Positions 1 to 64,000 of a DNA stretch of 64,000 bases are shown piece by piece. Every line of letters begins with the position of its first letter. Position 1 is the stretch's first letter. Location of the stretch: assembly GCF_001182045.1 (NCBI RefSeq), contig NZ_CVTY01000007.1, positions 310,001-374,000 on the forward strand, read 5' to 3'. A program made the position numbers and the translations under genes. Origin of the DNA: Dakarella massiliensis (lineage in GTDB: Bacteria; Pseudomonadota; Gammaproteobacteria; Burkholderiales; Burkholderiaceae_F). Below the pieces are notes generated by a model. That model worked only from the letters and a program-made list of their open reading frames with translations, was not told the DNA's origin and ran no database searches.

Positions 1-1188
1 CCCTTCAGGGACCGCTTCCGCGGCGGCCGCATCCTCTTCCTGACCCGCCGCAAACATCAGCCAGTCATTCACCTGCTCGATAAAGTTTTCGCAGCGGGGG
101 AGAAGGAGATCGATATCCGCGTTCCGGCCCTTGTTCGCCTTGAGGACTTCGCTCAGATCGGAGAGCGCCCGCCCCAGCTGCTCGAGATCCGGGATCAGAA
201 GCCCGAGATCCGGAATATCGTCGACCGACTTCCGGTCCCCTTCCAGGAAGTCAAGCTTGGTCGACACGGAAAGCGCCACTTCCTTCGCGGACCGGTCGAC
301 TTCGCTCGTCACGACGTCCCAGTTCGCGCCGTCCTTCGCGTTGGTTTTTCCGAGCTGCAGCGTGTCGCGCGCGAGTTCCAGCACCGCGTTCGTTGAAAAG
401 AGATCACCGAAGAAGTCTGTCGCGATCCCGGGGAGCTGATGCGCCTCATCAATCACGGTGAGCGGCATCGAGGGGAGGATCTCGTCTGCTCCCTCATCCG
501 CGATCGCGAGCGAACTGAGGAACAGGTGATGATTTACGACGAGAATATCGGCTTCCTTCGCCTCACGCCGCGCTTTTGTGAGGAAGCAGTCATCGTAAAG
601 CGGGCACTTGGTGCCGAGGCAATTCACTTTGGTCGACGTGACAAGCGGCCAGATCATCGCGTTTTCAGGGATGTGGCCAAGTTCCGAGCGGTCACCCGTC
701 TGGCTCGTGCGGCTGAAAATCTGAATATCGCGGAGATAGCCGACGTCTTCCTTTGACGGCACCCAGTCCACTTCTTCGAGCCGCTTCTTGCAGATGTAGT
801 TCGAGCGCCCTTTGAGGAGCACCGTGTTCGCGTGAAGGTCCAGCGCTTCGAGAATGAGCGGCAGGTCCTTTGAGTACAGCTGATCCTGAAGCGGCTTCCC
901 GGCGGTCGAGACGAGCACCCGGATACCGGAAAAAAGTGCCGGAACAAGGTAGGCGAACGTTTTGCCGGTACCGGTGCCGGCTTCCGCGACAAGCGTCCCC
1001 TTCTCCTCAATAGTCTGCGCGACAGCCTCCGCGAACTCCCGCTGACTCTCGCGCGGCACAAAGGACGGGAGCTTCTGCGTGAGAAGACCATGCGGGCTGA
1101 AGGCCTCGCGCACGTGCTGCACGAGCCGCGAAGGCTTTTCAGCCTCCCCCGCTGGCCCCAGCGCCAATTTCTCTTCACCCGCTTTCAT
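1..1188 (-). CDS. DinG/YoaA-type ATP-dependent DNA helicase (C-terminal part outside window)
   Basis: Superfamily 2, XPD/Rad3-like helicase. Reading the minus strand from the ATG at 1188 gives an open frame of 396 codons that runs off the left edge. Visible are a Walker A motif (AGTGTGKT, about residues 70-77), an iron-sulfur cluster region with four cysteines (YICKK followed by CLGTKC and DDC), and a DEAH box (VIDEAHQL). The iron-sulfur insertion and DEAH box are typical of DinG/YoaA, enzymes that unwind 5'-3' and resolve damaged or R-loop/G4 DNA. I chose the ATG at 1188 because the frame opens there and the helicase core starts about 40 residues later. The C-terminal helicase motifs lie outside the window, so DinG and YoaA cannot be told apart. 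Confidence 0.88.
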   Translation of the reverse strand, partial: MKAGEEKLALGPAGEAEKPSRLVQHVREAFSPHGLLTQKLPSFVPRESQREFAEAVAQTIEEKGTLVAEAGTGTGKTFAYLVPALFSGIRVLVSTAGKPLQDQLYSKDLPLILEALDLHANTVLLKGRSNYICKKRLEEVDWVPSKEDVGYLRDIQIFSRTSQTGDRSELGHIPENAMIWPLVTSTKVNCLGTKCPLYDDCFLTKARREAKEADILVVNHHLFLSSLAIADEGADEILPSMPLTVIDEAHQLPGIATDFFGDLFSTNAVLELARDTLQLGKTNAKDGANWDVVTSEVDRSAKEVALSVSTKLDFLEGDRKSVDDIPDLGLLIPDLEQLGRALSDLSEVLKANKGRNADIDLLLPRCENFIEQVNDWLMFAAGQEEDAAAAEAVPEG

Positions 1189-1532
1189 GTTTCCTGACCT
1201 GTTCCTATTTAAAGAAGGTCTGAGCGCCTGGACTTCCCTCCGCTCTGATCTCCTGAATCCGTGAGCGGGTTTATCCCCGCACGCCGGCCGCTTCCGCGGC
1301 AGTATTCTCGCATTCTAATAGTTCGGGTGCCGCTCTTTGACACGTATGCCCGCCAAATGGCGGATATCGGGAAAAAGCTGTACCCTAACTGAGTATATTT
1401 ATGTATCCGGAATAAAAAACGAGCGGGATCGATGAACCGCGGTTCTGAATGCCGCGCGCCCGCGTATCCGGATAACTGACCCCACGACGGACGCGTTGCG
1501 CCCGCGGTTTTTGAGAGAGAAGAGAAAGGACT
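1189..1532. other. Intergenic region between divergent helicase and alaA
   Basis: A 344-base divergent spacer. It carries the promoters of both neighbours, but I see no convincing coding frame. A TTGACA-like hexamer lies at 1337-1342 and an AT-rich patch at about 1391-1405, but their spacing does not make a clear sigma-70 promoter, so I do not call one. Confidence 0.5.
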
Positions 1533-2750
1533 ATGAAGACTTACGAAAAGTCCCATAAGCTCGACCACGTCTGCTATGACATCCGCGGTCCGATCATGGA
1601 TGAAGCGAACCGGATGATCCGGGCGGGTGAAGATGTAATGAAACTGAACATCGGAAACCCGGCCTATTTCGGATTCAAGACCCCGGAACCGCTTCTCAAG
1701 GCAATGGCGGAAAATCTCCCGAACACCGAGGGCTACACCGATTCCCATGGTCTCATGAGCGCGCGCCGCGCGATCGTCGACTACTGCAAGGAAAAGGGCA
1801 TCCCAAATGTCGGCGTGGATGATGTGTTCACCGGAAATGGCGTAAGCGAACTGATCACGCTCTCCATGCAGGGGCTTCTCGATAACGGAGATGAGGTGCT
1901 CGTCCCCGCGCCTGACTATCCGCTCTGGACCGCGTCCGTGACGCTCGCGGGCGGTACCGCGGTGCACTATATCTGTGACGAAAAGAGCGGCTGGCTCCCT
2001 GATCTCGACGATATGCGTAAAAAGGTGACGCCCCGCACGAAGGCGATCGTCGTGATCAACCCGAATAACCCCACGGGCGTTGTGTATCCGCGCGAAATCC
2101 TCGAAGGGATCGTGAAGATCGCGCGTGAATTTGATCTCATTCTCTACGCGGATGAAATCTATGACCGCCTCGTGATGGACGGGATCGAGCACGTGGCGCT
2201 CGCCTCTCTCGCCCCGGACCTGCTCACGGTGAGCTTCAACGGTCTCTCAAAGTCCCACCTGATGGCCGGTTACCGCGTGGGCTGGATGTGCCTCGCGGGC
2301 GACAAGCGCCGCTACAAGGGCTATATCGAAGGCATCAATCTCCTCTCCGCCATGCGTCTCTGCTCGAATGCCCCCGGTCAGTCACTGATCGCTCCGGCGC
2401 TCGCTCAGCGCGAGAGCACAAAGGAGATGCTCGTTCCCGGCGGCCGCGTTTACGAACAGCGCGAATGCATTTACCGGATGCTGAATGACATTCCGGGCGT
2501 CTCCGCCGTGCACCCCCAGGCCGCGTTCTACATCTTCCCGAAGATCGACGTGAAGCGCTTCAATATCCATGATGATGAACTCTTCGCGCTCGACCTCCTG
2601 AAGCAGGAAAAGATCCTGATCACGCATGGCCGCGGCTTCCACTGGATCAATCCGGATCACTTCCGCATCGTCTACCTCCCGCAGGTTGACGTGCTGTCAG
2701 CGGCCTGCGAAAAGATGAAGCACTTCTTTGAGCACTACACGCAGGCCTGA
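1533..2750 (+). CDS. alaA: Glutamate-pyruvate aminotransferase AlaA
   Basis: PLP-dependent class I aminotransferase that makes L-alanine from pyruvate and glutamate in the cytoplasm. At 405 residues it has the length of E. coli AlaA and follows it closely from the N-terminus (CYDIRGP, LKLNIGNPA-like block, PAPDYPLWTA, INPNNPTG, YADEIYD). The PLP lysine is K240 in FNGLSK, and the phosphate/carboxylate arginine is in HFRIV near the C-terminus. An AGAAAGGA ribosome site sits just before the ATG. The gene stands alone and ends at a strong bidirectional terminator. Nothing odd was seen. Confidence 0.95.
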   Translation: MKTYEKSHKLDHVCYDIRGPIMDEANRMIRAGEDVMKLNIGNPAYFGFKTPEPLLKAMAENLPNTEGYTDSHGLMSARRAIVDYCKEKGIPNVGVDDVFTGNGVSELITLSMQGLLDNGDEVLVPAPDYPLWTASVTLAGGTAVHYICDEKSGWLPDLDDMRKKVTPRTKAIVVINPNNPTGVVYPREILEGIVKIAREFDLILYADEIYDRLVMDGIEHVALASLAPDLLTVSFNGLSKSHLMAGYRVGWMCLAGDKRRYKGYIEGINLLSAMRLCSNAPGQSLIAPALAQRESTKEMLVPGGRVYEQRECIYRMLNDIPGVSAVHPQAAFYIFPKIDVKRFNIHDDELFALDLLKQEKILITHGRGFHWINPDHFRIVYLPQVDVLSAACEKMKHFFEHYTQA

Positions 2751-2778
2751 TCCGGCAGAGCGTCACGTCTCACAGCAA

Positions 2779-2815
2779 AAAAGCTTCCGGTTCAAAGCCG
2801 GAAGCTTTTTTGTTT
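2779..2815. terminator. Bidirectional Rho-independent terminator
   Basis: A ten-pair stem (AAGCTTCCGG / CCGGAAGCTT) with a seven-base loop, flanked by A6 on the left and T6 on the right. It can end alaA on the plus strand and the convergent coiled-coil gene on the minus strand. Confidence 0.92.
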
Positions 2816-2852
2816 CTCGCCCGAAAGAAAAACCTTCGGGACTCTGACACTT

Positions 2853-3893
2853 TTACTGGAACGGGTTAATCGATTCGCTCCGCTCTTTCCGCTCAGCCTC
2901 ATACTTCTTCTGAAGCTCGATCCGGTTCTGACGGTCCTGCTCATTCCGGGTCGCGCGTTCGGCGCGTTTCTGCGCAAGGTCAGCTCCCTTCTGCTCGGCC
3001 TTCGCCTTGCGGTCAGCGGCTTCTGCCGCGCGCTTATTGTAGGATGCGACATTTTCGGGTTCTTTCGCGGCCTTCGCGGCATCCGCCGCGCGGCGCTCCG
3101 CGACACGCTCTACCGTCTTATCGTGCTGCTCGACACGCTTCGCGGCAGCCGCGGCATCCTCAACCGCTTTGGCCTGACGCTCCGCGATGTCAGCCTGACG
3201 GCGGGCATAGGTTTCTTCGTTCTGAAGTTCCTTTGCCTGCTTCTCCAGGGCTTCACTCTGCGCCTTCGCGACCCGTTCCTCAGCGCGGATCCGGGCTTCC
3301 ATACGGGATTCGGCGCCCATCATGCGCTTCGTCGGGGCGTTGTCATCGAGGACCGCGCCGATTTCACCCGCGCTCGCTTCTTTCCCCGCCTCAATCTTTG
3401 CCTGGAGCTGACGCTCTTTTTCCTTCTGCGCGTTTTCGGCCCGGAGCCAGTCCTTCGCCTCAAGCTCCACACGGCGGAATTCCTTCTCCCGGTCGTAGGA
3501 ATTCACGCGGTTCTTTTCCCAGCAGGCGCTGACGAAAAACCGGTCAATACAGGCATCGTGCTCAATCGCTTCCTGCTTCTTCAGCGCCGCGCGGTTGCGG
3601 TCAACGTCCGCGAGCGCGGCTTCCGCTTCATCATGCGTCTTGATAGAGCCCGCAGGCCAGCGCTGGAGGATGCTTGAGTCCGTCAGACGGTCAGAACCCG
3701 TTTTCGGAGCCGGCGTGAGACGCGCGGGATCCACATCGGCACCCGGCGCGGCGTTCGCTTTCGGTGCCCGGATCGTGGAGCCTGAAGTCATCACGGAACC
3801 GGATTTCCCAGCAATGCCGGTGCCGGCCGCGAAGACAGAACCTGAAATCAGCGTAAGCGTGAAAAGACAAACTGCAGACCGGGCAAAATGCAT
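2853..3893 (-). CDS. Secreted coiled-coil protein, function unknown
   Basis: A 346-residue protein with an N-terminal signal peptide (MHFARSAVC, hydrophobic core, SVFAAG cleavage region), so it is probably periplasmic. Residues from about 90 onward carry the motif CIDRFFVSACWEKNR, and the rest is Lys/Glu/Ala/Arg-rich and looks like one long helical coiled coil. The start at 3893 is preferred to an ATG nine codons upstream because AGAGG lies about ten bases before it and the signal peptide begins there. Similar Cys-x(7)-Cys plus coiled-coil proteins occur as uncharacterised genes in Burkholderiales (recollection, not a search). The gene stands alone, transcribed convergently with alaA. No function is proposed. 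Confidence 0.8.
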   Translation of the reverse strand: MHFARSAVCLFTLTLISGSVFAAGTGIAGKSGSVMTSGSTIRAPKANAAPGADVDPARLTPAPKTGSDRLTDSSILQRWPAGSIKTHDEAEAALADVDRNRAALKKQEAIEHDACIDRFFVSACWEKNRVNSYDREKEFRRVELEAKDWLRAENAQKEKERQLQAKIEAGKEASAGEIGAVLDDNAPTKRMMGAESRMEARIRAEERVAKAQSEALEKQAKELQNEETYARRQADIAERQAKAVEDAAAAAKRVEQHDKTVERVAERRAADAAKAAKEPENVASYNKRAAEAADRKAKAEQKGADLAQKRAERATRNEQDRQNRIELQKKYEAERKERSESINPFQ

Positions 3894-4016
3894 GGGAATA
3901 AAACCTCTGTACTGGGACAATCCGGAGTCAAGATCGGGATTTTCAAGTTTAGCGCAGGACGCCTGAAAAATCGAAGCCCCGCCCGTAAGGATTCGGTCTG
4001 AATCGCATCCGGCTGT

Positions 4017-4051
4017 AAAAAAGAGGAGAGAAGCGCCGCTTCTCCCCTCTC
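4017..4051 (-). terminator. Terminator of the sucA-sucB-lpdA operon
   Basis: On the minus strand, a GAGGGGAGAAGCG / CGCTTCTCTCCTC stem with one mismatch is followed by T6. It lies 24 bases past the lpdA stop. Confidence 0.9.
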
Positions 4052-4074
4052 AATTCAAACTGCCGCGAGACCGA

Positions 4075-5502
4075 TCAGCTATTCAGCGGACGCCCAAGAA
4101 TCGTGAGCGCGGCTTCCCGGATCGCCTCAGCGAACGTCGGGTGGGCGATTGTCGTAAGCGCCACATCCTCGCACGTCGCTTCGGTCGCGAGGATGAAGGA
4201 CGCCGCTGCGATCAGTTCTCCCGCTTCAGACCCCAGGATATGAATCCCGAGCACCCGGTCATTCTCGGCGTCTGCCACGATCTTCACGAACCCGTCTGTC
4301 TGCCCCTGAGCCCGGGCGCGGCCGTTAGCGGAGAAGAATGCCTTTCCAGCCTTCACCGTGTAACCCTCATTCCGGGCCTCGGCCTCCGTGAGTCCTACCC
4401 AGGCGATTTCAGGATGCGTGTAAATCACGGAGGGAACAAGCCGGTGATTGATCACCGGATGCTCACCCGCGATCTCTTCGGCGACCGCCACGCCTTCGTC
4501 ACTTGCCTTATGCGCGAGCATCGGTCCGCGCACGAGGTCTCCGATCGCGTAGACTCCGGGGAGATTCGTGCGGCACCCCTCATCCACTTCGACAAATCCC
4601 CGGGCATCCGCCTTCAGCCCCACGGCTTCCGGGTTCACGGACTGCAGCGCCGGGACGCGTCCGATCGACACCATCAGCCGGTCAAACACCGCTTCCTTCT
4701 CTTCGTCTCCCGTGCGGTAACGAACCGCGACGCCGTCCGCCCGCTTTTCGACGGACTCCACACGGCACCCGAAGTGGAACGTAAAACCGGTCTTCTTATA
4801 AACCTGAAGCGCGGCGCGTGAAATCTCTTCATCCGCGATTCCGAGGAACCCGGGAAGCGCTTCGAGCATCGTTACTTCAGCACCCAGCCGCTGCCACACA
4901 GCGCCGATCTCAAGCCCGATCACGCCGGCCCCGATAATGCCGAGGCGCTTCGGAACCGTGGTCTGCTCGAGGCCTCCGGTCGACGTGAGAATCGTCTTTT
5001 CGTCCGGCGTAATCCCGGGAAGCATGCGGGGAACGGATCCCGCGGCCACCACAACGTTAGCCGCCGTGATTTCGGTGCCGTCCGATAGCCCGATCTTCCA
5101 GGCACCGGGCTTTCCGCCCGGGAGGAAGTGCGCGGATTCCGGGAAGAATTCGACCCCGTTTTTCTTAAAGAGCCAGAGAACGCCGTCGTTTGACTTCCGG
5201 ACCACTTTGGCGCGGCGCGCCTGAATCACATCGAGATCAAAGGACGCCGGTCCGACATTGACACCGAGTTCGCGGAATGTCTCACCCGCGGACTCGTAGG
5301 CGAGAGAGGACGCGAGCATCGCCTTGGACGGAATGCAGCCGACGTTTGTGCAGGTGCCGCCAGGGGCAGCTTTGCCATCCGCGTCCTTCCAGGGATCCGC
5401 CGCCGCGGTTTTAAACCCGAGCTGGGCTGCGCGGATCGCGCACTCGTATCCACCCGGGCCCGCGCCGATCACGAAAACATCAAAATCAGTTCCTTCAGCC
5501 AT
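4075..5502 (-). CDS. lpdA: Dihydrolipoyl dehydrogenase (E3)
   Basis: FAD-dependent E3 component that reoxidises dihydrolipoyl groups on E2 and reduces NAD+. It has 475 residues, the usual length. It shows an N-terminal FAD fingerprint (VIGAGPGG), the redox-active disulfide in GGTCTNVGCIPSK, a central NAD-binding fingerprint (GIIGAGVIGLEIG), the second FAD contact (YAIGDLV), and the C-terminal His-Glu pair in AHPTFAEA. It starts 12 bases after sucB-like ends, with an AAGGGAGT ribosome site inside the upstream stop region. It is the last gene of the operon, in the order E1-E2-E3. All catalytic residues are present. Confidence 0.95.
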   Translation of the reverse strand: MAEGTDFDVFVIGAGPGGYECAIRAAQLGFKTAAADPWKDADGKAAPGGTCTNVGCIPSKAMLASSLAYESAGETFRELGVNVGPASFDLDVIQARRAKVVRKSNDGVLWLFKKNGVEFFPESAHFLPGGKPGAWKIGLSDGTEITAANVVVAAGSVPRMLPGITPDEKTILTSTGGLEQTTVPKRLGIIGAGVIGLEIGAVWQRLGAEVTMLEALPGFLGIADEEISRAALQVYKKTGFTFHFGCRVESVEKRADGVAVRYRTGDEEKEAVFDRLMVSIGRVPALQSVNPEAVGLKADARGFVEVDEGCRTNLPGVYAIGDLVRGPMLAHKASDEGVAVAEEIAGEHPVINHRLVPSVIYTHPEIAWVGLTEAEARNEGYTVKAGKAFFSANGRARAQGQTDGFVKIVADAENDRVLGIHILGSEAGELIAAASFILATEATCEDVALTTIAHPTFAEAIREAALTILGRPLNS

Positions 5503-5514
5503 CAGGCGACTCCC

Positions 5515-6771
5515 TTAAAGAAAGATCCGGACAGGATTCTCAATGAGTGAACGGAAGAAGAGCAGCGCGTCTGACGCCGTTTCCCGCTCCACCATGCGGC
5601 TGTCGAAGGAAAGCGCGGCGACCGCCACCCGGCGGGGCTCCCACGTGCTGTTCTTCCAGACCGCGGTTTCCTCGGCCCGGTGCACCGCGAGCGTCGCGGC
5701 CTGAGGCGGCGTCACAGCAGGGGTCGATGAAATCGTTCCGGCCCCCCGCCCCGTGATCAGCGTGATGTCGCCAAGCGACAGTTCCTGAGGCGTGAGGCTG
5801 CCGGCTTCAGCCCGGCTCCTCAGGTCTGACACCCGGCGAAGGAGCCCTGCGATGCCTTCGCGTCGGGACGCGACAACGGCCGGGTAAATGGTGCCAAGCG
5901 CCGTGTCCACAGCGAGATTCACGAGCGCGGTGCCTGAAGAGGCAGCCGGCGCGATCGCGGGGAAAGCTTCCGCCGTGCGGGAAAGCGCGGCGGCAAACAC
6001 CGCGGATGCTTCAAGCGGCACGCCTTCACGCGCTTCAAACGCAGCGGACTCGTTTTCAATCAGGTCAAAGAGCGATGTGACATCCACCTTCTCGAAAAGC
6101 GTCACGGCGGCCGTTCCGAGGCTTAAATTCAGCCGGACTGAGGCCGCCGCTGACGCGACGCGCGAAGTGTCCCGCGAAACCGCGTGGGACGCGGGGAAGA
6201 AAACCGAAACCGGGGGTTCTGCCGGCGCGGCTGCCTGTGGCGCAGGAATCACGGCCGGCGCTGCCGGAACAGGAGCCGGCGCGGGTGTCGGAAGAGAAGT
6301 GGCCTTTGCTTCCACGTCTGCCTTTGTCACACGGCCGCCGACCCCGGTGCCCTGAAGCGCCCGGGCGTCGATCCCGGCTTCAGCCGCAGCCCTGAGGGCG
6401 GACGGCATCACGCGGGACTCAGCGGGTTTCTCTGCCGGAGCCGGAGCGGCTGCCTCAGGAGCCGGCGCAGGCTTGGGAGCGGGGGCCGAAGCTGCTGCGG
6501 CAGCGGCCGGAGCGGTCTCGGTCTTCGCCGCTCCCTCCTCCACCTTCGCCACGACATCACCGTTCTTCACCGTATCCCCTTCCTTCACGAGGATCTCGGT
6601 CACCACACCGTCGCACGGCGCGCTCACTTCGAGCACCACCTTATCCGTCTCAAGCTCAACCAGAACCTGATCCTCTTCCACCGCGTCACCCGGCTTCACC
6701 TTCCAGCCAAGCACCTCAGCGCTCGACACCGATTCGGATAGTTCCGGGACTTTGATTTCAATTTCACTCAT
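5515..6771 (-). CDS. sucB: 2-oxoglutarate dehydrogenase E2-like protein with altered catalytic motif
   Basis: E2 component architecture in 418 residues. The lipoyl domain (about 1-78) has lipoylation lysine K44 in ETDKVV. A long Ala/Pro linker follows, then a peripheral-subunit-binding domain (VMPSALRAAAEAGIDARALQGTG region, about 125-160), an Ala/Pro linker and an acyltransferase-like domain (about 200-418). In E2 transferases the C-terminal motif is DHRxxDG. Here it reads SFDSRMVERE, so the catalytic His is Ser391, the Asp is Glu395 and the Gly is Arg396. The usual NLG-type segment is also changed (TGRGAG). The DNA reading is in frame with no stop or shift. The gene lies 53 bases after sucA and 12 before lpdA. 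The name is by position; transferase activity is doubtful. It could be a structural, E3-binding-protein-like subunit. Confidence 0.85.
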   Translation of the reverse strand: MSEIEIKVPELSESVSSAEVLGWKVKPGDAVEEDQVLVELETDKVVLEVSAPCDGVVTEILVKEGDTVKNGDVVAKVEEGAAKTETAPAAAAAASAPAPKPAPAPEAAAPAPAEKPAESRVMPSALRAAAEAGIDARALQGTGVGGRVTKADVEAKATSLPTPAPAPVPAAPAVIPAPQAAAPAEPPVSVFFPASHAVSRDTSRVASAAASVRLNLSLGTAAVTLFEKVDVTSLFDLIENESAAFEAREGVPLEASAVFAAALSRTAEAFPAIAPAASSGTALVNLAVDTALGTIYPAVVASRREGIAGLLRRVSDLRSRAEAGSLTPQELSLGDITLITGRGAGTISSTPAVTPPQAATLAVHRAEETAVWKNSTWEPRRVAVAALSFDSRMVERETASDALLFFRSLIENPVRIFL

Positions 6772-6824
6772 GCTTATCTCTCCGGGGCGGCGAAATCTTC
6801 CGCCGCCCTCCGATCAGGTTGTCG

Positions 6825-9647
6825 TTATTCGCCCTTCACACCGCGCCAGGACTTCACAGGCGTACCGAATGCGGCATCCAAGAGCGCTGCCTCCTCGCGC
6901 TTGAAGCGCGCGGCGTAGCCCGTCGCAGGGGCCGGATTCTCATCACGCCCGGCGTAGGAGAGCCTCACGCTGCTCGGGATCAGATCAAGGAGCTGCGGGA
7001 AGAGCGAGTTCCACGGTCCCTGGTTCCGAGGTTCATCCTGGCACCAGACCACTTCATCAAGCCCCGGGTAGCGGGCCAGTTCGGTCGTGAGCAGTCCCGC
7101 GGGGAACGGATACAGCTCTTCCACACGGATGAGCGCCACGTCGTTTCGCGAAAGCTCCTCACGCTTCTTCAGGAGGTCGTAGTACACGCGGCCGCTCGCG
7201 AGCACCGCGCGCGTTACGCGCGCCGGATCCACTGCCGTATCACCGATCACCGGCTGGAAACCGCCGGATGTGAGGTCACTTAAGGGGCTCGCGACATTCG
7301 GATTACGAAGCAGGCTCTTCGGCGTGAAGAGAATCAGAGGCTTACGGTACGGACGCAGCACCTGACGCCGCAGCACGTGGAAAATCTGAGCCGCGGTGGT
7401 CGGCTGCACAACAGAGAAGTTGTCGCCTGCCGCGAGCTGCAGGTAGCGCTCAACACGGGCGGAGCTGTGTTCCGGGCCCTGTCCTTCGTAGCCATGCGGA
7501 AGCATGAGGACGATGCCATTCTGACGGCCCCACTTTGCTTCCGCTGACGAAATGAACTGATCGATGTTCACCTGAGCGGTATTCGCGAAGTCACCGAACT
7601 GCGCTTCCCAGATCACGAGAGCGTTCGGGGACGCGGACGCGTAGCCGTACTCAAAACCCATGACGGAGTATTCGGAAAGCGGCGAATCCTCTACCGTAAA
7701 CGGCGCCTGATAGCGGGAAACGTGCTGCAGCGGAATATATTCGCCCACGTCACGCTTCGCGCGATCCTGATCATGCAGCACCGCGTGACGGTGAGAGAAC
7801 GTGCCCCGGCCCGAGTCTTCGCCCGAAATCCGGACGGGGTGACCTTCAGAGAGGAGAGACGCAAAAGCGAGGTGCTCCGCCATGCCCCAGTCCACCGGAG
7901 CCGCGCCTTCCGCCATCTGACGGCGGCTGTCGAGCACACGGATCACGAGCGGATGCAGCCGGAACGCTGCAGGCACCGCGGTAATCGCGCGCCCTAGCTC
8001 AGTCAGCTTCGCGACCGGAACGCTCGTCGCGGGCTCAGTCTTCGCCTTCCCGATCCAGGGGCTCCAGTCCACCACGTGCTTCGCGCGGAGTGACTCAGGA
8101 ATGACACGCGGATTTTCACTCTTCTTCAGGCGGTCGCGGACATAGCGGTCCATTTCCTGAGCACGGCCTTCGGGGATCGTGCCGTTCTCTTCAAGCGCCT
8201 TGCCGTAAAGCTCACGCACCGTGGGATGCACCGCGATCTTCTTATACATCAGCGGCTGCGTAACCGCCGGCGTGTCCTGCTCGTTGTGGCCGAGGCGCCG
8301 GTAGCAGACGATATCGAGCACCACGTCGCGGTGGAAGCGGAGACGGCACTCCATCGCGATCTGCGTCGCGAGCGCCACGGATTCCGGCTCATCGCCGTTC
8401 ACGTGCAGCACCGGGGTTTCCGTCACTTTCGCGGGGTCCGTGCAGTAGAGCATGGAGCCCTTGTCGCGGGGGTCAGATGTCGTAAAGCCGATCTGGTTAT
8501 TGATCACGATATGAACCGTGCCGCCCGTTCCAAAGCCTCGGGTAGAGGCAAGGTTCAGCGTTTCCTGCACGATACCCTGGCCCGAGAACGCGGCGTCGCC
8601 GTGAACGAGAATACCGAGCACCTGGTTCCCTTCGCGGTCACCAAGCTGATCCTCGCGCGCCCGGACAGAACCGAGCGCCACCGGGTCCGCGGCTTCAAGG
8701 TGCGAGGGGTTGAATTCCATCGACACCCAGATCGGACCTGAGGCGGTCGGGACCGAGTTCTCAAAACCGTTGTGATACTTCACGTCGCCGGACGGGAGGC
8801 TCTCGGCGGACTCCTTTCCGTCGAATTCGTCGTAAAGCGCCTGCAGATCCTTATTCTGAATATTCACGAGAACATTCAGGCGGCCGCGGTGCGCCATGCC
8901 GATCACTATTTCCTTCATCCCGCGGGACGCGGCATCCTCAACGATCCGGTCCATCGCGACGATGAAGGATTCACCGCCTTCGAGCGAAAAACGCTTCTGA
9001 CCCGTGTAGCGCTTATGAAGGAAGTGTTCCAGCCCTTCGCTTGCGGTGAGCCGCTCAAGGATATGCACCTTCGCTTCCGGCGTGAAGGACGGAGCGGAAC
9101 GGATGGACTCAAGCCTCTGCTGCCACCAGCGCTTCTCTTCCGGATCCGTGATGTACATGAACTCCGCGCCGATCTTTCCGCAGTATGTCTCGCGGAGCGC
9201 TTCGATCAGTTCCCGAAGCGTCATCGAGGCACGGCCGAAATACGTGTTCGCGGTCGAGAATACCTGATCGAGGTCCGCGTCGGTGAGCCCGTAGTACGAG
9301 GGATCGAGTTCCGGAATCACCCGGGCCGGCTGATTCTTCAGAGGATCCAGGTCCGAGATTTCGGCGCCGAGATTCCGGTACGCCGCGACAAGCTGCTGCA
9401 CCGCGACCTGGCGCTGCGCGAAGGCGAGCACCTCATTCTCCGGAATGCAGCTCGGGCGGGCTTCAGCCCCCGCCCGGGCGATGACGCCTGAATCCGGAAC
9501 CGCGCCGGTCTCAAGCTGCGTGAAGTATGTCTGCCAGGCTTCTGCCACCGCGCCCGGTGACTCCTTCCACCGTGCGTAAAGCTTCTCAATATAGGAAGCG
9601 TTGCTCCCGAGCGCCGGCCCTGCGGCGGCCAGATTCATCTGATCCAT
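6825..9647 (-). CDS. sucA: 2-oxoglutarate dehydrogenase E1
   Basis: Thiamine-diphosphate E1 that decarboxylates 2-oxoglutarate and passes the succinyl group to the lipoyl arm of E2. At 940 residues it matches the E. coli length (933). It has the N-terminal E2-binding segment (YIEKLYARWKESP), GMAHRGRLNVL, the diphosphate/Mg site (GDAAFSGQG ... NNQIGFTTS) and CYRRLGHNEQDTP, whose RLGHNE form is typical of betaproteobacteria. There is no fused transferase domain such as Corynebacterium OdhA has. An AAGGGAGT ribosome site precedes the ATG. It is the first gene of the operon, divergent from mdh across 280 bases, so TCA-cycle genes may share a control region. Confidence 0.95.
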   Translation of the reverse strand: MDQMNLAAAGPALGSNASYIEKLYARWKESPGAVAEAWQTYFTQLETGAVPDSGVIARAGAEARPSCIPENEVLAFAQRQVAVQQLVAAYRNLGAEISDLDPLKNQPARVIPELDPSYYGLTDADLDQVFSTANTYFGRASMTLRELIEALRETYCGKIGAEFMYITDPEEKRWWQQRLESIRSAPSFTPEAKVHILERLTASEGLEHFLHKRYTGQKRFSLEGGESFIVAMDRIVEDAASRGMKEIVIGMAHRGRLNVLVNIQNKDLQALYDEFDGKESAESLPSGDVKYHNGFENSVPTASGPIWVSMEFNPSHLEAADPVALGSVRAREDQLGDREGNQVLGILVHGDAAFSGQGIVQETLNLASTRGFGTGGTVHIVINNQIGFTTSDPRDKGSMLYCTDPAKVTETPVLHVNGDEPESVALATQIAMECRLRFHRDVVLDIVCYRRLGHNEQDTPAVTQPLMYKKIAVHPTVRELYGKALEENGTIPEGRAQEMDRYVRDRLKKSENPRVIPESLRAKHVVDWSPWIGKAKTEPATSVPVAKLTELGRAITAVPAAFRLHPLVIRVLDSRRQMAEGAAPVDWGMAEHLAFASLLSEGHPVRISGEDSGRGTFSHRHAVLHDQDRAKRDVGEYIPLQHVSRYQAPFTVEDSPLSEYSVMGFEYGYASASPNALVIWEAQFGDFANTAQVNIDQFISSAEAKWGRQNGIVLMLPHGYEGQGPEHSSARVERYLQLAAGDNFSVVQPTTAAQIFHVLRRQVLRPYRKPLILFTPKSLLRNPNVASPLSDLTSGGFQPVIGDTAVDPARVTRAVLASGRVYYDLLKKREELSRNDVALIRVEELYPFPAGLLTTELARYPGLDEVVWCQDEPRNQGPWNSLFPQLLDLIPSSVRLSYAGRDENPAPATGYAARFKREEAALLDAAFGTPVKSWRGVKGE

Positions 9648-9927
9648 CTTCTAGAGACTCCCTTCGCCCGCACAAAAACGCGCGCGGCTCTTTTACGTGT
9701 CTCTATTTTGTCCCGAAATCAGAATGAATGACAGGACACAGGAAACTCCTGATTTACGGTACTGCTTTTCACTGTAAAAGCCGTTTTTCTGCGTGTAGAA
9801 TCGCAAGAGAACACCGCCGGAAACACACAAAATCAGTACCGGCCGGCCGTTTCTGAACACCTGGCGAAGATCGTCCCCCGCGTTCCCGCCGGGCGATCCC
9901 AAAATCCAAGGAAGGAGATTGATCTAA

Positions 9928-10944
9928 ATGGCTTGTCCTGCAAATCATCCGAAGCTAAATAAGACTGTCCGCGTCGCCGTTACGGGTACCGCCGGCAACA
10001 TCGGCTACGCTCTGCTCTTCCGCCTCGCAAGCGGTGCCGTGTTCGGACCCAATACGCCGGTTCAGCTGCAGCTGCTCGAACGCGATAACGAACAGAGCAA
10101 GGCCGCCCTGCAGGGTGTCTGCATGGAGCTCTTCGACTGCGCCTTCCCGCTGCTCACGAAGGTGGTGACGACGAGCGACCCGCGCACTGCCTTTGACGGT
10201 GCCAATGCCGCCTTCCTGATCGGCTCGATGCCGCGCGGCGCCGGTATGGACCGCTCGGACCTGCTCCTCGCGAACGGCCCGATCTTCCAGGAACAGGGCC
10301 GAGCGCTTGACGAAGCGGCTGACCGCAATGTCAAGGTGCTCGTGGTTGGCAACCCCTGCAACACGAACGCCTACATCGCCTACCACCACGCCCCGAATCT
10401 CGATCCGAAGTGCTTCAGCGCCATGATGCGTCTCGACGCGAACCGCGCCGTCGCTCAGCTCGCTGAGAAGACCCAGAAGCCGGTCTGCTCGATCCAGGGT
10501 GTCCGCGTCTGGGGCAACCACTCGAACTCCATGTACCCGGATATCACCGCGGCCACGATCGCCGGCACTCCCGCGACCGAGCTCGTCGATGAAGCCTGGT
10601 ATAACGACTACTTTCTCCCGACCGTCGCGACGCGCGGCGGCGCGATCATCAAGGCCCGCGGCAAGTCCTCTGCCGCCTCCGCCGCTTCTGCCGCGATCGA
10701 CCATATGCGCGACTGGTGGAATGGCTCTGACGGCCGCGTGGTCACGATGGCGGTTCCCTCTGATGGCTCCTACGGCATTCCGGAAGGCATCGTCTGCGGC
10801 ATGCCCGTGATCTGCACCGGAAACGGCAACTACGAAATCGTGAAGGATATTGAATTCACGGCTGCCGGCCGCGCCCGCCTCGATAAGACGGTGGCTGAGC
10901 TCGTGAAGGAAAGCGAAACCGTTGCTCCCCTGCTTGCGGAGTAA
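9928..10944 (+). CDS. mdh: Malate dehydrogenase
   Basis: NAD-dependent interconversion of malate and oxaloacetate in the cytosol. At 338 residues it belongs to the cytosolic-type/betaproteobacterial MDH group. It has the Rossmann fingerprint [11 protein letters not shown], the substrate arginines in [13 protein letters not shown] and [15 protein letters not shown], and the catalytic histidine in [12 protein letters not shown] strong GGAAGGAGA ribosome site lies ten bases before the ATG. It is transcribed alone and ends at two hairpins. All catalytic positions are present. Confidence 0.96.
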
Positions 10945-10953
10945 CCAGACGCG

Positions 10954-10997
10954 AGAAGCCGTTTAGGCCTGGTTCTGACCAGGTGCCTCGCGGCTTC
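10954..10997 (+). terminator. Stem-loop just after mdh
   Basis: A two-tier stem: GAAGCCG pairs with CGGCTTC outside, and AGGC plus CTGGT pair with ACCAG plus GCCT inside. No T tract follows directly. It may protect the 3' end or act with the next hairpin. Confidence 0.5.
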
Positions 10998-11009
10998 CCC
11001 CTTCCATAC

Positions 11010-11040
11010 CGGCCGGGCGTCGCCCGGCCGATTCTTTTTG
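11010..11040 (+). terminator. Rho-independent terminator of mdh
   Basis: A CGGCCGGGC / GCCCGGCCG stem with a three-base loop is followed by ATTCTTTTT. Confidence 0.85.
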
Positions 11041-11066
11041 GTTAGTGACAGAAAAACCGAACCCCG

Positions 11067-11582
11067 ATGCCTATTGCTTCTGAAATCCAGTCTCTTCTTG
11101 ATCAGCTCCGGACCGCCCCCGCGGCCGATACCCCGCCGGACAGCGGTGCCCTCACCGTGATTGTCGACACGAACGTGCTCCTCGACTTCTGGGCGTTTCA
11201 TGATCCGAAAACCGAGGCGCTGCTTCAGCTGATTGAGGATGGGGCCTGCACGATGCTGCGGGATGAGGCAACGGAGAAGGAATTCGCGGAAGTGATTCAC
11301 CGGCCGGGATTCAAACTGTCCGCGGAAGATCAGACCGCGATTCTCACGCACTGGTTTCAGATCGCGCGCCGCCCGGCATCCCCAGCGAGAGACGCGCTTG
11401 CCCGGTGCCGCGATCCTCTTGATCAGAAATTTTTTGACCTCGCCTCAGGCTCCGGCTGCCCGCTGATCGTGAGCAAGGATAAGCTCGTGATGAAGGCCGG
11501 CCGCCGCTCCAAAAAAGAAGGCACCGCGGTGATGCTGCCGGAAGACGCCGCACGCTGGATTGAGGCGCAGCGGAGATGCTGA
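11067..11582 (+). CDS. PIN-domain protein (putative RNase, VapC-like)
   Basis: A 171-residue protein. The PIN fold is recognisable from VDTNVLLDF (first acidic residue, about 38), an acidic TEKEFAEV segment, CRDPLDQKFFDLA and IVSKDK, the usual spread of the metal-binding acids. PIN domains are Mg/Mn-dependent RNases, often toxins. No antitoxin-sized gene lies beside it. The upstream neighbour is mdh and rmuC follows convergently with only four bases between stops. It is either a solitary house-keeping-type PIN protein or an orphan toxin. The start has a weak ribosome site, so the first residues are uncertain. Confidence 0.8.
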   Translation: MPIASEIQSLLDQLRTAPAADTPPDSGALTVIVDTNVLLDFWAFHDPKTEALLQLIEDGACTMLRDEATEKEFAEVIHRPGFKLSAEDQTAILTHWFQIARRPASPARDALARCRDPLDQKFFDLASGSGCPLIVSKDKLVMKAGRRSKKEGTAVMLPEDAARWIEAQRRC

Positions 11583-11586
11583 GATC

Positions 11587-12903
11587 TCAGGCTTTCGGGG
11601 ATTCCGCTTCTGACACCTGAGTAACTTCGGCATTCGATTCCGGCTTATCGCCAAACGCGTCTTCACTCGGAAGCGTCTCAATATCGGAGAGACTCCGGTC
11701 CACGCGCTCCGTCCGTTTCTGAACCCGCTCCACCGCTTCCTGCGCCTGGCGGAGCCGTTTATCCACCGCGTCCATGGCTGCCGCGAACGCCTGGAACTCA
11801 CTCTTCACGCGCCCAAGCAGCTTCCACACATCCGCGCTCCGCTCCTGGATCGCGAGCGTCCGGAATCCCATCCGGAGGGAATTAAGGAGAGATGAGATCA
11901 CCGTGGGGCCGGCAGGGGTCACGCGCCACTTCTGCTGCAGCTCATCAAAGAGCCCCGGAATCCGGAGCACCTCGGCGTAAAGGCTCTCAGTCGGCAGATA
12001 CATGATCCCGAATTCCGTCGTGTACGGTACCTTGAGGTACTTTTCCGCGATGTCCTTCGCGAAAGCGAGAACGCTCGTGCGAAGCGATGCCTGCGCGGAC
12101 GATTCGGCGTCCCGGTCACCCGCCTCGCGCGCCGCTTCAAGCCGCTCCCAGTCTTCGCGCGGGAACTTCGAGTCAATCGGAAGCCACACTGGCGTAGAAG
12201 CATCCGGGCCCGGCATCCGGACCGCGAATTCGACCCGCTTCCCGGTTCCGGGAACGGTTTCCACATTGGTGCCGAACTGATCCGGCGTGAGGATCTCGGA
12301 TAGGATCGCGCCGAGCTGCGCTTCGCCCCAGGTGCCGCGGGTCTTCACGTTCGACATCAGGCGGCGGAGGCTGTCCACGTTTTCCGAAAGCCCCTTCACT
12401 TCGCCGAGCCCCTCCTCAAGCGCCTGAAGCTGGGTCGCCACAAGGCGGAAATTTTCCGAGAGCCGCGTCTGAAGCGTTGTCTGAAGCTTCTCCTCGACTG
12501 TTGAACGCATCTGCTCAAGCTTCGCGTCGTTCTGCGCCTGAAGCGCGGTGAGTTTCTGGAACACCGTTTCGTTTACCGCGTTGATCCCGGCAGCGAGCGA
12601 CGACTCCATCGAGGTGAGGCGGGCTGCCTGGCTCTCCGACCCCTTCCGGATCAGATCAAGCGACTCCCGTCTCACCGCTTCCATCCCCTCGCGGTTCAGG
12701 CTGTTCGCCTGGGTAAGCCGCATCTCAAGCCGGTTCTGACGCGCTTCCGCCACGTCTGAATTCCGGTCGAGCGCGTCCCGGATCGCGGCTTCAAGCGCCG
12801 CGGTATCCGTCTCCTCACGCTTTTCCCCGAACGCGATCTTCAGTAGAAGCACCGCGCAGAGCGCTCCGAGCGCGACTGACAGCATGAGAAGAAAAGAATC
12901 CAT
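11587..12903 (-). CDS. rmuC: DNA recombination protein RmuC
   Basis: A 438-residue RmuC-family protein that limits inversions at short inverted repeats. It has one N-terminal membrane segment (LLMLSVALGALCAVLLLKIAF), then a long coiled coil (about 35-190), then the nuclease-like RmuC core containing GTWGEAQLGAILSEIL, LPIDSKFP, YLKVPYTTEFGIMYLPTESLYAE and GPTVISSLLNSLRMGFRTL. The ATG at 12903 is chosen over one 11 codons upstream because AAGGAG lies nine bases before it. The gene is monocistronic and convergent with the PIN gene. Confidence 0.93.
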   Translation of the reverse strand: MDSFLLMLSVALGALCAVLLLKIAFGEKREETDTAALEAAIRDALDRNSDVAEARQNRLEMRLTQANSLNREGMEAVRRESLDLIRKGSESQAARLTSMESSLAAGINAVNETVFQKLTALQAQNDAKLEQMRSTVEEKLQTTLQTRLSENFRLVATQLQALEEGLGEVKGLSENVDSLRRLMSNVKTRGTWGEAQLGAILSEILTPDQFGTNVETVPGTGKRVEFAVRMPGPDASTPVWLPIDSKFPREDWERLEAAREAGDRDAESSAQASLRTSVLAFAKDIAEKYLKVPYTTEFGIMYLPTESLYAEVLRIPGLFDELQQKWRVTPAGPTVISSLLNSLRMGFRTLAIQERSADVWKLLGRVKSEFQAFAAAMDAVDKRLRQAQEAVERVQKRTERVDRSLSDIETLPSEDAFGDKPESNAEVTQVSEAESPKA

Positions 12904-12968
12904 GAGGAAGAGCTCCTTGAAACGAGAGAAAAACAAAACCGTTCCGTGATTGTAGAAAACCGGAGAGG

Positions 12969-13006
12969 AAAAAGAAAAAACCGGCAGAGGAAAATCCCCT
13001 GCCGGC
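12969..13006 (-). terminator. Terminator of the amino acid ABC operon
   Basis: On the minus strand, a CCGGCAGGGGA / TCCTCTGCCGG stem (TTTT-type loop) is followed by TTTTTTCTTTTT, 25 bases after the ATPase gene. Confidence 0.92.
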
Positions 13007-13031
13007 CGAGGTTCTGAGCGAGTGAATCGCG

Positions 13032-13787
13032 TCAGAGCACGTGCTTCAGGAAGGCGCGGGTACGCTCTTCACGCGGATTCACGACCACTTCGTCCGGCGT
13101 TCCCTCTTCGACGATCACGCCGCCATCCATAAAGATCACGTGGTCCGCGACCTCACGGGCAAAGCCGATCTCATGGGTCACGACCACCATCGTCATGCCT
13201 TCACGCGCGAGCTGCGTCATCACGGCGAGCACTTCGCCGACGAGCTCCGGGTCGAGGGCCGAAGTCGGTTCATCAAAGAGAATCGCCTTCGGATCCATCG
13301 CGAGAGCCCGGGCAATGCCGACACGCTGCTGCTGGCCGCCCGAAAGCCGCACCGGGTATTCATCGGCGCGGTCCTTAAGCCCCACGCGGTCCAGCATGGC
13401 GAGCGCCTTTTCACGGGCTTCGGCCTTCGATTTGTGACCGACAACCACCTGACCGATCATCACATTCTCGATCACCGTGAGATGAGGCCAGAGGTTGAAG
13501 CGCTGGAACACCATGCCGAGATGCTCGCGCAGGTGATTGAGATTCGTGCGGCGGCTCGTCACTTCGATGCCATCCACTAGGATGCTCCCCGAGTCCGCTT
13601 CCTCGAGCGCGTTGATACAGCGAAGAAGGGTCGATTTCCCGGAGCCTGACGGCCCGAGAATCACCACCTTTTCACCGCGCTTCACATCGAGGTCGATCCC
13701 GCGCAGCACCTCAAGCTTTCCATAACTTTTCTTCAGCCCTCGGATCTGAATCATGACGTCGGAAGACATGTTTTTCTCTTCAGCCAT
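13032..13787 (-). CDS. Polar amino acid ABC transporter ATPase (GlnQ/HisP type)
   Basis: Cytoplasmic ATPase of a polar amino acid importer, 251 residues. It has Walker [10 protein letters not shown], a Q-loop in [12 protein letters not shown], the signature LSGGQQQRV, Walker [14 protein letters not shown] and the H-loop VVTHEIGF. The start ATG overlaps the permease stop (TAATG), indicating translational coupling. An internal ATG at MSSDVMIQ is a possible alternative start. It forms one operon with the permease and binding protein. The exact amino acid cannot be read from the ATPase. Confidence 0.93.
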
Positions 13788-14530
13788 TATTTGTCGTCTC
13801 CCTTACCCATATGTTTTTCGAGCGCGTGGATGCCGCAGGCGAGCGCGAGCGTCATCACCCAGTAAATCGCGGAAATCGTGAGATACGGTTCCCAGTAACG
13901 GGCGGAGGCGCCAGCCACTGTGCGGGCGGCGTACGCGAGTTCCGTGAGACCGATCGCGGAGACGAGTGACGAGTCCTTCAGGATCGCGATCGCGTTGTTC
14001 CCGAGAGCCGGAAGCATGCGGCGGAAGGCCTGAGGAAGAATGATGTGACGCATGCACTGCCAGTACGTCATGCCGACCGAACGCGCGGCCTCAGCCTGCC
14101 CTTTATCGAGCGACTGGATGCCGGCACGGAACACCTCACTCATATAAGCGCCGGCGTTCAGCGAAATCGCGAGGAAACCGGCGATCAGCGCGCCGTAGTT
14201 GCTTCGGAGGTCGCGCGCGAGCTCGCCGCTCACGAGGAGCCCGTCCACCGGGTGCACAAACACCGGGAGGACCGCAAAGTACATCAGGAAAATCTGAACG
14301 AAGAGCGGTGTGCCGCGGAAGAAGCTCACCCAGATCGTCACGGGCCACCGAACACCGAAGTAGAGCAGTGCCTTGAGAGGCTGATGGCGGGCCTGCGCCA
14401 TGCGGGCCATGCCGAGAATCATGCCAAGAAACACGCCGCAGATAACGCACGCGAGCGTGAGCTTGACCGTCATCTCCGCGCCTTCAATAAAGAGCGGCCA
14501 ATAGTCGGAAAGGACGTCGAAACGGAACAT
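13787..14530 (-). CDS. Polar amino acid ABC transporter permease
   Basis: A 247-residue inner-membrane permease of the His/Glu/Gln/Arg type. It has five or so hydrophobic segments, begins with [20 protein letters not shown], and carries the EAA loop ([31 protein letters not shown]) that docks on the ATPase. Only one permease gene is present, so the channel is probably a homodimer. The stop overlaps the ATPase start. The gene follows the binding-protein gene after a 118-base gap holding a hairpin. Confidence 0.92.
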
Positions 14531-14592
14531 TTGAAGTCAGTCAGTGCGGGAACCGGAGGGCATCAGTCAGACGCTCAGGTTTCCGGATAATG

Positions 14593-14635
14593 AAAAGCCC
14601 CGGCTCCGGCGGAAGTGCCGCGGGAACCGGGGCGG
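14593..14635 (-). terminator. Hairpin between binding-protein and permease genes
   Basis: On the minus strand, a GCCCCGG...CCGGGGC stem with an inner GCGG/CCGC stem is followed by TTTT. In such importers a partial terminator here commonly keeps binding-protein mRNA in excess over permease mRNA; that role is inferred. Confidence 0.75.
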
Positions 14636-14648
14636 AAAGCCCGGCGGA

Positions 14649-15422
14649 TTACTTGATCGGGAGCTTCGGGACCGGCGTGTTGCCGAACCACTTGTGATAG
14701 ACCTTCGCGTAGGTGCCCTTCTTATAGACCTTGCGGAGACCATCGTTGATCTGGGCGAGCAGTTTCGTGTTGCCCTTGCGGACAGCGATACCGAAGTACT
14801 GTTCCTCGAAATTCGGGTCGCGCGTCATGTTGAAGTGCTTGCCGGGGTTCTGCTGCGCATAGTACGCGAAGACACCGACGTCACCGATCGCGGCGTCGAC
14901 GCCGCCCGCGTTCAGCTCTTCAAGCGCGAGAGGGGTGTTGTCGAAACGCTTGATGTTGGGGCTCGCCTTGCCGAAAGCCTTCGAGCAGACGATGTCGCCC
15001 GCGGAGTTCGCGACAACAGCGACTTTCTTCCCCTTCAGGTCATTGATCGACTTCACGCGGAGGTTACGCTGCGTGAGGATCAGCTGATGCGCGGCGAAGT
15101 ACGGGAGCGAGAAATCCACCGTCTGCTGGCGCTGCGGGGTGATCGTGATGCCGCTCATGATGATGTCGCGGTCGCCGTTCTTCACGGATTCGAAGATCAC
15201 GCCCCAGAGCGTGTTCTGGAACTTCACCTGGAAGCCCGCGGCCTTCGCGATTTCCTTCATGAGGTCGATATCAAAGCCAACGATCTCTTTGGAAGGAGCC
15301 TGGAATTCAAACGGACGGTAGGTCGCGCCGGTGCCGACGGAGTAAACCGGGGCAGCGATGGCCGGAGCAGCAGTGAACACCGCGGCGGCAGCGGCCGCAG
15401 CGAGCAGGGAACGCCTCTTCAT
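14649..15422 (-). CDS. Periplasmic amino acid-binding protein of the ABC importer
   Basis: A 257-residue family 3 solute-binding protein. Its signal peptide (MKRRSLLAAAAAAAVFTAAPAIAA) is followed by the mature start YSVGTGATYRPFEF, the core GFDIDLMKEIAKAAG, and SGITITPQRQQTVDFSLPYF. The start at 15422 is preferred to far-upstream frames because an AAGGAGA ribosome site and the signal peptide begin there. It is the first gene of the importer operon. The ligand is likely a polar amino acid; lysine/arginine/ornithine, histidine and glutamine are all possible. Confidence 0.92.
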   Translation of the reverse strand: MKRRSLLAAAAAAAVFTAAPAIAAPVYSVGTGATYRPFEFQAPSKEIVGFDIDLMKEIAKAAGFQVKFQNTLWGVIFESVKNGDRDIIMSGITITPQRQQTVDFSLPYFAAHQLILTQRNLRVKSINDLKGKKVAVVANSAGDIVCSKAFGKASPNIKRFDNTPLALEELNAGGVDAAIGDVGVFAYYAQQNPGKHFNMTRDPNFEEQYFGIAVRKGNTKLLAQINDGLRKVYKKGTYAKVYHKWFGNTPVPKLPIK

Positions 15423-15677
15423 GAGCGAATCTCCTTTTTCTGGATAAGGGACCCACAGGCAGCGCGGCCGGAATACGGGTGAGCGGCAGCGCGGCCTCAA
15501 GCGGGAACTTAAAAATCGAGAGGTAATCTTAGTACGGAACCCGGCCGAACGTCGAGAATTTTTTAGTAAATTCAAGCGCCAGTCGGCGCAGAGTCCAGAT
15601 ATGACAATGCCCTGGTCCGACGAATCAGATCAGGGCATTACTGCTAACTGTCAGCTGCCACCTGGGCAGCGGAACAA

Positions 15678-15923
15678 TTACTTGGCAGCGGCGGAAGAAG
15701 CCGGAGCGGAAGCAGCAGCGTCAGCCGGAGCGGAAGCAGCGGCAGAAGCCGGAGCGGAAGCAGCGACGGAAGCGTCAGCAGCGGCGGAAGAAGCGGGCAT
15801 AGAAGCAGCGGCGGACGGAGCAGCGTCAGCAGCGGAAGAGGCCGGAGCAGAAGCCTGCTTGGAGCAAGCAACAGCCATCATGGCGATAGAAGCGGCGGCA
15901 ACAATCTTCAGAGCGGTATTCAT
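15678..15923 (-). CDS. Small Ala/Ser/Pro-rich lipoprotein
   Basis: An 81-residue protein with a lipoprotein signal (hydrophobic stretch ending MMAVAC, Cys20 as the lipidated residue). The remaining 60 residues are almost only Ala, Ser, Pro and Asp in loose repeats of the kind ASAPASAA/DAAASAP. The low-complexity tail suggests an extended, disordered spacer rather than an enzyme. A GAGGAT ribosome site lies about 11 bases upstream. The codons are dominated by GCx, so the mirror strand is also open. The lipobox and ribosome site are the reasons to believe this strand. Role unknown. Confidence 0.7.
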   Translation of the reverse strand: MNTALKIVAAASIAMMAVACSKQASAPASSAADAAPSAAASMPASSAAADASVAASAPASAAASAPADAAASAPASSAAAK

Positions 15924-16706
15924 TTTTGAGACAATCCTCTAAAACAAACGTCCATCTAGGATGGAATCTATAAACTATAAACTGTTCCCCCCAGAAGTGG
16001 AGTGCGTAAATGTCGCTGCATTTCTGGTGAACGGAGCCATTCTATCTACTTTCGCGTGTGAGTGCCAACGGAATTAGGATAAACGCCAACCGGATATAAC
16101 CCGGTAATGTAAACCCTAATACCGCCGGCCCGACGCCGAGACAGCGGGACTCCTGGGAAACTTGATTAAAAAAGCCCCGGAAAATCCGAAACTTGCCTTT
16201 TCATCCTGGGCACTGCCCAGGAATCAAAACACAGGGGAGATTGTATTCCGCCCCCACCCCCTTGGCTATCACGCAAATTAGGATGGTTTTGCACCGTAAG
16301 CACATACCCTGATAGGCCGCTTTTTTCCTATTTTATCGGTGTCTCCTTTTTCCTCCGGCCGTTTTTCCCTGTAGCGGGAATAAGAACTTGGCCCCCGGAA
16401 TTGTCCACAAAACCGGGCTCAATGCCCCGGTTTCGGCGTCTGCAGAAGCGGTATCCTCCGCTCCCTAATCTTTCTCATAACCCCCGGCGGCCGCTCCGGG
16501 TTTCTAGAACCAAGGTCTCAAGGGGAAGCGGGGGACCGCCCCTCTCCCATCTCGTCAATACGGGATCCCGGGAGTCTCCGGAACGAGCCTGAAAGTGCGG
16601 TTGGAGGAATCGGAAAACCAGGGTTTCTTTTCCTCTCTCTATATATATTAGAGGGGGTCGGTTTTTCCCTCCTGGAAACCCCACCCGGATCCGGCTTCCA
16701 GCCCCG
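15924..16706. other. Gene-poor region
   Basis: About 780 bases with no frame that looks coding. The longest open frames are short, lack ribosome sites and overlap on both strands. It holds a perfect CCTGGGCA-C-TGCCCAGG hairpin at 16205-16221, a GAAACTTG repeat (16157 and 16188), and short stem plus T6 candidates near 16169-16185 on the minus strand. I cannot assign a function. Confidence 0.5.
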
Positions 16707-16741
16707 AAAAAAGAGGCCCTTCCCGATACAGGAAGAGCCTC
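16707..16741 (-). terminator. Rho-independent terminator, no gene upstream
   Basis: On the minus strand, a GAGGCTCTTCC / GGAAGGGCCTC stem with a seven-base loop is followed by T6. The tRNA upstream has its own terminator at 16961-16998, so this one appears to serve a separate transcript. Confidence 0.88.
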
Positions 16742-16810
16742 GTCAAGAATTCATTCCACTGCGGTACCGGCATTGCTAAGCAAGCCAGTGATGGATGAAC
16801 TAAAACACCC
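16707..16810 (-). ncRNA. Candidate small RNA, about 100 nt
   Basis: On the minus strand a TATACT -10-like hexamer (16814-16819) is followed after a short gap by about 100 bases ending in a strong terminator (16707-16741). In between, CACTG at about 16790 can pair with CAGTG at about 16760 around an inner stem. The -35 is weak. No protein frame fits. This is a prediction from structure only, and no family is recognised. Confidence 0.35.
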
Positions 16811-16960
16811 GTCAGTATAGCTTCGCTCCCACGCCTTCGCAGAAAACATTACGTAATTTTACTTTCCGGGTAATGTCCCCTTTCGGGGCCTGATTGAACG
16901 CGGAGTGTAGAAGACCAGGATTTCCGTCCGACACAGGACCCGCTGTCACAGCCCAGATAT

Positions 16961-16998
16961 AAAGAAAAATCCCAGAACACAGGGTGTTCTGGGATTTC
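16961..16998 (-). terminator. Terminator of tRNA-Arg
   Basis: On the minus strand, an AAATCCCAGAACA / TGTTCTGGGATTT stem with a five-base loop is followed by TTCTTT, ten bases after the tRNA 3' end. Confidence 0.93.
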
Positions 16999-17007
16999 GG
17001 AATTTTG

Positions 17008-17084
17008 TGGTGCGCCCGGTAGGATTCGAACCCGCGACCCCCTGGTTCGTAGCCAGGTGCTCTATCCAACTGAGCTACGGGCGC
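17008..17084 (-). tRNA. tRNA-Arg(ACG)
   Basis: A 77-base cloverleaf on the minus strand. The acceptor stem is GCGCCCG / CGGGCGC, the D arm GCTCAGTTGGATAGAGC, the anticodon stem CCTGG-CTACGAA-CCAGG with anticodon ACG, and the T arm GGGTTCGAATCC. CCA is encoded after the discriminator A. The first anticodon base is normally edited to inosine by TadA so that it reads CGU, CGC and CGA codons. Confidence 0.97.
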
Positions 17085-17409
17085 AACTCAGGATGTGAAT
17101 CTTATATGCGGAAATTACGTTTGTCAAATTTTTTCTTCACTTTTTTCTTCCGGATTTGCCCCGGAATTCCAAACAGGAAGAAAAACAGAGAGTTCCAGGC
17201 ATCTCTAGCTTTACGGCCTCCCGCCACTCACGCCCATCCACCCGGCCTCTTCCCCCTGAAGCACGGCTGCCCGGTGTAACGCCCCCGGCAGAATCCGATA
17301 ATTTTGCGTTTTACGCATTCAGAGTTTGCGGAATCCGCTTTTACTTCTACGTCTTCCGGACTACATAATGTAGCCATCAGTTCAGGATAAAAACCTTGGG
17401 AGCAGAAGC
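17085..17409. promoter_or_regulatory. Control region upstream of the lyase-DcuC unit
   Basis: A 325-base spacer without a coding frame. Close to the lyase start is a 13-base palindrome, CTACAT-A-ATGTAG (17361-17373), which overlaps a CATAAT -10-like hexamer. It may be a promoter-operator. Inferred from symmetry only. Confidence 0.35.
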
Positions 17410-18837
17410 ATGGCACGGATGGATGAATTTGACTGGCTCACGGAAATCAACCGCGCGAGCATTGTGACGAATCTCCGGTCGGGACTTATCAATCGGAGCA
17501 CCGCCGTGATGGCGGCAGACGCCCTGAGGGGCGTTGTGTCCGATGTGAAAAGCGGAAAGTCCCCCCGCGCGAAACGCGTGATTCTCTATGAACCCCTTCT
17601 CATCGCGAAGGCCGGACCCGAAGTCACCGTGATTCATGCCGGCCGTTCCTCTCAGGACATGCATTCAACATTCCGGCTCGCGATGCTGCGGAGCGCGACG
17701 CTTGACCTCATGGAGTCGCTTGACGGGACGCTTGATGACCTCGCGCTCTTCGCCCGGAAAAACGAATCAACGCTTCTCCCCGCTTACACAAACGGGGTCG
17801 CGGCGCAGCCCACCACGCTCGCCCATCTCGTTTCCGGCTACATCGCGGGCTTTGCCCGGGACCGCGAGCGGCTGAGCGAATTCTATATCCGCATGAATGA
17901 GTGCCCGATGGGCTGCACCGTGCTGAACGGCACCGGGTGGCCGCTCGACCGGAACGGGATGTCAGACTTCCTCGGGTTTGACCGTCCGAGACGGAACGCT
18001 TTTGACGCGACCCAGATTTCGCAGGTGGATCTCCCGGTGGAACTCGCCGGCATCGTGGCCGCGATCGGCCTTCATATCGGGGAAATGATCGGCGGGATCA
18101 TGACGCAGTACGCGCAGCCCCGCCCCTGGCTCCTCCTAAGCGAAGGGGGCGATAACACCTATGTATCTTCCGCCATGCCTCAGAAGCGGAACCCGGGGCT
18201 CCTCAACAACACCCGCGCGGAAGCCTCTGACGCCGTTGCAGCGGCCGAAGGCGTGTTCCTCCGGGCGCATAACGTGGTCTCCGGCATGATGGACGGAAAG
18301 AGCGCCGGAAAGAACACCGGGATGGCGGACACCGCGTCCTCCGCCCTCACGAAGCTCCGGCGCGTGATCGCGGGAATTGTCGTGAACCGTGACCGGGCGC
18401 TTGAGGAACTGAATCTCGACTGGACCGCAAGCCAGGAAATCGCGGATCAGCTCATGCTGAAGCACGGTCTTCCCTTCCGTATCGGCCACCACATGGCAAG
18501 CGCCATGGTGAGCTGGGCCCGCGCGAATAACGTCCGTCCGAGTGACTTCCCGTATGACGAAATGAAGGCGCTCTACCGGAAAGAGATCGAATCCGAATTC
18601 CCGGACGCGTCGCCTGACCTACCGATGACGGAAGCCGAATTCCACTCCTGCCTCGACCCGAAGTCGATTCTTGAGAAGCGTCAGACCGCAGGAAGCGCGA
18701 ATCCGAAGGAAACCTCCGCGATGCTCTCCGAACAGGAAGCCCGTATCGCCTGGTACCGGGAGAACACCGCGATGGCCCGCGGCCGGATCGCGTCCGCGCA
18801 TCAGGCGCTTGCGGACGCCTTTGACGCGATCCGCTGA
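17410..18837 (+). CDS. ArgH-like lyase of the fumarase/aspartase superfamily
   Basis: A 475-residue lyase. Superfamily signatures are HAGRSSQDMH (conserved region 1), AQPTTLAH (region 2) and SSAMPQKRNPGLLNNTR (region 3, with the catalytic serine loop). These enzymes eliminate fumarate from N- or S-substituted aspartates. The sequence is nearest to argininosuccinate lyase/EDDS-lyase types, but no arginine-synthesis gene is near. Instead a DcuC carrier follows 53 bases later, which suggests a catabolic lyase yielding fumarate from an imported N-substituted aspartate (inference). A GGGAG ribosome site precedes the start. It is probably not the housekeeping ArgH. Confidence 0.85.
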   Translation: MARMDEFDWLTEINRASIVTNLRSGLINRSTAVMAADALRGVVSDVKSGKSPRAKRVILYEPLLIAKAGPEVTVIHAGRSSQDMHSTFRLAMLRSATLDLMESLDGTLDDLALFARKNESTLLPAYTNGVAAQPTTLAHLVSGYIAGFARDRERLSEFYIRMNECPMGCTVLNGTGWPLDRNGMSDFLGFDRPRRNAFDATQISQVDLPVELAGIVAAIGLHIGEMIGGIMTQYAQPRPWLLLSEGGDNTYVSSAMPQKRNPGLLNNTRAEASDAVAAAEGVFLRAHNVVSGMMDGKSAGKNTGMADTASSALTKLRRVIAGIVVNRDRALEELNLDWTASQEIADQLMLKHGLPFRIGHHMASAMVSWARANNVRPSDFPYDEMKALYRKEIESEFPDASPDLPMTEAEFHSCLDPKSILEKRQTAGSANPKETSAMLSEQEARIAWYRENTAMARGRIASAHQALADAFDAIR

Positions 18838-18890
18838 AGCTTCAGACCCGCGCCGTTCACTTTTACTGATTCCTCAAAGGAGGATTGATC

Positions 18891-20261
18891 ATGAGCATAT
18901 TTCTGCCCATACTAGGGGTTGGCGTGACTATTCTGGCCGGCTGGGCCATGATCCGCCGCTACCAGACGCATATCGTGCTGCTTTTCTCAGGCCTTGTTCT
19001 GGTCGCTGCCGCCGCGTTTCTCGCCGGCGTCGATATCCTGCCAAAAGGCGTGAAGTCCTCCGGTTTCGCGGGGTTTGATATCTTCAATCTCCTCGTCTCG
19101 ATCGGTAAGAAGCAGGCCTCCGGGATCGGCTTCCTCATCATGGCGGCCGGCGGTTTCGCGGCTTATATGGAGCGGATCGGTGCGGCGAACGCCCTTGTCC
19201 GCATCACGGTTTCGCCGCTTCGGAAGCTGAACAGCCCGTACCTCGTTCTCGTGCTCGGGTACCTCATCGGTCAGATGCTCGTCATGGTGATCCCGAGTGC
19301 CGCCGGTCTCGCGATGCTGCTCCTTGTCGCGCTGTACCCGATTCTGAAGGGCGTCGGGGTGTCCCCTGCCGCCGCTGTTGCCGTGATCGGCACGTCGGCC
19401 GGCATGACGCTCGGCCCCTCCTCAGGCACCGCGAACCTCGCGGCTAAAGTCGCCGGGCTCGACCCGATCATCTACTTCGTGCAGTATCAGCTTCCCGTCG
19501 CGATCCCGACACTCATCGCGGTTGCTGTCTGCCACTACTTCGTGCAGCGCTATTACGACCGAAAGGGGGACGATGTCTACCAGGACGCCGATCAGGTCCA
19601 GGCAAAAGAGGTGCCGTCGGTGCCGGTCTGGTACGCGGTCTTCCCGCTTCTGCCGATTGCCCTGATGATCATCTTCTCGAAACTCGTCATTTCGACCGTG
19701 AAGCTCGACACGATCGCCGCACTCTTCCTTGTCTGGGTGCTCGTGATCCTCGTTGAGCTTATCCGGCTCCGCAGCCCGAAAAAGATCTTCAAGGACGCCA
19801 TGGCGATGTTCCAGTCGATGGGGAAGATGTTCGGCGGTATTGTCGCCCTGATTATCTGCGCGGAATTCTTCGCGAACGGCCTCAAGGTATCGGGCGTCAT
19901 CACGGCGCTCATCGATTCCGCCCAGGGGATCGGTGCCGGGATGCTCGAGATGGCGGTGATCCTTGCCCTGATCGTGGGTCTCGTCACCTTCCTCACCGGG
20001 TCCGGTGTCGGCGCTTACTCGAGCTTTGCTGCCCTCGCTCCTGATGTGGCGCATGGCCTTGGCGGCACGGTGGCCTCGCTTGTGACCCCGATGCAGTTCG
20101 CGTCCGGCATGTTCCGCGCGATGTCCCCGGTGGCCGGTGTCATCATTGCTGTTGCCGGTGCCGCGGGTGTCACCCCGATCGCGGTCGTCCGCCGCACCTG
20201 GCTCCCGATGGCGGTCGGCATGATCGTGACCTTCGCCGCGAACGCGATCTTTATCGGCTGA
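18891..20261 (+). CDS. DcuC-family anaerobic C4-dicarboxylate transporter
   Basis: A 456-residue, multi-pass inner-membrane carrier, all hydrophobic except one cytoplasmic loop (RYYDRKGDDVYQDADQVQ). It has the DcuC-type GTSAGMTLGPSSGTANLAAK and a matching repeat in the second half (TGSGVGAYSSFAALAP). The ATG at 18891 is preferred to a TTG two codons earlier because AAAGGAGG lies seven bases before it. DcuC proteins exchange or export succinate and take up fumarate, malate or aspartate in anaerobes. The placement after a fumarate-forming lyase suggests substrate uptake or product exchange in the same pathway. Confidence 0.9.
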   Translation: MSIFLPILGVGVTILAGWAMIRRYQTHIVLLFSGLVLVAAAAFLAGVDILPKGVKSSGFAGFDIFNLLVSIGKKQASGIGFLIMAAGGFAAYMERIGAANALVRITVSPLRKLNSPYLVLVLGYLIGQMLVMVIPSAAGLAMLLLVALYPILKGVGVSPAAAVAVIGTSAGMTLGPSSGTANLAAKVAGLDPIIYFVQYQLPVAIPTLIAVAVCHYFVQRYYDRKGDDVYQDADQVQAKEVPSVPVWYAVFPLLPIALMIIFSKLVISTVKLDTIAALFLVWVLVILVELIRLRSPKKIFKDAMAMFQSMGKMFGGIVALIICAEFFANGLKVSGVITALIDSAQGIGAGMLEMAVILALIVGLVTFLTGSGVGAYSSFAALAPDVAHGLGGTVASLVTPMQFASGMFRAMSPVAGVIIAVAGAAGVTPIAVVRRTWLPMAVGMIVTFAANAIFIG

Positions 20262-20280
20262 CCAATACACTCTCTTTCCC

Positions 20281-20307
20281 CGCCCCGGATGAATCCCGTC
20301 TGGGGCG
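20281..20307 (+). terminator. Weak stem-loop after dcuC-like gene
   Basis: A CGCCCCGGA...TCTGGGGCG stem without a T tract. Possibly a 3'-end structure of the lyase-DcuC transcript. Confidence 0.35.
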
Positions 20308-20386
20308 AAACTATGGATTTAGCACCGCATGCCTTTCTCTGAATCGTTTTCCACTGAAAAGAAACACGCTTTCAGAAGGAGCTGAA

Positions 20387-21208
20387 ATGAAATCTCTGAT
20401 TACGCTTACCGCGGTTCTTGCCGCGATGCTCTCGGTGTCCGCTGCCGCGGACGCTTTGCCGCTTGATACCTCCGTAAAGCCTGCGGTGACGCGGCTCGCG
20501 AACCCGGCTCCGAAAACCGGTCTCTATGTCGGCAACTCCTTCACGTACTACAACTGCGGGCTCGTCGGCTACGTGCGGGGGTTCGCGAAGGCCGCGGGCA
20601 TCCCGTGGCGCGCCCGGCAGATCACGATCAGCTCAGGCCGCCTCTCCTATCACCCGATGGCGCAGTATCTCGCGCCGCATGAACTCGACCCTTATGCGAA
20701 GGGAAGGGTGAAGGACGGAAAACTCACTGCCCCGATGTTTGACGTGGTCTTCATTCAGGCGCTCAGCACGGAGCCGATTGACGCGAAAAGCATTCCGACC
20801 TGGAAAAAGTATCTGAAATCTGAAATCGCCGAAGTGAAAGCCGCGGGGTCTGAACCCGTGGTGGTCGTTACCTGGGCGAAAAAGGATCAGCCGGAAGACA
20901 CGAAGAAGCTCGCGGACTCGATTATTTCAGCCGCAAATGAAAATGGGGCCGCGGCGCTTCCCGTGGGACTCGCCTTCGCGGAAGCCCATGCCGGTCGTCC
21001 GGATATCAACTTCTATGCGCCCGACAAAAAGCATCCGTCAGCCGCGGGCTCCTATCTCTATGGCGCCGTGGCTTACAGCTTCCTCTTCCACCGGTCACCT
21101 GAAGGTCTGAAGTTCCTCGGTGGGTGCGATAAACCGCTCTCCGAAGCGGACGCCGCGTACCTGCAGTCAGTCGCCTGGAAGACCGTCAGAGCTTTCTACG
21201 GCTGGTAG
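20387..21208 (+). CDS. Secreted SGNH-hydrolase-like protein (DUF4886 type)
   Basis: A 273-residue protein with a signal peptide (MKSLITLTAVLAAMLSVSAAADA). The mature part begins with VGNSFTYYNCGL (block I, nucleophile Ser in GNSFT) and contains VVVTWAKKD and a final DKKHPSAAGSYLYG block carrying the Asp/His pair. This layout fits the DUF4886/SGNH hydrolase group, which are esterases or lipases acting on small ester-linked groups. No substrate can be read from the sequence. An AAGGAG ribosome site precedes the ATG. It sits alone between dcuC-like and metQ, with a terminator behind. Confidence 0.75.
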   Translation: MKSLITLTAVLAAMLSVSAAADALPLDTSVKPAVTRLANPAPKTGLYVGNSFTYYNCGLVGYVRGFAKAAGIPWRARQITISSGRLSYHPMAQYLAPHELDPYAKGRVKDGKLTAPMFDVVFIQALSTEPIDAKSIPTWKKYLKSEIAEVKAAGSEPVVVVTWAKKDQPEDTKKLADSIISAANENGAAALPVGLAFAEAHAGRPDINFYAPDKKHPSAAGSYLYGAVAYSFLFHRSPEGLKFLGGCDKPLSEADAAYLQSVAWKTVRAFYGW

Positions 21209-21245
21209 TCATCCGGAATACATTTCCGTTCTACAATAATTCAAC

Positions 21246-21282
21246 AAAGAGGAGCGGCTTCCCTTAACGCCTCTCCTCTTTG
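21246..21282 (+). terminator. Terminator after the SGNH-like gene
   Basis: An AAAGAGGAG / CTCCTCTTT stem with an 18-base internal segment and only a short T run. It lies just before the metQ ribosome site. Confidence 0.6.
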
Positions 21283-21308
21283 CTATATCCACTAAAGGAG
21301 AAACATAG

Positions 21309-22151
21309 ATGCAGAGACGCTTATTGCTCAGTTCCGCTGCCGCAGCCGCTCTCGCCGCCGCGCTGACCGCCTGCGGAAAGAAGGAACCCGCGGCTTCCGC
21401 TGCCGCCGCTTCGAGCGCCGCTTCCGGTGAACTTCGCCCGATCACGATCGGCGTTACGGCCGGCACGAGTGAGGAAGTCGCTGAAGTGGTGACGAAGGAA
21501 GCCGAAAAAGCCGGACTCAAAGTCACAGTGAAGGTGTTCGGCGACTACCAGACGCCGGACGCTGCGCTCGCGAGCGGTGAAATCGACGTGAACAGCTACC
21601 AGCATGAGCCCTTCCTTCAGGCCTACAACGCGAATAACAAGACTGACCTCGTTGTGGCCGGAAAGACCTATCTCGCCCCGCTCGCCCTCTACTCGAAGAA
21701 GATCAAGAGCGCCTCCGAGATCAAGGACGGCGCGACGATCGCTATTCCGAACGATCCGTCGAACGGCGGCCGCGCGCTTCAGCTCCTCGCGAAGCAGGGC
21801 TGGATTGAACTGAAGCCCGATGTCCCCGCCACCAAGGTGACGAAGGCTGATATCACGAAGTACGTGAAGAAGATCAAGATCGTCGAAATCGAGGCCCCGC
21901 AGCTGCCCCGTTCGCTTGACGACACAACCGCTTCCGTGATCAATGCGGGCTACGCCTTTGCCGCGAACCTCACGAAGAAGGATCAGATCGTCGCGGAAGA
22001 CAATACGTCTCCGTACGTGAACATCATCGCCGTGAAGAAGGGCCGCGAAACCGATCCGTCGATCGTGAAGTACATCGAAATCTTCCACACGGAACCCGTG
22101 AAGAAGTTCATCGAGGATAAGTACAAGGGTCAGGTCATTCCGGCGTGGTAA
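21309..22151 (+). CDS. metQ: MetQ/NlpA-family substrate-binding lipoprotein
   Basis: A 280-residue lipoprotein. The signal ends in the lipobox LTAC (Cys21), followed by an Ala/Ser linker and the NlpA fold: ITIGVTAGTSEEV, DVNSYQHEPFLQAYN, and YLAPLALYSKKIKSASEIKDGATIAIPNDPSNGGRAL split across the ligand-binding cleft. MetQ delivers methionine, or in some paralogs other substrates, to the MetNI ABC importer. Neither MetN nor MetI is adjacent, so the partner must be elsewhere. A strong AAAGGAGA ribosome site precedes the start. A terminator follows, so it is monocistronic. Confidence 0.9.
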   Translation: MQRRLLLSSAAAAALAAALTACGKKEPAASAAAASSAASGELRPITIGVTAGTSEEVAEVVTKEAEKAGLKVTVKVFGDYQTPDAALASGEIDVNSYQHEPFLQAYNANNKTDLVVAGKTYLAPLALYSKKIKSASEIKDGATIAIPNDPSNGGRALQLLAKQGWIELKPDVPATKVTKADITKYVKKIKIVEIEAPQLPRSLDDTTASVINAGYAFAANLTKKDQIVAEDNTSPYVNIIAVKKGRETDPSIVKYIEIFHTEPVKKFIEDKYKGQVIPAW

Positions 22152-22190
22152 CTGACCGCCGCTAGAACCTCCCGGAATCATTCCGGCATA

Positions 22191-22222
22191 GCGTCCGAAG
22201 GGGATCCTTCGGGCGCTTTTTT
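22191..22222 (+). terminator. Terminator of metQ
   Basis: A GCGTCCGAAGG / CCTTCGGGCGC stem with a GGAT-type loop, followed by T6. Confidence 0.92.
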
Positions 22223-22297
22223 GTCCGGACAGCGGCTTTGGCTATATAGTAAAAGGCATTACGTATACGAAAAAAGACTGATAAGAGATAAAACACA

Positions 22298-24112
22298 ATG
22301 ATTGAGAACCGCCCTGACTCCTCAGATCCAGATCCCAAGACCGGGATTATCGGGCGGATTCTGTCGTCATTTGAGTCGCTTTCCGCGATCGGCGCGGTTC
22401 CCGGCCCCCGGGCTGTAACCGCGCTTGCCCGTCTCCACCGCGCGGACTTTATTGCCGGGCTCTCCGTGATCGGGCTTCTGCTCCCAGAGGCGGTCGCCTA
22501 TGCCGTCATCGCCGGAATGCCGCCCGCCTCCGGTCTTATCGCGCTTTTCTGCGGTCTCGCCTGTTATCTGCTCATCGGCCGCAGCCGCTTCGCGATTGTG
22601 TCCGCCACGAGCTCCTCCGCTCTCGTGCTCGCGGTCGGTGTCGCGACACTCTCCGCGGTCCAGGCGGACGCGGATCCCGAGACCCTTGCCGCCGTGCTTG
22701 TCATGATGACAGGTTTCTGGTTCCTGCTCGCGAGGCTCCTTGGCTTCGGGCGCGCCTCTAACTTTGTCGCGAAACCGGTGCTCCGGGGCGTCACGATGGG
22801 ACTCTCGCTCACCATCACGCTGATGCAGCTCCCGAAGCTCTTCACGCTGACACCCGACACCATGTCACCTTTCGGGCGGCTGTTCCACACGGTTCAGGCG
22901 CTTCCGACGCTCAGCCCCGCGCCGCTTCTCTTCGGCGCGGCGGCGCTTCTCGTCCTCCTCTTCTGGCGCTGGCCGAAGCAGCCCGCGAGCCTCTGGGTAA
23001 TCGCGGTTTCGGTTGCCGCGACCTACGTGATCCCATTCCCCGAGTACGGCATTCCGCTTGTCGGGAATATCGACCTGCACCGGAACGCCCTGTCGCTTGA
23101 AAGTCTCGCGAACGCTGACTGGATCGGCGCTATTCAGATGAGCGCGGCGCTCTGCCTCATGGTGTACGCCGAGTCTTACTCAAGTATCCACGGGGCAGCG
23201 GCACGGCACGGTGACTCTCCTGACACGAACCGGGACCTGATCGCGCTCGGCACCGCGAACGTCGTCTCAGGTTTCTTCGGCGGGCTCGCCGTGGGCGCGG
23301 GCTACTCCGCGACAAGCCTGAACGAGGAGTCCGGCGCGAAAAGCCGGCTCTCTGCCGCTACCGCTCTCGCGGTCTGCGTTCTGGCGATCATTTTCCTTCT
23401 CCCGCTGGTTGAGCGGATCCCGGAACCGATCCTCGCCGCCATTGTGATCAACGCGGTGTCGCACGGTCTTTCCCCGAAACCCCTGCTCCCCTACTTCCGC
23501 TGGAAGCGCGACCGGCTGCTCGTCATCTCGTCCTTCCTCGCGGTGGCGATCCTCGGCGTGCTGAATGGTCTGCTGGTTTCTGTTGTCCTCTCCGTGGTGT
23601 TCATTCTCTTCAACGCTGCGGAGCCGCATGTCTCTGAACTCCGCCATCTCCCGGGGTCCCACAGCTACGTGAACCGCCTGATCTTCTCCACCGCGACCCC
23701 GGTGCCCGGGATTCTGATCCTGCGGCTTGATCAGCCGATGTTCTTCGCTAACGCCGAACCGATGATGAAAAAGGCGAAAGCGATATATGAGATGCGGCGC
23801 CAGACGGAAAAGATCTCCATTCTGATTCTGAGTCTCGAGGAATGCGCGGACCTTGACGGCACCGGTATCGAAGCGCTTCAGATGTTCGCGCGGGACCTCG
23901 CGCGCTCGAACTGCCGGCTCTTCATCTGCCGGCTCCACCGCCGGGCCCGTGAAGCGCTTTCTCACGCCGTGATTCCGGAGCTTCCGCTCACCTCGCTCTC
24001 GTTCCTCTCGGTCGACCGCGCGGTGAAAGCCGCGGTTGAGCAGAAAAAGACGGAACTTGAACTCCTCACGCGCTACCGGAAAGCCGCATCCTTCCGCCCC
24101 GAGGACGATTAG
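22298..24112 (+). CDS. SulP/SLC26-family anion transporter with STAS domain
   Basis: A 604-residue inner-membrane anion carrier. The transmembrane part (about 45-430) starts with the SulP motif HRADFIAGLSVIGLLLPEAVAYAVIAGMPPASGL and contains SATSSSALVLAVG. The C-terminal cytoplasmic STAS domain (about 475-590) includes LSLEECADLDGTGIEALQMFA, the anti-sigma-antagonist-like phosphorylatable loop. Family substrates include sulfate, bicarbonate and dicarboxylates, and no neighbour decides between them. The ribosome site is weak (AAGAGATAAAA). It is monocistronic. Confidence 0.92.
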   Translation: MIENRPDSSDPDPKTGIIGRILSSFESLSAIGAVPGPRAVTALARLHRADFIAGLSVIGLLLPEAVAYAVIAGMPPASGLIALFCGLACYLLIGRSRFAIVSATSSSALVLAVGVATLSAVQADADPETLAAVLVMMTGFWFLLARLLGFGRASNFVAKPVLRGVTMGLSLTITLMQLPKLFTLTPDTMSPFGRLFHTVQALPTLSPAPLLFGAAALLVLLFWRWPKQPASLWVIAVSVAATYVIPFPEYGIPLVGNIDLHRNALSLESLANADWIGAIQMSAALCLMVYAESYSSIHGAAARHGDSPDTNRDLIALGTANVVSGFFGGLAVGAGYSATSLNEESGAKSRLSAATALAVCVLAIIFLLPLVERIPEPILAAIVINAVSHGLSPKPLLPYFRWKRDRLLVISSFLAVAILGVLNGLLVSVVLSVVFILFNAAEPHVSELRHLPGSHSYVNRLIFSTATPVPGILILRLDQPMFFANAEPMMKKAKAIYEMRRQTEKISILILSLEECADLDGTGIEALQMFARDLARSNCRLFICRLHRRAREALSHAVIPELPLTSLSFLSVDRAVKAAVEQKKTELELLTRYRKAASFRPEDD

Positions 24113-24238
24113 ATCCGCACAGGCTTTTTCTGAGCGCTTAAAATGGCGCAGCCTCTTTTCTTCGCCTGAAACGGACTCTCTCCGCTTCAGGTAACGGGCG
24201 CCGCAGCACCCTCTTATCTCACTGATTTTCAAAGCGAC

Positions 24239-26116
24239 ATGCCACATAATCCTCAAGCACTGGAACTCCTTTCGCCCGCAAAGAACGCGGACATCGGTAT
24301 CGAGGCTTTCCGCCACGGCGCGGACGCCGTCTATATCGGCGGGCCGTCCTTCGGCGCGCGGTCCGCTGCCGGGAACAGTCTTGAGGATATTTCTCGTCTC
24401 TGCGAAACGGCGCACCGCTTCCGCGGACGCGTCATGATGACACTCAACACCATTCTTCGGGACGAAGAGATCGAACCCGCGGCGAAGCTCGCCTGGGACG
24501 CCTGGAACGCGGGTGTTGACGCACTGATCGTCCAGGATATGGGGCTTCTCAAAGCAGATCTCCCGCCGATCCAGCTGCACGCCTCGACGCAGTGCGATAT
24601 CCGGACGCCTGAAAAAGCGAAGTTTCTTGAAGAAACCGGATTCTCTCAGATCGTGCCGGCGCGTGAACTGACGCTAGAAGAAATCCGCGCGATCGCGGAT
24701 GTCCTCACTTCGGCCCGGATTGAGTTCTTTGTGCACGGGGCGCTCTGCGTGAGTTACAGCGGCCAGTGCTACGCGAGCGAAGCTGTGAAGTGCCGGAGCG
24801 CGAACCGCGGCGCCTGCGCCCAGATCTGCCGCCTGCCCTTTGACGCCGCGCTTGAGGACGGCACGGTTCTCGCGCGCCACCAGTACCTGCTCTCTCTTAA
24901 AGACAACAATCAGAGCGGGAACCTCGCGGAACTTGTCGCGGCCGGTGTCCGGAGTTTCAAGATTGAGGGGCGGCTGAAGGATATGGACTACGTGAAGAAC
25001 ATCACGGCGTTCTATCGGAAGAAACTGGATGCATTCCTCAATACCCACCCCGAATACGCGAAGGAAAGCGTGGGGGATGTCCGTTTCTCTTTCACGCCGG
25101 ACCCTGCGAAGACCTTTAACCGCGGCGCGACGGAATATTTTGTCCACGGCCGGATTCCCCATATCGCGACTATCACGACGCCGAAAAACGCCGGCGAACC
25201 GATCGGCACGGTGAAAAAAATCAATGCCCGCTCGATCGTGATCCGCGCGAACGAACCGCTTCATAACGGCGACGGTCTTACGTTTTACGATCAGAAGGGG
25301 GAACTCTCAGGGCTTCTCGCGAACCGTGTCGAGCCGCTCGAAGGACGGACAACGGAAATCTTTACGCGTGAGTCTCCCGCCAAACTCGCGAACCTCCGTC
25401 CGGGAACGCAGATCCTCCGGAACCACGATCAGGCCTGGACCCGGGAGCTTGAAGGGGACACCTCGATCCGCAAGATCCCGGTGAAGGTTGAGGCTTCCGT
25501 TGACCCGAAGGGTATTTCGCTTTCGATCGAGGACGCTGAAGGATGCCGCGCGGCGATCCGCGAAGCGATGACGCTCGATCCCGCGAAAAACGGCGTGAAA
25601 TCGCTTGAGCAACAGAAAAACGCGCTTTCAAAGCTCGGCGACACCGACTATCGGGCCGATACGATTGAGCTTCACGAGGACACGCCGCTTTTCATCCCGG
25701 TTTCGGTCCTGAATAACCTCCGCCGGTCACTCGTCGACAAGTTTGAGGAAACGAGGCGCGGCGCCTTTACGCGCTGGGAACGGGCGCCCGTGAAGGTCGT
25801 TCCCTTCCCCGTGAAGACGCTCGACTACCGCGCGAACGTCTATAACAGCCGCGCGAAGGCGTTCTACGAAGAGCGCGGCGCGACGGTCACTCAGATGGCG
25901 TTTGAAACCGGTGAAGTCCGGGGAGAGGCGGAACTCATGCACTGCCGCCACTGCATCCGCTATACGCTCGGTATCTGCCCGAAAGATGCGATCAAGCGCG
26001 GCGAAAAGATCCGCCCGACCCCGATCATCCTCACCTCCGGCCCGATGAAATTCATCGCCCGCTTCCACTGCGGCCCGTGCGAAATGACACTCCACGGTGA
26101 ACGGACCCGCGGGTGA
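24239..26116 (+). CDS. rlhA: 23S rRNA C2501 hydroxylation protein RlhA (peptidase U32 family)
   Basis: A 625-residue U32-family protein. It follows E. coli RlhA (YdcP, about 650 residues) through LELLSPAKNADIGIEAFRHGADAVYIGGP, VDALIVQDMG, IQLHASTQCDIRT, the signature EFFVHGALCVSYSGQCY, RSANRGACAQICRLP and VRSFKIEGRLKDMDYV, then the C-terminal DUF3656 part and cysteine pairs in CRHCIRYTLGICPKD. The shorter tRNA hydroxylation homolog TrhP lacks this C-terminal half, so RlhA is preferred. Clustered cysteines probably bind an iron-sulfur centre. In E. coli it hydroxylates C2501 of 23S rRNA using prephenate-derived chemistry. It is monocistronic. Confidence 0.9.
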   Translation: MPHNPQALELLSPAKNADIGIEAFRHGADAVYIGGPSFGARSAAGNSLEDISRLCETAHRFRGRVMMTLNTILRDEEIEPAAKLAWDAWNAGVDALIVQDMGLLKADLPPIQLHASTQCDIRTPEKAKFLEETGFSQIVPARELTLEEIRAIADVLTSARIEFFVHGALCVSYSGQCYASEAVKCRSANRGACAQICRLPFDAALEDGTVLARHQYLLSLKDNNQSGNLAELVAAGVRSFKIEGRLKDMDYVKNITAFYRKKLDAFLNTHPEYAKESVGDVRFSFTPDPAKTFNRGATEYFVHGRIPHIATITTPKNAGEPIGTVKKINARSIVIRANEPLHNGDGLTFYDQKGELSGLLANRVEPLEGRTTEIFTRESPAKLANLRPGTQILRNHDQAWTRELEGDTSIRKIPVKVEASVDPKGISLSIEDAEGCRAAIREAMTLDPAKNGVKSLEQQKNALSKLGDTDYRADTIELHEDTPLFIPVSVLNNLRRSLVDKFEETRRGAFTRWERAPVKVVPFPVKTLDYRANVYNSRAKAFYEERGATVTQMAFETGEVRGEAELMHCRHCIRYTLGICPKDAIKRGEKIRPTPIILTSGPMKFIARFHCGPCEMTLHGERTRG

Positions 26117-26208
26117 CATTCCGGTCTCCGGCGAAAGAGCCGGCAGCGCTTCCCCCATCCCGCCGCCGGTTTCATTTAGGACTTCAGCCGTAAAGACTAC
26201 CTCTTAGA

Positions 26209-26225
26209 GCATTTACCGTAAATGC
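26209..26225. promoter_or_regulatory. 17-bp palindrome upstream of gltS
   Basis: A perfect inverted repeat GCATTTAC-C-GTAAATGC, centred about 77 bases before the gltS start in an AT-rich stretch. It is a candidate operator; the regulator is unknown. Confidence 0.45.
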
Positions 26226-26293
26226 GGTATTAACAAAATCAATTTGTAGCAGATAATGGCTTTTACCTGTTATTTAATTAAAAGAAGATTCAA

Positions 26294-27541
26294 ATGGATT
26301 ATGCGTTCAAAGGCGGAGTGCTCTTCGTCAACGTAAGCGCCATTCAGGCGCTCGCGCTCGCGGTGCTCACGTACTATTTCGGCGTCTGGGTAAAGAAGCA
26401 CGTCAGCATCCTCGAGAAGTACTCGATCCCGAGCCCGGTGGTCGGCGGCATTCTGTTCTCCATCGTGCTGTCGATTCTCGACGGCATGAACATCATGAAG
26501 GTGCATTTTGATTCGTCGCTGCAGACGCTTCTGATGCTTGCCTTCTATACGACGATCGGCCTTATGGCGAGCCTGAAGCTGATCAAGAAGGGCGGCACGC
26601 TCCTCATCTCCTTCTTCATCGCGGTTTCTGTCCTCGTGGTGCTGCAGAACCTCGTCGGCATGTCGATTGCCCAGGCGATGGGGCTCGATAAGCATTACGG
26701 CATTCTCGCCGGTTCCGTCTCCATGATGGGCGGTCTCGGCACGGCCGCGGCCTTCGGTCCGTTCTTTGAACACACCTACGGCGTCACGGGCGGCACGGCG
26801 GTCGGCATCACGGCTGCCACGTTCGGCATGGTCGCGGCGCTTGTCCTTGGCGGCCCGTTCGGCGAATGGGTGATTCACCGCTACAAGATCCAGACCCCCA
26901 AGCAGCCGCATGAGCCCGAGGAAAAGCTGATGCTGCCTTCTGACACCGAAGTGTCCATCACGTCCGAGCAGCGCGCGAACACCCCCACGTTCACGGACGA
27001 ACTGATGAAGGCCGGCTCCATCGTCGCGCTCTGCATGGCGCTCGGCACTGTGGTTTCGAGCTACCTCGGTCAGTACATCACGCTCCCGGCCTATATCGGC
27101 TCCATGATCGTGGCCGCTATCGTCCGCAACATCGGTGACTTCACCCACTCCTTCTCTGTTGAAGGCAAGGGTCTCAACGCTGTCGCTGACATCAGCCTGA
27201 TCCTCTTCGTCACGATGGCGATCAATTCGCTGAAGCTCTACGAACTCGTGAATCTCGCGATTCCGATGATCGTGATTCTCGCGGCCCAGACCCTGCTGAT
27301 GCTCTGCTTTGCCTGGCTCGTCTTCATCAAGCTCTTCGGCAAGGAGTACGACAACGTGATGCTCGCTGTGGGCGGCATCGGTTTCGGCATGGGCGCTACG
27401 GTGAACGGCCTCGCGAACATGCAGGCGATCGGCGAAAAGTATGGTTCCTCGGCCCGAGCCTGGCTCATCGTGTCGATTGTCGGCGCCTTCCTGATTGACC
27501 TTGTGAACGCGCTCGTGATCACCTACATGGGTACGCTCTGA
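26294..27541 (+). CDS. gltS: Sodium/glutamate symporter GltS
   Basis: A 415-residue inner-membrane carrier with about ten membrane segments in two inverted halves. GltS signatures are YSIPSPVVGGILFS, GILAGSVSMMGGLGTAAAFGP (first re-entrant loop, GGxGT/A) and GIGFGMGATVNGLANMQA (second). It is specific for L- and D-glutamate with Na+ in known members. An AAGAAG ribosome site precedes the start, and the upstream spacer holds a 17-base palindrome. A bidirectional terminator follows. Glutamate uptake could feed the 2-oxoglutarate dehydrogenase operon in this window (inference). Confidence 0.94.
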   Translation: MDYAFKGGVLFVNVSAIQALALAVLTYYFGVWVKKHVSILEKYSIPSPVVGGILFSIVLSILDGMNIMKVHFDSSLQTLLMLAFYTTIGLMASLKLIKKGGTLLISFFIAVSVLVVLQNLVGMSIAQAMGLDKHYGILAGSVSMMGGLGTAAAFGPFFEHTYGVTGGTAVGITAATFGMVAALVLGGPFGEWVIHRYKIQTPKQPHEPEEKLMLPSDTEVSITSEQRANTPTFTDELMKAGSIVALCMALGTVVSSYLGQYITLPAYIGSMIVAAIVRNIGDFTHSFSVEGKGLNAVADISLILFVTMAINSLKLYELVNLAIPMIVILAAQTLLMLCFAWLVFIKLFGKEYDNVMLAVGGIGFGMGATVNGLANMQAIGEKYGSSARAWLIVSIVGAFLIDLVNALVITYMGTL

Positions 27542-27587
27542 GTTTGATGTCTTCCGGGCGGCTGCGGCCTCCCGGAAACCACGCTCC

Positions 27588-27626
27588 AAAAAACGCTCTG
27601 GATCGGATGGATCCAGAGCGTTTTCA
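27588..27626. terminator. Bidirectional terminator between gltS and pdxY
   Basis: An AACGCTCTGGATC / GATCCAGAGCGTT stem, A6 on the left and TTTTC on the right. It serves both convergent genes. Confidence 0.92.
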
Positions 27627-27651
27627 TTTGCCCGAAAGACAGGGCGCGGCT

Positions 27652-28506
27652 TTACGCCTTCGGCGCCGTCTGATCGATGATATCGAGTGACGCTTCAATC
27701 TGCAGACCGTCAAACTTATTCGCGACATCCTTATTCGCGAGAATCATTTCGTACACCGCGTCCATCGCGGACTGCGTGGATTCGCGGATCGGGTATCCAG
27801 CCATGGTGCGCCCGATAAAGACTGAGGAAAAGATATCGCCGGTCCCGGAGAAGCTGAGCGGAATGAGCTTATAGGGAAGGACAAAATGGTGATCCGCCTT
27901 CGCGTCGTACCCGCAGACCACGGAGCCCTCTCCTTTCACCTGCATGCTCGTCACCACGACAGACCTCGCGCCCTGATCGCGGAGCTTCGCGATCAGCGCC
28001 TTCGCGTCATCCATCGAAATCGGGTCCTTCGAATAGGGAATGCCGGCGAGGTAGCAGGCTTCCGTGTAATTCGGGAGCAGGAAGTCAGAGACCGGGATCA
28101 GTTCCCGCAGGAAGCCGACTGTCTCCTCAGGGAGCCCCTGATAGAGCGAGCCTTCATCCCCCATGATCGGGTCTGTGAAAACCAGCGCCCCCGCAGTGCG
28201 CTGCGCCTGGCAGAAGTCGCGGACCAGAGACGCCTGTTCGCCGGATGTCATGAAGCCTGTCGACACCGCGTCAAAGTGGAACCCGAGGTGCTGCCAGATG
28301 CGGAGCGTATCCCGCATGTAATCCGTCGTATCGAGGAAAGCGTATTCACCGTACGCGAAGTTATTCGACACCAGCGCGGTCGGAAGGTTATAGAGGTCGT
28401 AGCCCAGGTGCGTGAGCACCGGAAGCATGGCAGAAAGCGCCACTTTGCTGTAGCCCGCCACGTCCGTGATCAGAAGCACCTGCTTCCCTTTTCCGTTTTT
28501 CTGCAT
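27652..28506 (-). CDS. pdxY: Pyridoxal/pyridoxamine kinase (PdxY/PdxK family)
   Basis: A 284-residue ribokinase-like kinase that phosphorylates pyridoxal in the B6 salvage pathway. It has the substrate segment ITDVAGYSKVAL, FTDPIMGDEGSLY, the nucleotide-side VTSMQVKG and the anion-hole GTGDIFSSVFIG with the catalytic Asp. The ATG overlaps the stop of the small membrane gene upstream (TGATG), so the two are translationally coupled. PdxY and PdxK cannot be separated by inspection. It ends at the bidirectional terminator. Confidence 0.85.
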   Translation of the reverse strand: MQKNGKGKQVLLITDVAGYSKVALSAMLPVLTHLGYDLYNLPTALVSNNFAYGEYAFLDTTDYMRDTLRIWQHLGFHFDAVSTGFMTSGEQASLVRDFCQAQRTAGALVFTDPIMGDEGSLYQGLPEETVGFLRELIPVSDFLLPNYTEACYLAGIPYSKDPISMDDAKALIAKLRDQGARSVVVTSMQVKGEGSVVCGYDAKADHHFVLPYKLIPLSFSGTGDIFSSVFIGRTMAGYPIRESTQSAMDAVYEMILANKDVANKFDGLQIEASLDIIDQTAPKA

Positions 28507-28811
28507 CAGTTCTTTCCTCTTTTTTCACTCTGCTCCGCGGCCGCTTTTCCGGCCGCCTTCGGACTTTTATCGCGACGGCTGTGCTTAGCCTCCCGCTGCG
28601 CGGCAGATTCTCTTTCCGTCGTTCGGATCAGTTTTTCGCGTTCGAGTTTCGCCTTTTCATCCATCATGCACTTGCCGTAGGCGAACATCAGCGCCAGCAC
28701 GCCGACACCCCCGATGGTGAGAGGGCTGTCTGACAGGTGAGCGGCAATCCAGGCGGCAGCGAGTCCTACAAAAACACTGACGGCCGCCGGAGCGAATCGG
28801 ATTTTCGGCAT
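28506..28811 (-). CDS. Small membrane protein with charged tail, coupled to pdxY
   Basis: A 101-residue protein with two hydrophobic segments (AAVSVFVGLAAAWIAAHL and LTIGGVGVLALMFAYG) joined by a short loop. After these comes a Lys/Arg/Glu-rich tail (about residues 50-101) that looks helical and cytoplasmic. No family is recognised. Its TGA overlaps the pdxY ATG by one base, so it is expressed with the kinase. Its own upstream region holds no other gene. Confidence 0.7.
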   Translation of the reverse strand: MPKIRFAPAAVSVFVGLAAAWIAAHLSDSPLTIGGVGVLALMFAYGKCMMDEKAKLEREKLIRTTERESAAQREAKHSRRDKSPKAAGKAAAEQSEKRGKN

Positions 28812-29000
28812 CTCGGTAAACCTTTACGCATAAACAGCTGATCGGTCCATTCTATAGGGAGAGCGAAGAGCCTGTGCCGGACCGCGCGTAAGCGGATAAA
28901 TCGTGACGCTCTTCCCCCTCCCTCCCAATCAACCGGATATTAGCGGCAGATCTGTCAAAAACTCTTCAAAATTCAATCACTCAGAAAACGGCTCCCCGGA

Positions 29001-29032
29001 AAACTGAAAGGCCCGGCATCTCTGCCGGGCCA
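29001..29032 (-). terminator. Terminator of the Usp gene
   Basis: On the minus strand, a GCCCGGCA / TGCCGGGC stem is followed by TTTCAGTTTT. A second small GCCTCAGATGAGGC hairpin lies between it and the stop (29046-29062 region). Confidence 0.75.
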
Positions 29033-29078
29033 TCCCCCATCCGGAAGCCGCCTCAGATGAGGCAGCACCAGAAATTCA

Positions 29079-29972
29079 TCAGCGGATGATCAGAATCGGG
29101 CACTCCGCTTCAGCCGCGACGCGGGTCGCGACAGAGCCGAGCACCGCGCTCTTGAAGTTCGTGAAGCCGTGAGACCCCATCACCACAAGGTCAAGCTTTT
29201 CCTTATTCGCGTAACGCGCGATCGCGTCACCCGGATTCCCGACGAGCCGCACGGCCCGGGGCTGGATCCCGATATCCTGCAGCGCCGGAATCGCGCTGGC
29301 CGTGGCGTATTCAAACTCCTGCTGCTTGTACTTCTCCGCATCTTCCATCGAGACCGTCGGCGCGTCACAGTCGTTCGCCGCGGTCATCAGATCCGCGTAG
29401 AAGTCTTCCACGGCGCTCAGCACCTCAAAATCGGCCTTATTGCCGAAGAGCTCACGGTTCTTGCCGATCCACTCTATCGCCTTCAGACCATATTCGGAGC
29501 CATCAACCGCGATGCCGACGCGAAGCGCGTCCTGCGCGGGAGCGGGTTTCTCACGGACCAGCAGCACCGGGGTATCGCATCCCGCGAGCACGGCGTTCGT
29601 CACGGAGCCCATAAAGAGCTTCTTCACGTTGGTCTTACCCTGGGCACCCATCACGACGAGGTCAGGCTTATAGGCGCCGATCTCTTTCACGATTTCTTCG
29701 GAAGGCGCGCCGACCACGCATTTTTCTTCAACCTTGATGCCCTTGATGCCAAGCGGTGAGCGGACCATCACGAAAGCCTTTTCAGCTCCGGCCTTGATCC
29801 AGCTGTCATACACATCGGTGTTCCAGATCTCCGTCACCACACGGCCGCGGGGAGCCGCCACATAGAACGCCTCAACCGCAGGCTTCTTCCCGATCATCGA
29901 CGTACGTGACGCAATAAATTCAGCCGCATAGCGGCTGTAGGAGCTGCCGTCAACAGGGAGCAGTATTCTCAT
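29079..29972 (-). CDS. Tandem universal stress protein (two UspA domains)
   Basis: A 297-residue protein with two UspA domains (about 1-142 and 150-297). Each ends with the ATP-binding motif G-x2-G-x9-G-S/T: GAQGKTNVKKLFMGSVTNAVL and GSHGFTNFKSAVLGSVATRVA, so both halves should bind ATP. The ATG at 29972 is preferred because AAGGAG lies six bases before it and the family begins MRILLPVDGS; an ATG two codons upstream overlaps the ribosome site. Usp proteins help survival under starvation or redox stress. It is monocistronic, with an AT-rich upstream region (29973-30160). Confidence 0.92.
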   Translation of the reverse strand: MRILLPVDGSSYSRYAAEFIASRTSMIGKKPAVEAFYVAAPRGRVVTEIWNTDVYDSWIKAGAEKAFVMVRSPLGIKGIKVEEKCVVGAPSEEIVKEIGAYKPDLVVMGAQGKTNVKKLFMGSVTNAVLAGCDTPVLLVREKPAPAQDALRVGIAVDGSEYGLKAIEWIGKNRELFGNKADFEVLSAVEDFYADLMTAANDCDAPTVSMEDAEKYKQQEFEYATASAIPALQDIGIQPRAVRLVGNPGDAIARYANKEKLDLVVMGSHGFTNFKSAVLGSVATRVAAEAECPILIIR

Positions 29973-30160
29973 ATCCATCTCCTTCCGTTCAGTTGGCCGG
30001 CGTGCTCATTCTGACTACAGGCACTACCGTCCTGATAATTGTCTTTTTTGCAACCTTTCCTTCACTCTCAAGTATACGCTTGTAAAAATAAGTTGTTAAT
30101 AATTAGGGACAAATGCTAGTTTTTATCCTATAAGAGGTAGATCTGCCTCCGCAGGCTTTG

Positions 30161-31438
30161 TCAGGCGATGCTGAGAAGGTCTTCCCAGCGCGTCGTGTAG
30201 CAGGGCGAGAGCAGGCCGCGGCACATTTTCCAGCGGTCTGAGGCGATCGAGCTCCCGGTCACGATTACTTTCTTCCCGAACCGTCCCGTCAGGTCATCAA
30301 GCGTCCGCATAAGCCGCCGGCTCCGGTCGTCCTCTTCTTCCGTAAAGAGATCCAGCTGCGGCGAGATCCCGGGCTCCAGCCCCGTCAGCATGACACCCGC
30401 CTTCTTGAAGGCGAAGCCATCCCGCCACTTCGCGCGGACCACCCGGACCGCGGCATCGGTGATTTTCAGCGTATCCGCGGTTGCCCGCGGGAACGCCGCC
30501 ACGCCGGCCGCAAAGTACTGGGGCACGTTCGGGTTGAAAATATTTGTCTGAAAAAAGACTTCAACCAGTGAAGCGGCCATTTTCTGGGAGCGCATCTTCC
30601 GGGCGGCCTCCGCGGCGTGCGTCGCGACACTTGCTTCCACCGCCGCGCGGTCCGCGACCGGTTCCGCAAACGACCGCGACCGCATGATCTGCTGCTTCGG
30701 GGGCGGCGCGGCTTCAAGCGCGAGGCACGGATGCCCGAGGAGCTCCTCATGCGTTCTCGCGAGCGTCACGCCGAACTGCTTCCGAACAAGCGAATTCGGG
30801 AGCCGTGTGAAGTCATACGCGGTTCTGCCCCCCATCCCTTCAAGCCTCGATCCGATCCGGCGTCCGATTCCCCAGATTTCCTCTACCGGGACGAGCTTCA
30901 TCGCGCGCTCCTGCCGCTCTGGGGTCAGGCTCTCCCAGTCGAGCACTCCGCCAAGCCCCTTATAGGTTTTCGCGAGATGATTCGCGAGTTTCGTGAGCGT
31001 CTTCGTGCGGGCGGAACTGACGCAGGTCGGAATCCCGACTCCCCGCAGCACCCGGCTCCGGATCGCGGTGAGAAGCTCCGGGATCTCCTTCTCCACCCCG
31101 GTGAGATCAATAAAACACTCATCAATCGAATACGGCTCAATCGCCGGCACGAGCCGCGACACCGTTTTCATCATGCGGGCGGAAAGGTCGCCGTAGAGTT
31201 CATAGTTGGATGAAAACGCGACCACTTTCCCCGATCGGATCAGATCCCCGATCTTGAAGGCCGGCGTGCCGTTTTTGATACCAAGCGCCTTCGCTTCGGC
31301 GCTTCGCGTGACCACGCAGCCGTCATTATTCGAGAGCACCACGATCGGTGTCTTCAGCAGATCCGGCCGGAATACCCGCTCGCAGCTCGCGTAGAACGAG
31401 TTCGCGTCGACCAGCGCAAAACGAGGCTCCTGCAGCAT
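30161..31438 (-). CDS. umuC: DNA polymerase V catalytic subunit UmuC
   Basis: A 425-residue Y-family polymerase. It has the N-terminal catalytic [36 protein letters not shown], the second catalytic block [10 protein letters not shown], helix-hairpin-helix segments ([14 protein letters not shown]) and a C-terminal DUF4113-like tail. It copies damaged DNA together with cleaved UmuD and RecA. The start at 31438 is preferred to a frame extending 36 codons upstream, because an AGGGGGCGGAAG ribosome site precedes it and family members start at this point. It lies 44 bases after umuD. Confidence 0.94.
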
Positions 31439-31482
31439 CTTCCGCCCCCTTCCCCATGCCTCTTTTTCCCGGAGCCTGGCTT

Positions 31483-32136
31483 TCAGCGGCGCGAGGCCGC
31501 GGAGAAGCTCTGGATCACATTCGTCACGACGCCGATGAAGGACCACTCATCGCACTCGCCCGGAATGATCGTCCGGTAGAGACCGCTGCTGTTCTCGGGA
31601 TGCAGCTCCATTTTCCCGTCCCGCTTCACGAGACGCTTCACGGTGAAATCCGTGTTGATCCGGGCAATTACAATGTCGCCGTCCCGGGGCTCAAGAAGGC
31701 GGGAAACCACAAGCAGGCACCCAGGCGTGATGCCGGCATCCACCATCGAGTCGCCGGTCACATGAACGACAAACGTGTTTTCGGGGTTCGGGGCGAGAAG
31801 GTCATTGAAGTCGAGCGGCTCATGCGCGTAGTCATCCGCAGGGGACGGGAAACCGGCCTGGACGCTTGAAACCTCATACTCAATCTCGGCGTGGGAGAGC
31901 TCCGTCTTCATCACCATGGCGCCTGGCGGAAGCTCCGCCGCGCTTTCGACATCAAGCACGTGGCGCATCCACATGTTGCCGCCCGCTCTCCTGAAGGTTT
32001 CTTTCTGAAGCGGTGTCACTGAGACCTGAAGGTGCTCGGTAAGCCCCTTCCCCTGCCCTTTCTTCCGGCCGGTGCCGGGTCTTCTGCCGCCCCACCCGGA
32101 GCGCGGCTTCGCGCCGTCTGCTTTCTTTTCCGCCAT
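31483..32136 (-). CDS. umuD: UmuD-like S24 autoprotease with extra N-terminal domain
   Basis: A 217-residue LexA/UmuD-family autoprotease. The cleavage site is Ala94-Gly95 in [11 protein letters not shown], the nucleophile Ser130 in GDSMVD, and the general base Lys167 in FTVKRL. Spacings between these (35 and 37 residues) equal those of E. coli UmuD. E. coli UmuD has 139 residues; here about 70 more precede the arm, beginning [15 protein letters not shown] and containing a short [26 protein letters not shown] segment that could fold as a ribbon-helix-helix-like DNA-binding unit. A GAGGA ribosome site precedes the ATG. I saw no E. coli-type LexA box upstream. Confidence 0.9.
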
Positions 32137-32331
32137 TTTCGAGATCCTCTTTCTGACAGCCTTCCCCGGGAGTTTTTCGATTCCCGGACAGCCATCATGA
32201 TTAATTCAGTATTTTTTTCAAGATTACTTTACCTCACTTCCTCTCCGGCGGAAAGCGGAAACGGAGGAAATGAAAAGGACTGGCAGTGGGAAAGGCGGGA
32301 GGAAACCGAGGCGCGCATCCGGACAGATGGC
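32137..32331. other. Spacer upstream of umuD
   Basis: About 195 bases without a coding frame. It contains GACAGCC repeats flanking a CCGGGA/TCCCGG stem (about 32150-32190) and an AT-rich run. The umuDC promoter should be here, but I cannot identify its operator. Confidence 0.4.
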
Positions 32332-32373
32332 AAAAAAACAGCCTGGGCAGGAAGGAGAGGAATCTGCCCAGGC
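32332..32373 (-). terminator. Strong minus-strand terminator with no protein gene upstream
   Basis: On the minus strand, a GCCTGGGCAG / CTGCCCAGGC stem with a 13-base loop is followed by TG then T7. Upstream on that strand is only the non-coding region 32374-32761. Confidence 0.88.
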
Positions 32374-32425
32374 AATAATGCAACAACCATTGGAGTTACG
32401 CTCCTATATTACGGATTTCCTTAAG

Positions 32426-32539
32426 AAAAAACGATAGACCGCTAGACCCAGCAAGGATCCTCCACCGGTAGTAGATCGTCTTAGGTCTCAGGTCCTAGAG
32501 GGAAAGGATTGGAGAACACGGCGGAACACCGCCACTCCC
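32426..32539 (-). ncRNA. Candidate structured RNA, about 115 nt
   Basis: A minus-strand TATAAA hexamer (32545-32550), with a TTGTTT-like -35 19 bases before it, precedes a GGAG-[GGCGG-TGTT-CCGCC]-CTCC double stem. CTAGGACC can then pair with GGTCTAG, and AAGACGAT with ATCGTTTT; the last stem closes on T6 (32426-32431). No coding frame. The stronger terminator at 32332-32373 could give a longer form. No family is recognised. Confidence 0.35.
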
Positions 32540-32601
32540 CAGAGTTTATATTTTCAGGATTTCATATAAAAACAATTTTTTATTATTTTTCATCTGTTTA
32601 A

Positions 32602-32621
32602 TATATTTGATACCAAATATA
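32602..32621. promoter_or_regulatory. 20-bp perfect palindrome upstream of transporter gene
   Basis: TATATTTG-ATAC-CAAATATA, eight-base arms around a four-base spacer, in an AT-rich stretch 140 bases before the carrier gene and about 50 bases behind the candidate minus-strand promoter. A possible operator for both directions. Confidence 0.45.
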
Positions 32622-32761
32622 CGCTATCCGAAAGTATCTAGGAAAATGTCTCAGTTGTTTCACAAATAATATTTTTGAACCTAAGATGAATAAAGTCTAT
32701 ACATTCAGGATGTGACCGGTTTCATAGCCTGCCTGAATCAATTTTTACCAGGACAATAAAA

Positions 32762-33961
32762 ATGTATAACTTTCTCCTTGCCTTTACGGTGTGCGGCGCT
32801 GCCGTGATCATCGGCGAGCTGGTGTCTTCCTGGACAAAAGCCTGGGTGCCCTCCGTCTTCGTGACGGCCTGCCTTTTCCTGCTCGGCTACTGGACGGTCC
32901 TCCCCCACGACCTCATCAAAGACTCCTACCTCATCCCGTTCGGCGGCACAATCTGCGTGATGGTGATGATTGTTCACCTCGGAACGATTATTTCCATGAA
33001 GCGGCTGCTGGAGCAGTGGAAGACCGTGGTGACGTGTCTTCTCGGGCTCCTCGGCATGTGCGTTGCCGCTTTCTTTATCTGCCCGCTCTTTATGGACCGG
33101 ACGCTTGTGATCGCCGGTCTTCCCCCGCTCACGGGCGGCATCGTGGCAGCCACAATGATGCAGAAAGCCGCTATGGAGGCCGGCCTCACGGTCGCCGCGC
33201 TTTTCGCGATTTCGATGTACTGCATTCAGGGTTTCGCGGGTTACCCGCTCACCGCTTTTGCGCTGAAGAAGGAAAGCCGCCGGCTTCTTGAAGGCTACCG
33301 GAACGGCACCCTGAAGGCGTCAGAAGCGGACCGCGAAGCGATGCAGAACGCGATTGAGCTCGCGGCGGGCGGCGACAACGTGAAGCGCCTTCCGCTTCAG
33401 GTGCCGGAGAAGTACAACAGCTCGATCGTGATTCTCACGAAGCTCGGGCTCGTCGCCTGGGTCGCCTCGGTGATCGGCAAGTACACCGGCGTGTCTGGCG
33501 CCATCTGGGGCCTGATCCTCGGTGTCATCTTCTGCACGCTCGGGTTCCTTGACCGCGATTCGCTCCACAAGGCGAACTCCTTCAACATCATGATGCTCGG
33601 CCTCATCTGCTTCGTCTTTGACGGCCTGAAGGACATGACCCCGGAACTGCTTTTCGGCATGATCGGCCCGATGATCGGCTTTATTCTCGTCGGTGTTGCC
33701 GGCATGACGCTCTTCGCCTTCATCGCGTCGAAGATCCTGCACCGCAGCTTCTTCCTCTGCTTCGCGAACTGCCTTACCGCGCTTTACGGTTTCCCGTTTG
33801 ATCAGATCATCACGGATAACACCTGCAAGACCGTCGCGAAGAACCGCGAGGAATACGATTTCCTGATGGGAAAGCTCTTCCCCTCGATGATCGTCGGCGG
33901 TTTCGTCACCGTGACCATCACCTCGGTCTTCATCGCCGGCATCTTCGTAAAGATGTTCTGA
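32762..33961 (+). CDS. Multi-pass membrane transporter, family not assigned
   Basis: A 399-residue inner-membrane protein with roughly ten hydrophobic segments. It has Gly-rich breaks in both halves (PLTGGIVAATMMQKAA and GVSGAIWGLILGV) and one cytoplasmic loop rich in charged residues (about 175-215). The layout resembles GltS or other inverted-repeat secondary carriers, but I do not recognise a diagnostic signature. It is followed by three M20 amidohydrolases, so it may import their acylated amino acid or small peptide substrate (inference). It has a long AT-rich leader with a 20-base palindrome, and a GAGGCCCTCC hairpin behind. Confidence 0.75.
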   Translation: MYNFLLAFTVCGAAVIIGELVSSWTKAWVPSVFVTACLFLLGYWTVLPHDLIKDSYLIPFGGTICVMVMIVHLGTIISMKRLLEQWKTVVTCLLGLLGMCVAAFFICPLFMDRTLVIAGLPPLTGGIVAATMMQKAAMEAGLTVAALFAISMYCIQGFAGYPLTAFALKKESRRLLEGYRNGTLKASEADREAMQNAIELAAGGDNVKRLPLQVPEKYNSSIVILTKLGLVAWVASVIGKYTGVSGAIWGLILGVIFCTLGFLDRDSLHKANSFNIMMLGLICFVFDGLKDMTPELLFGMIGPMIGFILVGVAGMTLFAFIASKILHRSFFLCFANCLTALYGFPFDQIITDNTCKTVAKNREEYDFLMGKLFPSMIVGGFVTVTITSVFIAGIFVKMF

Positions 33962-33997
33962 TGAAGACGGCTGTTCTCTCTTGATTTCGCTTTGCCC

Positions 33998-34028
33998 GAG
34001 GCCCTCCCGTCTGACCGCGGAGGGCCTC
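33998..34028 (+). terminator. Hairpin after transporter gene
   Basis: A GAGGCCCTCC / GGAGGGCCTC stem followed by AGCACATTTATTTTC. The T run is weak, so termination may be partial and the first amidohydrolase may be cotranscribed. Confidence 0.55.
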
Positions 34029-34095
34029 AGCACATTTATTTTCTCAGGCTCCGGCACCGCGCCGGGCCTCTGTGTCAGTCAGAAAGGAATTGAAA

Positions 34096-35274
34096 ATGGA
34101 TCTGAAAGCTTTGGCAGAAAAATTCAACCCGTACCAAATCGAGATGCGCCGCTATTTCCACGCGCATCCTGAGGCAAGCACGAAAGAAGTGGAGACCGCG
34201 AAGAAGATCCGCGAAGAACTGACCCGAGCCGGGATCGAATGGCGCCCCTGCGGAAAGAACCTGACGACCGGCACGCTGGCCACGATTCACGGCGGAAAGC
34301 CCGGCAAGACTTTCCTGCTCCGCGGCGATATCGACGGCCTCTCCGTGAAGGAAAAGACCGGTCTCCCCTTCGCGAGTGAGAACGAAGGCTTCATGCATGC
34401 CTGCGGTCACGACTGCCATATCTCGATGCTCCTCACCTCGGTGATGATCGCGAACAGCATCAAGGATGAAATCCCCGGCACGATCAAGTTCATCTTCCAG
34501 CCGGCTGAGGAAGTGGCGCTCGGCGCCCTCGATATGATGGCGGACGGTGTTCTGGACGGCGTCGACGGGATGTTCGGCATGCATGTGTGGTCCGAACTCC
34601 CCGCGGGGACCGTGTCGCTTGAAGCGGGCGGCCGCATGGCGGCAACCGATCAGTTTGAAATCACGATCACGGGAAAGTCGGGCCACGCGGCGCTCCCTCA
34701 TAAGTGCGTTGACGCCACGCCCTGCATGGCAGCCACCATCATGGATCTGCAGACCGTCGTGAGCCGCCAGGTGAACCCGGTGAGCCCGCTCGTTCTCACG
34801 GTCGGCAAGGTCACGTCCGGCACCCGCTGGAACGTGATCTCGGGATCCGCGAAGATCGAAGGCACGGTGCGGTCGCTTGACTCCGAGTCCCGCGATATGG
34901 CGGAAGAGTCCGTCAAGCGGATTGCCGCGAACACCGCCGCTTCCTACCGCTGCACGGCCGAGGTGAAGTATGACCGCCTCTGCGACAACGTCTATAACGA
35001 TCCGGAAATCACCGCGTTCGGGCGCGAGGCCGCGAAGACGATCCTCGGGCCTGACTCGCTTCCCAACACGCCTCCCACGATGGGGGGCGAAGACTTCGGC
35101 TTCTACTGCAGCAAGGTAAAGGCCGCGTTCGCGCTCTTCGGTGTCGGAAACGCCGCCTGCAACGCCTGCTATCCGCAGCATTCGGACCACTACACGGTGG
35201 ACGAGTCAACACTCGTGAAGGGTGCCCTGCTCTCCGTTCAGACGGCACTTAACTTCCTGAACGCCAATAAGTAA
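34096..35274 (+). CDS. M20D-family amidohydrolase, copy 1
   Basis: A 392-residue metallo-aminoacylase/amidohydrolase of the hippurate-hydrolase/IAA-amino-acid hydrolase group. It has RRYFHAHPEAS, the metal cysteine and histidines in MHACGHDCHISML, the catalytic glutamates in FQPAEEVALG, GMHVWSELPAGT, a lid dimerisation domain in the middle, and a C-terminal GGEDFGFY...HSDHY. The ATG at 34096 is preferred to one eight codons earlier because AGAAAGGA lies about eight bases before it. It cleaves an amide between an amino acid and an acyl or aryl group; the substrate is unknown. It ends at a strong terminator, separate from copies 2 and 3. Confidence 0.9.
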   Translation: MDLKALAEKFNPYQIEMRRYFHAHPEASTKEVETAKKIREELTRAGIEWRPCGKNLTTGTLATIHGGKPGKTFLLRGDIDGLSVKEKTGLPFASENEGFMHACGHDCHISMLLTSVMIANSIKDEIPGTIKFIFQPAEEVALGALDMMADGVLDGVDGMFGMHVWSELPAGTVSLEAGGRMAATDQFEITITGKSGHAALPHKCVDATPCMAATIMDLQTVVSRQVNPVSPLVLTVGKVTSGTRWNVISGSAKIEGTVRSLDSESRDMAEESVKRIAANTAASYRCTAEVKYDRLCDNVYNDPEITAFGREAAKTILGPDSLPNTPPTMGGEDFGFYCSKVKAAFALFGVGNAACNACYPQHSDHYTVDESTLVKGALLSVQTALNFLNANK

Positions 35275-35325
35275 CGCGGTCTGCCTGACCGCAGCTCACT
35301 CAGGAACAGCGTCTGAGTGACACGG

Positions 35326-35365
35326 AACCTCCTCCGGGGCCCCCGCCCTGCGAGGAGGTTTTTTA
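35326..35365 (+). terminator. Terminator after M20 copy 1
   Basis: An AACCTCCTC / GAGGAGGTT stem with a 17-base loop, followed by T6. Confidence 0.88.
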
Positions 35366-35453
35366 TGAGGTATTGCCTGCCGCCGCCTCATCCGTCCGGT
35401 TCCCTCCCAGTTAATATGGGTAGAACACAAAAATTCCGAGGGAGGGCATCGAG

Positions 35454-36638
35454 ATGAACTTCAATTCACTTCGCGACGCGTATCGCGAGGAAGTGATCAG
35501 GACGCGCCGCGCTTTCCACGCGGCCCCTGAACTCAGCGGACACGAGTGGAACACGGCTGAGCGGATCCGCGCCATTCTCACCGGCGCCGGCATCCCCTGG
35601 GAACCCTGCGGAAAGGAGCTTCCGGGGACGCTTGTCACGATCGACGGGGTCGGGGCCGGAAAGACCATTCTTCTCCGCGCGGATATCGACGCGCTGCCGA
35701 TTGAGGAAAAGAATGATGTTCCCTATAAGAGCGGCACGAAGGGCGTCATGCATGCCTGCGGACACGACTGTCACATCGCGATGCTGCTTTCCGCCGCGAA
35801 AATCCTTTACGAACACCGGACCGTATTCCCGGGCCGCGTGAAATGCATCTTCCAGCCAGCGGAGGAAAACTCCCGGGGCGCGCTCGACATGATCGCGGGC
35901 GGCGTGCTGGACGGCGTCGACGCAGCATTCGGAATTCACGTCGCCTCCTCGGTCCCCTCCGGAAAAATCTCTCTTCGCAGCGGTCCTTCCACCGCCGCGA
36001 CTGACTTTTTCAGGATCACGCTTCACGGCAGAAGCGGTCACGCCGCGCGGCCTAACGAATGCATCGATGTCGCGCCCGCGATTGCCTCTCTCATTCTTGA
36101 ACTTCAGACCATCAAGAGCCGGGAAGCGAATCCGCTTTCCACTCTTGTTCTCACGATCGGCACCATTCATTCCGGCTCCCGCTGGAACGTGATTTCAGGC
36201 GAAGCCTCGATCGAAGGCACCGTGCGGAGCTATGACCCCGCGGTCCGGGATCTCGCGGAAACATCCCTCAGGCGGATTTCAGAGGATGTCGCGGCCGCCT
36301 ACCGCTGCACTGCTGATGTGACTTACGACCGGCTCTGCGACGCGCTGGTGAACGATGAAACGATGACCGGCATCGCCCGCGAGGCGTCCGAAGCCGTGCT
36401 CGGTGCCGGGAGCACCGTGATCAACCCGCCTGGCACCGGGGGCGAGGATTTCAGTTTCTACGCAAACCTCGTGCCGTCATCCTTCGCACACCTCGGGGTC
36501 CGGAACGAGGCCTGCGGCGCTGATAAGCCGCAGCACTCGGACTGCTACATGGTGGATGAGAACGCGCTCGTTGATGGGGCCCTGATTCACGTGGCCACCG
36601 CGCTTCGCTTCCTCACCGGGTCCACTGGACAGAATTAG
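35454..36638 (+). CDS. M20D-family amidohydrolase, copy 2
   Basis: A 394-residue paralog of copies 1 and 3. It shares RRAFHAAPELSG, MHACGHDCHIAMLL, FQPAEENSRGA, the G-x-H segment FGIHVASSVPSG and the C-terminal GGEDFSFYA...HSDCYMVDE. All metal and catalytic positions are present. It starts after a GAGGGAGGG ribosome site and lies 20 bases upstream of copy 3, so the two are in one operon with the carbonic anhydrase. The substrate-facing loops differ from copy 1 (HVASSVPSG against HVWSELPAG), which suggests a different substrate. Confidence 0.9.
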   Translation: MNFNSLRDAYREEVIRTRRAFHAAPELSGHEWNTAERIRAILTGAGIPWEPCGKELPGTLVTIDGVGAGKTILLRADIDALPIEEKNDVPYKSGTKGVMHACGHDCHIAMLLSAAKILYEHRTVFPGRVKCIFQPAEENSRGALDMIAGGVLDGVDAAFGIHVASSVPSGKISLRSGPSTAATDFFRITLHGRSGHAARPNECIDVAPAIASLILELQTIKSREANPLSTLVLTIGTIHSGSRWNVISGEASIEGTVRSYDPAVRDLAETSLRRISEDVAAAYRCTADVTYDRLCDALVNDETMTGIAREASEAVLGAGSTVINPPGTGGEDFSFYANLVPSSFAHLGVRNEACGADKPQHSDCYMVDENALVDGALIHVATALRFLTGSTGQN

Positions 36639-36658
36639 CTTAAGGGACGACTGAGACT

Positions 36659-37834
36659 ATGCTGGATATTGAAAAGCTGAAAACCGAGTACGAACCGTAC
36701 GTGATCCGCATGCGGCGCTACTTCCACGCGCACCCTGAGCTGAGCGGAAAAGAACTGAAGACGTCCGCCGCGATCCGCGCGGAACTGGACACCGACGGGA
36801 TTGAGTGGCGGAGCTGCGGAAAGAGCCTCCCCCAGGGGACGCTTGGGACAATCAAAGGCGATCTGCCCGGAAAAACAATCCTCCTCCGGTCCGATATCGA
36901 CGCGCTCCCGATCACGGAGGCAACGGGACTTCCCTTCGCGAGCGAGAACCCGGGCGTCATGCACGCCTGCGGGCATGATAACCACATCGCGATGCTGCTC
37001 ACCGCGGCGAAAATCCTCGCCGCGAACCGGCATGAGGTCCGGGGCACAGTGAAAGTCCTCTTTCAGCCCTCCGAAGAGGTCGGAATCGGCGCTCTCGACA
37101 TGATTGAGGACGGGGCGCTCGAAGGCGTCGACGCGGCGTTCGGCATGCACGTGTGGCCTGAACTCGCGTCCGGCCGCGTGTCGCTCGAACCCGGTGCCCG
37201 GATGGCGTCCACGGATCGCTTCCGCATTGATATCAAAGGAAAAGCGGGGCACGCCGCGGCGCCTCACCTCTGCGTCGACGCGACACCGGCCGCCGCGTTC
37301 CTCGCCGTGAACCTGCAGACACTTGTCTCCCGATCAATCAGCCCAGCATCTTCCGCCGTACTCACGGTCGGAAGCCTCCACTCAGGCTCCCGCTGGAACG
37401 TCACCTCCGGGAGCGCCTACCTCGAAGGCACCGTGCGGTGCTTTGATGAAGAGACCCGGAAGACGATCCGCGAAGGCATGAAGAGAATGGCGGACCGTGT
37501 CGCTGCAGCTCATGGCTGCACCGCGGAAACCACCTACACCTGGCTCTCGGACGCGGTGATCAATGACCCGGATATCACGGCGGTCGCGGCAGGGGCCGCA
37601 GCCGAAGTGCTCGGACCTGACGGTCTCGCCTCTGTTCCCCCGACGCTTGTCGGCGAAGACTTCGCGGTCATCATGCATCGGGTGCCGTCCGCTTTCGGAT
37701 TCTTCGGTATCCGGAACGAAGCCGTGAAGGCTGCTTTCCCGCTTCACACGGATCGCTGCACGTCTGACGAATCCGGCTTGATCGGCGGGGCATTGATTTT
37801 CGTGAAAACCGCGTATAACTTTCTTAATCGGTAA
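36659..37834 (+). CDS. M20D-family amidohydrolase, copy 3
   Basis: A 391-residue third paralog. It has RRYFHAHPELSG, MHACGHDNHIAMLL (Asn replaces the Cys found between the two histidines in copies 1 and 2), FQPSEEVGIGA, GMHVWPELASG and a C-terminal GEDFAVIM...PLHTDRCT in which the usual HSD is HTD. Metal ligands (Cys, His, Glu, His) look preserved. It follows copy 2 by 20 bases and precedes the carbonic anhydrase by 23. It is closer to copy 1 than to copy 2 in the HVWPEL segment. Confidence 0.9.
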   Translation: MLDIEKLKTEYEPYVIRMRRYFHAHPELSGKELKTSAAIRAELDTDGIEWRSCGKSLPQGTLGTIKGDLPGKTILLRSDIDALPITEATGLPFASENPGVMHACGHDNHIAMLLTAAKILAANRHEVRGTVKVLFQPSEEVGIGALDMIEDGALEGVDAAFGMHVWPELASGRVSLEPGARMASTDRFRIDIKGKAGHAAAPHLCVDATPAAAFLAVNLQTLVSRSISPASSAVLTVGSLHSGSRWNVTSGSAYLEGTVRCFDEETRKTIREGMKRMADRVAAAHGCTAETTYTWLSDAVINDPDITAVAAGAAAEVLGPDGLASVPPTLVGEDFAVIMHRVPSAFGFFGIRNEAVKAAFPLHTDRCTSDESGLIGGALIFVKTAYNFLNR

Positions 37835-37857
37835 AACGCTTTAAGAAGAGGCGGATC

Positions 37858-38448
37858 ATGGGCACCATGAATGGATATAACACCGGGCTCCGGGCCCGCG
37901 AGGCGCTCGAGCGGCTGAAACTCGGGAACGACGCCTATGTGAACGGGCAGCGGTTCGGGGATCTCTCAGACGCCCGAAGGCTCGATACCGCGGAGCACGG
38001 CCAGAACCCGTACGCGGTGATTGTCTGCTGCTCAGACTCACGCTCGATCCCCGAAGTCGCTTTTTCCTGCGGTATCGGCGATATCTTCGTGATCCGGGTG
38101 GCCGGCAACGTGATCGATAACCATCAGCTCGGGTCGATCGAATACGCCGCCTCCCACCTCGGGATCCGCCTCATCGTGGTGCTCGGCCACACGCACTGCG
38201 GCGCGGTGGGTGCCGCGATTCACCACGCGCCCGAGGGGTACGTGAAGACAATCACGGATGAAGTGCTGAAGGCGATCGGGGACGAGAAGGACGAGTACAA
38301 GGCCGCCTGCCTCAACGCCGAAGGCAGCGTAAAGCGGATTGAGACGTCGCTTGAGATTCAGCGGGAAGAGTCTGAGCATGGACTCGCTGTTCTCCCCGCT
38401 ATCCTCGATATTGAGACCGGCAAAGTCAGATTCCTCCGGGAACTCTAA
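37858..38448 (+). CDS. Beta-class carbonic anhydrase
   Basis: A 196-residue cytosolic zinc enzyme that interconverts CO2 and bicarbonate. The zinc ligands and Asp-Arg dyad are in VCCSDSRSIPE (Cys, Asp, Arg) and GHTHCGAVGAA (His, Cys). IRVAGNVIDNHQLGSIEYAA is typical of the beta class. An AAGAGG ribosome site precedes the ATG. It is the last gene of the M20 copy 2-copy 3 operon and ends at a strong terminator. Its pairing with amidohydrolases is unexpected; it may supply bicarbonate or trap CO2 released in that catabolism (inference). Confidence 0.93.
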   Translation: MGTMNGYNTGLRAREALERLKLGNDAYVNGQRFGDLSDARRLDTAEHGQNPYAVIVCCSDSRSIPEVAFSCGIGDIFVIRVAGNVIDNHQLGSIEYAASHLGIRLIVVLGHTHCGAVGAAIHHAPEGYVKTITDEVLKAIGDEKDEYKAACLNAEGSVKRIETSLEIQREESEHGLAVLPAILDIETGKVRFLREL

Positions 38449-38468
38449 AATTCAGATCCTGTTCCGTG

Positions 38469-38503
38469 AACCCCGATCCGTTCGGACCGGGGTTTCGTTT
38501 TTT
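38469..38503 (+). terminator. Terminator of the M20-carbonic anhydrase operon
   Basis: An AACCCCGATCC / GGACCGGGGTT stem with one mismatch and a GTTC-type loop, followed by TCGTTTTTT. Confidence 0.92.
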
Positions 38504-38526
38504 CCGCCTGAATTTCTTCTTTTCCC

Positions 38527-39801
38527 ATGACCGCAGTCCTTATCTTCCTCGCGACACTTCTTCTCGTGATCACCCAGCCCCGGGGACTCGGGATCGGCTG
38601 GAGCGCGGCAGCCGGCGCCATCGCGTCACTCCTTCTCGGAACCGTGACGCTCTCGGATATCCCGACCGTCTGGTCCATCGTCTGGAATGCTTCCGGGACG
38701 CTCATCGGGCTCATCATCATCACGCTTATCCTCGATGAAGCGGGGTTCTTCAAGTGGTGCGCGCTGAAGGTCGCACGGGCTTCAGGCGGAAGCGGCGCGA
38801 AGCTTTTCACGCTCATTATTCTTCTCGGCGCAGTCATGTCCGCGTTTCTCGCGAACGACGGCGCGGTGCTGATTCTCACCCCGGTGGTGCTCGCGCTTCT
38901 CACGCCGCTCGGCGTTCCGAAGGTGCATCAGCTCGCTTTTGTAATGGCAGCGGGGTTCATCGTGGATACTGCGAGCCTTCCGCTCGTGAGCTCCAATCTC
39001 GTCAACATTATTTCAGCGGACTTTTTCCGCTTCACGTTTACGGACTATGCCCGCGTGATGATTCCGGTTGATATCGCGTCAGTTGCCGCAAGTCTCGCGG
39101 TGCTCTGGATCGTTTTCCGGCGCAGCATCCCGAAGCGGGTCGATATCACGAAACTCCCCGCGCCGGACTCCGTGATCCGGGATCCCCTCCTCTTCCGAGC
39201 GGGGTGGGTGGTGCTCACGCTGCAGCTCGTCTTCTGCTTCGCATCATCCTTCCTCCGGATTCCGATTTCCGCCGTGACGCTGACATCCGCCGCCATCCTT
39301 CTCCTCCTCTCACGGAGGAACCGCGTGGTGCCTGCGGGGCAGGTACTGAAGGACGCCCCCTGGTCCATCGTGATCTTTTCGCTTGGCATGTATCTCGTGG
39401 TGTACGGCCTGCAGAATGACGGCGCGACCTCTCTCCTCTCCGCCGCGCTCAGCCGAATCGGAGACTCGGGAACCGGAGCCGCAGCGTTCGAGGCGGGATT
39501 CATCGCGGCCGCGCTTTCTAGCGTCATGAATAACCTCCCCTCCACCATGATCGGGGCGCTTTCGATCGACGCGGCGTCCGTTTCTGACGCGGTCCGGACC
39601 GCGATGGCCTACGCGAACGTGATTGGCTGCGACCTCGGGCCGAAGATCACTCCGATCGGAAGCCTGGCCACGCTTCTCTGGCTCTCGCTTCTCTCGCATA
39701 AAGGGATCCGTGTCACCTGGGGTTACTACTTCAGGCTCGGCGTCATTCTTACGATCCCGGTGCTCGCGGCGGCGCTCGCCGCCCTCGCGCTCGTGATCTG
39801 A
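38527..39801 (+). CDS. arsB: Arsenite efflux permease ArsB
   Basis: A 424-residue inner-membrane arsenite exporter, colinear with E. coli ArsB (429). Shared blocks include QPRGLGIGWSAAAGA, FLANDGAVLILTPVV, FVMAAGFIVDTASLPLVSSNLVNIISADFF, FSLGMYLVVYGL, and YANVIGCDLGPKITPIGSLATLLWL. It works alone or with ArsA. No arsR, arsC or arsA lies beside it. There is no recognisable ribosome site; the 20 bases before the ATG are TC-rich, and the terminator of the operon before ends only 24 bases away. The start is fixed by alignment. Confidence 0.94.
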   Translation: MTAVLIFLATLLLVITQPRGLGIGWSAAAGAIASLLLGTVTLSDIPTVWSIVWNASGTLIGLIIITLILDEAGFFKWCALKVARASGGSGAKLFTLIILLGAVMSAFLANDGAVLILTPVVLALLTPLGVPKVHQLAFVMAAGFIVDTASLPLVSSNLVNIISADFFRFTFTDYARVMIPVDIASVAASLAVLWIVFRRSIPKRVDITKLPAPDSVIRDPLLFRAGWVVLTLQLVFCFASSFLRIPISAVTLTSAAILLLLSRRNRVVPAGQVLKDAPWSIVIFSLGMYLVVYGLQNDGATSLLSAALSRIGDSGTGAAAFEAGFIAAALSSVMNNLPSTMIGALSIDAASVSDAVRTAMAYANVIGCDLGPKITPIGSLATLLWLSLLSHKGIRVTWGYYFRLGVILTIPVLAAALAALALVI

Positions 39802-39810
39802 CCGCAAAGA

Positions 39811-39858
39811 AAGGGCCGGAAGAACGGGGGCCTTGCCGCCCCTCTCCTTCCGGCCTTC
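39811..39858. terminator. Hairpin between convergent arsB and hydrogenase genes
   Basis: A GGCCGGAAG / CTTCCGGCC outer stem with an inner GGGGGCC/GGCCCCC-like stem. CTTTCTTT on the minus side makes it a plausible terminator for the hydrogenase operon; it is weaker on the plus side. Confidence 0.65.
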
Positions 39859-39876
39859 AGATCCAGTCAATCCGGA

Positions 39877-41676
39877 TCAGCCAAGCTTCACAAGTTTCCA
39901 GATCTGCGAGATCGTTTCCGGAGCCGGTTCTTTCGCCCGGTCCGTGAAGTGCGTGTGAAGCAGGTGATGCGCGAGTTCGCTGTTCGGTTTTCCGAGGAAC
40001 TCGTCATAGAGCCTGATCACATCCGGGTTCTCGTGACTCTGACGGTAAACGCGGGCGCGGTCGATCTGATACACGGTCTTCGCGCGGGCTGCGGCGTGCG
40101 AGAGGTACGAATTCTTGATCCGCGCCGTGCCGCCGCCATCGATACAGCCGCCGGGGCAGGCCATCACTTCGATGAACTGATAATCCGCCTTTCCGGACTT
40201 CACGCGCTGGATCAGTTCTTCCGCGTTCCGGAGACCATTCGCGACCGCAATCTTCACGCTGCCGCCAGCACCGAGATCGACCGTCGCTTCCTTGATCCCC
40301 TCCATGCCGCGGACCGGGAGATACTCGATCCCGTCGAGATTCTTCCCCGTCACCACGTGATGCACCGTGCGGAGAGCAGCTTCCATCACCCCGCCCGTCA
40401 CACCGAAAATCATGCCGGCGCCGGTGTTTTCCGCCATGAAGGGCGAATCGTATTTCGAGGGTTCGAGAGTCGGAAGGCTGATACCGTAGCGGCGGAGAAT
40501 GCGCGCGAATTCCCGGATCGTGATCACGAGATCCGTGTCCGGCATACCGTCACGCGCGAGCTGCGGCCGCGCCGCTTCCTCTTTCTTTGCCGTGCAGGGC
40601 ATGATCGAAATAAAGCGGAGCTTCTTCGGATCGATGTTATGGGTCTTCGCGAACCACGTCTTCGCGAGCGCCCCGAAAATCCCCTGCGGCGAGCGGGTCG
40701 TGGAGAGATTCCCCATCATCTCGGGGTGATGCTTTTCCACGTAGGTCACCCAGCCCGGGCAGCAGCTTGTCATCATCGGAAGGGTGCCGCCCGTACGGAG
40801 CCGGTTCAGGAACTCGTTCCCCTCCTCCATGATCGTGACGTCCGCACCCCAGTTCACGTCGCAGACAAAGTCCGCTCCGAGCATCTTGATCGCGGTGATC
40901 AGCTGCCCCTCGGTGTTCTTTCCGGGCTCAAGACCGAATTCATCACCGATCGTCACCCGGGCGGACGGCGCGAAGGCGACGATCGTCTTGATTTCCGGAT
41001 CGTCAAACCAGTCGATCGCGGTGTCGCACTGATCCTTTTCGCCAAGCGCCCCCGTCGGGCAGACAAGCGTGCACTGGCCGCACTCAACGCAGCCCGGAGA
41101 GTCGATCCAGCGATCCGCCCCGGCGATCCCGACACCGCGCTTCGTCCCGATGTCATCAAGCGTCAGAGCGCTGATCCCCTGCACTTTGCGGCAGACCTCA
41201 ACGCAGCGCCCGCAGCGGATGCACTTATTCACGTCGCGTAGCAGTCCGTGCGCGCTCGTATCCACCGGACGCTTCGCGATGAAGCGGCCGTTGCAGCTGT
41301 TATTCTGCAGCCCCACATAGAGCGCCACGTCCTGCAGCTCGCAATTGCCGTGACGGACGCAGGACGCGCAGTCCTGGTCATGATCAGAGAAGATCCACGC
41401 AGCCTGCTGACGCTGGCGGTGACGGACTTCAGGCGTATGCGTGAAGACCGCCATGCCTTCGAGCATCGGCGTCGTGCAGCTCGTCACAAGCTCCCGTTTC
41501 CCGGGCGTTTCTTTCCGCTCGATCTCCGTAATGCACATGCGGCAGGTGCCAGGCGTGTGATCCAGCGGCAGCAGCGCGCAGAGCGTCGGAATGAAAATCC
41601 CGAGGCGCTTCGCGACCTGCAGAATCGTTTCCCCTTCCTCAAACGTGACGGGGCGGTTATTGATCCAGGCGTTCAT
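39877..41676 (-). CDS. [FeFe] hydrogenase catalytic subunit (HndD/HydA type)
   Basis: A 599-residue modular hydrogenase. The N-terminal [2Fe-2S] domain has Cys33, 45, 48 and 67, and the His-ligated [4Fe-4S] domain has His99, Cys103, 106 and 112. Two further [4Fe-4S] clusters use Cys152/155/158/162 and Cys196/199/202/206. The H-cluster is complete: L1 TSCCPGW (303-309, with the proton-transfer cysteine), L2 MPCTAKKEE (Cys361) and L3 MACPGGCIDGGG (Cys507, Cys511). The C-terminal small-subunit-like helix (LLHTHF) follows. Modular composition fits a multisubunit, bifurcating-type group A enzyme. The start ATG overlaps the upstream stop (TGATG). Maturases HydEFG are not in the window. Confidence 0.93.
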   Translation of the reverse strand: MNAWINNRPVTFEEGETILQVAKRLGIFIPTLCALLPLDHTPGTCRMCITEIERKETPGKRELVTSCTTPMLEGMAVFTHTPEVRHRQRQQAAWIFSDHDQDCASCVRHGNCELQDVALYVGLQNNSCNGRFIAKRPVDTSAHGLLRDVNKCIRCGRCVEVCRKVQGISALTLDDIGTKRGVGIAGADRWIDSPGCVECGQCTLVCPTGALGEKDQCDTAIDWFDDPEIKTIVAFAPSARVTIGDEFGLEPGKNTEGQLITAIKMLGADFVCDVNWGADVTIMEEGNEFLNRLRTGGTLPMMTSCCPGWVTYVEKHHPEMMGNLSTTRSPQGIFGALAKTWFAKTHNIDPKKLRFISIMPCTAKKEEAARPQLARDGMPDTDLVITIREFARILRRYGISLPTLEPSKYDSPFMAENTGAGMIFGVTGGVMEAALRTVHHVVTGKNLDGIEYLPVRGMEGIKEATVDLGAGGSVKIAVANGLRNAEELIQRVKSGKADYQFIEVMACPGGCIDGGGTARIKNSYLSHAAARAKTVYQIDRARVYRQSHENPDVIRLYDEFLGKPNSELAHHLLHTHFTDRAKEPAPETISQIWKLVKLG

Positions 41677-43709
41677 CAGTTCGTCCCCCTCGCGGATGCG
41701 GTCAGGTTTTCGGTGTCAGGGCTGCGATGCAGCGCTTCGTTTCCGGGAATCGGGCGCGGTGTAGCGACAGCCATCATGCGGTAGCAGCGCATGCAGCGGT
41801 CCGCTTCGTAGCGGGCGACGTCGTCTGAAAACGTCTGATCCACCTCGCGGAAATTGCACTCACGGGATTCCACAGGAATCGTCGGAACGCGGTGCCGGGG
41901 CATCTTTTCCATCGGGACCGTCGGGCCGCCGTCCTCAAGAAGCTCACAGTCGCGGATGATTTCCCCCATCCTCGCGCGGGGCGTAAAGCCGACTGACCCG
42001 CGGGAGAGGTATTCATCAATCGAATTCGCGGCCTGCTGCCCTTGCGCAAGACCGCCGATCAGCGTGGTCGGTCCCGTCGCGCAGTCGCCGCCCGCGAATA
42101 CGCCGGGGCGCGTTGTGGCAAGCGCCGGATTCACGCTGATGTTGCCATAGCGGTCCAGAATCACGCCGTCCGCGTCTGAAAACACGTCACGCTCGAGCTT
42201 CTGCCCGATCGCGGCGATCACCATGGCGCACGGCACATCAAATTCGCTTCCTTCCACCGCGCGGACCGCTGGGCGGCCGCGGGAATCCGTGCCCCGGATT
42301 TCCATCTTCGTGAGTTTCACGCCGGTGACGTGCCCGTTTTCGGAGAGAATCCCAACGGGGTTCGTGAGGAAATGGAATTCCACGCCTTCATCCCGCGCGG
42401 CCTCAATTTCCTCGCGGTCAGCGGAGGCCTGGGCCTCGGTGCGGCGGTAAACGATATGCACTTTCCCGGTCGCGATACGCTTTGCCGTGCGGCAGCAGTC
42501 CATCGCGACGTTTCCGCAGCCCACCACGACGACGTCCCCATGGATCTGGGGCGGGAGGCCGTCCGCAACCGATTTCTCGATTTCAAGAAGGAAGTCGATG
42601 CCGTTCTGATAGCCGGCGAGCGACCGGTCCTCAGCGGGAAGCCCAAGGTACGCGCCTTCGGCGCAGCCGATTCCGAGGAACACGGCGCCGTACCCGTCAT
42701 CAAAGAGACTCGACACCGTGAAGTCGCGTCCTAGCCGCTGTCCGAAGTGCCATTCACCGCCGAGCTCTCCGATCGCGTCCGTTTCTTTCTGAAGCAGCCC
42801 CTTCGGGAGCCGGTACGGGGGAATGCCGCGAAGCGCCATGCCGCCCGCCTTTTCATCCTTATCGAAGATATCGACTGGGTAGCCCTTCATGAGAAGGTGA
42901 TACGCGCAGTTCAGCCCTGCGGGACCCGCGCCGACCACGGCCACCCGGGCCTTTGAGTAGTCGATCACCGGATCCATGCCGTGGAAGAGGTCCGAAATCG
43001 CCGCTCCGGCGTTATCCGACACATAGCGCTTGATATCCTTGATCGCGACGGAACGGTCAACATAATTCCGGCGGCACGCCGCTTCGCACGGGCGCACGCA
43101 GACGCGGCCGCAGGTGGCGACAAGCGGATAGTGGTGCAGGAGCACCCCCGCCGCGAGATCCGGATGCCCGTCCTTCACGTAGTCGATATAGCGGGGAATA
43201 TTCACGTGCGAGGGGCAGGCCTCGATGCACTTCGCCGTGATCGTCATATACATATCGCCTTTCAGCGGCGCCGCGGTGCTGATCAGGCGGTCCCTGAAGT
43301 ATTTCAGCGCCCCGATCATCGCTTCCGGGGTCGTGCGTCCGATGCCGCAGAGACTCGTGTACTTCATCTGCTCAGCGGAGTCGAGCATGTGGTCCCAGTT
43401 GACCGTATCGCCCCGGCCTTCCACCGCGTCGCGGAGGCACTCCGCGAGCAGAATCGACCCGGTGCGGCAGGGCGTACAGGCGCCGCACGAATTCTCGCGC
43501 GCGAGCGCGTAGTAGCGAAGCAGCACTCCCGCGAGCGACACATTGGGGTCGAAGACGAGGAAGCCGAAATTACAGACCACCGCGTCCACCGGATTTCCCG
43601 GGTTAAAGGTCTCGATCTTATCGAGCGGCAGATCGAGGGGCGCGGCGCGCCCCCCTTCCGTGTTGTCGTACTTAACGCCTTTCCAGACGCCGTATAGGAT
43701 CTTTCGCAT
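41676..43709 (-). CDS. NuoF iron-sulfur domain fused to NfnB/GltD-type flavoprotein
   Basis: A 677-residue fusion. Residues 1-142 match the C-terminal iron-sulfur part of NuoF/HndC/HydB: SCGACTPCRTG (Cys75, 78, 81) with the fourth ligand in SLCGIG (Cys121). The FMN- and NADH-binding Rossmann domain that normally precedes it is absent. Residues about 155-235 hold the GltD/NfnB cluster domain (cysteines 161, 165, 200, 204, 208, 212), then FAD binding (VVGAGPAG, 258-265; GGDCATGP, 541-548) and NAD(P) binding (VVGCGNVAMD). A C-terminal CMRC (639-642) resembles half a ferredoxin. An AAGAGAA ribosome site precedes the ATG. It is first in an operon with the hydrogenase; it probably couples H2 to NAD(P)H and ferredoxin pools. 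Confidence 0.88.
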   Translation of the reverse strand: MRKILYGVWKGVKYDNTEGGRAAPLDLPLDKIETFNPGNPVDAVVCNFGFLVFDPNVSLAGVLLRYYALARENSCGACTPCRTGSILLAECLRDAVEGRGDTVNWDHMLDSAEQMKYTSLCGIGRTTPEAMIGALKYFRDRLISTAAPLKGDMYMTITAKCIEACPSHVNIPRYIDYVKDGHPDLAAGVLLHHYPLVATCGRVCVRPCEAACRRNYVDRSVAIKDIKRYVSDNAGAAISDLFHGMDPVIDYSKARVAVVGAGPAGLNCAYHLLMKGYPVDIFDKDEKAGGMALRGIPPYRLPKGLLQKETDAIGELGGEWHFGQRLGRDFTVSSLFDDGYGAVFLGIGCAEGAYLGLPAEDRSLAGYQNGIDFLLEIEKSVADGLPPQIHGDVVVVGCGNVAMDCCRTAKRIATGKVHIVYRRTEAQASADREEIEAARDEGVEFHFLTNPVGILSENGHVTGVKLTKMEIRGTDSRGRPAVRAVEGSEFDVPCAMVIAAIGQKLERDVFSDADGVILDRYGNISVNPALATTRPGVFAGGDCATGPTTLIGGLAQGQQAANSIDEYLSRGSVGFTPRARMGEIIRDCELLEDGGPTVPMEKMPRHRVPTIPVESRECNFREVDQTFSDDVARYEADRCMRCYRMMAVATPRPIPGNEALHRSPDTENLTASARGTN

Positions 43710-44045
43710 AGGTTCTCTTTAAGTCGGAAGGCTCGCTGCGGGATCTCGCGCCCCGGCATCAGCCTTCCTTTCCGCGGCAGACACAGGGAGTCACCTCCCG
43801 GAGAGCCTGCCGTGCGTGCGTCTCCTCTTTGGCACGAATTGCTGGTTTTCCAGTCTGCTTCTTGCTTCGGGCGGTACCTGGAGTCCTCGCGGGGAAAAAA
43901 TTCAGAGTTTCTTCCCCCGCCGGCTCTTCTCTTTTATCCGCCGTCTGACTTCACCATCATAGTAAGAAGCCCGCGCTTTTTGACCCGGCTTTGGCAGTAC
44001 CCGGAAGTACTCCGAAAGCAGAGCCGGGAAAGCATATCCTCAGAG
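43710..44045. other. Spacer upstream of the hydrogenase operon
   Basis: A 336-base region between ridA and the flavoprotein start, both on the minus strand. No coding frame is convincing. It should hold the hydrogenase promoter and the ridA terminator. A CGGGGAA.../TTCCCCCG hairpin (about 43898-43925) and a CCCGGCT.../AGCCGGG stem (about 43983-44030) are present. Confidence 0.45.
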
Positions 44046-44420
44046 TCAGAGTTCCGCCACTGCCTCGATTTCAACGAGGCACCCGAAGTGAAGCTCCGGC
44101 ACCGTCACCACGATCCGGGCCGGGCGATGGTCGCCGAAATACGCGGCGTACTCCTCGTTCACCGGACCCCAGTATTCCCCCTTCGTGGTATAGACGCGGC
44201 ACTGAACGACCTTCGAGCGGTCGCTTCCCGCAGCCTTCAGCACGCGGTCGACGTTCTCAAGCGCCTGCCTCGCGTGTGCCCGGATATCGCCCTTGCAGAC
44301 TTCGCGCGTATCCGGGTCAAGCGACAGCTGCCCTGACACATAGACCATGCCGTTTGAGATAACACCCGGCACGTAGTGCCCCGAATTCACCCCTTTGAAA
44401 TGAGGATCCACGTATTTCAT
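44046..44420 (-). CDS. ridA: RidA-family enamine/imine deaminase
   Basis: A 124-residue trimeric RidA/YjgF-type protein that hydrolyses reactive enamines and imines released by PLP enzymes. It has VISNGMVYVSGQLSLDP, a QALENVDRVLKAAGS helix, VQCRVYTTKGEYWGPVNEEYAAYF, PARIVV with the key arginine, and a C-terminal VEIEAVAEL. The active-site pattern is intact. An AGGAGCG ribosome site precedes the ATG. It is monocistronic. It may be a RidA-like paralog rather than RidA proper. Confidence 0.9.
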   Translation of the reverse strand: MKYVDPHFKGVNSGHYVPGVISNGMVYVSGQLSLDPDTREVCKGDIRAHARQALENVDRVLKAAGSDRSKVVQCRVYTTKGEYWGPVNEEYAAYFGDHRPARIVVTVPELHFGCLVEIEAVAEL

Positions 44421-44804
44421 TCTGACGCTCCTAATTCTTTTTAATTATGTCTTACGGGTATGGATTGTAATGATTTTGGGGAAGAGAGACGAGAACTGCG
44501 CGCCAGAAATCTGACTCGGAGTAACCCGGAAAATGGCTTCCCCCGCTCTCAAACCCGGAGCCTGAACACGGGATCCCGGTGTCATCCAAAAAGCCTAGAA
44601 TTTCCCGTTCGGATTTCGCGCCGCAGCTTTCTCCTGTCCGTTATGTTCCGCGGATAAGAGTGCTCCTCGGTCCGGCACCGAAAAGATTTGAAACAGTTGG
44701 AAAAACTGGAATTCAGACGGCTTTTTCACCATCTGTTAAAGTGCAGTACTGAGTTTTCGTTTTTTTATTTTTATCAGGGATCCTCTGACCTCAGATTCTT
44801 CATT
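44421..44804. other. Intergenic region between ridA and a small exported protein
   Basis: A 384-base divergent spacer with no convincing coding frame. It is AT-richer near 44440-44480 and 44690-44790, where promoters of both neighbours may lie. No element is strong enough to call. Confidence 0.45.
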
Positions 44805-45167
44805 ATGCGATACGCTATTTTCGCGGCCGCCGCGGCCGCGCTTCTCACAATTTCCCTCGGGGCCTCTGCGGCGCCCGGAGTCTCAGTCCTCGAAGTGTCG
44901 AAGCCTGTCGGGCTCTCATACCTGATCGGAGAAGCGAAGAATCTGGAAATCGTGAAGGTAGAGGGCCGGATCGTGAAGCAGCTGGAAAAGAACCGCTTCC
45001 TCCTCACCGATCGCTCGGGGCACGCGGTTGAAGTGGTGCTGGACCCGAAATTCGGGCTTCCGAAGGTCGGAGCGCTCTGCCAGCTTTTCGCCCGGGTGCA
45101 TAAGGGCGATAACGGCGTGGTGCTTCACGCCTGGTCGCCCCGGGTGATCGCGGATAACGCCGGCTGA
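44805..45167 (+). CDS. Small exported OB-fold-like protein
   Basis: A 120-residue protein with a signal peptide (MRYAIFAAAAAALLTISLGASAAPG). The mature part has alternating strands: IVKVEGRIVKQLEKNRFLLTDRSGHAVEVVLDP, KVGALCQLFARVHKGDNGVVLHAW. The EGRIV...FLLTDRSG...V pattern is that of a small OB-fold of the YgiW/YdeI (BOF) sort; that assignment is tentative. The start at 44805 is chosen because the signal peptide begins there, although the frame is open further upstream and the ribosome site is weak. A terminator follows. Confidence 0.7.
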   Translation: MRYAIFAAAAAALLTISLGASAAPGVSVLEVSKPVGLSYLIGEAKNLEIVKVEGRIVKQLEKNRFLLTDRSGHAVEVVLDPKFGLPKVGALCQLFARVHKGDNGVVLHAWSPRVIADNAG

Positions 45168-45198
45168 CCGCCCTCCCGGCTCCTTCGCCTCATTCGCC

Positions 45199-45238
45199 AA
45201 AGCGGCCCCCTTATAATGAGGGTCGCTTTTTTGTTTTT
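45199..45238 (+). terminator. Terminator before queD
   Basis: An AAGCG...CGCTT stem with an inner CCCTTA/TGAGGG stem, followed by T6. Confidence 0.85.
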
Positions 45239-45280
45239 ACTTTTTCTCCATTCAGGAATTCCATTCCCACTGCTGCCGCC

Positions 45281-45694
45281 ATGTTTACCGTTACGCGTTA
45301 CCACGACATCTCCTGCGGCCATCGGGTGTGCGGGCACGAAAGCAAGTGCTCCCACCTCCATGGCCATAACTACCGCATCACGTTCTGCTGCGCGGGAGAA
45401 CTGGATTCGCTCGGGCGCGTGATCGACTTCTCGGTCATCAAGGAGAAGCTCTGCGTGTGGCTGGAGGAGCACTTTGATCACCGGTTCCTCATCTGGACCG
45501 AGGATCCGCTCGCGGATGCCCTCCTCTCGCTTGACCCGAAGGTGGTTCAGGTGCCGTTTAATCCGACCGCGGAAAATATCGCCGAGTATCTCGTCACCGT
45601 GGTGAGCCCTGAGCAGCTCCGCGGCACGGGCGTCAAGCTGATCCGCTGCGACGTGGAAGAAACGCGGAAATGCACCGCGACCTATACGCTTTGA
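45281..45694 (+). CDS. queD: 6-carboxytetrahydropterin synthase QueD
   Basis: A 137-residue enzyme that converts dihydroneopterin triphosphate to 6-carboxytetrahydropterin, the second step to queuosine. Zinc histidines and the catalytic Cys are in SCGHRVCGHESKCSHLHGHNY. IDFSVIKEKL and FNPTAENIAEYL are typical, and the late ETRKC segment holds a substrate-binding glutamate. It lies 28 bases before queE. No good ribosome site precedes the ATG; AGGAATTCC is about 20 bases away. The start fits family length. Confidence 0.93.
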   Translation: MFTVTRYHDISCGHRVCGHESKCSHLHGHNYRITFCCAGELDSLGRVIDFSVIKEKLCVWLEEHFDHRFLIWTEDPLADALLSLDPKVVQVPFNPTAENIAEYLVTVVSPEQLRGTGVKLIRCDVEETRKCTATYTL

Positions 45695-45722
45695 TTCGGG
45701 AAAGATAGGAACTGCTGCCAGA

Positions 45723-46403
45723 ATGGAAGAAATCCGTTATTCCATCAACGAAATATTCGCGTCAGTACAGGGTGAAGGGCTGCTCGCCGGAACACCCGCG
45801 GTCTTTGTGCGGCTTCAGGGCTGCCCCGTGCACTGCCCCTGGTGCGACACCAAGTATTCCTGGAAAGAGGATGGCTCCGGAACCACGAAGATTCCGCTTT
45901 CCGAAGTTCTCGTGAAAGACAGCCGTCCGAGATCCGCGGACGCATCCCTTGATGAACTCGTGAATCTCATTCTGGAACGCTGGCCCCGTATCCCGCTCGT
46001 CGTCATCACAGGGGGAGAACCCGCTGAGCAGCCGATCCGGCCGCTCACCGAGCGTCTGATCGCAGCCGGGAAACGCGTATCGCTTGAAACCTCCGGGTTC
46101 CTTGAAATCGATGTAGCGCCTGAGACTTTCGTCACGGTGTCCCCGAAGATCACGGTCCCGGGCGGCCGGGTGCTCGACTCGGCGCTGGAGCGCGCGGACG
46201 AAGTGAAGATGGTGATCGGGGATGAATCAGACCTCGCCGCGCTTGACGCGATCACGGATAAGATCCCCGCGTCGACCCCAATTTCCCTTCAGCCGCTCTC
46301 CATGGAAGATTCCGCCGCGTCACTCTGCTTCCGGACCGCGGTGGAGCGCGGCGGCCGCTACCGCGTCTCGGTTCAGCTCCATAAGGTGCTCCGCGTTCGC
46401 TGA
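45723..46403 (+). CDS. queE: 7-carboxy-7-deazaguanine synthase QueE
   Basis: A 226-residue radical SAM enzyme for the ring-contraction step of queuosine synthesis. The cluster motif is CPVHCPWCDTKYSW (C-x3-C-x2-C), and the N-terminal EIFASVQGEGLLAGTPAVFVRLQGC is typical. ITGGEPAEQ is the SAM-binding GGE-type motif. It follows queD by 28 bases as one transcript. QueC and QueF are not in the window. Confidence 0.93.
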   Translation: MEEIRYSINEIFASVQGEGLLAGTPAVFVRLQGCPVHCPWCDTKYSWKEDGSGTTKIPLSEVLVKDSRPRSADASLDELVNLILERWPRIPLVVITGGEPAEQPIRPLTERLIAAGKRVSLETSGFLEIDVAPETFVTVSPKITVPGGRVLDSALERADEVKMVIGDESDLAALDAITDKIPASTPISLQPLSMEDSAASLCFRTAVERGGRYRVSVQLHKVLRVR

Positions 46404-46460
46404 AACACGGTATCAGGGGGAGGAGTTCCCCTCCCTCACCGGTGTTTCCCCTCCCCTCTT

Positions 46461-46489
46461 TTGACGCAAATTTGAAATCGGCGCATTAC
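46461..46489 (+). promoter_or_regulatory. Sigma-70-like promoter upstream of the HTH gene
   Basis: TTGACG and CATTAC separated by 17 bases. The predicted start falls within a small CTCTC-CT-GAGAG hairpin followed by T7 (46488-46507), which could act as a queE terminator or as an attenuator. Confidence 0.45.
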
Positions 46490-46555
46490 TCTCCTGAGAG
46501 ATTTTTTTAACTACGGCGAAGGCCCTGTTTTCTTCGCCTCTTTTCTCAGGATGTC

Positions 46556-46999
46556 ATGACGACCCTCAATGAGACCCGCACGGGATCCGCGCTCACCGAC
46601 GACGAAATCCGTGCGAAGTATGAAGCGCCTTTCCGGCACGGCGCGGGAATGGCGGACAGCCGGGCAAAACGCCTCGCCGCGGCCCACTTCATTGAATCGC
46701 TCCGGGAGGATGGCATCCCGATCAGCCGGGCCTGCCGTATTTTCGGCATGCCGCGAAGCTCCTTCTACTACCGGAAGGAAAACGCGCTCGTGTCCGTCAA
46801 GAAACGCCTTGAGTCGAACCTTGAACTTGCGCAGCGGATCCGGGCAGCACAGGAAGCAGCCGGCTGGACACTCGGAAGCCGCCGTGTCGCTGAAGCCCTG
46901 AAGCATGACGGGTACCCGAGAAAGCCCGGACACAACCAGGTCGCCGAAGTCATGCGGTCCGCGGGTCTCGGCCCCCGGAAAACAAAAGAGAAAGCCTGA
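46556..46999 (+). CDS. IS3-transposase-like helix-turn-helix protein without catalytic domain
   Basis: A 147-residue protein. Residues about 55-145 resemble the N-terminal DNA-binding part of IS3-family OrfB transposases: GIPISRACRIFGMPRSSFYYRKEN (HTH), then IRAAQEAAGWTLGSRRVAEALKHDGYPRKPGHNQVAEVMRSAGLGPRK (the HTH_21 segment). The catalytic DDE integrase core that should follow is missing; the frame ends cleanly with a stop and a strong terminator. It has its own promoter-like sequence. It is either a cut-down remnant or a domesticated DNA-binding protein. Confidence 0.75.
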   Translation: MTTLNETRTGSALTDDEIRAKYEAPFRHGAGMADSRAKRLAAAHFIESLREDGIPISRACRIFGMPRSSFYYRKENALVSVKKRLESNLELAQRIRAAQEAAGWTLGSRRVAEALKHDGYPRKPGHNQVAEVMRSAGLGPRKTKEKA

Positions 47000-47026
47000 A
47001 CAAAATTCTTCTCTCCGGAAGAAAAT

Positions 47027-47068
47027 GAGCGCCGCGGCGAGTCCCCCCGTCCGCGGCGCTCTTTTTGT
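47027..47068 (+). terminator. Terminator of the HTH gene
   Basis: A GAGCGCCGCGG / CCGCGGCGCTC stem, 13-base loop, T5. Confidence 0.93.
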
Positions 47069-47086
47069 CTTCCGGCCGTCCTGCTC

Positions 47087-48766
47087 TCAGGCGATCGCGC
47101 CCCAGACAAAGAGCAGCACGAGCTGCCCCGACAGAATCCGAAGGAACATCGAGACCGGGTACACGGTGGAATAAGCGGCCGCCGCGATGTTTCTCCCTGA
47201 AAGCGTCCCGATATAAGCAAGCGCCGGAGTATCCGTCATCGCGCCCGCGATGAGACCGGCAGCCGAATGGAAATTCAGGTGATAGACACGGAGCGCGATA
47301 ATCCCGGCGATCAGCGCCGGCACCACCGTGATCACAGCGCCGAGCCCCGCGTACAGAAACACGCGGCCGTTTATCAGAGCCTCAGCAAAACCGTCCCCAG
47401 CCGCGAGCCCGATGCTCGCGAGGAAAAACACCATCCCGAACTCCCGCAGCATCAGGTTCGCGGACGGCGTCATATAGGTGATCAGGCGGAGTCTCGGCCC
47501 CCAGGATCCGAGAAGAATCGCGATCACGAGCGGACCTCCCGCGACACCGAGCTTCACCGGAACGGGCATCCCAGGGAAGGTGATCGGGAGGGACCCGACG
47601 AGAATCCCAAGCGCGATGCCGATAAAGAGCGAGAGCATATTCGGGTGATTCAGCTTCTGCTCCTCGTCGCCCAGGCGTTCAGCGAGACGCTTCACGGAAT
47701 TTTCAGGTCCCACGCAGTAGACGCGGTCCCCGAGCTGCAGCGTGAGGTTGTGATAGGGGAAAAGCTGGAGGCCTGAGCGGAAGACCCGCGTGATGTTCAC
47801 CCCGTCAAGCCGGCTGAGGTGAAGATCTGCCATCTGAAGCCCGTTCACCGAGGGGCGGGTCACGCGGATGATGCGGCTTGTAACCGGGGAATGCTCAATA
47901 TCCGTGGCGAAGTCCTCCGCCTCGGAGCCAAAAAACGCGATGATCGTCTGGCGATGATCTGGGTTGGACACGATCCGGAGCGTGTCCCCTCTTTCCACCA
48001 CGGTGTCCGCGCCCGGGCTTAAGAGCTCACCGCCATGAAGAATCCGGCTGCAGATAAAAGGCTTCCCGATGATTTCCGCGATCTCCCGGATCGTGCGGCC
48101 GGCAAGCGCCTTGTTTGTGAGCTCGACGTGAAAGAAAACCGGCTTATCTTTCGCGCCTTCAGTCGCGTCCCACGCTGCCTCTTCCTTCTCGAGATCAATC
48201 CGGAACACGCGCCTCAGGAACCGCACGGTGAGCACCGCGCCGATCACGCCAAGCGGATACGCGCAGGCGTAGCCGATCGTGATGTCTTCTCCGGAATAAC
48301 CGAGTTCAGAAAGCATGTCCCGCGCGGCGCCCAGCCCCGGGGTGTTCGTCACCGCGCCGAAGTGGATACCGAGCATCTGGGGAAGTGACACAAGCCCCGG
48401 AAGGACCGCCGCGAAAAGGAGCGTAAGGAGGAGCCCCGCGAGGATGATCCCGATCGTGAGGAGATTGAGTGTCCGGCCGTTATGCGTCCGGAATGAATTG
48501 AAGAAAGACGGCCCGACCTGAAGCCCGATAAAGAAAACGAAGAGCACGAGACCAAAGTCCCGGATAAAGGCGAGCACCGCCGGGTCCACCCGGGCTCCGA
48601 GCGCCGATGCCACCAGTCCCGTGAAGAGGACAAACGTCACCCCGAGCGACACGCCCCGGATCCGGATCCGCCCCAGCGCCATTCCGGCCGCGATGACCAG
48701 CGAGTAGATCAAAGCCGCGTGGGCGGGTGACTGCGTATCGGTGAAGAGCGCTGTGAGCCAGGACAT
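47087..48766 (-). CDS. AspT/YidE/YbjL-family antiporter
   Basis: A 559-residue inner-membrane protein with the characteristic duplicated layout. A first membrane block (about 15-175, with GLVLFVFFIGLQVGPSFF and GAVTNTPGLGAARDML) is followed by two cytoplasmic TrkA-C-type domains (about 205-370) and a second membrane block (with LREFGMVFFLASIGLAAGDGF and GAMTDTPALAYI). AspT, the best-known member, exchanges aspartate for alanine; YidE and YbjL substrates are unsettled. Here AlaA and glutamate carriers are in the same window, but no gene sits in its operon. It is monocistronic and convergent with the HTH gene. Confidence 0.92.
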   Translation of the reverse strand: MSWLTALFTDTQSPAHAALIYSLVIAAGMALGRIRIRGVSLGVTFVLFTGLVASALGARVDPAVLAFIRDFGLVLFVFFIGLQVGPSFFNSFRTHNGRTLNLLTIGIILAGLLLTLLFAAVLPGLVSLPQMLGIHFGAVTNTPGLGAARDMLSELGYSGEDITIGYACAYPLGVIGAVLTVRFLRRVFRIDLEKEEAAWDATEGAKDKPVFFHVELTNKALAGRTIREIAEIIGKPFICSRILHGGELLSPGADTVVERGDTLRIVSNPDHRQTIIAFFGSEAEDFATDIEHSPVTSRIIRVTRPSVNGLQMADLHLSRLDGVNITRVFRSGLQLFPYHNLTLQLGDRVYCVGPENSVKRLAERLGDEEQKLNHPNMLSLFIGIALGILVGSLPITFPGMPVPVKLGVAGGPLVIAILLGSWGPRLRLITYMTPSANLMLREFGMVFFLASIGLAAGDGFAEALINGRVFLYAGLGAVITVVPALIAGIIALRVYHLNFHSAAGLIAGAMTDTPALAYIGTLSGRNIAAAAYSTVYPVSMFLRILSGQLVLLFVWGAIA

Positions 48767-48888
48767 CAGAAAAACTTCTCCCTTCTTCTTTTTTATATAC
48801 GCGCGGATCCGCAGATGAAACCGCCAGAGGAGCGGAGCCGGCTGAGCCCCGATTGTAAAACGAAGAGAAGGCGGTCTCTTTTAAGGCA

Positions 48889-48934
48889 AAGAAAAACCGG
48901 GCGGAGCGGGATTGCAGTTCCGCTCCGCCCGGTC
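48889..48934 (-). terminator. Terminator of the aldehyde dehydrogenase gene
   Basis: On the minus strand, an ACCGGGCGGAGCGG / CCGCTCCGCCCGGT stem is followed by TTTTCTTT. Confidence 0.92.
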
Positions 48935-48959
48935 CGGTGTCAGACACTATTTACGCGCT

Positions 48960-50375
48960 TCAGAGCTTCGTATCGAAAAGCGCCTTCTGCTGCGTAAACT
49001 CGATCATGCCGTAGACACCGCCCTCACGCCCGATGCCGGACTCTTTGTAGCCGCCAAACGGCGCCGCGGTGTCGCGCGGGCTCGAATTCACGTAAACATT
49101 CCCGGCTTCGATCCGGTGCGCCACGGCAAGCGCCTCATCCTTCGGCCCGAAGACGCCGGCGTTAAGACCGTAGCGGGTATCGTTCGCGATCGCGACCGCC
49201 TCATCCACCGTGCGGTAGGTGAGCACACAGAGCACCGGCCCGAAGATCTCATCCTGCGCGATCGTCATGCTGTTCTTCACATTCGTGAAGATCGTCGGGT
49301 GGATGTAGAGGCCCTTTCCTTCCGTGGGCACTTCACCGATCAGGAGCTTCGCACCCTCCTCGACGCCCTTCGCGATATAGCCCGCGATCTTCTTAAACTG
49401 GGCTTCGGAGGCGACAGGACCGAGCTTCACCTTCTTATCCTGCGGATTCCCGACCGTGTACTCGCGGGCGATTTCCTTCAGCTTCGCTTCGATCGCCGGC
49501 GCCTCAGCCTCCGGAATCAGGAGGCGGCTGAACGCGGTGCAGGTCTGTCCGGAATTGAGGAAGATCGAATTGAAGAGGATATGAATCGGCTCATCGTAAT
49601 TCGTGATCCCCGGGAGCATGACGTACGGGGACTTCCCGCCGAGCTCGAGACTCACGCGCTTCACGGATTCGAGCGCGTGCTGCGCCACGGTGACGCCGCC
49701 CTTGGTCGACCCGGTGAAGGACACCATATTGACGAGCGGATGCGTGGAAAGCGAATTCCCGATTTCGCCGCCTCGGCCTGTAACGAGGTTAAAGACGCCC
49801 TTCGGGAAACCGGCCGCCTCGATTGCTTCCGTGAGGTAGTAGGCAGAGAGCGGCGTATGCTGGCTCGGCTTCAGGATCACGGTGTTCCCCATGAGGAGCG
49901 CCGGAACGATCTTCTGAATCACCTGACCGAGCGGATAGTTCCAGGGTGTGATGCAGCCGACCACACCGACCGGCTCGCGGTACGTGGTGGAGGCGCCCAT
50001 CTTTTCAACGAGCGGCACCGTCGGCGCGAGATCAATATAGGAACGGGTTCTCGTGTACTGGTACTCCACCTGGCTTGAGCGCGTGAACCCGACCGGGCTC
50101 CCGAGCTCCTCGACGGTGATCCGGACGAGATCCTCTTCACGGGCACGGAATTCGGTGAGGAATTTCTCCATCAGCGCGATGCGGTCCGCGAGCGGCGTGT
50201 CTCGCCACGCGGGGAAAGCGGCGGAAGCGGCTTTCGCCGCCCGGTCGACATCCTCAGCGTTTCCGGCCGGCACCCGGGCGATCACGCTGCGGCTTGCGGG
50301 CTTCTCCACTTCGATCCATTTATCGGACGCTGACGGCACCCAGGCTCCGTCGATATATAGCTTCTCGAAATCCAT
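48960..50375 (-). CDS. NAD(P)-dependent aldehyde dehydrogenase
   Basis: A 471-residue class 3-like ALDH. It has CITPWNYPLGQ, ILKPSQHTPLSA, the coenzyme loop FTGSTKGG, catalytic Glu in LELGGKSP and catalytic Cys in NSGQTCTA. DEIFGPVLCVL and PFGGYKESGIGREGG close the family pattern. The start at 50375 is preferred because an AAAGGAGG ribosome site lies six bases before it; an ATG five codons upstream overlaps that site. The substrate is not readable. It is transcribed divergently from tctC, and may act on an aldehyde from the same substrate pool (weak inference). Confidence 0.92.
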   Translation of the reverse strand: MDFEKLYIDGAWVPSASDKWIEVEKPASRSVIARVPAGNAEDVDRAAKAASAAFPAWRDTPLADRIALMEKFLTEFRAREEDLVRITVEELGSPVGFTRSSQVEYQYTRTRSYIDLAPTVPLVEKMGASTTYREPVGVVGCITPWNYPLGQVIQKIVPALLMGNTVILKPSQHTPLSAYYLTEAIEAAGFPKGVFNLVTGRGGEIGNSLSTHPLVNMVSFTGSTKGGVTVAQHALESVKRVSLELGGKSPYVMLPGITNYDEPIHILFNSIFLNSGQTCTAFSRLLIPEAEAPAIEAKLKEIAREYTVGNPQDKKVKLGPVASEAQFKKIAGYIAKGVEEGAKLLIGEVPTEGKGLYIHPTIFTNVKNSMTIAQDEIFGPVLCVLTYRTVDEAVAIANDTRYGLNAGVFGPKDEALAVAHRIEAGNVYVNSSPRDTAAPFGGYKESGIGREGGVYGMIEFTQQKALFDTKL

Positions 50376-50599
50376 CTTTCCTCCTTTCATCGGAAAGTTC
50401 CTATGGATTTATTGTGAACCCCTAAGGAACTCTCCTGATTAATAACGAGGGTAAACCCTTCATCTATCGTAATCCAGTTGCAGACCGCAGGTTTAACAGG
50501 TCTAATTAACCCGATTCCCTAATTTTTAGAGAAAACAACAATCCGCCGCCCTGAGTCACTTGCGGGCACGGAAAAACCTAAATTCAAAGGAAGGTCATC

Positions 50600-51589
50600 G
50601 TGGTCAACGTTAACCGTCGCGCCCTTATCGGCGCCGCCGCCTCTGCGGCTCTGTTGTCATCCATCCCTCAGTCAGCTCTCGCCTTTGGGCAGCGCCCGAT
50701 TACGATCGTGGTGCCGTGGCCCGCGGGCGGCCCTCTGGATGTCTCTGCCCGCATTCTCGCGGACGCGGTTAAGGGAGACCTCGGCACTGTGATCGTTGAG
50801 AACCGGCCGGGTGCCGGCGGCACGCGCGGCGTGAGTTCTGTTGCCCGTGAGAAGCCGGATGGCCGCACGCTCGTCGTCGGCGCCGTCGCGACCCACGCGA
50901 TCAACCCCTCGCTCTTCCGTCACCTTCCTTATGACCCGGTGAAGGACTTCACCCCGGTCACCCTGATCGCTCACGTGCCGAACGTGCTCGTGATCACGCC
51001 CGCCTTCCAGAAGAAGACCGGCATCCGCACCGTGAAGGATCTGATCGCCTACGCGAAGAAGAACCCCGGGAAGCTGAACTACGCCTCCGGCGGCAATGGC
51101 TCCGCGGGCCACCTCGCCGGTGAGCTCTTCAAGGCTGACACCGGTGTCAACATCGTCCACGTGCCGTTCCAGGGCGCGGGCCCCGCGAAGCTCTCCGTGA
51201 TGAGCGGCCAGACGCAGCTGATTTTCGATAATCTCGCCTCCGCCACCGCGAATATTGAGGCCGGGAAATTCATTCCGCTCGCCGTGACAACCGCGAAGCG
51301 CGCGAAGGCGCTCCCGAAGGTCCCGACGCTTGAGGAATGCGGCCTGAAGGGCTTCAACATTTCCACCTGGTACGGCCTCTTCGTTCCGGCGAAGACCCCG
51401 ACCGCGACCGTGGATAAGCTGAACGCCGCTTTCACGAAGGCGCTGCGCTCAAAGGAAGTGGACGCGCGCCTTGATAAGCTTGGCGGCGAAGCTGCTCCGA
51501 CCACGTCCGCTCAGTTCGCGGCTCTCATCCGAGAGGAAATCCCGAAGTACGCGAAGATCGTGAAGATCTCCGGCGCGCACGTCGACTGA
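50600..51589 (+). CDS. tctC: Tripartite tricarboxylate transporter receptor TctC (Bug family)
   Basis: A 329-residue periplasmic Bug protein with a signal peptide (RRALIGAAASAALLSSIPQSALA). The mature start RPITIVVPWPAGGPLDVSARILAD, VIVENRPGAGGTRGV, YDPVKDFTPVTLIA, YASGGNGSAGHLAGELF and VPFQGAGPAKLSVMSGQ are hallmark blocks. It captures a carboxylate in the periplasm for TctAB. The start codon is GTG, with AAAGGAAGG upstream. Two hairpins separate it from tctB, so receptor mRNA is probably in excess. Confidence 0.94.
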   Translation: MVNVNRRALIGAAASAALLSSIPQSALAFGQRPITIVVPWPAGGPLDVSARILADAVKGDLGTVIVENRPGAGGTRGVSSVAREKPDGRTLVVGAVATHAINPSLFRHLPYDPVKDFTPVTLIAHVPNVLVITPAFQKKTGIRTVKDLIAYAKKNPGKLNYASGGNGSAGHLAGELFKADTGVNIVHVPFQGAGPAKLSVMSGQTQLIFDNLASATANIEAGKFIPLAVTTAKRAKALPKVPTLEECGLKGFNISTWYGLFVPAKTPTATVDKLNAAFTKALRSKEVDARLDKLGGEAAPTTSAQFAALIREEIPKYAKIVKISGAHVD

Positions 51590-51592
51590 TAA

Positions 51593-51648
51593 CCCGGAAA
51601 AGCGGGGGGATCCTCGTCACCCCGCTCTTCTCCGGACGGTTTCTTTTT
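51593..51648 (+). terminator. Hairpin between tctC and tctB
   Basis: CCGG...CCGG and AGCGGGG/CCCCGCT stems, followed by TTTCTTTTT. It is likely a partial terminator within the operon. Confidence 0.75.
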
Positions 51649-51674
51649 CGCTTCAATCTGCCGGAAATGGATCT

Positions 51675-51708
51675 GGGCAGAGCTGGTTTCCGGCTCTGCC
51701 CGTTCTTG
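51675..51708 (+). terminator. Second hairpin upstream of tctB
   Basis: A GGGCAGAGC / GCTCTGCCC stem with GTTCTTGCC after it. The T run is weak; it may stabilise the upstream tctC mRNA. Confidence 0.5.
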
Positions 51709-51784
51709 CCTTCAGTGCGGGAGCATCTCACCCCCCGGCAGTTATCTGATTGATTGGCTTTCTCTTAAAAAGCGAGTTTTTCTT

Positions 51785-52258
51785 TTGCGCATCAAAAACG
51801 AGAGAGATTTCTGGGCGGGCATACTCTTCGCCGCCTGCGGTCTCTTCTTCATCATCACGGCCCAGGAGAACGAGCTTGGGTCCGCGGCCCGTATGGGCCC
51901 TGCCTATTTCCCGACGCTCCTCGCCGGCTGTCTCACCGCGCTCGGCCTCTTCTGCTCCGTGAAGGGACTTTTCTCCACGGGCGGCGCTCAGGATGGCGGC
52001 CGTGTCGGGCGCTTCCACTTCGGCCTCATGATCCTCATTCTCGGGGCGATCGCGCTTTTCTGCGTACTGCTCCCGTTCGCGGGCTTCGTCATCTCGATGG
52101 CCGTGATGATCGCCGTCTGCTCGCTCGCGAGCGGTGAATTCCGGGCAAAGGAAGTGATCGCGCTCATCGTGGTTCTCTGCGGACTCTGCTGGGTGATCTT
52201 CGTTTACCTCCTCGGTATGACGATCCCGGTGTTTCCTGAGTTTATGGTGGGGGAATAA
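51785..52258 (+). CDS. tctB: Tripartite tricarboxylate transporter small subunit TctB
   Basis: A 157-residue small membrane subunit with about four hydrophobic segments (ILFAACGLFFII, YFPTLLAGCLTALGLF, FGLMILILGAIALFCVLLPFAGFVI, VIALIVVLCGLCWVIFVYLLG). RDFWAGILFAACGLFF and ARMGPAYFP match the TctB family. The start is TTG (Met-Arg-Ile-Lys), chosen because family members begin at this point. No ATG lies suitably close and the ribosome site is weak. It is followed by tctA after three bases. Confidence 0.9.
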   Translation: MRIKNERDFWAGILFAACGLFFIITAQENELGSAARMGPAYFPTLLAGCLTALGLFCSVKGLFSTGGAQDGGRVGRFHFGLMILILGAIALFCVLLPFAGFVISMAVMIAVCSLASGEFRAKEVIALIVVLCGLCWVIFVYLLGMTIPVFPEFMVGE

Positions 52259-52261
52259 GCG

Positions 52262-53773
52262 ATGGATCTCGTTTCGAATCTGCTTCTGGGGTTTGAGAAC
52301 GCGCTGTCTCTCACGAACCTCATCTACTGCTTTATCGGCGTGACGGTCGGTACGCTGATCGGCGTGCTGCCGGGCATCGGCCCGGTCGCGACGATCGCGA
52401 TGCTGCTCCCGATCACCTATACGCTCGACCCGTCTGCCGCCCTCATCATGCTCGCCGGCATTTACTACGGCGCTCAGTACGGCGGCTCTACCACCGCGAT
52501 TCTCGTGAATATTCCGGGTGACGCTTCCGCTGTGATCACGTGTCTCGACGGTCACAAGATGGCGACAAAGGGGCGCGCCGGCGCGGCGCTCGGTATCGCG
52601 GCGCTCGGCTCCTTCTTCGCGGGCTGCGTCGCGACTCTCGTGATTGCCGCTTTCGCCCCGCCGCTGATTCAGGTCGCGTTCAAGTTCCAGCCGGCCGAGT
52701 ACTTCAGCCTCATGGTGCTGGGCCTCGTCGGCGCGATCGTTCTCGCGAACGGCTCGCTCATCAAGGCGTTCTGCATGACGCTTCTCGGGCTTCTCGTCGG
52801 CCTCATCGGCACCGACATCAATTCGGGGGCGCTCCGCTTTACGTTTGGTCTTGAGGATCTCCAGGACGGGCTTAACTTCGTCGCGATTTCGATGGGTATC
52901 TTCGGCTACGCCGAGATCATGAATCACCTCGAAGCGCGTCAAACCAGGAACTTCAATACGGGTTCGGTCGGCAAGGTCCTTCCCACCTGGGCGGATATCA
53001 AGAACTGCTTCGGCCCGATTGTCCGCGGCACCGCGATCGGTTCGATCCTCGGCGTGCTGCCGGGCGGCGGCGCCCTGCTCTCGTCCTTCGCCTCCTACAC
53101 GGTTGAAAAGAAGATTGCCGGAAAGAACGCGGATCCCGCGTTCGGCGAAGGCAATATCCGCGGCGTCGCGGGCCCGGAAACCGCGAATAATGCCGGAGCT
53201 CAGACATCCTTCATCCCGATGCTGACGCTTGGCATTCCGAGCAACGCCGTGATGGCCCTCATGATCGGCGCCATGATGATTCACGATATCCAGCCGGGGC
53301 CGCTCGTGATGAGCTCGAACCCAGGCCTCTTCTGGGGCCTCATTGTCTCGATGTGGATTGGGAACCTGATGCTGATCATCCTGAATCTTCCGATGATCAA
53401 TATCTGGGTAAAGCTCCTCAAGGTGCCGTACCGCTGGCTCTTCCCCGCGATCATCGCGTTCTGCGTGATCGGCACGTATTCGATCAATAACAATGTCTTC
53501 GATATCTGGGTGTCGATTGTCTTCGGGCTTCTCGGCTACCTCTTTATCAAGCTCGGGTGCGAGGCAGCGCCTTTCATTCTCGGCTTCATTCTCGGGCCGA
53601 TGATGGAAGAGAACCTGAGACGCGCGTTGCTGCTCTCGCGCGGCGACCCTTCGGTCTTCGTCACGCGCCCGATCTCCTGCGGCCTCCTCATTGCCGCCGC
53701 GATCCTTCTCATCCTCGTCCTCGCCCCTTCCATCCGGAAGAAACGCGAAGTGGCGTTCCAGGATGATGACTAG
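52262..53773 (+). CDS. tctA: Tripartite tricarboxylate transporter large subunit TctA
   Basis: A 503-residue main translocation subunit with about twelve membrane segments. It has GVLPGIGPVATIAMLLPITY and its inverted partner GVLPGGGALLSSFASYTVEKK, YYGAQYGGSTTAILVNIPGDASAVIT, GPETANNAGAQTSFIPMLTLGIP, and FVTRPISCGLLIAAAILLIL near the end. TctA uses the ion gradient to take up the carboxylate handed over by TctC. It is the last gene in tctCBA and ends at a terminator. Confidence 0.95.
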   Translation: MDLVSNLLLGFENALSLTNLIYCFIGVTVGTLIGVLPGIGPVATIAMLLPITYTLDPSAALIMLAGIYYGAQYGGSTTAILVNIPGDASAVITCLDGHKMATKGRAGAALGIAALGSFFAGCVATLVIAAFAPPLIQVAFKFQPAEYFSLMVLGLVGAIVLANGSLIKAFCMTLLGLLVGLIGTDINSGALRFTFGLEDLQDGLNFVAISMGIFGYAEIMNHLEARQTRNFNTGSVGKVLPTWADIKNCFGPIVRGTAIGSILGVLPGGGALLSSFASYTVEKKIAGKNADPAFGEGNIRGVAGPETANNAGAQTSFIPMLTLGIPSNAVMALMIGAMMIHDIQPGPLVMSSNPGLFWGLIVSMWIGNLMLIILNLPMINIWVKLLKVPYRWLFPAIIAFCVIGTYSINNNVFDIWVSIVFGLLGYLFIKLGCEAAPFILGFILGPMMEENLRRALLLSRGDPSVFVTRPISCGLLIAAAILLILVLAPSIRKKREVAFQDDD

Positions 53774-53803
53774 GCTTCAGGTCACCGATTAACGTCTGAC
53801 AAA

Positions 53804-53837
53804 CCGGTCCGGGATTCACTCCCGGGCCGTTTTTTTC
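53804..53837 (+). terminator. Terminator of tctCBA
   Basis: A CGGTCCGGGA / TCCCGGGCCG stem with a five-base loop, followed by T7. Confidence 0.92.
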
Positions 53838-54207
53838 TTTCCGGTTGTGAATTTCTGTATATAAACAGAAATCAGTCTCAACTAGATATTCCGGATTATC
53901 AGTTATTTACTGAAATTTCACTTTCCCACCCGGTATACCATTGCCAAAGCCTGTTTCAACGGGTAAACTCTTCGTCGGATTCAGATACCTCTTTTGGCTT
54001 AGACGTCACCTGTCAACTCCGGCGAAGATCGGAAGAAAAACGTCTTTTTTGTATTACATATAAAAACAACAACTCCTGAATCCCGGCGGTCTCTGAGAAA
54101 GCCTTTGCCTGAATGAACCGAGAGACGGGGGAGCGATTCCCCGGGTGTTCCGCTTCAGGCGTCTTCAGGGCTCTCCCCGAGGCTAGAAGTAAATAGGAGA
54201 ACCAGAG
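53838..54207. promoter_or_regulatory. AT-rich control region upstream of the molybdoenzyme genes
   Basis: A 370-base region without a coding frame. It has two inverted repeats: ATTTCTGT-N6-ACAGAAAT (53851-53872) and TCAGT-N5-ACTGA (53899-53913). Nearer the gene is a three-tier stem (54107-54160) in which GCCTGAA pairs with TTCAGGC, GAAC with GTTC, and GGGG with CCCC. Possible operators and a structured leader; no regulator identified. Confidence 0.45.
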
Positions 54208-56586
54208 ATGATTTTTCACCCCGTATCCCGGAGGTCCCTCTTAAAGGCTTTTATGGCTGCCGGACTCCCGATGATGCCTGTTGCCCGCGCGGTTGCCGAC
54301 GCGATGAACAGCAAGGACACGTGCACCTGGTGCGCGTGCGTGATCAACTGCGGACAGCGCTGCGCGCTCCGCGTCTTTTCGCATAACGGGCAGGTAATCC
54401 GGATTGAAACGGATAACTCGCAGCCTGATACGCTCGGCCCCCGTCAGCTCCGGGCCTGTCAGCGCGGCCGCTCGATGCGTGAACGGATTTATTCGCCTGA
54501 CCGCCTCCGCTTCCCGATGAAGCGAGTGGGAGAACGCGGCGAAGGCAAGTTCGAACGCATCTCGTGGGATGAGGCGCTCGACACGATCGCGAAGGAATGG
54601 ACCCGCATCAAAAACCAGTATGGGAACGACTCGATCTACTGGCAGTACTGCTCGGGGCAGCAGTCGCTTGTGAGCTCGCGCCGCGCCTGGCAGCGCCTGA
54701 TGAACCTGATGGGCGGGTACCTGCAGTACTACGGCTCCTACTCCAACGCTCAAGGGGCCGCCGCCTTCCCGAAGACCTACGGCGGCCGCCCGAGTTCCCT
54801 CCCGAGCGAAATCGCGAACGCCGAACTCTACGTGCTTTTCGGCAATAATCCGTCTGTCACGCGGCCGTCAGGCGGCGGCAAGGGTTTCCAGATTGACGCC
54901 GCGCTCACGCGTCACCGCCCGAAGAAAATCATCGTGATTGACCCGGCGTTCACGGATACCTGCACGGCGCGCGCCGACCAGTGGATCCCGATCCGCCCGG
55001 GGACGGACGCTGCCCTCATCTCCGCTCTCGCCTATGAATTCATCACGAATGGCTGGATCGATCAGGCGTTCCTCGACCGCTACTGCGTGGGGTTTGATGA
55101 GAAGACGCTTCCGAAATCCGCCCCCGCGAAGTCAGACTACAAGTCCTATATCCTCGGCGCGGGCCCCGACGGCACGGCGAAGACCCCGGAATGGGCGGCC
55201 CCCATCACCGGCATCCCGGTGGATGTGATCCGGAGCCTCGCGCGCGAAATGGCGATGACGAAGCCCCTCTTTGTCTCCCAGGGCTGGGGCCCGCAACGTC
55301 AGGCAAACGGCGAAGCCACCTGCCGCGCGATCGCCATGGTGCCGATTCTGCTTGGCCAGGTCGGTCTCCCCGGGACGAACACCGGAGCTCATGAAGGAAA
55401 CACCTCCTTCCCCGCGGTCTATCTCCCGATCGGAAAGAACCCGGTTCAGGCCAAGATTCCGGTCTATATGTGGACGGACGCGATTCTCCGCGGCCCCGAA
55501 ATGACGCGCCGCAACTCGGCGCTTCACGGCGCTGAGAAGCTCCGCACCGGAATCAAGATGATCGTGAATTCGGGCGGCAACACGCTGATCAATCAGCACG
55601 GCGACTGCAACTGGACGGATAAGGTGCTCCGCGACACGTCGAAGTGCGAATTTATCCTCGTCTGCGACAACATGATGACGCCGTCCGCGCGCTACGCGGA
55701 TATCCTGCTCCCCGATACGCTTGGGCCTGAAACGAACGACGCGGCGTGCCAGGGCGGCTCGCACGGCGACGTGGCCTGCATGCTCGCGATCCAGGAAGCC
55801 GTGAAGCCGATGTATGACCAGAAATCGTCCTTCGAGATCTGCAGGCTTCTCGCCGCGAAGCTGGGGCTTGAGGAGAAGTTCACCGAAGGCCGCTCTCAGA
55901 TGGACTGGGTGAAGTGGTGCTACGAGGAAACGCGTAAGAAGGTGCCGCAGCTCCCCGACTTCGCGACCTTCTGGAAGGACGGCATGGCGAAGGTCTGGGG
56001 TTACCGCAAGGACCCGATCGCGCTTGAAGCGTTCCGGAAGGACCCGATGAAGCACCCGCTGAAGACCCCGAGCGGCAAGATCGAAATCTATTCCGAACAG
56101 CTCGCGCGGGAAACCGCGGACTGGGAGCTTCCGGAAGGGGATGTCATTTCCCCGATTCCGATCTTCTACCGGACCTGGGATATGCCGGGTGACCCCGAAG
56201 GAAAGGCTTTCCCGCTGCAGTGCTTCGGGTTCCACGGGCACGGCAGGATTCACTCCACGTTCCATAACCTCCCGAAACTCCGCTACCTGCACCCCGACAT
56301 GGTGGTGATGAACCCGATCGACGCAGAAGAGCGCGGCATCAGGGATGGAGAAAAGGTGGTGGTCTTCAACCGCCGCGGCGGCGTGATGCTGCCCGCCCGG
56401 GTAACGCCCCGCATTATGCCGGGCGTGATCACGATCCCGCAGGGCGCCTGGTATAAGCCCACGATGGTGAACGGAATGCGGATTGACGTCGGCGGCTGCA
56501 TCAATACGCTCGCCGGACACCGTCCGAGCGCGTACGCAAAAGGCAACGCGCAGCACAACATCCTCGTCGAAGTGAGAACGGCCTGA
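54208..56586 (+). CDS. Tat-exported DmsA-type molybdopterin oxidoreductase
   Basis: A 792-residue DMSO-reductase-family catalytic subunit. It has a twin-arginine signal (SRRSLLKAF) and a [4Fe-4S] site (Cys44-x3-Cys48-x3-Cys52 ... Cys84 in RACQRGRSM). GEGKFERISWDEAL is followed by the YYGSYSNAQ region, where Ser179 is the likely Mo ligand as in E. coli DmsA. RPSGGGKGFQ, GGNTLINQHGD and GRIHSTFHNLP mark cofactor contacts. It reduces an S- or N-oxide or related acceptor; which one is not certain. The start at 54208 is preceded by AGGAGAACCAG. It lies 22 bases before the DmsB-like subunit. Confidence 0.92.
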   Translation: MIFHPVSRRSLLKAFMAAGLPMMPVARAVADAMNSKDTCTWCACVINCGQRCALRVFSHNGQVIRIETDNSQPDTLGPRQLRACQRGRSMRERIYSPDRLRFPMKRVGERGEGKFERISWDEALDTIAKEWTRIKNQYGNDSIYWQYCSGQQSLVSSRRAWQRLMNLMGGYLQYYGSYSNAQGAAAFPKTYGGRPSSLPSEIANAELYVLFGNNPSVTRPSGGGKGFQIDAALTRHRPKKIIVIDPAFTDTCTARADQWIPIRPGTDAALISALAYEFITNGWIDQAFLDRYCVGFDEKTLPKSAPAKSDYKSYILGAGPDGTAKTPEWAAPITGIPVDVIRSLAREMAMTKPLFVSQGWGPQRQANGEATCRAIAMVPILLGQVGLPGTNTGAHEGNTSFPAVYLPIGKNPVQAKIPVYMWTDAILRGPEMTRRNSALHGAEKLRTGIKMIVNSGGNTLINQHGDCNWTDKVLRDTSKCEFILVCDNMMTPSARYADILLPDTLGPETNDAACQGGSHGDVACMLAIQEAVKPMYDQKSSFEICRLLAAKLGLEEKFTEGRSQMDWVKWCYEETRKKVPQLPDFATFWKDGMAKVWGYRKDPIALEAFRKDPMKHPLKTPSGKIEIYSEQLARETADWELPEGDVISPIPIFYRTWDMPGDPEGKAFPLQCFGFHGHGRIHSTFHNLPKLRYLHPDMVVMNPIDAEERGIRDGEKVVVFNRRGGVMLPARVTPRIMPGVITIPQGAWYKPTMVNGMRIDVGGCINTLAGHRPSAYAKGNAQHNILVEVRTA

Positions 56587-56608
56587 GGCCGGAATCAGGA
56601 GCAGAAAA

Positions 56609-57220
56609 ATGGGACAGAAAGGATTTTATTTTGATCAGACCCGCTGCACCGGCTGCCGGACTTGCTCCGTCGCCTGCAGTGACCTGCATAACTACGCGCC
56701 GGATATCGTGCTGCGCCGCGTGATTGAGTTTGAGGGCGGCACGTGGAAAGTGAACACCGACGGGACCTGCACGCAGAATGTCTTCGCGTACTACACGTCG
56801 ATCGGCTGCAATGAGTGCGAGAACCCGGTGTGCGTGAAGGCGTGCCCGACGGGGGCTCACCACAAGCGGACCGAGGACGGCCTCGTTGTGATCGATACGG
56901 AGAAATGCATCGGCTGCGGCATGTGCGCGAAAGCGTGCCCGTACGGCTCTCCCGTCCTCGACACCGCTGCGAAAAAGATGCGGAAGTGTGACGGCTGTGT
57001 CGCGAGAACCTCAAAAGGCGGCATGCCAGTCTGCGTTGAGGCGTGCCCTGAGCGGGCGCTTGAATTCGGGGATATCGAGGAACTTCGGAAGAAGCACGGG
57101 AATAACGCCGCGATCGCGCCGCTCCCGGATCCCGCTGAAACGAAGCCCTGCCTCACAATCAGGCCCTGCGCGTCCGCGAAGCCCTCAGGCTTCAAAGGCG
57201 GCACTGCGCATCGGTTCTGA
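56609..57220 (+). CDS. DmsB-type iron-sulfur electron transfer subunit
   Basis: A 203-residue protein with four ferredoxin-type cluster motifs: CTGCRTCSVAC (about residues 13-23), CNECENPVCVKACP, CIGCGMCAKACPYG and CDGCVARTSKGGMPVCVEACP. This is the DmsB/PsrB layout carrying electrons from the membrane to the Mo subunit. No membrane-anchor gene (DmsC/NrfD type) follows; the next gene is htpG after a terminator and a heat-shock promoter. The anchor may be elsewhere, or the enzyme may use a soluble donor. Confidence 0.93.
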   Translation: MGQKGFYFDQTRCTGCRTCSVACSDLHNYAPDIVLRRVIEFEGGTWKVNTDGTCTQNVFAYYTSIGCNECENPVCVKACPTGAHHKRTEDGLVVIDTEKCIGCGMCAKACPYGSPVLDTAAKKMRKCDGCVARTSKGGMPVCVEACPERALEFGDIEELRKKHGNNAAIAPLPDPAETKPCLTIRPCASAKPSGFKGGTAHRF

Positions 57221-57246
57221 TTGGTAAGTCAGAAAATTCACCTCTG

Positions 57247-57284
57247 AATCCCGTCCGCCGTCATCGGCTGGGCGGGATTTTTTT
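57247..57284 (+). terminator. Terminator of the dmsAB-like operon
   Basis: An AATCCCG / CGGGATT outer stem with an inner GCCG/CGGC stem, T7. Confidence 0.92.
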
Positions 57285-57292
57285 ACGCGCCT

Positions 57293-57321
57293 CTTGAAAT
57301 TTTCATCCCCTGCCCCCATTT
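57293..57321 (+). promoter_or_regulatory. Sigma-32 (RpoH) heat-shock promoter of htpG
   Basis: CTTGAAA and CCCCATTT separated by 14 bases, a full match to the sigma-32 consensus, 68 bases before the htpG ATG. Confidence 0.9.
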
Positions 57322-57388
57322 AATTATTTATTGAAGTTTTACTTGGGGACGGCGTGTGCCGTCCGCTAGTCAGGAGATGCAATAGAAA

Positions 57389-59272
57389 ATGGCTGCACAG
57401 GTTCACGGCTTCCAGACCGAAGTAACGAAGCTACTCAAGCTGCTCGCAAATTCCCTTTATTCCAATAAGGAGATCTTTCTCCGCGAGCTGATTTCAAACG
57501 CCTCTGACGCGGTTGATAAGCTTCGCTTCCTCTCGATTCAGGATCCGCTCCTCACGAAGGACGATCCGCTTTTCCATATCCGCGTGAAGGCGGACGAAGC
57601 AGCCGGCACCCTGACGATTTCCGATAACGGTATCGGCATGACGCTTGACGAAGCGAACGAGCACCTCGGCACGATCGCGAAGTCGGGCACTGAAGAATTC
57701 TTCCGCAATCTCTCGCAGGATCAGGCGAAGGCCTCCCAGCTGATCGGTCAGTTCGGTGTCGGTTTCTACAGCGCCTTTATCGTCGCGGACCGCGTGACCG
57801 TAGTGTCCCGCTCCGCGAAAGCGGCCGCGAACGAAGCCGTCCGCTGGACCTCTGACGGAAACGGCACCTATGAGTCCGAGCTCACGACGAAAGACACCCG
57901 CGGCACCGATGTGATCCTGACGCTCAAGGATTCTGAGAAGGAATTCCTGAACGAATGGACGCTCCGCGGCATCATCACGAAGTACTCCGACCACATTTCG
58001 ACCCCGGTCTGGCTCTGGGAAAAAGAGACGCCGGCAGACGACAAGAAGGAACCCACCTGGAAGTGGGTTCAGGTGAATGACGCGAAGGCGCTCTGGACGC
58101 TGCCCCCGAAGGACGTGAAGGACGAGCAGTACAAAGAGTTCTATAAGCATCTGACGCACGACTACGATGATCCGCTCACCTGGGCGAATAACCGCGTTGA
58201 AGGCGACCTCGAATACACGAGCCTCCTCTATATCCCGAAGACCGCTCCGTGGGATCTCTATAACCGCGAGCAGAAGAACGGGCTGAAGCTCTACGTTCAG
58301 CGTGTTTTCATCATGGATAACGCCGAGGAGTTCCTCCCGAACTACCTCCGCTTCGTGAAGGGGCTCGTTGACACCGCTGACCTTCCGCTTAACGTGTCGC
58401 GCGAAATCCTTCAGGACAGCGCGGTGACCCGGAAACTCCGCCGCGCGCTTACGAAGCGCGCCCTCACGATGATCGGGAAGCTCGCCGAGGATAAGACGAA
58501 GTACGCTGAGTTCTGGAGCCGGTTCGGCCGCGTGCTGAAGGAGGGCCCGGTTGAGGACCGCTCGAACCAGGAAGAAATTCTGAAGCTCCTCCGCTTCGCA
58601 TCGACAAAGTCCGGTACGAACACCGAAGACGTGTCGCTCACCGACTATGTCGCCCGGAAGCCCGAGAAGCAGAAGCACATCTACTACATTACGGCCGGCA
58701 GCTACGAAGCCGCCGCGAACTCGCCGTACCTCGAGACGCTGAAGAAGAAGGGGATCGAAGTGCTCCTCCTCTGGGACCGCGTGGACGAGTGGCTGATGGG
58801 CAACGTCGAAGCGTTCGACGGCAAGACCTTCATCTCCGCCACCGCGAAGGACCTCGACCTTGGGGAACTCGAGGACAAGGAAGAAGAGAAGCAGAAGGAA
58901 GAGTCCGAGAAGCAGCATAAGGGACTCGTTGAGCGCCTGAAGAAGGCGCTCGGCGGCAAGGTTCAGGACGTGAAGGTGACGGCCCGCCTCGTTGACTCCC
59001 CAGCCTGCGTGGTCGGAGCCCAGGATCAGATGCTGACGCAGCAGATGCGCCGCATGCTCGAAGCCGCGGGTCAGGCGGTGCCTGAAGAGAACTACACGCT
59101 TGAAATCAACCCCGATCATCCGCTGATCGGACGTATGGCTGCTGAAACCGACGAAGCGAAGTTCACGCAGTGGGCGAACTTCATCTTCGCCGAGGCGCAG
59201 CTCGCTGACCAGGGCACGCTGAAGGATCCGAGCTCTTTCATCAAGAGCCTGAATGAACTCCTTCTGAAGTAA
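57389..59272 (+). CDS. htpG: Chaperone HtpG (Hsp90)
   Basis: A 627-residue Hsp90 homolog. The GHKL ATP-binding domain carries FLRELISNASDAVDKLRF, DNGIGM, LGTIAKSGT and GQFGVGFYSAFIV. The middle domain has LYVQRVFIMDN and RGLVD-like FVKGLVDTADLPLNVSREILQ with the ATPase arginine, and the C-terminal dimerisation domain has MRRMLEAAG. Length and motifs are those of a full bacterial HtpG. It stands alone under a sigma-32 promoter and ends at a strong terminator. Confidence 0.97.
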   Translation: MAAQVHGFQTEVTKLLKLLANSLYSNKEIFLRELISNASDAVDKLRFLSIQDPLLTKDDPLFHIRVKADEAAGTLTISDNGIGMTLDEANEHLGTIAKSGTEEFFRNLSQDQAKASQLIGQFGVGFYSAFIVADRVTVVSRSAKAAANEAVRWTSDGNGTYESELTTKDTRGTDVILTLKDSEKEFLNEWTLRGIITKYSDHISTPVWLWEKETPADDKKEPTWKWVQVNDAKALWTLPPKDVKDEQYKEFYKHLTHDYDDPLTWANNRVEGDLEYTSLLYIPKTAPWDLYNREQKNGLKLYVQRVFIMDNAEEFLPNYLRFVKGLVDTADLPLNVSREILQDSAVTRKLRRALTKRALTMIGKLAEDKTKYAEFWSRFGRVLKEGPVEDRSNQEEILKLLRFASTKSGTNTEDVSLTDYVARKPEKQKHIYYITAGSYEAAANSPYLETLKKKGIEVLLLWDRVDEWLMGNVEAFDGKTFISATAKDLDLGELEDKEEEKQKEESEKQHKGLVERLKKALGGKVQDVKVTARLVDSPACVVGAQDQMLTQQMRRMLEAAGQAVPEENYTLEINPDHPLIGRMAAETDEAKFTQWANFIFAEAQLADQGTLKDPSSFIKSLNELLLK

Positions 59273-59337
59273 TTCGCAGTACCTCCGGAGCTGCACCAGA
59301 AACAGATCCGGAGCGCTTTGCTTAGTCTCTCTCTTGA

Positions 59338-59377
59338 CTGCCGGAAAGCTGAAAAATCAGCTTTCCGGCCTTTTTTT
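59338..59377 (+). terminator. Terminator of htpG
   Basis: A GCCGGAAAGCTGA / TCAGCTTTCCGGC stem, four-base loop, CT7. Confidence 0.94.
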
Positions 59378-59413
59378 ATGCTGAACGGCCGAAATTTCAC
59401 CCCTTTAAAGCCC

Positions 59414-59444
59414 GAAAAAGGCGGTTCTCCGGAAAGAACCGCCC
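59414..59444 (-). terminator. Terminator of the tannase-like hydrolase gene
   Basis: On the minus strand, a GGCGGTTCT / AGAACCGCC stem with a six-base loop, followed by TTTTTC. Confidence 0.9.
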
Positions 59445-59471
59445 TTCTTCACCTCTGATCCGCTCTGGAAC

Positions 59472-61007
59472 TTACTTTCCGGCTTTCTTTACAACGGAGT
59501 CTGCCCAGTCAAACATAGAGTCCAGGTCATAGTCGCCCGCGTGGCCCTTCCCCCACTTCACGGCGAAATCCACGTCTGCCCCCTTTTCCGCGAGCTTCAG
59601 CGCGACAAAAGCGGGCACCGCGAGCACCGTATCTCGATCCTCAAAGCCGTGCCGGATCCGGAAGTGAGGCGCGATCGTCACGTCTTTCCTTGAAATCGAG
59701 GTGAAGGGATCGAGAAGCGCGACGGATTTCGCATCCGCCATCGCGTGATGCTTCGGATCCCGGGCAGCCGAAAACGCGGTGAAATGACGAGGTCCGTTTT
59801 TCACGGTCCCGAATTCATCGTTTTCACCCGACCCGGCATCAAACCAGTCGAAAGCCGGCACGGGTTTCAGGCGGTTCACTTCCTTCGCGTAAGTCTTCAT
59901 ATCGATCGCGGTGACATGCCCATCCTTCACGGTGAGGCACTTGAACCGGCTGATATCGGCTCCGGACTTCAGCGCTCCCTCCGCGCTCGCGATATAAAGC
60001 GACCGGATATAGTCCGCGAAAGTCCCGGTGCCATCCGACTTCAGTATCAGAGGCTTTCCAGCCGCGTCCTTCAGGGCGAAACGGTTAAGCGTCGCGGGGA
60101 ACGCCCGCGCGAGCACCTTGGAAGCCGCGATCTGCTTCGCGCTGAGCGGAAGCCCGGCTGCGGCTTCAGTCGGCGCGTTATCGGGGCGGGCTACCGGCGC
60201 GGCGCCTTTTCCGGCAGCCTTCGGCGGCTGCATCATGCCGCCCGGAATCTTCCCCTGGTGATACACCGTCTCATCCTTGAACACCCATTCGTAGGCTTCG
60301 TCCGCGTGACTGAGGAGCGTGATCGGGCAGAAAACGATTGCGGCAAAAATATCATCCCGGGCTTTCGCGGCTCCGATTTTCTTCAGATACGGCAGATATC
60401 GGGGATCATTCCCGGTTGAGCCAAGGAGCACGGAAAGCGCGCCGCCCGCGCTCGTGCCGTCAGAAATAATCCGCTCCGTATTCCCGGCCGGCAGCTTATT
60501 TTTCACCGCCCGGAGATAACGGACCGCAGCCTTATAGTCGACGATGAGAGCCGGCGCTTTCCCGATGTAGCGGCCCGATGCGTCCTTTGTGGTCCGCCCG
60601 CGGATCTCAGGTGACACAACCACGTAGCCGCGGGCAAGCGCCGCGAGAAGCGCGCTTTCGCCGCCATCAAAATTCGCTTTCCTGGGATCCGCGATGTTCC
60701 CCGGCATATAGCCGCCGACCGAATTCGGAAGGAAGATCGGCGCGGTGTCCTTCGTGTACCCATTCACCGAGCCGCCCTTCAGATACGCTTCCGGCACATA
60801 CACCGTGAGGCGCTGGCAGGAGGCACAGCTCGGGCGCTTCACGTACGGAATCTTCGCGTAGGTCTGCCAGGAGACAGTCACGCCATTCAGCGCCGCGGAT
60901 TCTGTGACGCCGGTTTTCGGAAACTGAAAGCCCGAGGAAGCCAAAGCGGGAGCCGCGCTGACGGCGAGTGAAAGCCCCATCGCGAGGGCGAATTTCTTCA
61001 TCTTCAA
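59472..61007 (-). CDS. Secreted alpha/beta-hydrolase, possibly tannase-like
   Basis: A 511-residue secreted protein: signal peptide (MKKFALAMGLSLAVSAAPALA) and an alpha/beta-hydrolase fold with nucleophile elbow GTSAGGALS, a large insert (about 235-380) and late Asp/His candidates in RHGFEDRDT and GKGHAGDYD. The order and GTSAGG elbow resemble subtype-B bacterial tannases, which hydrolyse gallate esters; this is a moderate-confidence reading. CASC near the N-terminus could form a disulfide. The start is either a TTG at 61007, well spaced from an AGGAAGGA site, or the ATG at 61001. It is monocistronic. Confidence 0.75.
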   Translation of the reverse strand: MKMKKFALAMGLSLAVSAAPALASSGFQFPKTGVTESAALNGVTVSWQTYAKIPYVKRPSCASCQRLTVYVPEAYLKGGSVNGYTKDTAPIFLPNSVGGYMPGNIADPRKANFDGGESALLAALARGYVVVSPEIRGRTTKDASGRYIGKAPALIVDYKAAVRYLRAVKNKLPAGNTERIISDGTSAGGALSVLLGSTGNDPRYLPYLKKIGAAKARDDIFAAIVFCPITLLSHADEAYEWVFKDETVYHQGKIPGGMMQPPKAAGKGAAPVARPDNAPTEAAAGLPLSAKQIAASKVLARAFPATLNRFALKDAAGKPLILKSDGTGTFADYIRSLYIASAEGALKSGADISRFKCLTVKDGHVTAIDMKTYAKEVNRLKPVPAFDWFDAGSGENDEFGTVKNGPRHFTAFSAARDPKHHAMADAKSVALLDPFTSISRKDVTIAPHFRIRHGFEDRDTVLAVPAFVALKLAEKGADVDFAVKWGKGHAGDYDLDSMFDWADSVVKKAGK

Positions 61008-61207
61008 TTGAACATTCCTTCCTGGAAAAAGATGCAGAGAGAAAAGAGCTTAGCGAATCTTCCCGGCACTTGATGCCGCTCCTTGAAAACCAACCCAATA
61101 CACTGATTCAAAAGTATTTAATCACTGATTCGGGATGTATGCCTTTCTTTAAAACGAGTGTTCTTTTAAAATAAAAGTTACTCGGATTTTTCATCAGGCC
61201 GCAGATC

Positions 61208-62506
61208 ATGCCCCCTTCTCCCACCGCCCCGCGGATTTCGCGCTTTGAAAGAAAACGGAAAGACGGCACGCGATATGTCTATGAGCGGGAGACCCGCTAC
61301 AGCCCGGAGAAAGGCTACACGGAGACACTGAGAACTTCGCTTCTCTATAAGATCACGGCGTCAGGCGATCGTATCGCGACAAACGGCGTGGGACGGGAAA
61401 CGCGACCTGCGGCTGACGACGCCGCCCGGGCGGGGCAAATCAGGCTCGCGCTCCGCGGCGCCTTCGGAGACAAAATCGGCCGGGCGGTCTTCTCTGAAGC
61501 CCGGGAGTTTCTTAAAACCCGGCTTGAGCCATCGGACAGGGGAGAGGCCAGCCGGATCGCCGCGCTTTACCGCGAAGTGGGGCTTGATCCTGACGCTCAG
61601 TCTGAGTTCCTCCGGCGGTTATCACCTGTCGACGGGAAATCCATCGGGATAGCATTCGGCCCCCGGCTTCCCTTTCCGCTCTCGGTTCCCAATACCGACC
61701 GGCTCCCGGGGCTCATGGATGTCCGGCTGATGCCCCCGCTTCAGCTGTTGATCAATTCCGCGTCAGGGCTTCCCGCGGCGTTTTCCAGGAAAAGCGCTTT
61801 CTTTCTTGATCCTATCCGGTCCCCGAATCTTCTCCTTGCGGGAGAAAATCCCCGGTCTGAACTCCTGAACCGCAGTTCGCACTTTCTGCTGAAACTCTCG
61901 GCGGGTCACCCGGCGATCCTGCCTGTCATTAACTCCCGTCTCCCGGAACTCGACTGGAAGAGCGATGTGCTGCCCGGGAATCCCGATCTGAAGTCTGCGG
62001 AAACCTCAGCAACCCTTCCCTTTCTCCCGGGGAAACGCCCTGCCCGGCTCTTTATTCTTCGGTCAAAAAACCGGCAGAACAACTTCGCCTCTGCCCTTTC
62101 CGCCGCGGTTCACGACGCAGCGGACGCCATCACATCGGGGCTCATGCCGTTTGACGCTGAAAACACTCTTCATAGCCGCTATCTCAAATTGATCCCCGGC
62201 CGCAGCCCTTCCCCCTCTCTCCGGATTCTTGACGCCCGGATCGCAGATGACGCGAAGCGCTTCGGTATCTTTGTCATCGCGACCGATCTGAAGATCTCTG
62301 CCCGGACCGCGCTCAGTTTCATTCAGGCACGGGACCGGATGGCAGAATTTTTCAGTGACCTCACGCGGCACCCGGATCGGGAGGCTTTCTGCGTCTGGAC
62401 TCCGGAGCGGCTCGCCGGACGGGACTTCGTGAGGATCGTGTCACTCATGATTGAAGGGCCAGCAGTCTCTCCGGTTCTCACCGCTTCCCTCCCCTCTTCG
62501 CGCTAA
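61208..62506 (+). CDS. Transposase-like orphan protein (IS1634/IS4-like traces)
   Basis: A 432-residue protein with no clear known function. The N-terminus (TRYVYERETRYSPEKG...LYKITASGDRI) resembles the leading part of IS1634-type transposases (YVYE...sywd.ekk...GKIDP). The C-terminus (DAKRFGIFVIATDLKISARTALSFIQARDRMAEFFSDL) resembles their last catalytic segment, with a Glu in RDRMAEFF. The middle contains no recognisable first or second catalytic Asp and looks divergent. No terminal inverted repeats were found. It is either an old transposase relic with an intact frame or a repurposed protein. The ribosome site is unclear. Confidence 0.5.
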   Translation: MPPSPTAPRISRFERKRKDGTRYVYERETRYSPEKGYTETLRTSLLYKITASGDRIATNGVGRETRPAADDAARAGQIRLALRGAFGDKIGRAVFSEAREFLKTRLEPSDRGEASRIAALYREVGLDPDAQSEFLRRLSPVDGKSIGIAFGPRLPFPLSVPNTDRLPGLMDVRLMPPLQLLINSASGLPAAFSRKSAFFLDPIRSPNLLLAGENPRSELLNRSSHFLLKLSAGHPAILPVINSRLPELDWKSDVLPGNPDLKSAETSATLPFLPGKRPARLFILRSKNRQNNFASALSAAVHDAADAITSGLMPFDAENTLHSRYLKLIPGRSPSPSLRILDARIADDAKRFGIFVIATDLKISARTALSFIQARDRMAEFFSDLTRHPDREAFCVWTPERLAGRDFVRIVSLMIEGPAVSPVLTASLPSSR

Positions 62507-62660
62507 ACCGGAAACGGCTTTCCGGCCATATTTCAAAAACCCGGCCGCTATACTCGAAAAACTGATGAGGCCCCGCCGGTCATCGGCCTCACCCTCTACC
62601 TATCTGCGGAGCCGCCCCGACGCGGACGCTCCGGTGTTTTCCTGGTTTTGGCTTGGAATC

Positions 62661-62951
62661 ATGCGGAAACTCTCTTACAAAGAAAAATTTATCCAGATGG
62701 ACCGCGAGGCGGCAGCGACCGCCATCTGCGCGTTGATCATCATGGCAGCCTTCTGGGCCGCGCTTCTCCCCCTGAAGGATTCACCGGAAACCTTATTCGA
62801 GATGCCGCTCTGGTTCTCGGTCTCCTGCCTCGGGGGCTACGTGCTTTCTGTCGTCGCCGTGATTGTCCTCGTGAAGCGATACTTCCGGGATTTCGATCTC
62901 GATCAGGACGCACCCGAAGCGACTGAAACAACCAAGGGAGACGCCGCATGA
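62661..62951 (+). CDS. yhdT: YhdT-family (DUF997) membrane protein
   Basis: A 96-residue protein with two membrane segments (AAATAICALIIMAAFWAALLPL and PLWFSVSCLGGYVLSVVAVIVLVKRYF). KFIQMDREAAATAI and the layout match YhdT, which regularly precedes panF. The start at 62661 is preferred over a frame that is open 70 codons upstream, since family members start there; the ribosome site is weak. Its stop overlaps the panF start (ATGA), so the two are coupled. Confidence 0.85.
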   Translation: MRKLSYKEKFIQMDREAAATAICALIIMAAFWAALLPLKDSPETLFEMPLWFSVSCLGGYVLSVVAVIVLVKRYFRDFDLDQDAPEATETTKGDAA

Positions 62952-64000
62952 CGAACCCCGTGATGACACTCGTACCGGTGATGGCATTCCTCGCGCTGCT
63001 GCTTGCCGTGGGGTTTATCGCGAACAGGTCGCTCCGGAAGTCAGAAGACTTTGAGCGCGATTACTTCATCGCGAACCGCAGCCTCGGAGGCGTTGTTCTC
63101 GCGATGACGCTCGTCGCGACGTACGGCTCCGTAAGCTCTTTCGTCTCGGGACCGGGAGTCGCCTGGAATCTTGGTTTCGGCTGGGTCGCGTTTGCCGCGC
63201 CGCAGATCATCACCGGGTTCCTGCTCCTCGGCGTCGTCGGGAAAAAGCTCGCGGTGCTCGCCCGGCGCACGGATTCCCTCACGATCATCGATATTCTCCG
63301 CGAGCGCTACAGCTCAAACACGCTCTCCATCATCTTTTCCGCCGTGCTCCTCATCTTCTTCACCGCGATGGTCGTGGGGCAATTTATGGGCGGGGCTCAG
63401 ATTTTCGCCGCAATCACGGGGCTCGACTATAAGCTCGGCCTCGTGCTCTTCGCTGCGGTCACCGTGATCTATACGTCATCCGGGTTCCGCGCCGTGGTGT
63501 GGACTGACGCGGTCTGCGCGGTTCTGATGCTCACCGGAATGGTGACGCTTGGCTACACCATTCTCGAGGATGGCGGCGGACTCTCGTCCATCATGCAGAC
63601 GCTTTCAGCCGCGGATCTGACCCCAAATGGCGTCAGCCGTCATCTGCTGCCGGATGCGGGCGGGCTCCTCCCCTGGTCGCTGCTCTTCTCCTCCTGGCTC
63701 CTCGTCGGCTTCTGCACGGTGGGGCTCCCGCAGTCTCTCGTCCGATGCCTCAGCTATAAAAGCACCCGGGACCTCAGCCGCGCGATGGTGGTGGCGACCG
63801 TGATCTGCGGCGCGCTGATGATCGGAATGACGCTTCTCGGCGTTCTCGCGCGCGGCGTGATCCTCGAAAAACCGGTCTCAGGGACCGACGCCGTAATTCC
63901 GCTTCTCATCGTGAATCACATGCATCCGCTGCTTGCCGGCATCACGATCATCGGGCCGCTTGCCGCCACCATGAGTACAGTAAGCTCGCTCCTCATCGCG
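62948..64000 (+). CDS. panF: Sodium/pantothenate symporter PanF (C-terminus outside window)
   Basis: The first 351 residues of a sodium:solute symporter family protein. The N-terminus has DYFIANRSLGGVVLAMTLVATYGSVSSFVSGPGVAW (typical of PanF), GPLAATMSTVSSLLIA near the cut edge, and about nine membrane segments so far. It imports pantothenate with Na+. The ATG overlaps the yhdT stop. The frame is intact to the window edge. Confidence 0.92.
   Translation, partial: MTNPVMTLVPVMAFLALLLAVGFIANRSLRKSEDFERDYFIANRSLGGVVLAMTLVATYGSVSSFVSGPGVAWNLGFGWVAFAAPQIITGFLLLGVVGKKLAVLARRTDSLTIIDILRERYSSNTLSIIFSAVLLIFFTAMVVGQFMGGAQIFAAITGLDYKLGLVLFAAVTVIYTSSGFRAVVWTDAVCAVLMLTGMVTLGYTILEDGGGLSSIMQTLSAADLTPNGVSRHLLPDAGGLLPWSLLFSSWLLVGFCTVGLPQSLVRCLSYKSTRDLSRAMVVATVICGALMIGMTLLGVLARGVILEKPVSGTDAVIPLLIVNHMHPLLAGITIIGPLAATMSTVSSLLIA

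Follow-up and report, generated by a model that had tools for sequence, protein, structure and literature searches.

A two-gene [FeFe]-hydrogenase with an FMN-less NuoF-GltD fusion partner in Dakarella massiliensis, probably a non-bifurcating H2:NADP(H) oxidoreductase

The gene pair and its domains

The window, a stretch of 64,000 nucleotides from the genome of the gut bacterium Dakarella massiliensis, carries two genes on the minus strand whose open reading frames were confirmed at positions 39877-41676 and 41676-43709. The gene of a fusion flavoprotein is the upstream member and hydA the second, with a 1-base stop/start overlap at 41676. Their features are as follows.

41676..43709, minus strand: NuoF[4Fe-4S]-GltD fusion flavoprotein, 677 aa (ORF, domain matches, alignments, structure model)
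43284..43526, minus strand: fusion residues 62-142, NuoF-type [4Fe-4S] domain with C75/C78/C81/C121 and without FMN domain (PF10589, 3.7e-19)
43008..43238, minus strand: fusion residues 158-234, two-[4Fe-4S] domain Fer4_20 with C161/C165/C200/C204/C208/C212 (domain match, alignments)
43029..43031, minus strand: codon of fusion K227, equivalent of StnC K170 (FAD-proximal cluster ligand), Glu in NfnB (alignments)
42039..42947, minus strand: fusion residues 255-557, FAD and NAD(P) Rossmann domains of GltD/NfnB/StnC type (PF07992, Pyr_redox_2; structure matches)
41784..41795, minus strand: fusion C639-M-R-C642, probable C-terminal counterpart of the cluster-binding RCxxC that NfnB-type proteins have at the N-terminus (sequence matches, alignment)
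39877..41676, minus strand: HydA-type [FeFe]-hydrogenase catalytic subunit, 599 aa, group A, with full accessory-cluster and H-cluster motifs (ORF, domain and profile matches)
41434..41664, minus strand: HydA residues 5-81, NuoG-like [2Fe-2S] domain (PF13510)
40132..40989, minus strand: HydA residues 230-515, H-cluster domain PF02906 with ligands C305/306, C361, C507 and C511 (domain match)
39937..40095, minus strand: HydA residues 528-580, fused small-subunit domain PF02256 (domain match)

Domain searches of HydA returned PF02906 (1.4e-88), PF02256, Fer2_4, NADH-G_4Fe-4S_3 and Fer4, and its score of 480.6 bits against TIGR02512 (cut-off 405.95) places it in [FeFe] group A. The ligands of the accessory clusters (C33/45/48/67, H99/C103/106/112 and C152/155/158/162/196/199/202/206) and of the H-cluster (C305/306/361/507/511) are all present, as they are in intact relatives, which bears out the first-pass annotation of a catalytic subunit with all accessory clusters and a complete H-cluster. 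By analogy with complex I and HydABC, the NuoG-like [2Fe-2S] domain is expected to be where the partner docks with its NuoF-type [4Fe-4S] domain. HydA also retains ferredoxin-like clusters in a CpI-like chain, and ferredoxin could therefore be an additional partner.

The fusion had been described as keeping the NuoF [4Fe-4S] site at Cys75/78/81/121 without the FMN domain and as carrying a GltD/NfnB-type FAD-NAD(P) module. Both descriptions hold: PF10589 was found and PF01512 was not, the residual NuoF tail scores 47 bits against nuoF_fam, far under the cut-off of 559, and GltD-family models match at E values of 1e-107 to 1e-83, though under their curated cut-offs, together with PF07992 and PF14691. 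All 18 aligned homologues, drawn from Pseudomonadota, Thermodesulfobacteriota, Bacillota and Actinomycetota, have C75/C78/C81/C121 and C639/C642, and K227 is invariant in two alignments (n = 14 and n = 18). The homologues also keep R300, the equivalent of the Arg by which NfnB contacts FAD N5, and a YRR motif is formed by Y421, R422 and R423. The C-terminal CMRC, earlier taken for an addition, is indeed present and invariant. Its region gives weak matches (2.9 and 5.5 bits) to NfnB N-termini and a strong co-linear match in 9bov, 8oh5 and 9n5u, so that it is probably no extra site but the NfnB-type RCxxC, which would have moved, as it has in StnC/NfnABC, from the N-terminal to the C-terminal end.

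Conservation and genomic context

Both genes are under purifying selection, and the pair is neither a chance arrangement nor an assembly artefact, because it is kept in every Burkholderiaceae relative examined. The search for the same fusion in other genomes extended its range to further phyla: the pair also occurs in Alphaproteobacteria and Desulfobulbaceae, and a shorter form in Firmicutes and Actinobacteria. Proteobacterial fusions have a longer N-terminal stretch ahead of the NuoF [4Fe-4S] domain than the Bacillota and Actinomycetota forms. In the pairs examined from these two phyla, the GltD proteins likewise bear the residual NuoF [4Fe-4S] domain and their gene again lies upstream of hydA. 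The FMN domain may have been lost once or twice: the tree of HydA has no root, and two rows labelled FMN-less begin at or near contig ends.

No NfnA partner was found within the two-gene unit or adjoining it, no ferredoxin gene adjoins the pair, and no large subunit of glutamate synthase adjoins it within the 64-kb window. In the genome, which is 98.8% complete, PF01512 (FMN-type NuoF/HydB) has no match; the search thus turned up no separate HydB/NuoF gene, a finding named beforehand as one that would overturn the proposal. PF01257 (HydC/NuoE) was absent from five genomes, this one included, in agreement with the noted lack of a HydC-like subunit. These genome-wide domain searches thus support the initial picture of a compact two-subunit H2/NAD(P)H device that has neither FMN-NuoF nor HydC. 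The genome holds no second [FeFe] catalytic subunit, whereas several relatives carry a second [FeFe]-hydrogenase. It also contains a porCAB pyruvate oxidoreductase operon with a second GltD-type protein, an adaptor that bears ferredoxin domains. Since the pyruvate oxidoreductase has its own such adaptor, free ferredoxin may be of minor importance, and the operon suggests a route from pyruvate via NADPH to H2.

Affinity of the FAD module

Mutagenesis and cryo-EM indicate that the FAD subunit StnC is a non-bifurcating NADPH entry port, in which the essential K170 is a ligand of the FAD-proximal cluster (PMC10482914). An AF2 model of the fusion (pLDDT 87) finds its best matches in StnC/NfnABC subunits (Z 38-40), ahead of NfnB (Z 28-31) and GltD (Z 26-31). 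This comparison covers mainly residues 157-609, and the NuoF-like part therefore rests on sequence evidence. Where NfnB has Glu as a cluster ligand, the fusion has K227 and thus departs from the NfnB type. In sequence and fold, the module is closest to the non-bifurcating StnC/NfnABC FAD subunits.

The first-pass annotation had assigned electron splitting to this FAD, a reading in which the flavin bifurcates or confurcates among NAD(P)H, ferredoxin and the H-cluster, which would make the pair a minimal form of bifurcating hydrogenase. Homology to GltD/NfnB and the ferredoxin-like clusters of HydA speak for it, and the retention of the N5-contacting Arg as R300 means that residues alone do not exclude bifurcation. 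Against it stand the kinship to StnC, the Lys for Glu exchange, itself a correlate of non-bifurcation rather than a proof, and a pair with neither an NfnA-type partner nor a HydBC core nor a second acceptor site. Moreover, a single linear path is expected to run through the two GltD clusters and that of NuoF. Bifurcation at the FAD of the fusion is hence not supported, and we consider this reading unlikely.

Proposed electron path

The two subunits probably make up a non-bifurcating H2:NADP(H) oxidoreductase, with a StnC-like FAD head taking the place of the FMN one. Formation of the complex, its electron path, the lack of bifurcation and the direction of the reaction are what we infer; NADP(H) would be used rather than NAD(H), for which there are two pointers, the kinship of the module and the YRR motif. 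The fusion would act as an adaptor in which a hydride is exchanged between NADP(H) and the FAD bound by the GltD module. Electrons would leave the FAD singly via the FAD-proximal cluster, with K227 as a probable ligand, and pass to the second GltD cluster, presumably completed by C639/C642, and on to the retained NuoF [4Fe-4S] cluster. From there they would enter the NuoG-like [2Fe-2S] cluster of HydA and follow its cluster chain to the H-cluster. In effect, the FMN/NADH head of a HydB/NuoF subunit would have been exchanged for a FAD/NADP(H) head. With an E' of NADPH of about -380 mV (PMC9304861, Table 1), H2 formation from NADPH is calculated to be downhill under roughly 7 kPa H2, and bifurcation would therefore be unneeded in the gut, where H2 is removed.

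A further alternative sees the fusion mainly as a ferredoxin:NADP(H) module, in a non-bifurcating complex that brings H2 into balance with reduced ferredoxin and NADPH. The CpI-like cluster chain kept in HydA and the pyruvate oxidoreductase operon would accommodate such a role, but the dedicated adaptor of that oxidoreductase and the lack of an adjoining ferredoxin gene argue against it, and we give it little credence. It is highly improbable that H2 oxidation reduces NAD and provides reductant to glutamate synthase, the putative role published for related enzymes (PMC5037454) and in keeping with GltD homology, as the fusion bears a NuoF-type cluster suited to HydA, is nearer in fold to StnC than to GltD and has no glutamate synthase large subunit beside it in the window.

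Absence of HydG and possible maturation without it

A check for HydEFG in this genome was only partly satisfied: HydE and HydF are encoded, and HydG was not found. HydG was undetectable in 10 genomes, comprising all five of this genus and those of two related genera. An oversight by its model was checked for and rejected: a relative's HydG used as query gave nothing beyond matches at HydE level, and the BATS domain common to HydG, BioB and ThiH did not exceed its cut-off in any HydG-lacking genome. Comparison of neighbourhoods revealed no replacement gene beside hydEF common to all HydG-lacking genomes. A radical-SAM gene near the second hydrogenase of relatives was rejected as a substitute, being of coproporphyrinogen oxidase type and also present in HydG-bearing genomes. 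A literature search on HydG-lacking bacteria gave few matches.

Clostridium thermocellum loses all [FeFe] activity when hydG is deleted (PMC4355364). With HydG missing here, the H-cluster may be built abnormally or not at all. That deletion and the 10 genomes could be taken to mean that the hydrogenase is never matured and that the pair serves some other redox task or is in decay. This is very improbable in view of intact H-cluster ligands, a low dN/dS of HydA (about 0.02 for close congeners, about 0.2 for distant ones), similarly low values for HydE and HydF, and a HydF kept in 17/17 HydA-bearing relatives checked. Tentatively, and with somewhat less than even confidence, we propose instead that this genus and the two related ones mature an active [FeFe]-hydrogenase with HydE and HydF only, the CO and cyanide coming from an unrecognised enzyme or being scavenged. 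On this reading, relatives with a hydrogenase would have lost HydG on more than one occasion, with purifying selection still acting on the two-gene hydrogenase. Should cultured strains bear it out, the absence of HydG would challenge the accepted need for all three maturases and would make these organisms a natural place to look for where else the CO and cyanide ligands can come from.

Comparison with known systems

As anticipated, similar pairs are already present in surveys, namely as HydDB group A2, the "glutamate synthase-linked, putative" [FeFe]-hydrogenases, defined by a GltD protein encoded directly downstream of hydA and lacking a NuoF domain (PMC5037454). Judged by adjacent-gene content, the present pair fits this group, which likewise joins a group A catalytic subunit to a GltD-family protein without FMN-NuoF. 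It differs in that the GltD gene lies directly upstream of hydA in the transcript and its product bears the residual NuoF [4Fe-4S] domain. The function of group A2 is stated to be undetermined (PMC12578642); our literature search found no assay of any group A2 enzyme and few matches for this architecture. Group A2 is thus a widespread [FeFe]-hydrogenase type of gut bacteria without an assigned reaction, and the pair offers a clean test of a FAD/NADPH head on HydA, distinguishing simple NADPH-H2 exchange from bifurcation in a genome without a complex I NADH head, HydBC or another [FeFe]-hydrogenase. If it is non-bifurcating, one GltD module would be reused as an interchangeable NADP adaptor in StnC, porCAB-GltD and HydA-GltD.

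With HydABC and Bfu-type enzymes (7p5h, 7q4v, 8a6t), the pair shares a HydA homologous over its whole length and the NuoF [4Fe-4S] domain. It differs in having no ferredoxin domain on the NuoF part, no FMN domain of BfuB/HydB (PF01512 in neither pair nor genome) and no thioredoxin-like [2Fe-2S] subunit BfuC/HydC (no PF01257 in the genome). Full-length NuoF(FMN)-GltD fusions next to hydA in a Fermentithermobacillaceae (L050) and a Porphyromonadaceae (L066) genome show the same order, NuoF [4Fe-4S]-Fer4_20-GltD, but keep an intact FMN domain (PF01512) and may therefore still use NAD(H) and bifurcate. NfnAB (4ylf, 5jca) has the same GltD/NfnB fold, likewise holding FAD and a pair of [4Fe-4S] clusters, whereas the present pair is without NfnA and its fusion has Lys for the Glu ligand and carries the RCxxC at its C-terminus. 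The closest counterpart is StnC, the NfnA subunit of Stn (NfnABC; 8oh5, 9bov, 9n5u), with which the fusion shares the GltD-type FAD-NADP(H) module, the C-terminal CxxC and the cluster-binding Lys; as read here, both feed electrons into a NuoG/HydA-like chain. StnC, however, forms a fusion with a NuoG-like part and operates together with StnAB, a bifurcating core that bears FMN, while the pair is without StnAB/HydBC and has a separate [FeFe]-hydrogenase as acceptor. With a StnC-type module but no StnAB core, the pair would therefore work like the StnC input half rather than like the Stn complex.

Organization of the gene pair

The two ORFs lie on the minus strand at the positions that the first-pass annotation had assigned, and the stop codon of the first overlaps the start codon of the second by one base.

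41676-43709, minus strand: fusion gene (677-aa flavoprotein), first gene of the pair
39877-41676, minus strand: hydA (599-aa [FeFe]-hydrogenase catalytic subunit), second gene

Domain searches of HydA identified PF02906, PF02256, Fer2_4, NADH-G_4Fe-4S_3 and Fer4. The protein passes the NCBIfam group A profile cut-off and is alignable along its length to CpI and to HydA of the bifurcating complexes 7q4v and 8a6t. Every accessory-cluster and H-cluster ligand is present in this protein and in its intact relatives, as initially proposed for the window sequence. In the fusion, PF10589 (residues 62-142), Fer4_20 (158-234) and Pyr_redox_2 (255-557) were detected and the FMN domain PF01512 was not, in agreement with a NuoF module that kept its [4Fe-4S] site and lost its FMN domain. 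C75, C78, C81, C121, C161, C165, C200, C204, C208, C212, C639 and C642 are invariant in an alignment of 18 homologues.

The D. massiliensis genome (2.48 Mb, 7 contigs, 98.8% complete), placed among Sutterella-like Burkholderiaceae by its named close matches Sutterella and Aphodousia, encodes one [FeFe] catalytic subunit. A separate FMN-bearing NuoF/HydB gene, named in the first-pass annotation as evidence against its reading, was sought genome-wide and no FMN-NuoF domain was found; the absence of a HydC-like subunit likewise extends to the whole genome, which yielded no NuoE/HydC domain. Upstream of the pair lies a gene for a RidA-type protein, and on the other flank are:

34072-37834, plus strand: three tandem M20-family amidohydrolase (peptidase) genes
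37858-38448: beta-carbonic anhydrase
38527-39801: ArsB-type transporter

None of these flanking genes suggests a third subunit. The anatomy and conservation of the pair, and the absence of FMN-NuoF and HydC, are regarded as highly certain.

The FAD module and the proposed electron path

Among proteins of solved structure, the FAD module is closest in sequence to the StnC/NfnA subunits of Stn-type (NfnABC) transhydrogenases. The fold of an AlphaFold2 model (mean pLDDT 87) is also nearest to these subunits (Z 38-40 over about 470 residues) rather than to NfnB (28-31). The FAD of StnC is non-bifurcating and serves as the entry site for NADPH, and K170, a glutamate in NfnB, ligates the adjacent cluster (PMC10482914). 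Fusion K227 aligns with both residues and is invariant among the aligned fusion homologues. The suggestion that the FAD of an NfnB-type part splits electrons is therefore not upheld. The C-terminal CMRC noted earlier is present, but hardly as an extra site: StnC likewise carries a CxxC after its FAD domains, whereas the matching RCxxC of NfnB is N-terminal, and the fusion motif is therefore read as the probable ligand pair of a GltD cluster.

The simplest electron path would be linear and unbranched, from NADP(H) through FAD, two GltD clusters and the NuoF [4Fe-4S] cluster to the HydA [2Fe-2S] cluster and the H-cluster. Non-bifurcating coupling of HydA to NADP(H) is proposed with moderate confidence. 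With NADPH at about -380 mV (PMC9304861), a Nernst estimate at pH 7 makes H2 formation downhill below about 7 kPa H2, while with NADH, at -280 mV, H2 at about 3 Pa would be required. In the same genome, another low-potential enzyme is likewise paired with a GltD adaptor:

L149:2804-7355 (contig C5): porC-porA-porB, then a 549-aa GltD-Fer4 protein over the PRK12771 cut-off

This operon encodes a pyruvate oxidoreductase in which a GltD-type NADP adaptor replaces the delta subunit.

Distribution and variants

Full-length fusions occur in all five genomes of the genus and many of the same family, with hydA directly 3' at every locus read. Named genomes with this pair include those of Pleomorphomonas koreensis, Rhodovulum sp. 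PH10, a Xanthobacteraceae isolate, and Desulfobulbaceae and Verrucomicrobium MAGs. In Lachnospiraceae, Oscillospiraceae, Coriobacteriia and Pseudoramibacter, hydA is preceded by a shorter fusion of about 610 aa that is about 32% identical, has the same clusters and likewise lacks the FMN domain. At two further loci, hydA adjoins a fusion of about 1,010-1,050 aa in which GltD is joined to a full NuoF that includes the FMN domain:

L050:4831-7860
L066:4705-7851

Both are candidates for enzymes that link H2 with NAD(H) and NADP(H). In an unrooted HydA tree, the proteobacterial pairs form one fully supported group and the Firmicutes/Actinobacteria pairs a separate one, which the FMN-bearing forms adjoin. 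At L049:5588-7341, a hydA that lies beside a NuoF-GltD-type fusion is itself broken into two ORFs by a frameshift, a sequencing error or a real split. At five loci (L029, L033, L034, L035, L097), fusion relatives adjoin NuoG-like or longer partners; since the similarity of these partners to HydA is confined to its N-terminal part, the NuoF[4Fe-4S]-GltD adaptor seems to serve other enzymes as well.

Some relatives encode a second [FeFe]-hydrogenase, absent from the window's genome:

L131:7841-10249
L133:8405-10194
L134:10472-12950

Its small subunit is separate and has a twin-arginine-like start, and a cytochrome b-like gene is often present as well; upstream lie genes for a radical-SAM protein of the coproporphyrinogen oxidase type and for an AMP-binding ligase.

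H-cluster maturation

The expected maturases were only partly recovered: HydE and HydF score over cut-off about 10 kb past the window end, but HydG was undetectable in the genome.

Contig C7:384241-386834 (L111:8242-10835): hydE and hydF

HydG was also undetectable in the four congeners, 2- and 3-contig assemblies among them, and in five genomes of two other genera (10 HydG-lacking genomes in all); relatives of four further genera gave 820-914-bit matches. HydF exceeds its cut-off in 17 of 17 HydA-bearing genomes checked. No BATS domain passed the cut-off in the HydG-lacking genomes tested, and no replacement gene was identified, comparison of the hydEF neighborhoods yielding none that all of them share. 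On the fusion-protein tree, a gene rather than species tree, HydG presence and absence needs three changes, all forced by strongly supported branches, which suggests repeated loss. For HydA, the fusion, HydE and HydF, dN/dS is roughly 0.01-0.10 when near-identical congeners are compared and 0.13-0.26 for more distant congeners, where synonymous sites are near saturation; judged by sequence, the [FeFe]-hydrogenase genes of HydG-lacking genomes are intact and under purifying selection. Deletion of hydG abolished [FeFe] activity in Clostridium thermocellum (PMC4355364), HydE and HydF without HydG gave about 1% activation in vitro, and hydG has been noted as missing from five clostridial acetogens, with atypical candidate genes (PMC9431212).

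Comparison with known hydrogenase classes

Similar gene pairs were suspected to be in existing surveys, and HydDB group A2 is indeed defined by a GltD-type neighbor without NuoF, its role being given as undetermined (PMC5037454); a study of gut hydrogenases from 2025 continues to count it among those needing characterization (PMC12578642). The HydDB rule places that gene downstream of hydA, whereas the partner here lies upstream. The Bfu family is defined by an FMN-bearing BfuBC core (PMC9304861), which this pair lacks. The architecture thus belongs to an already known, as yet unassayed kind.
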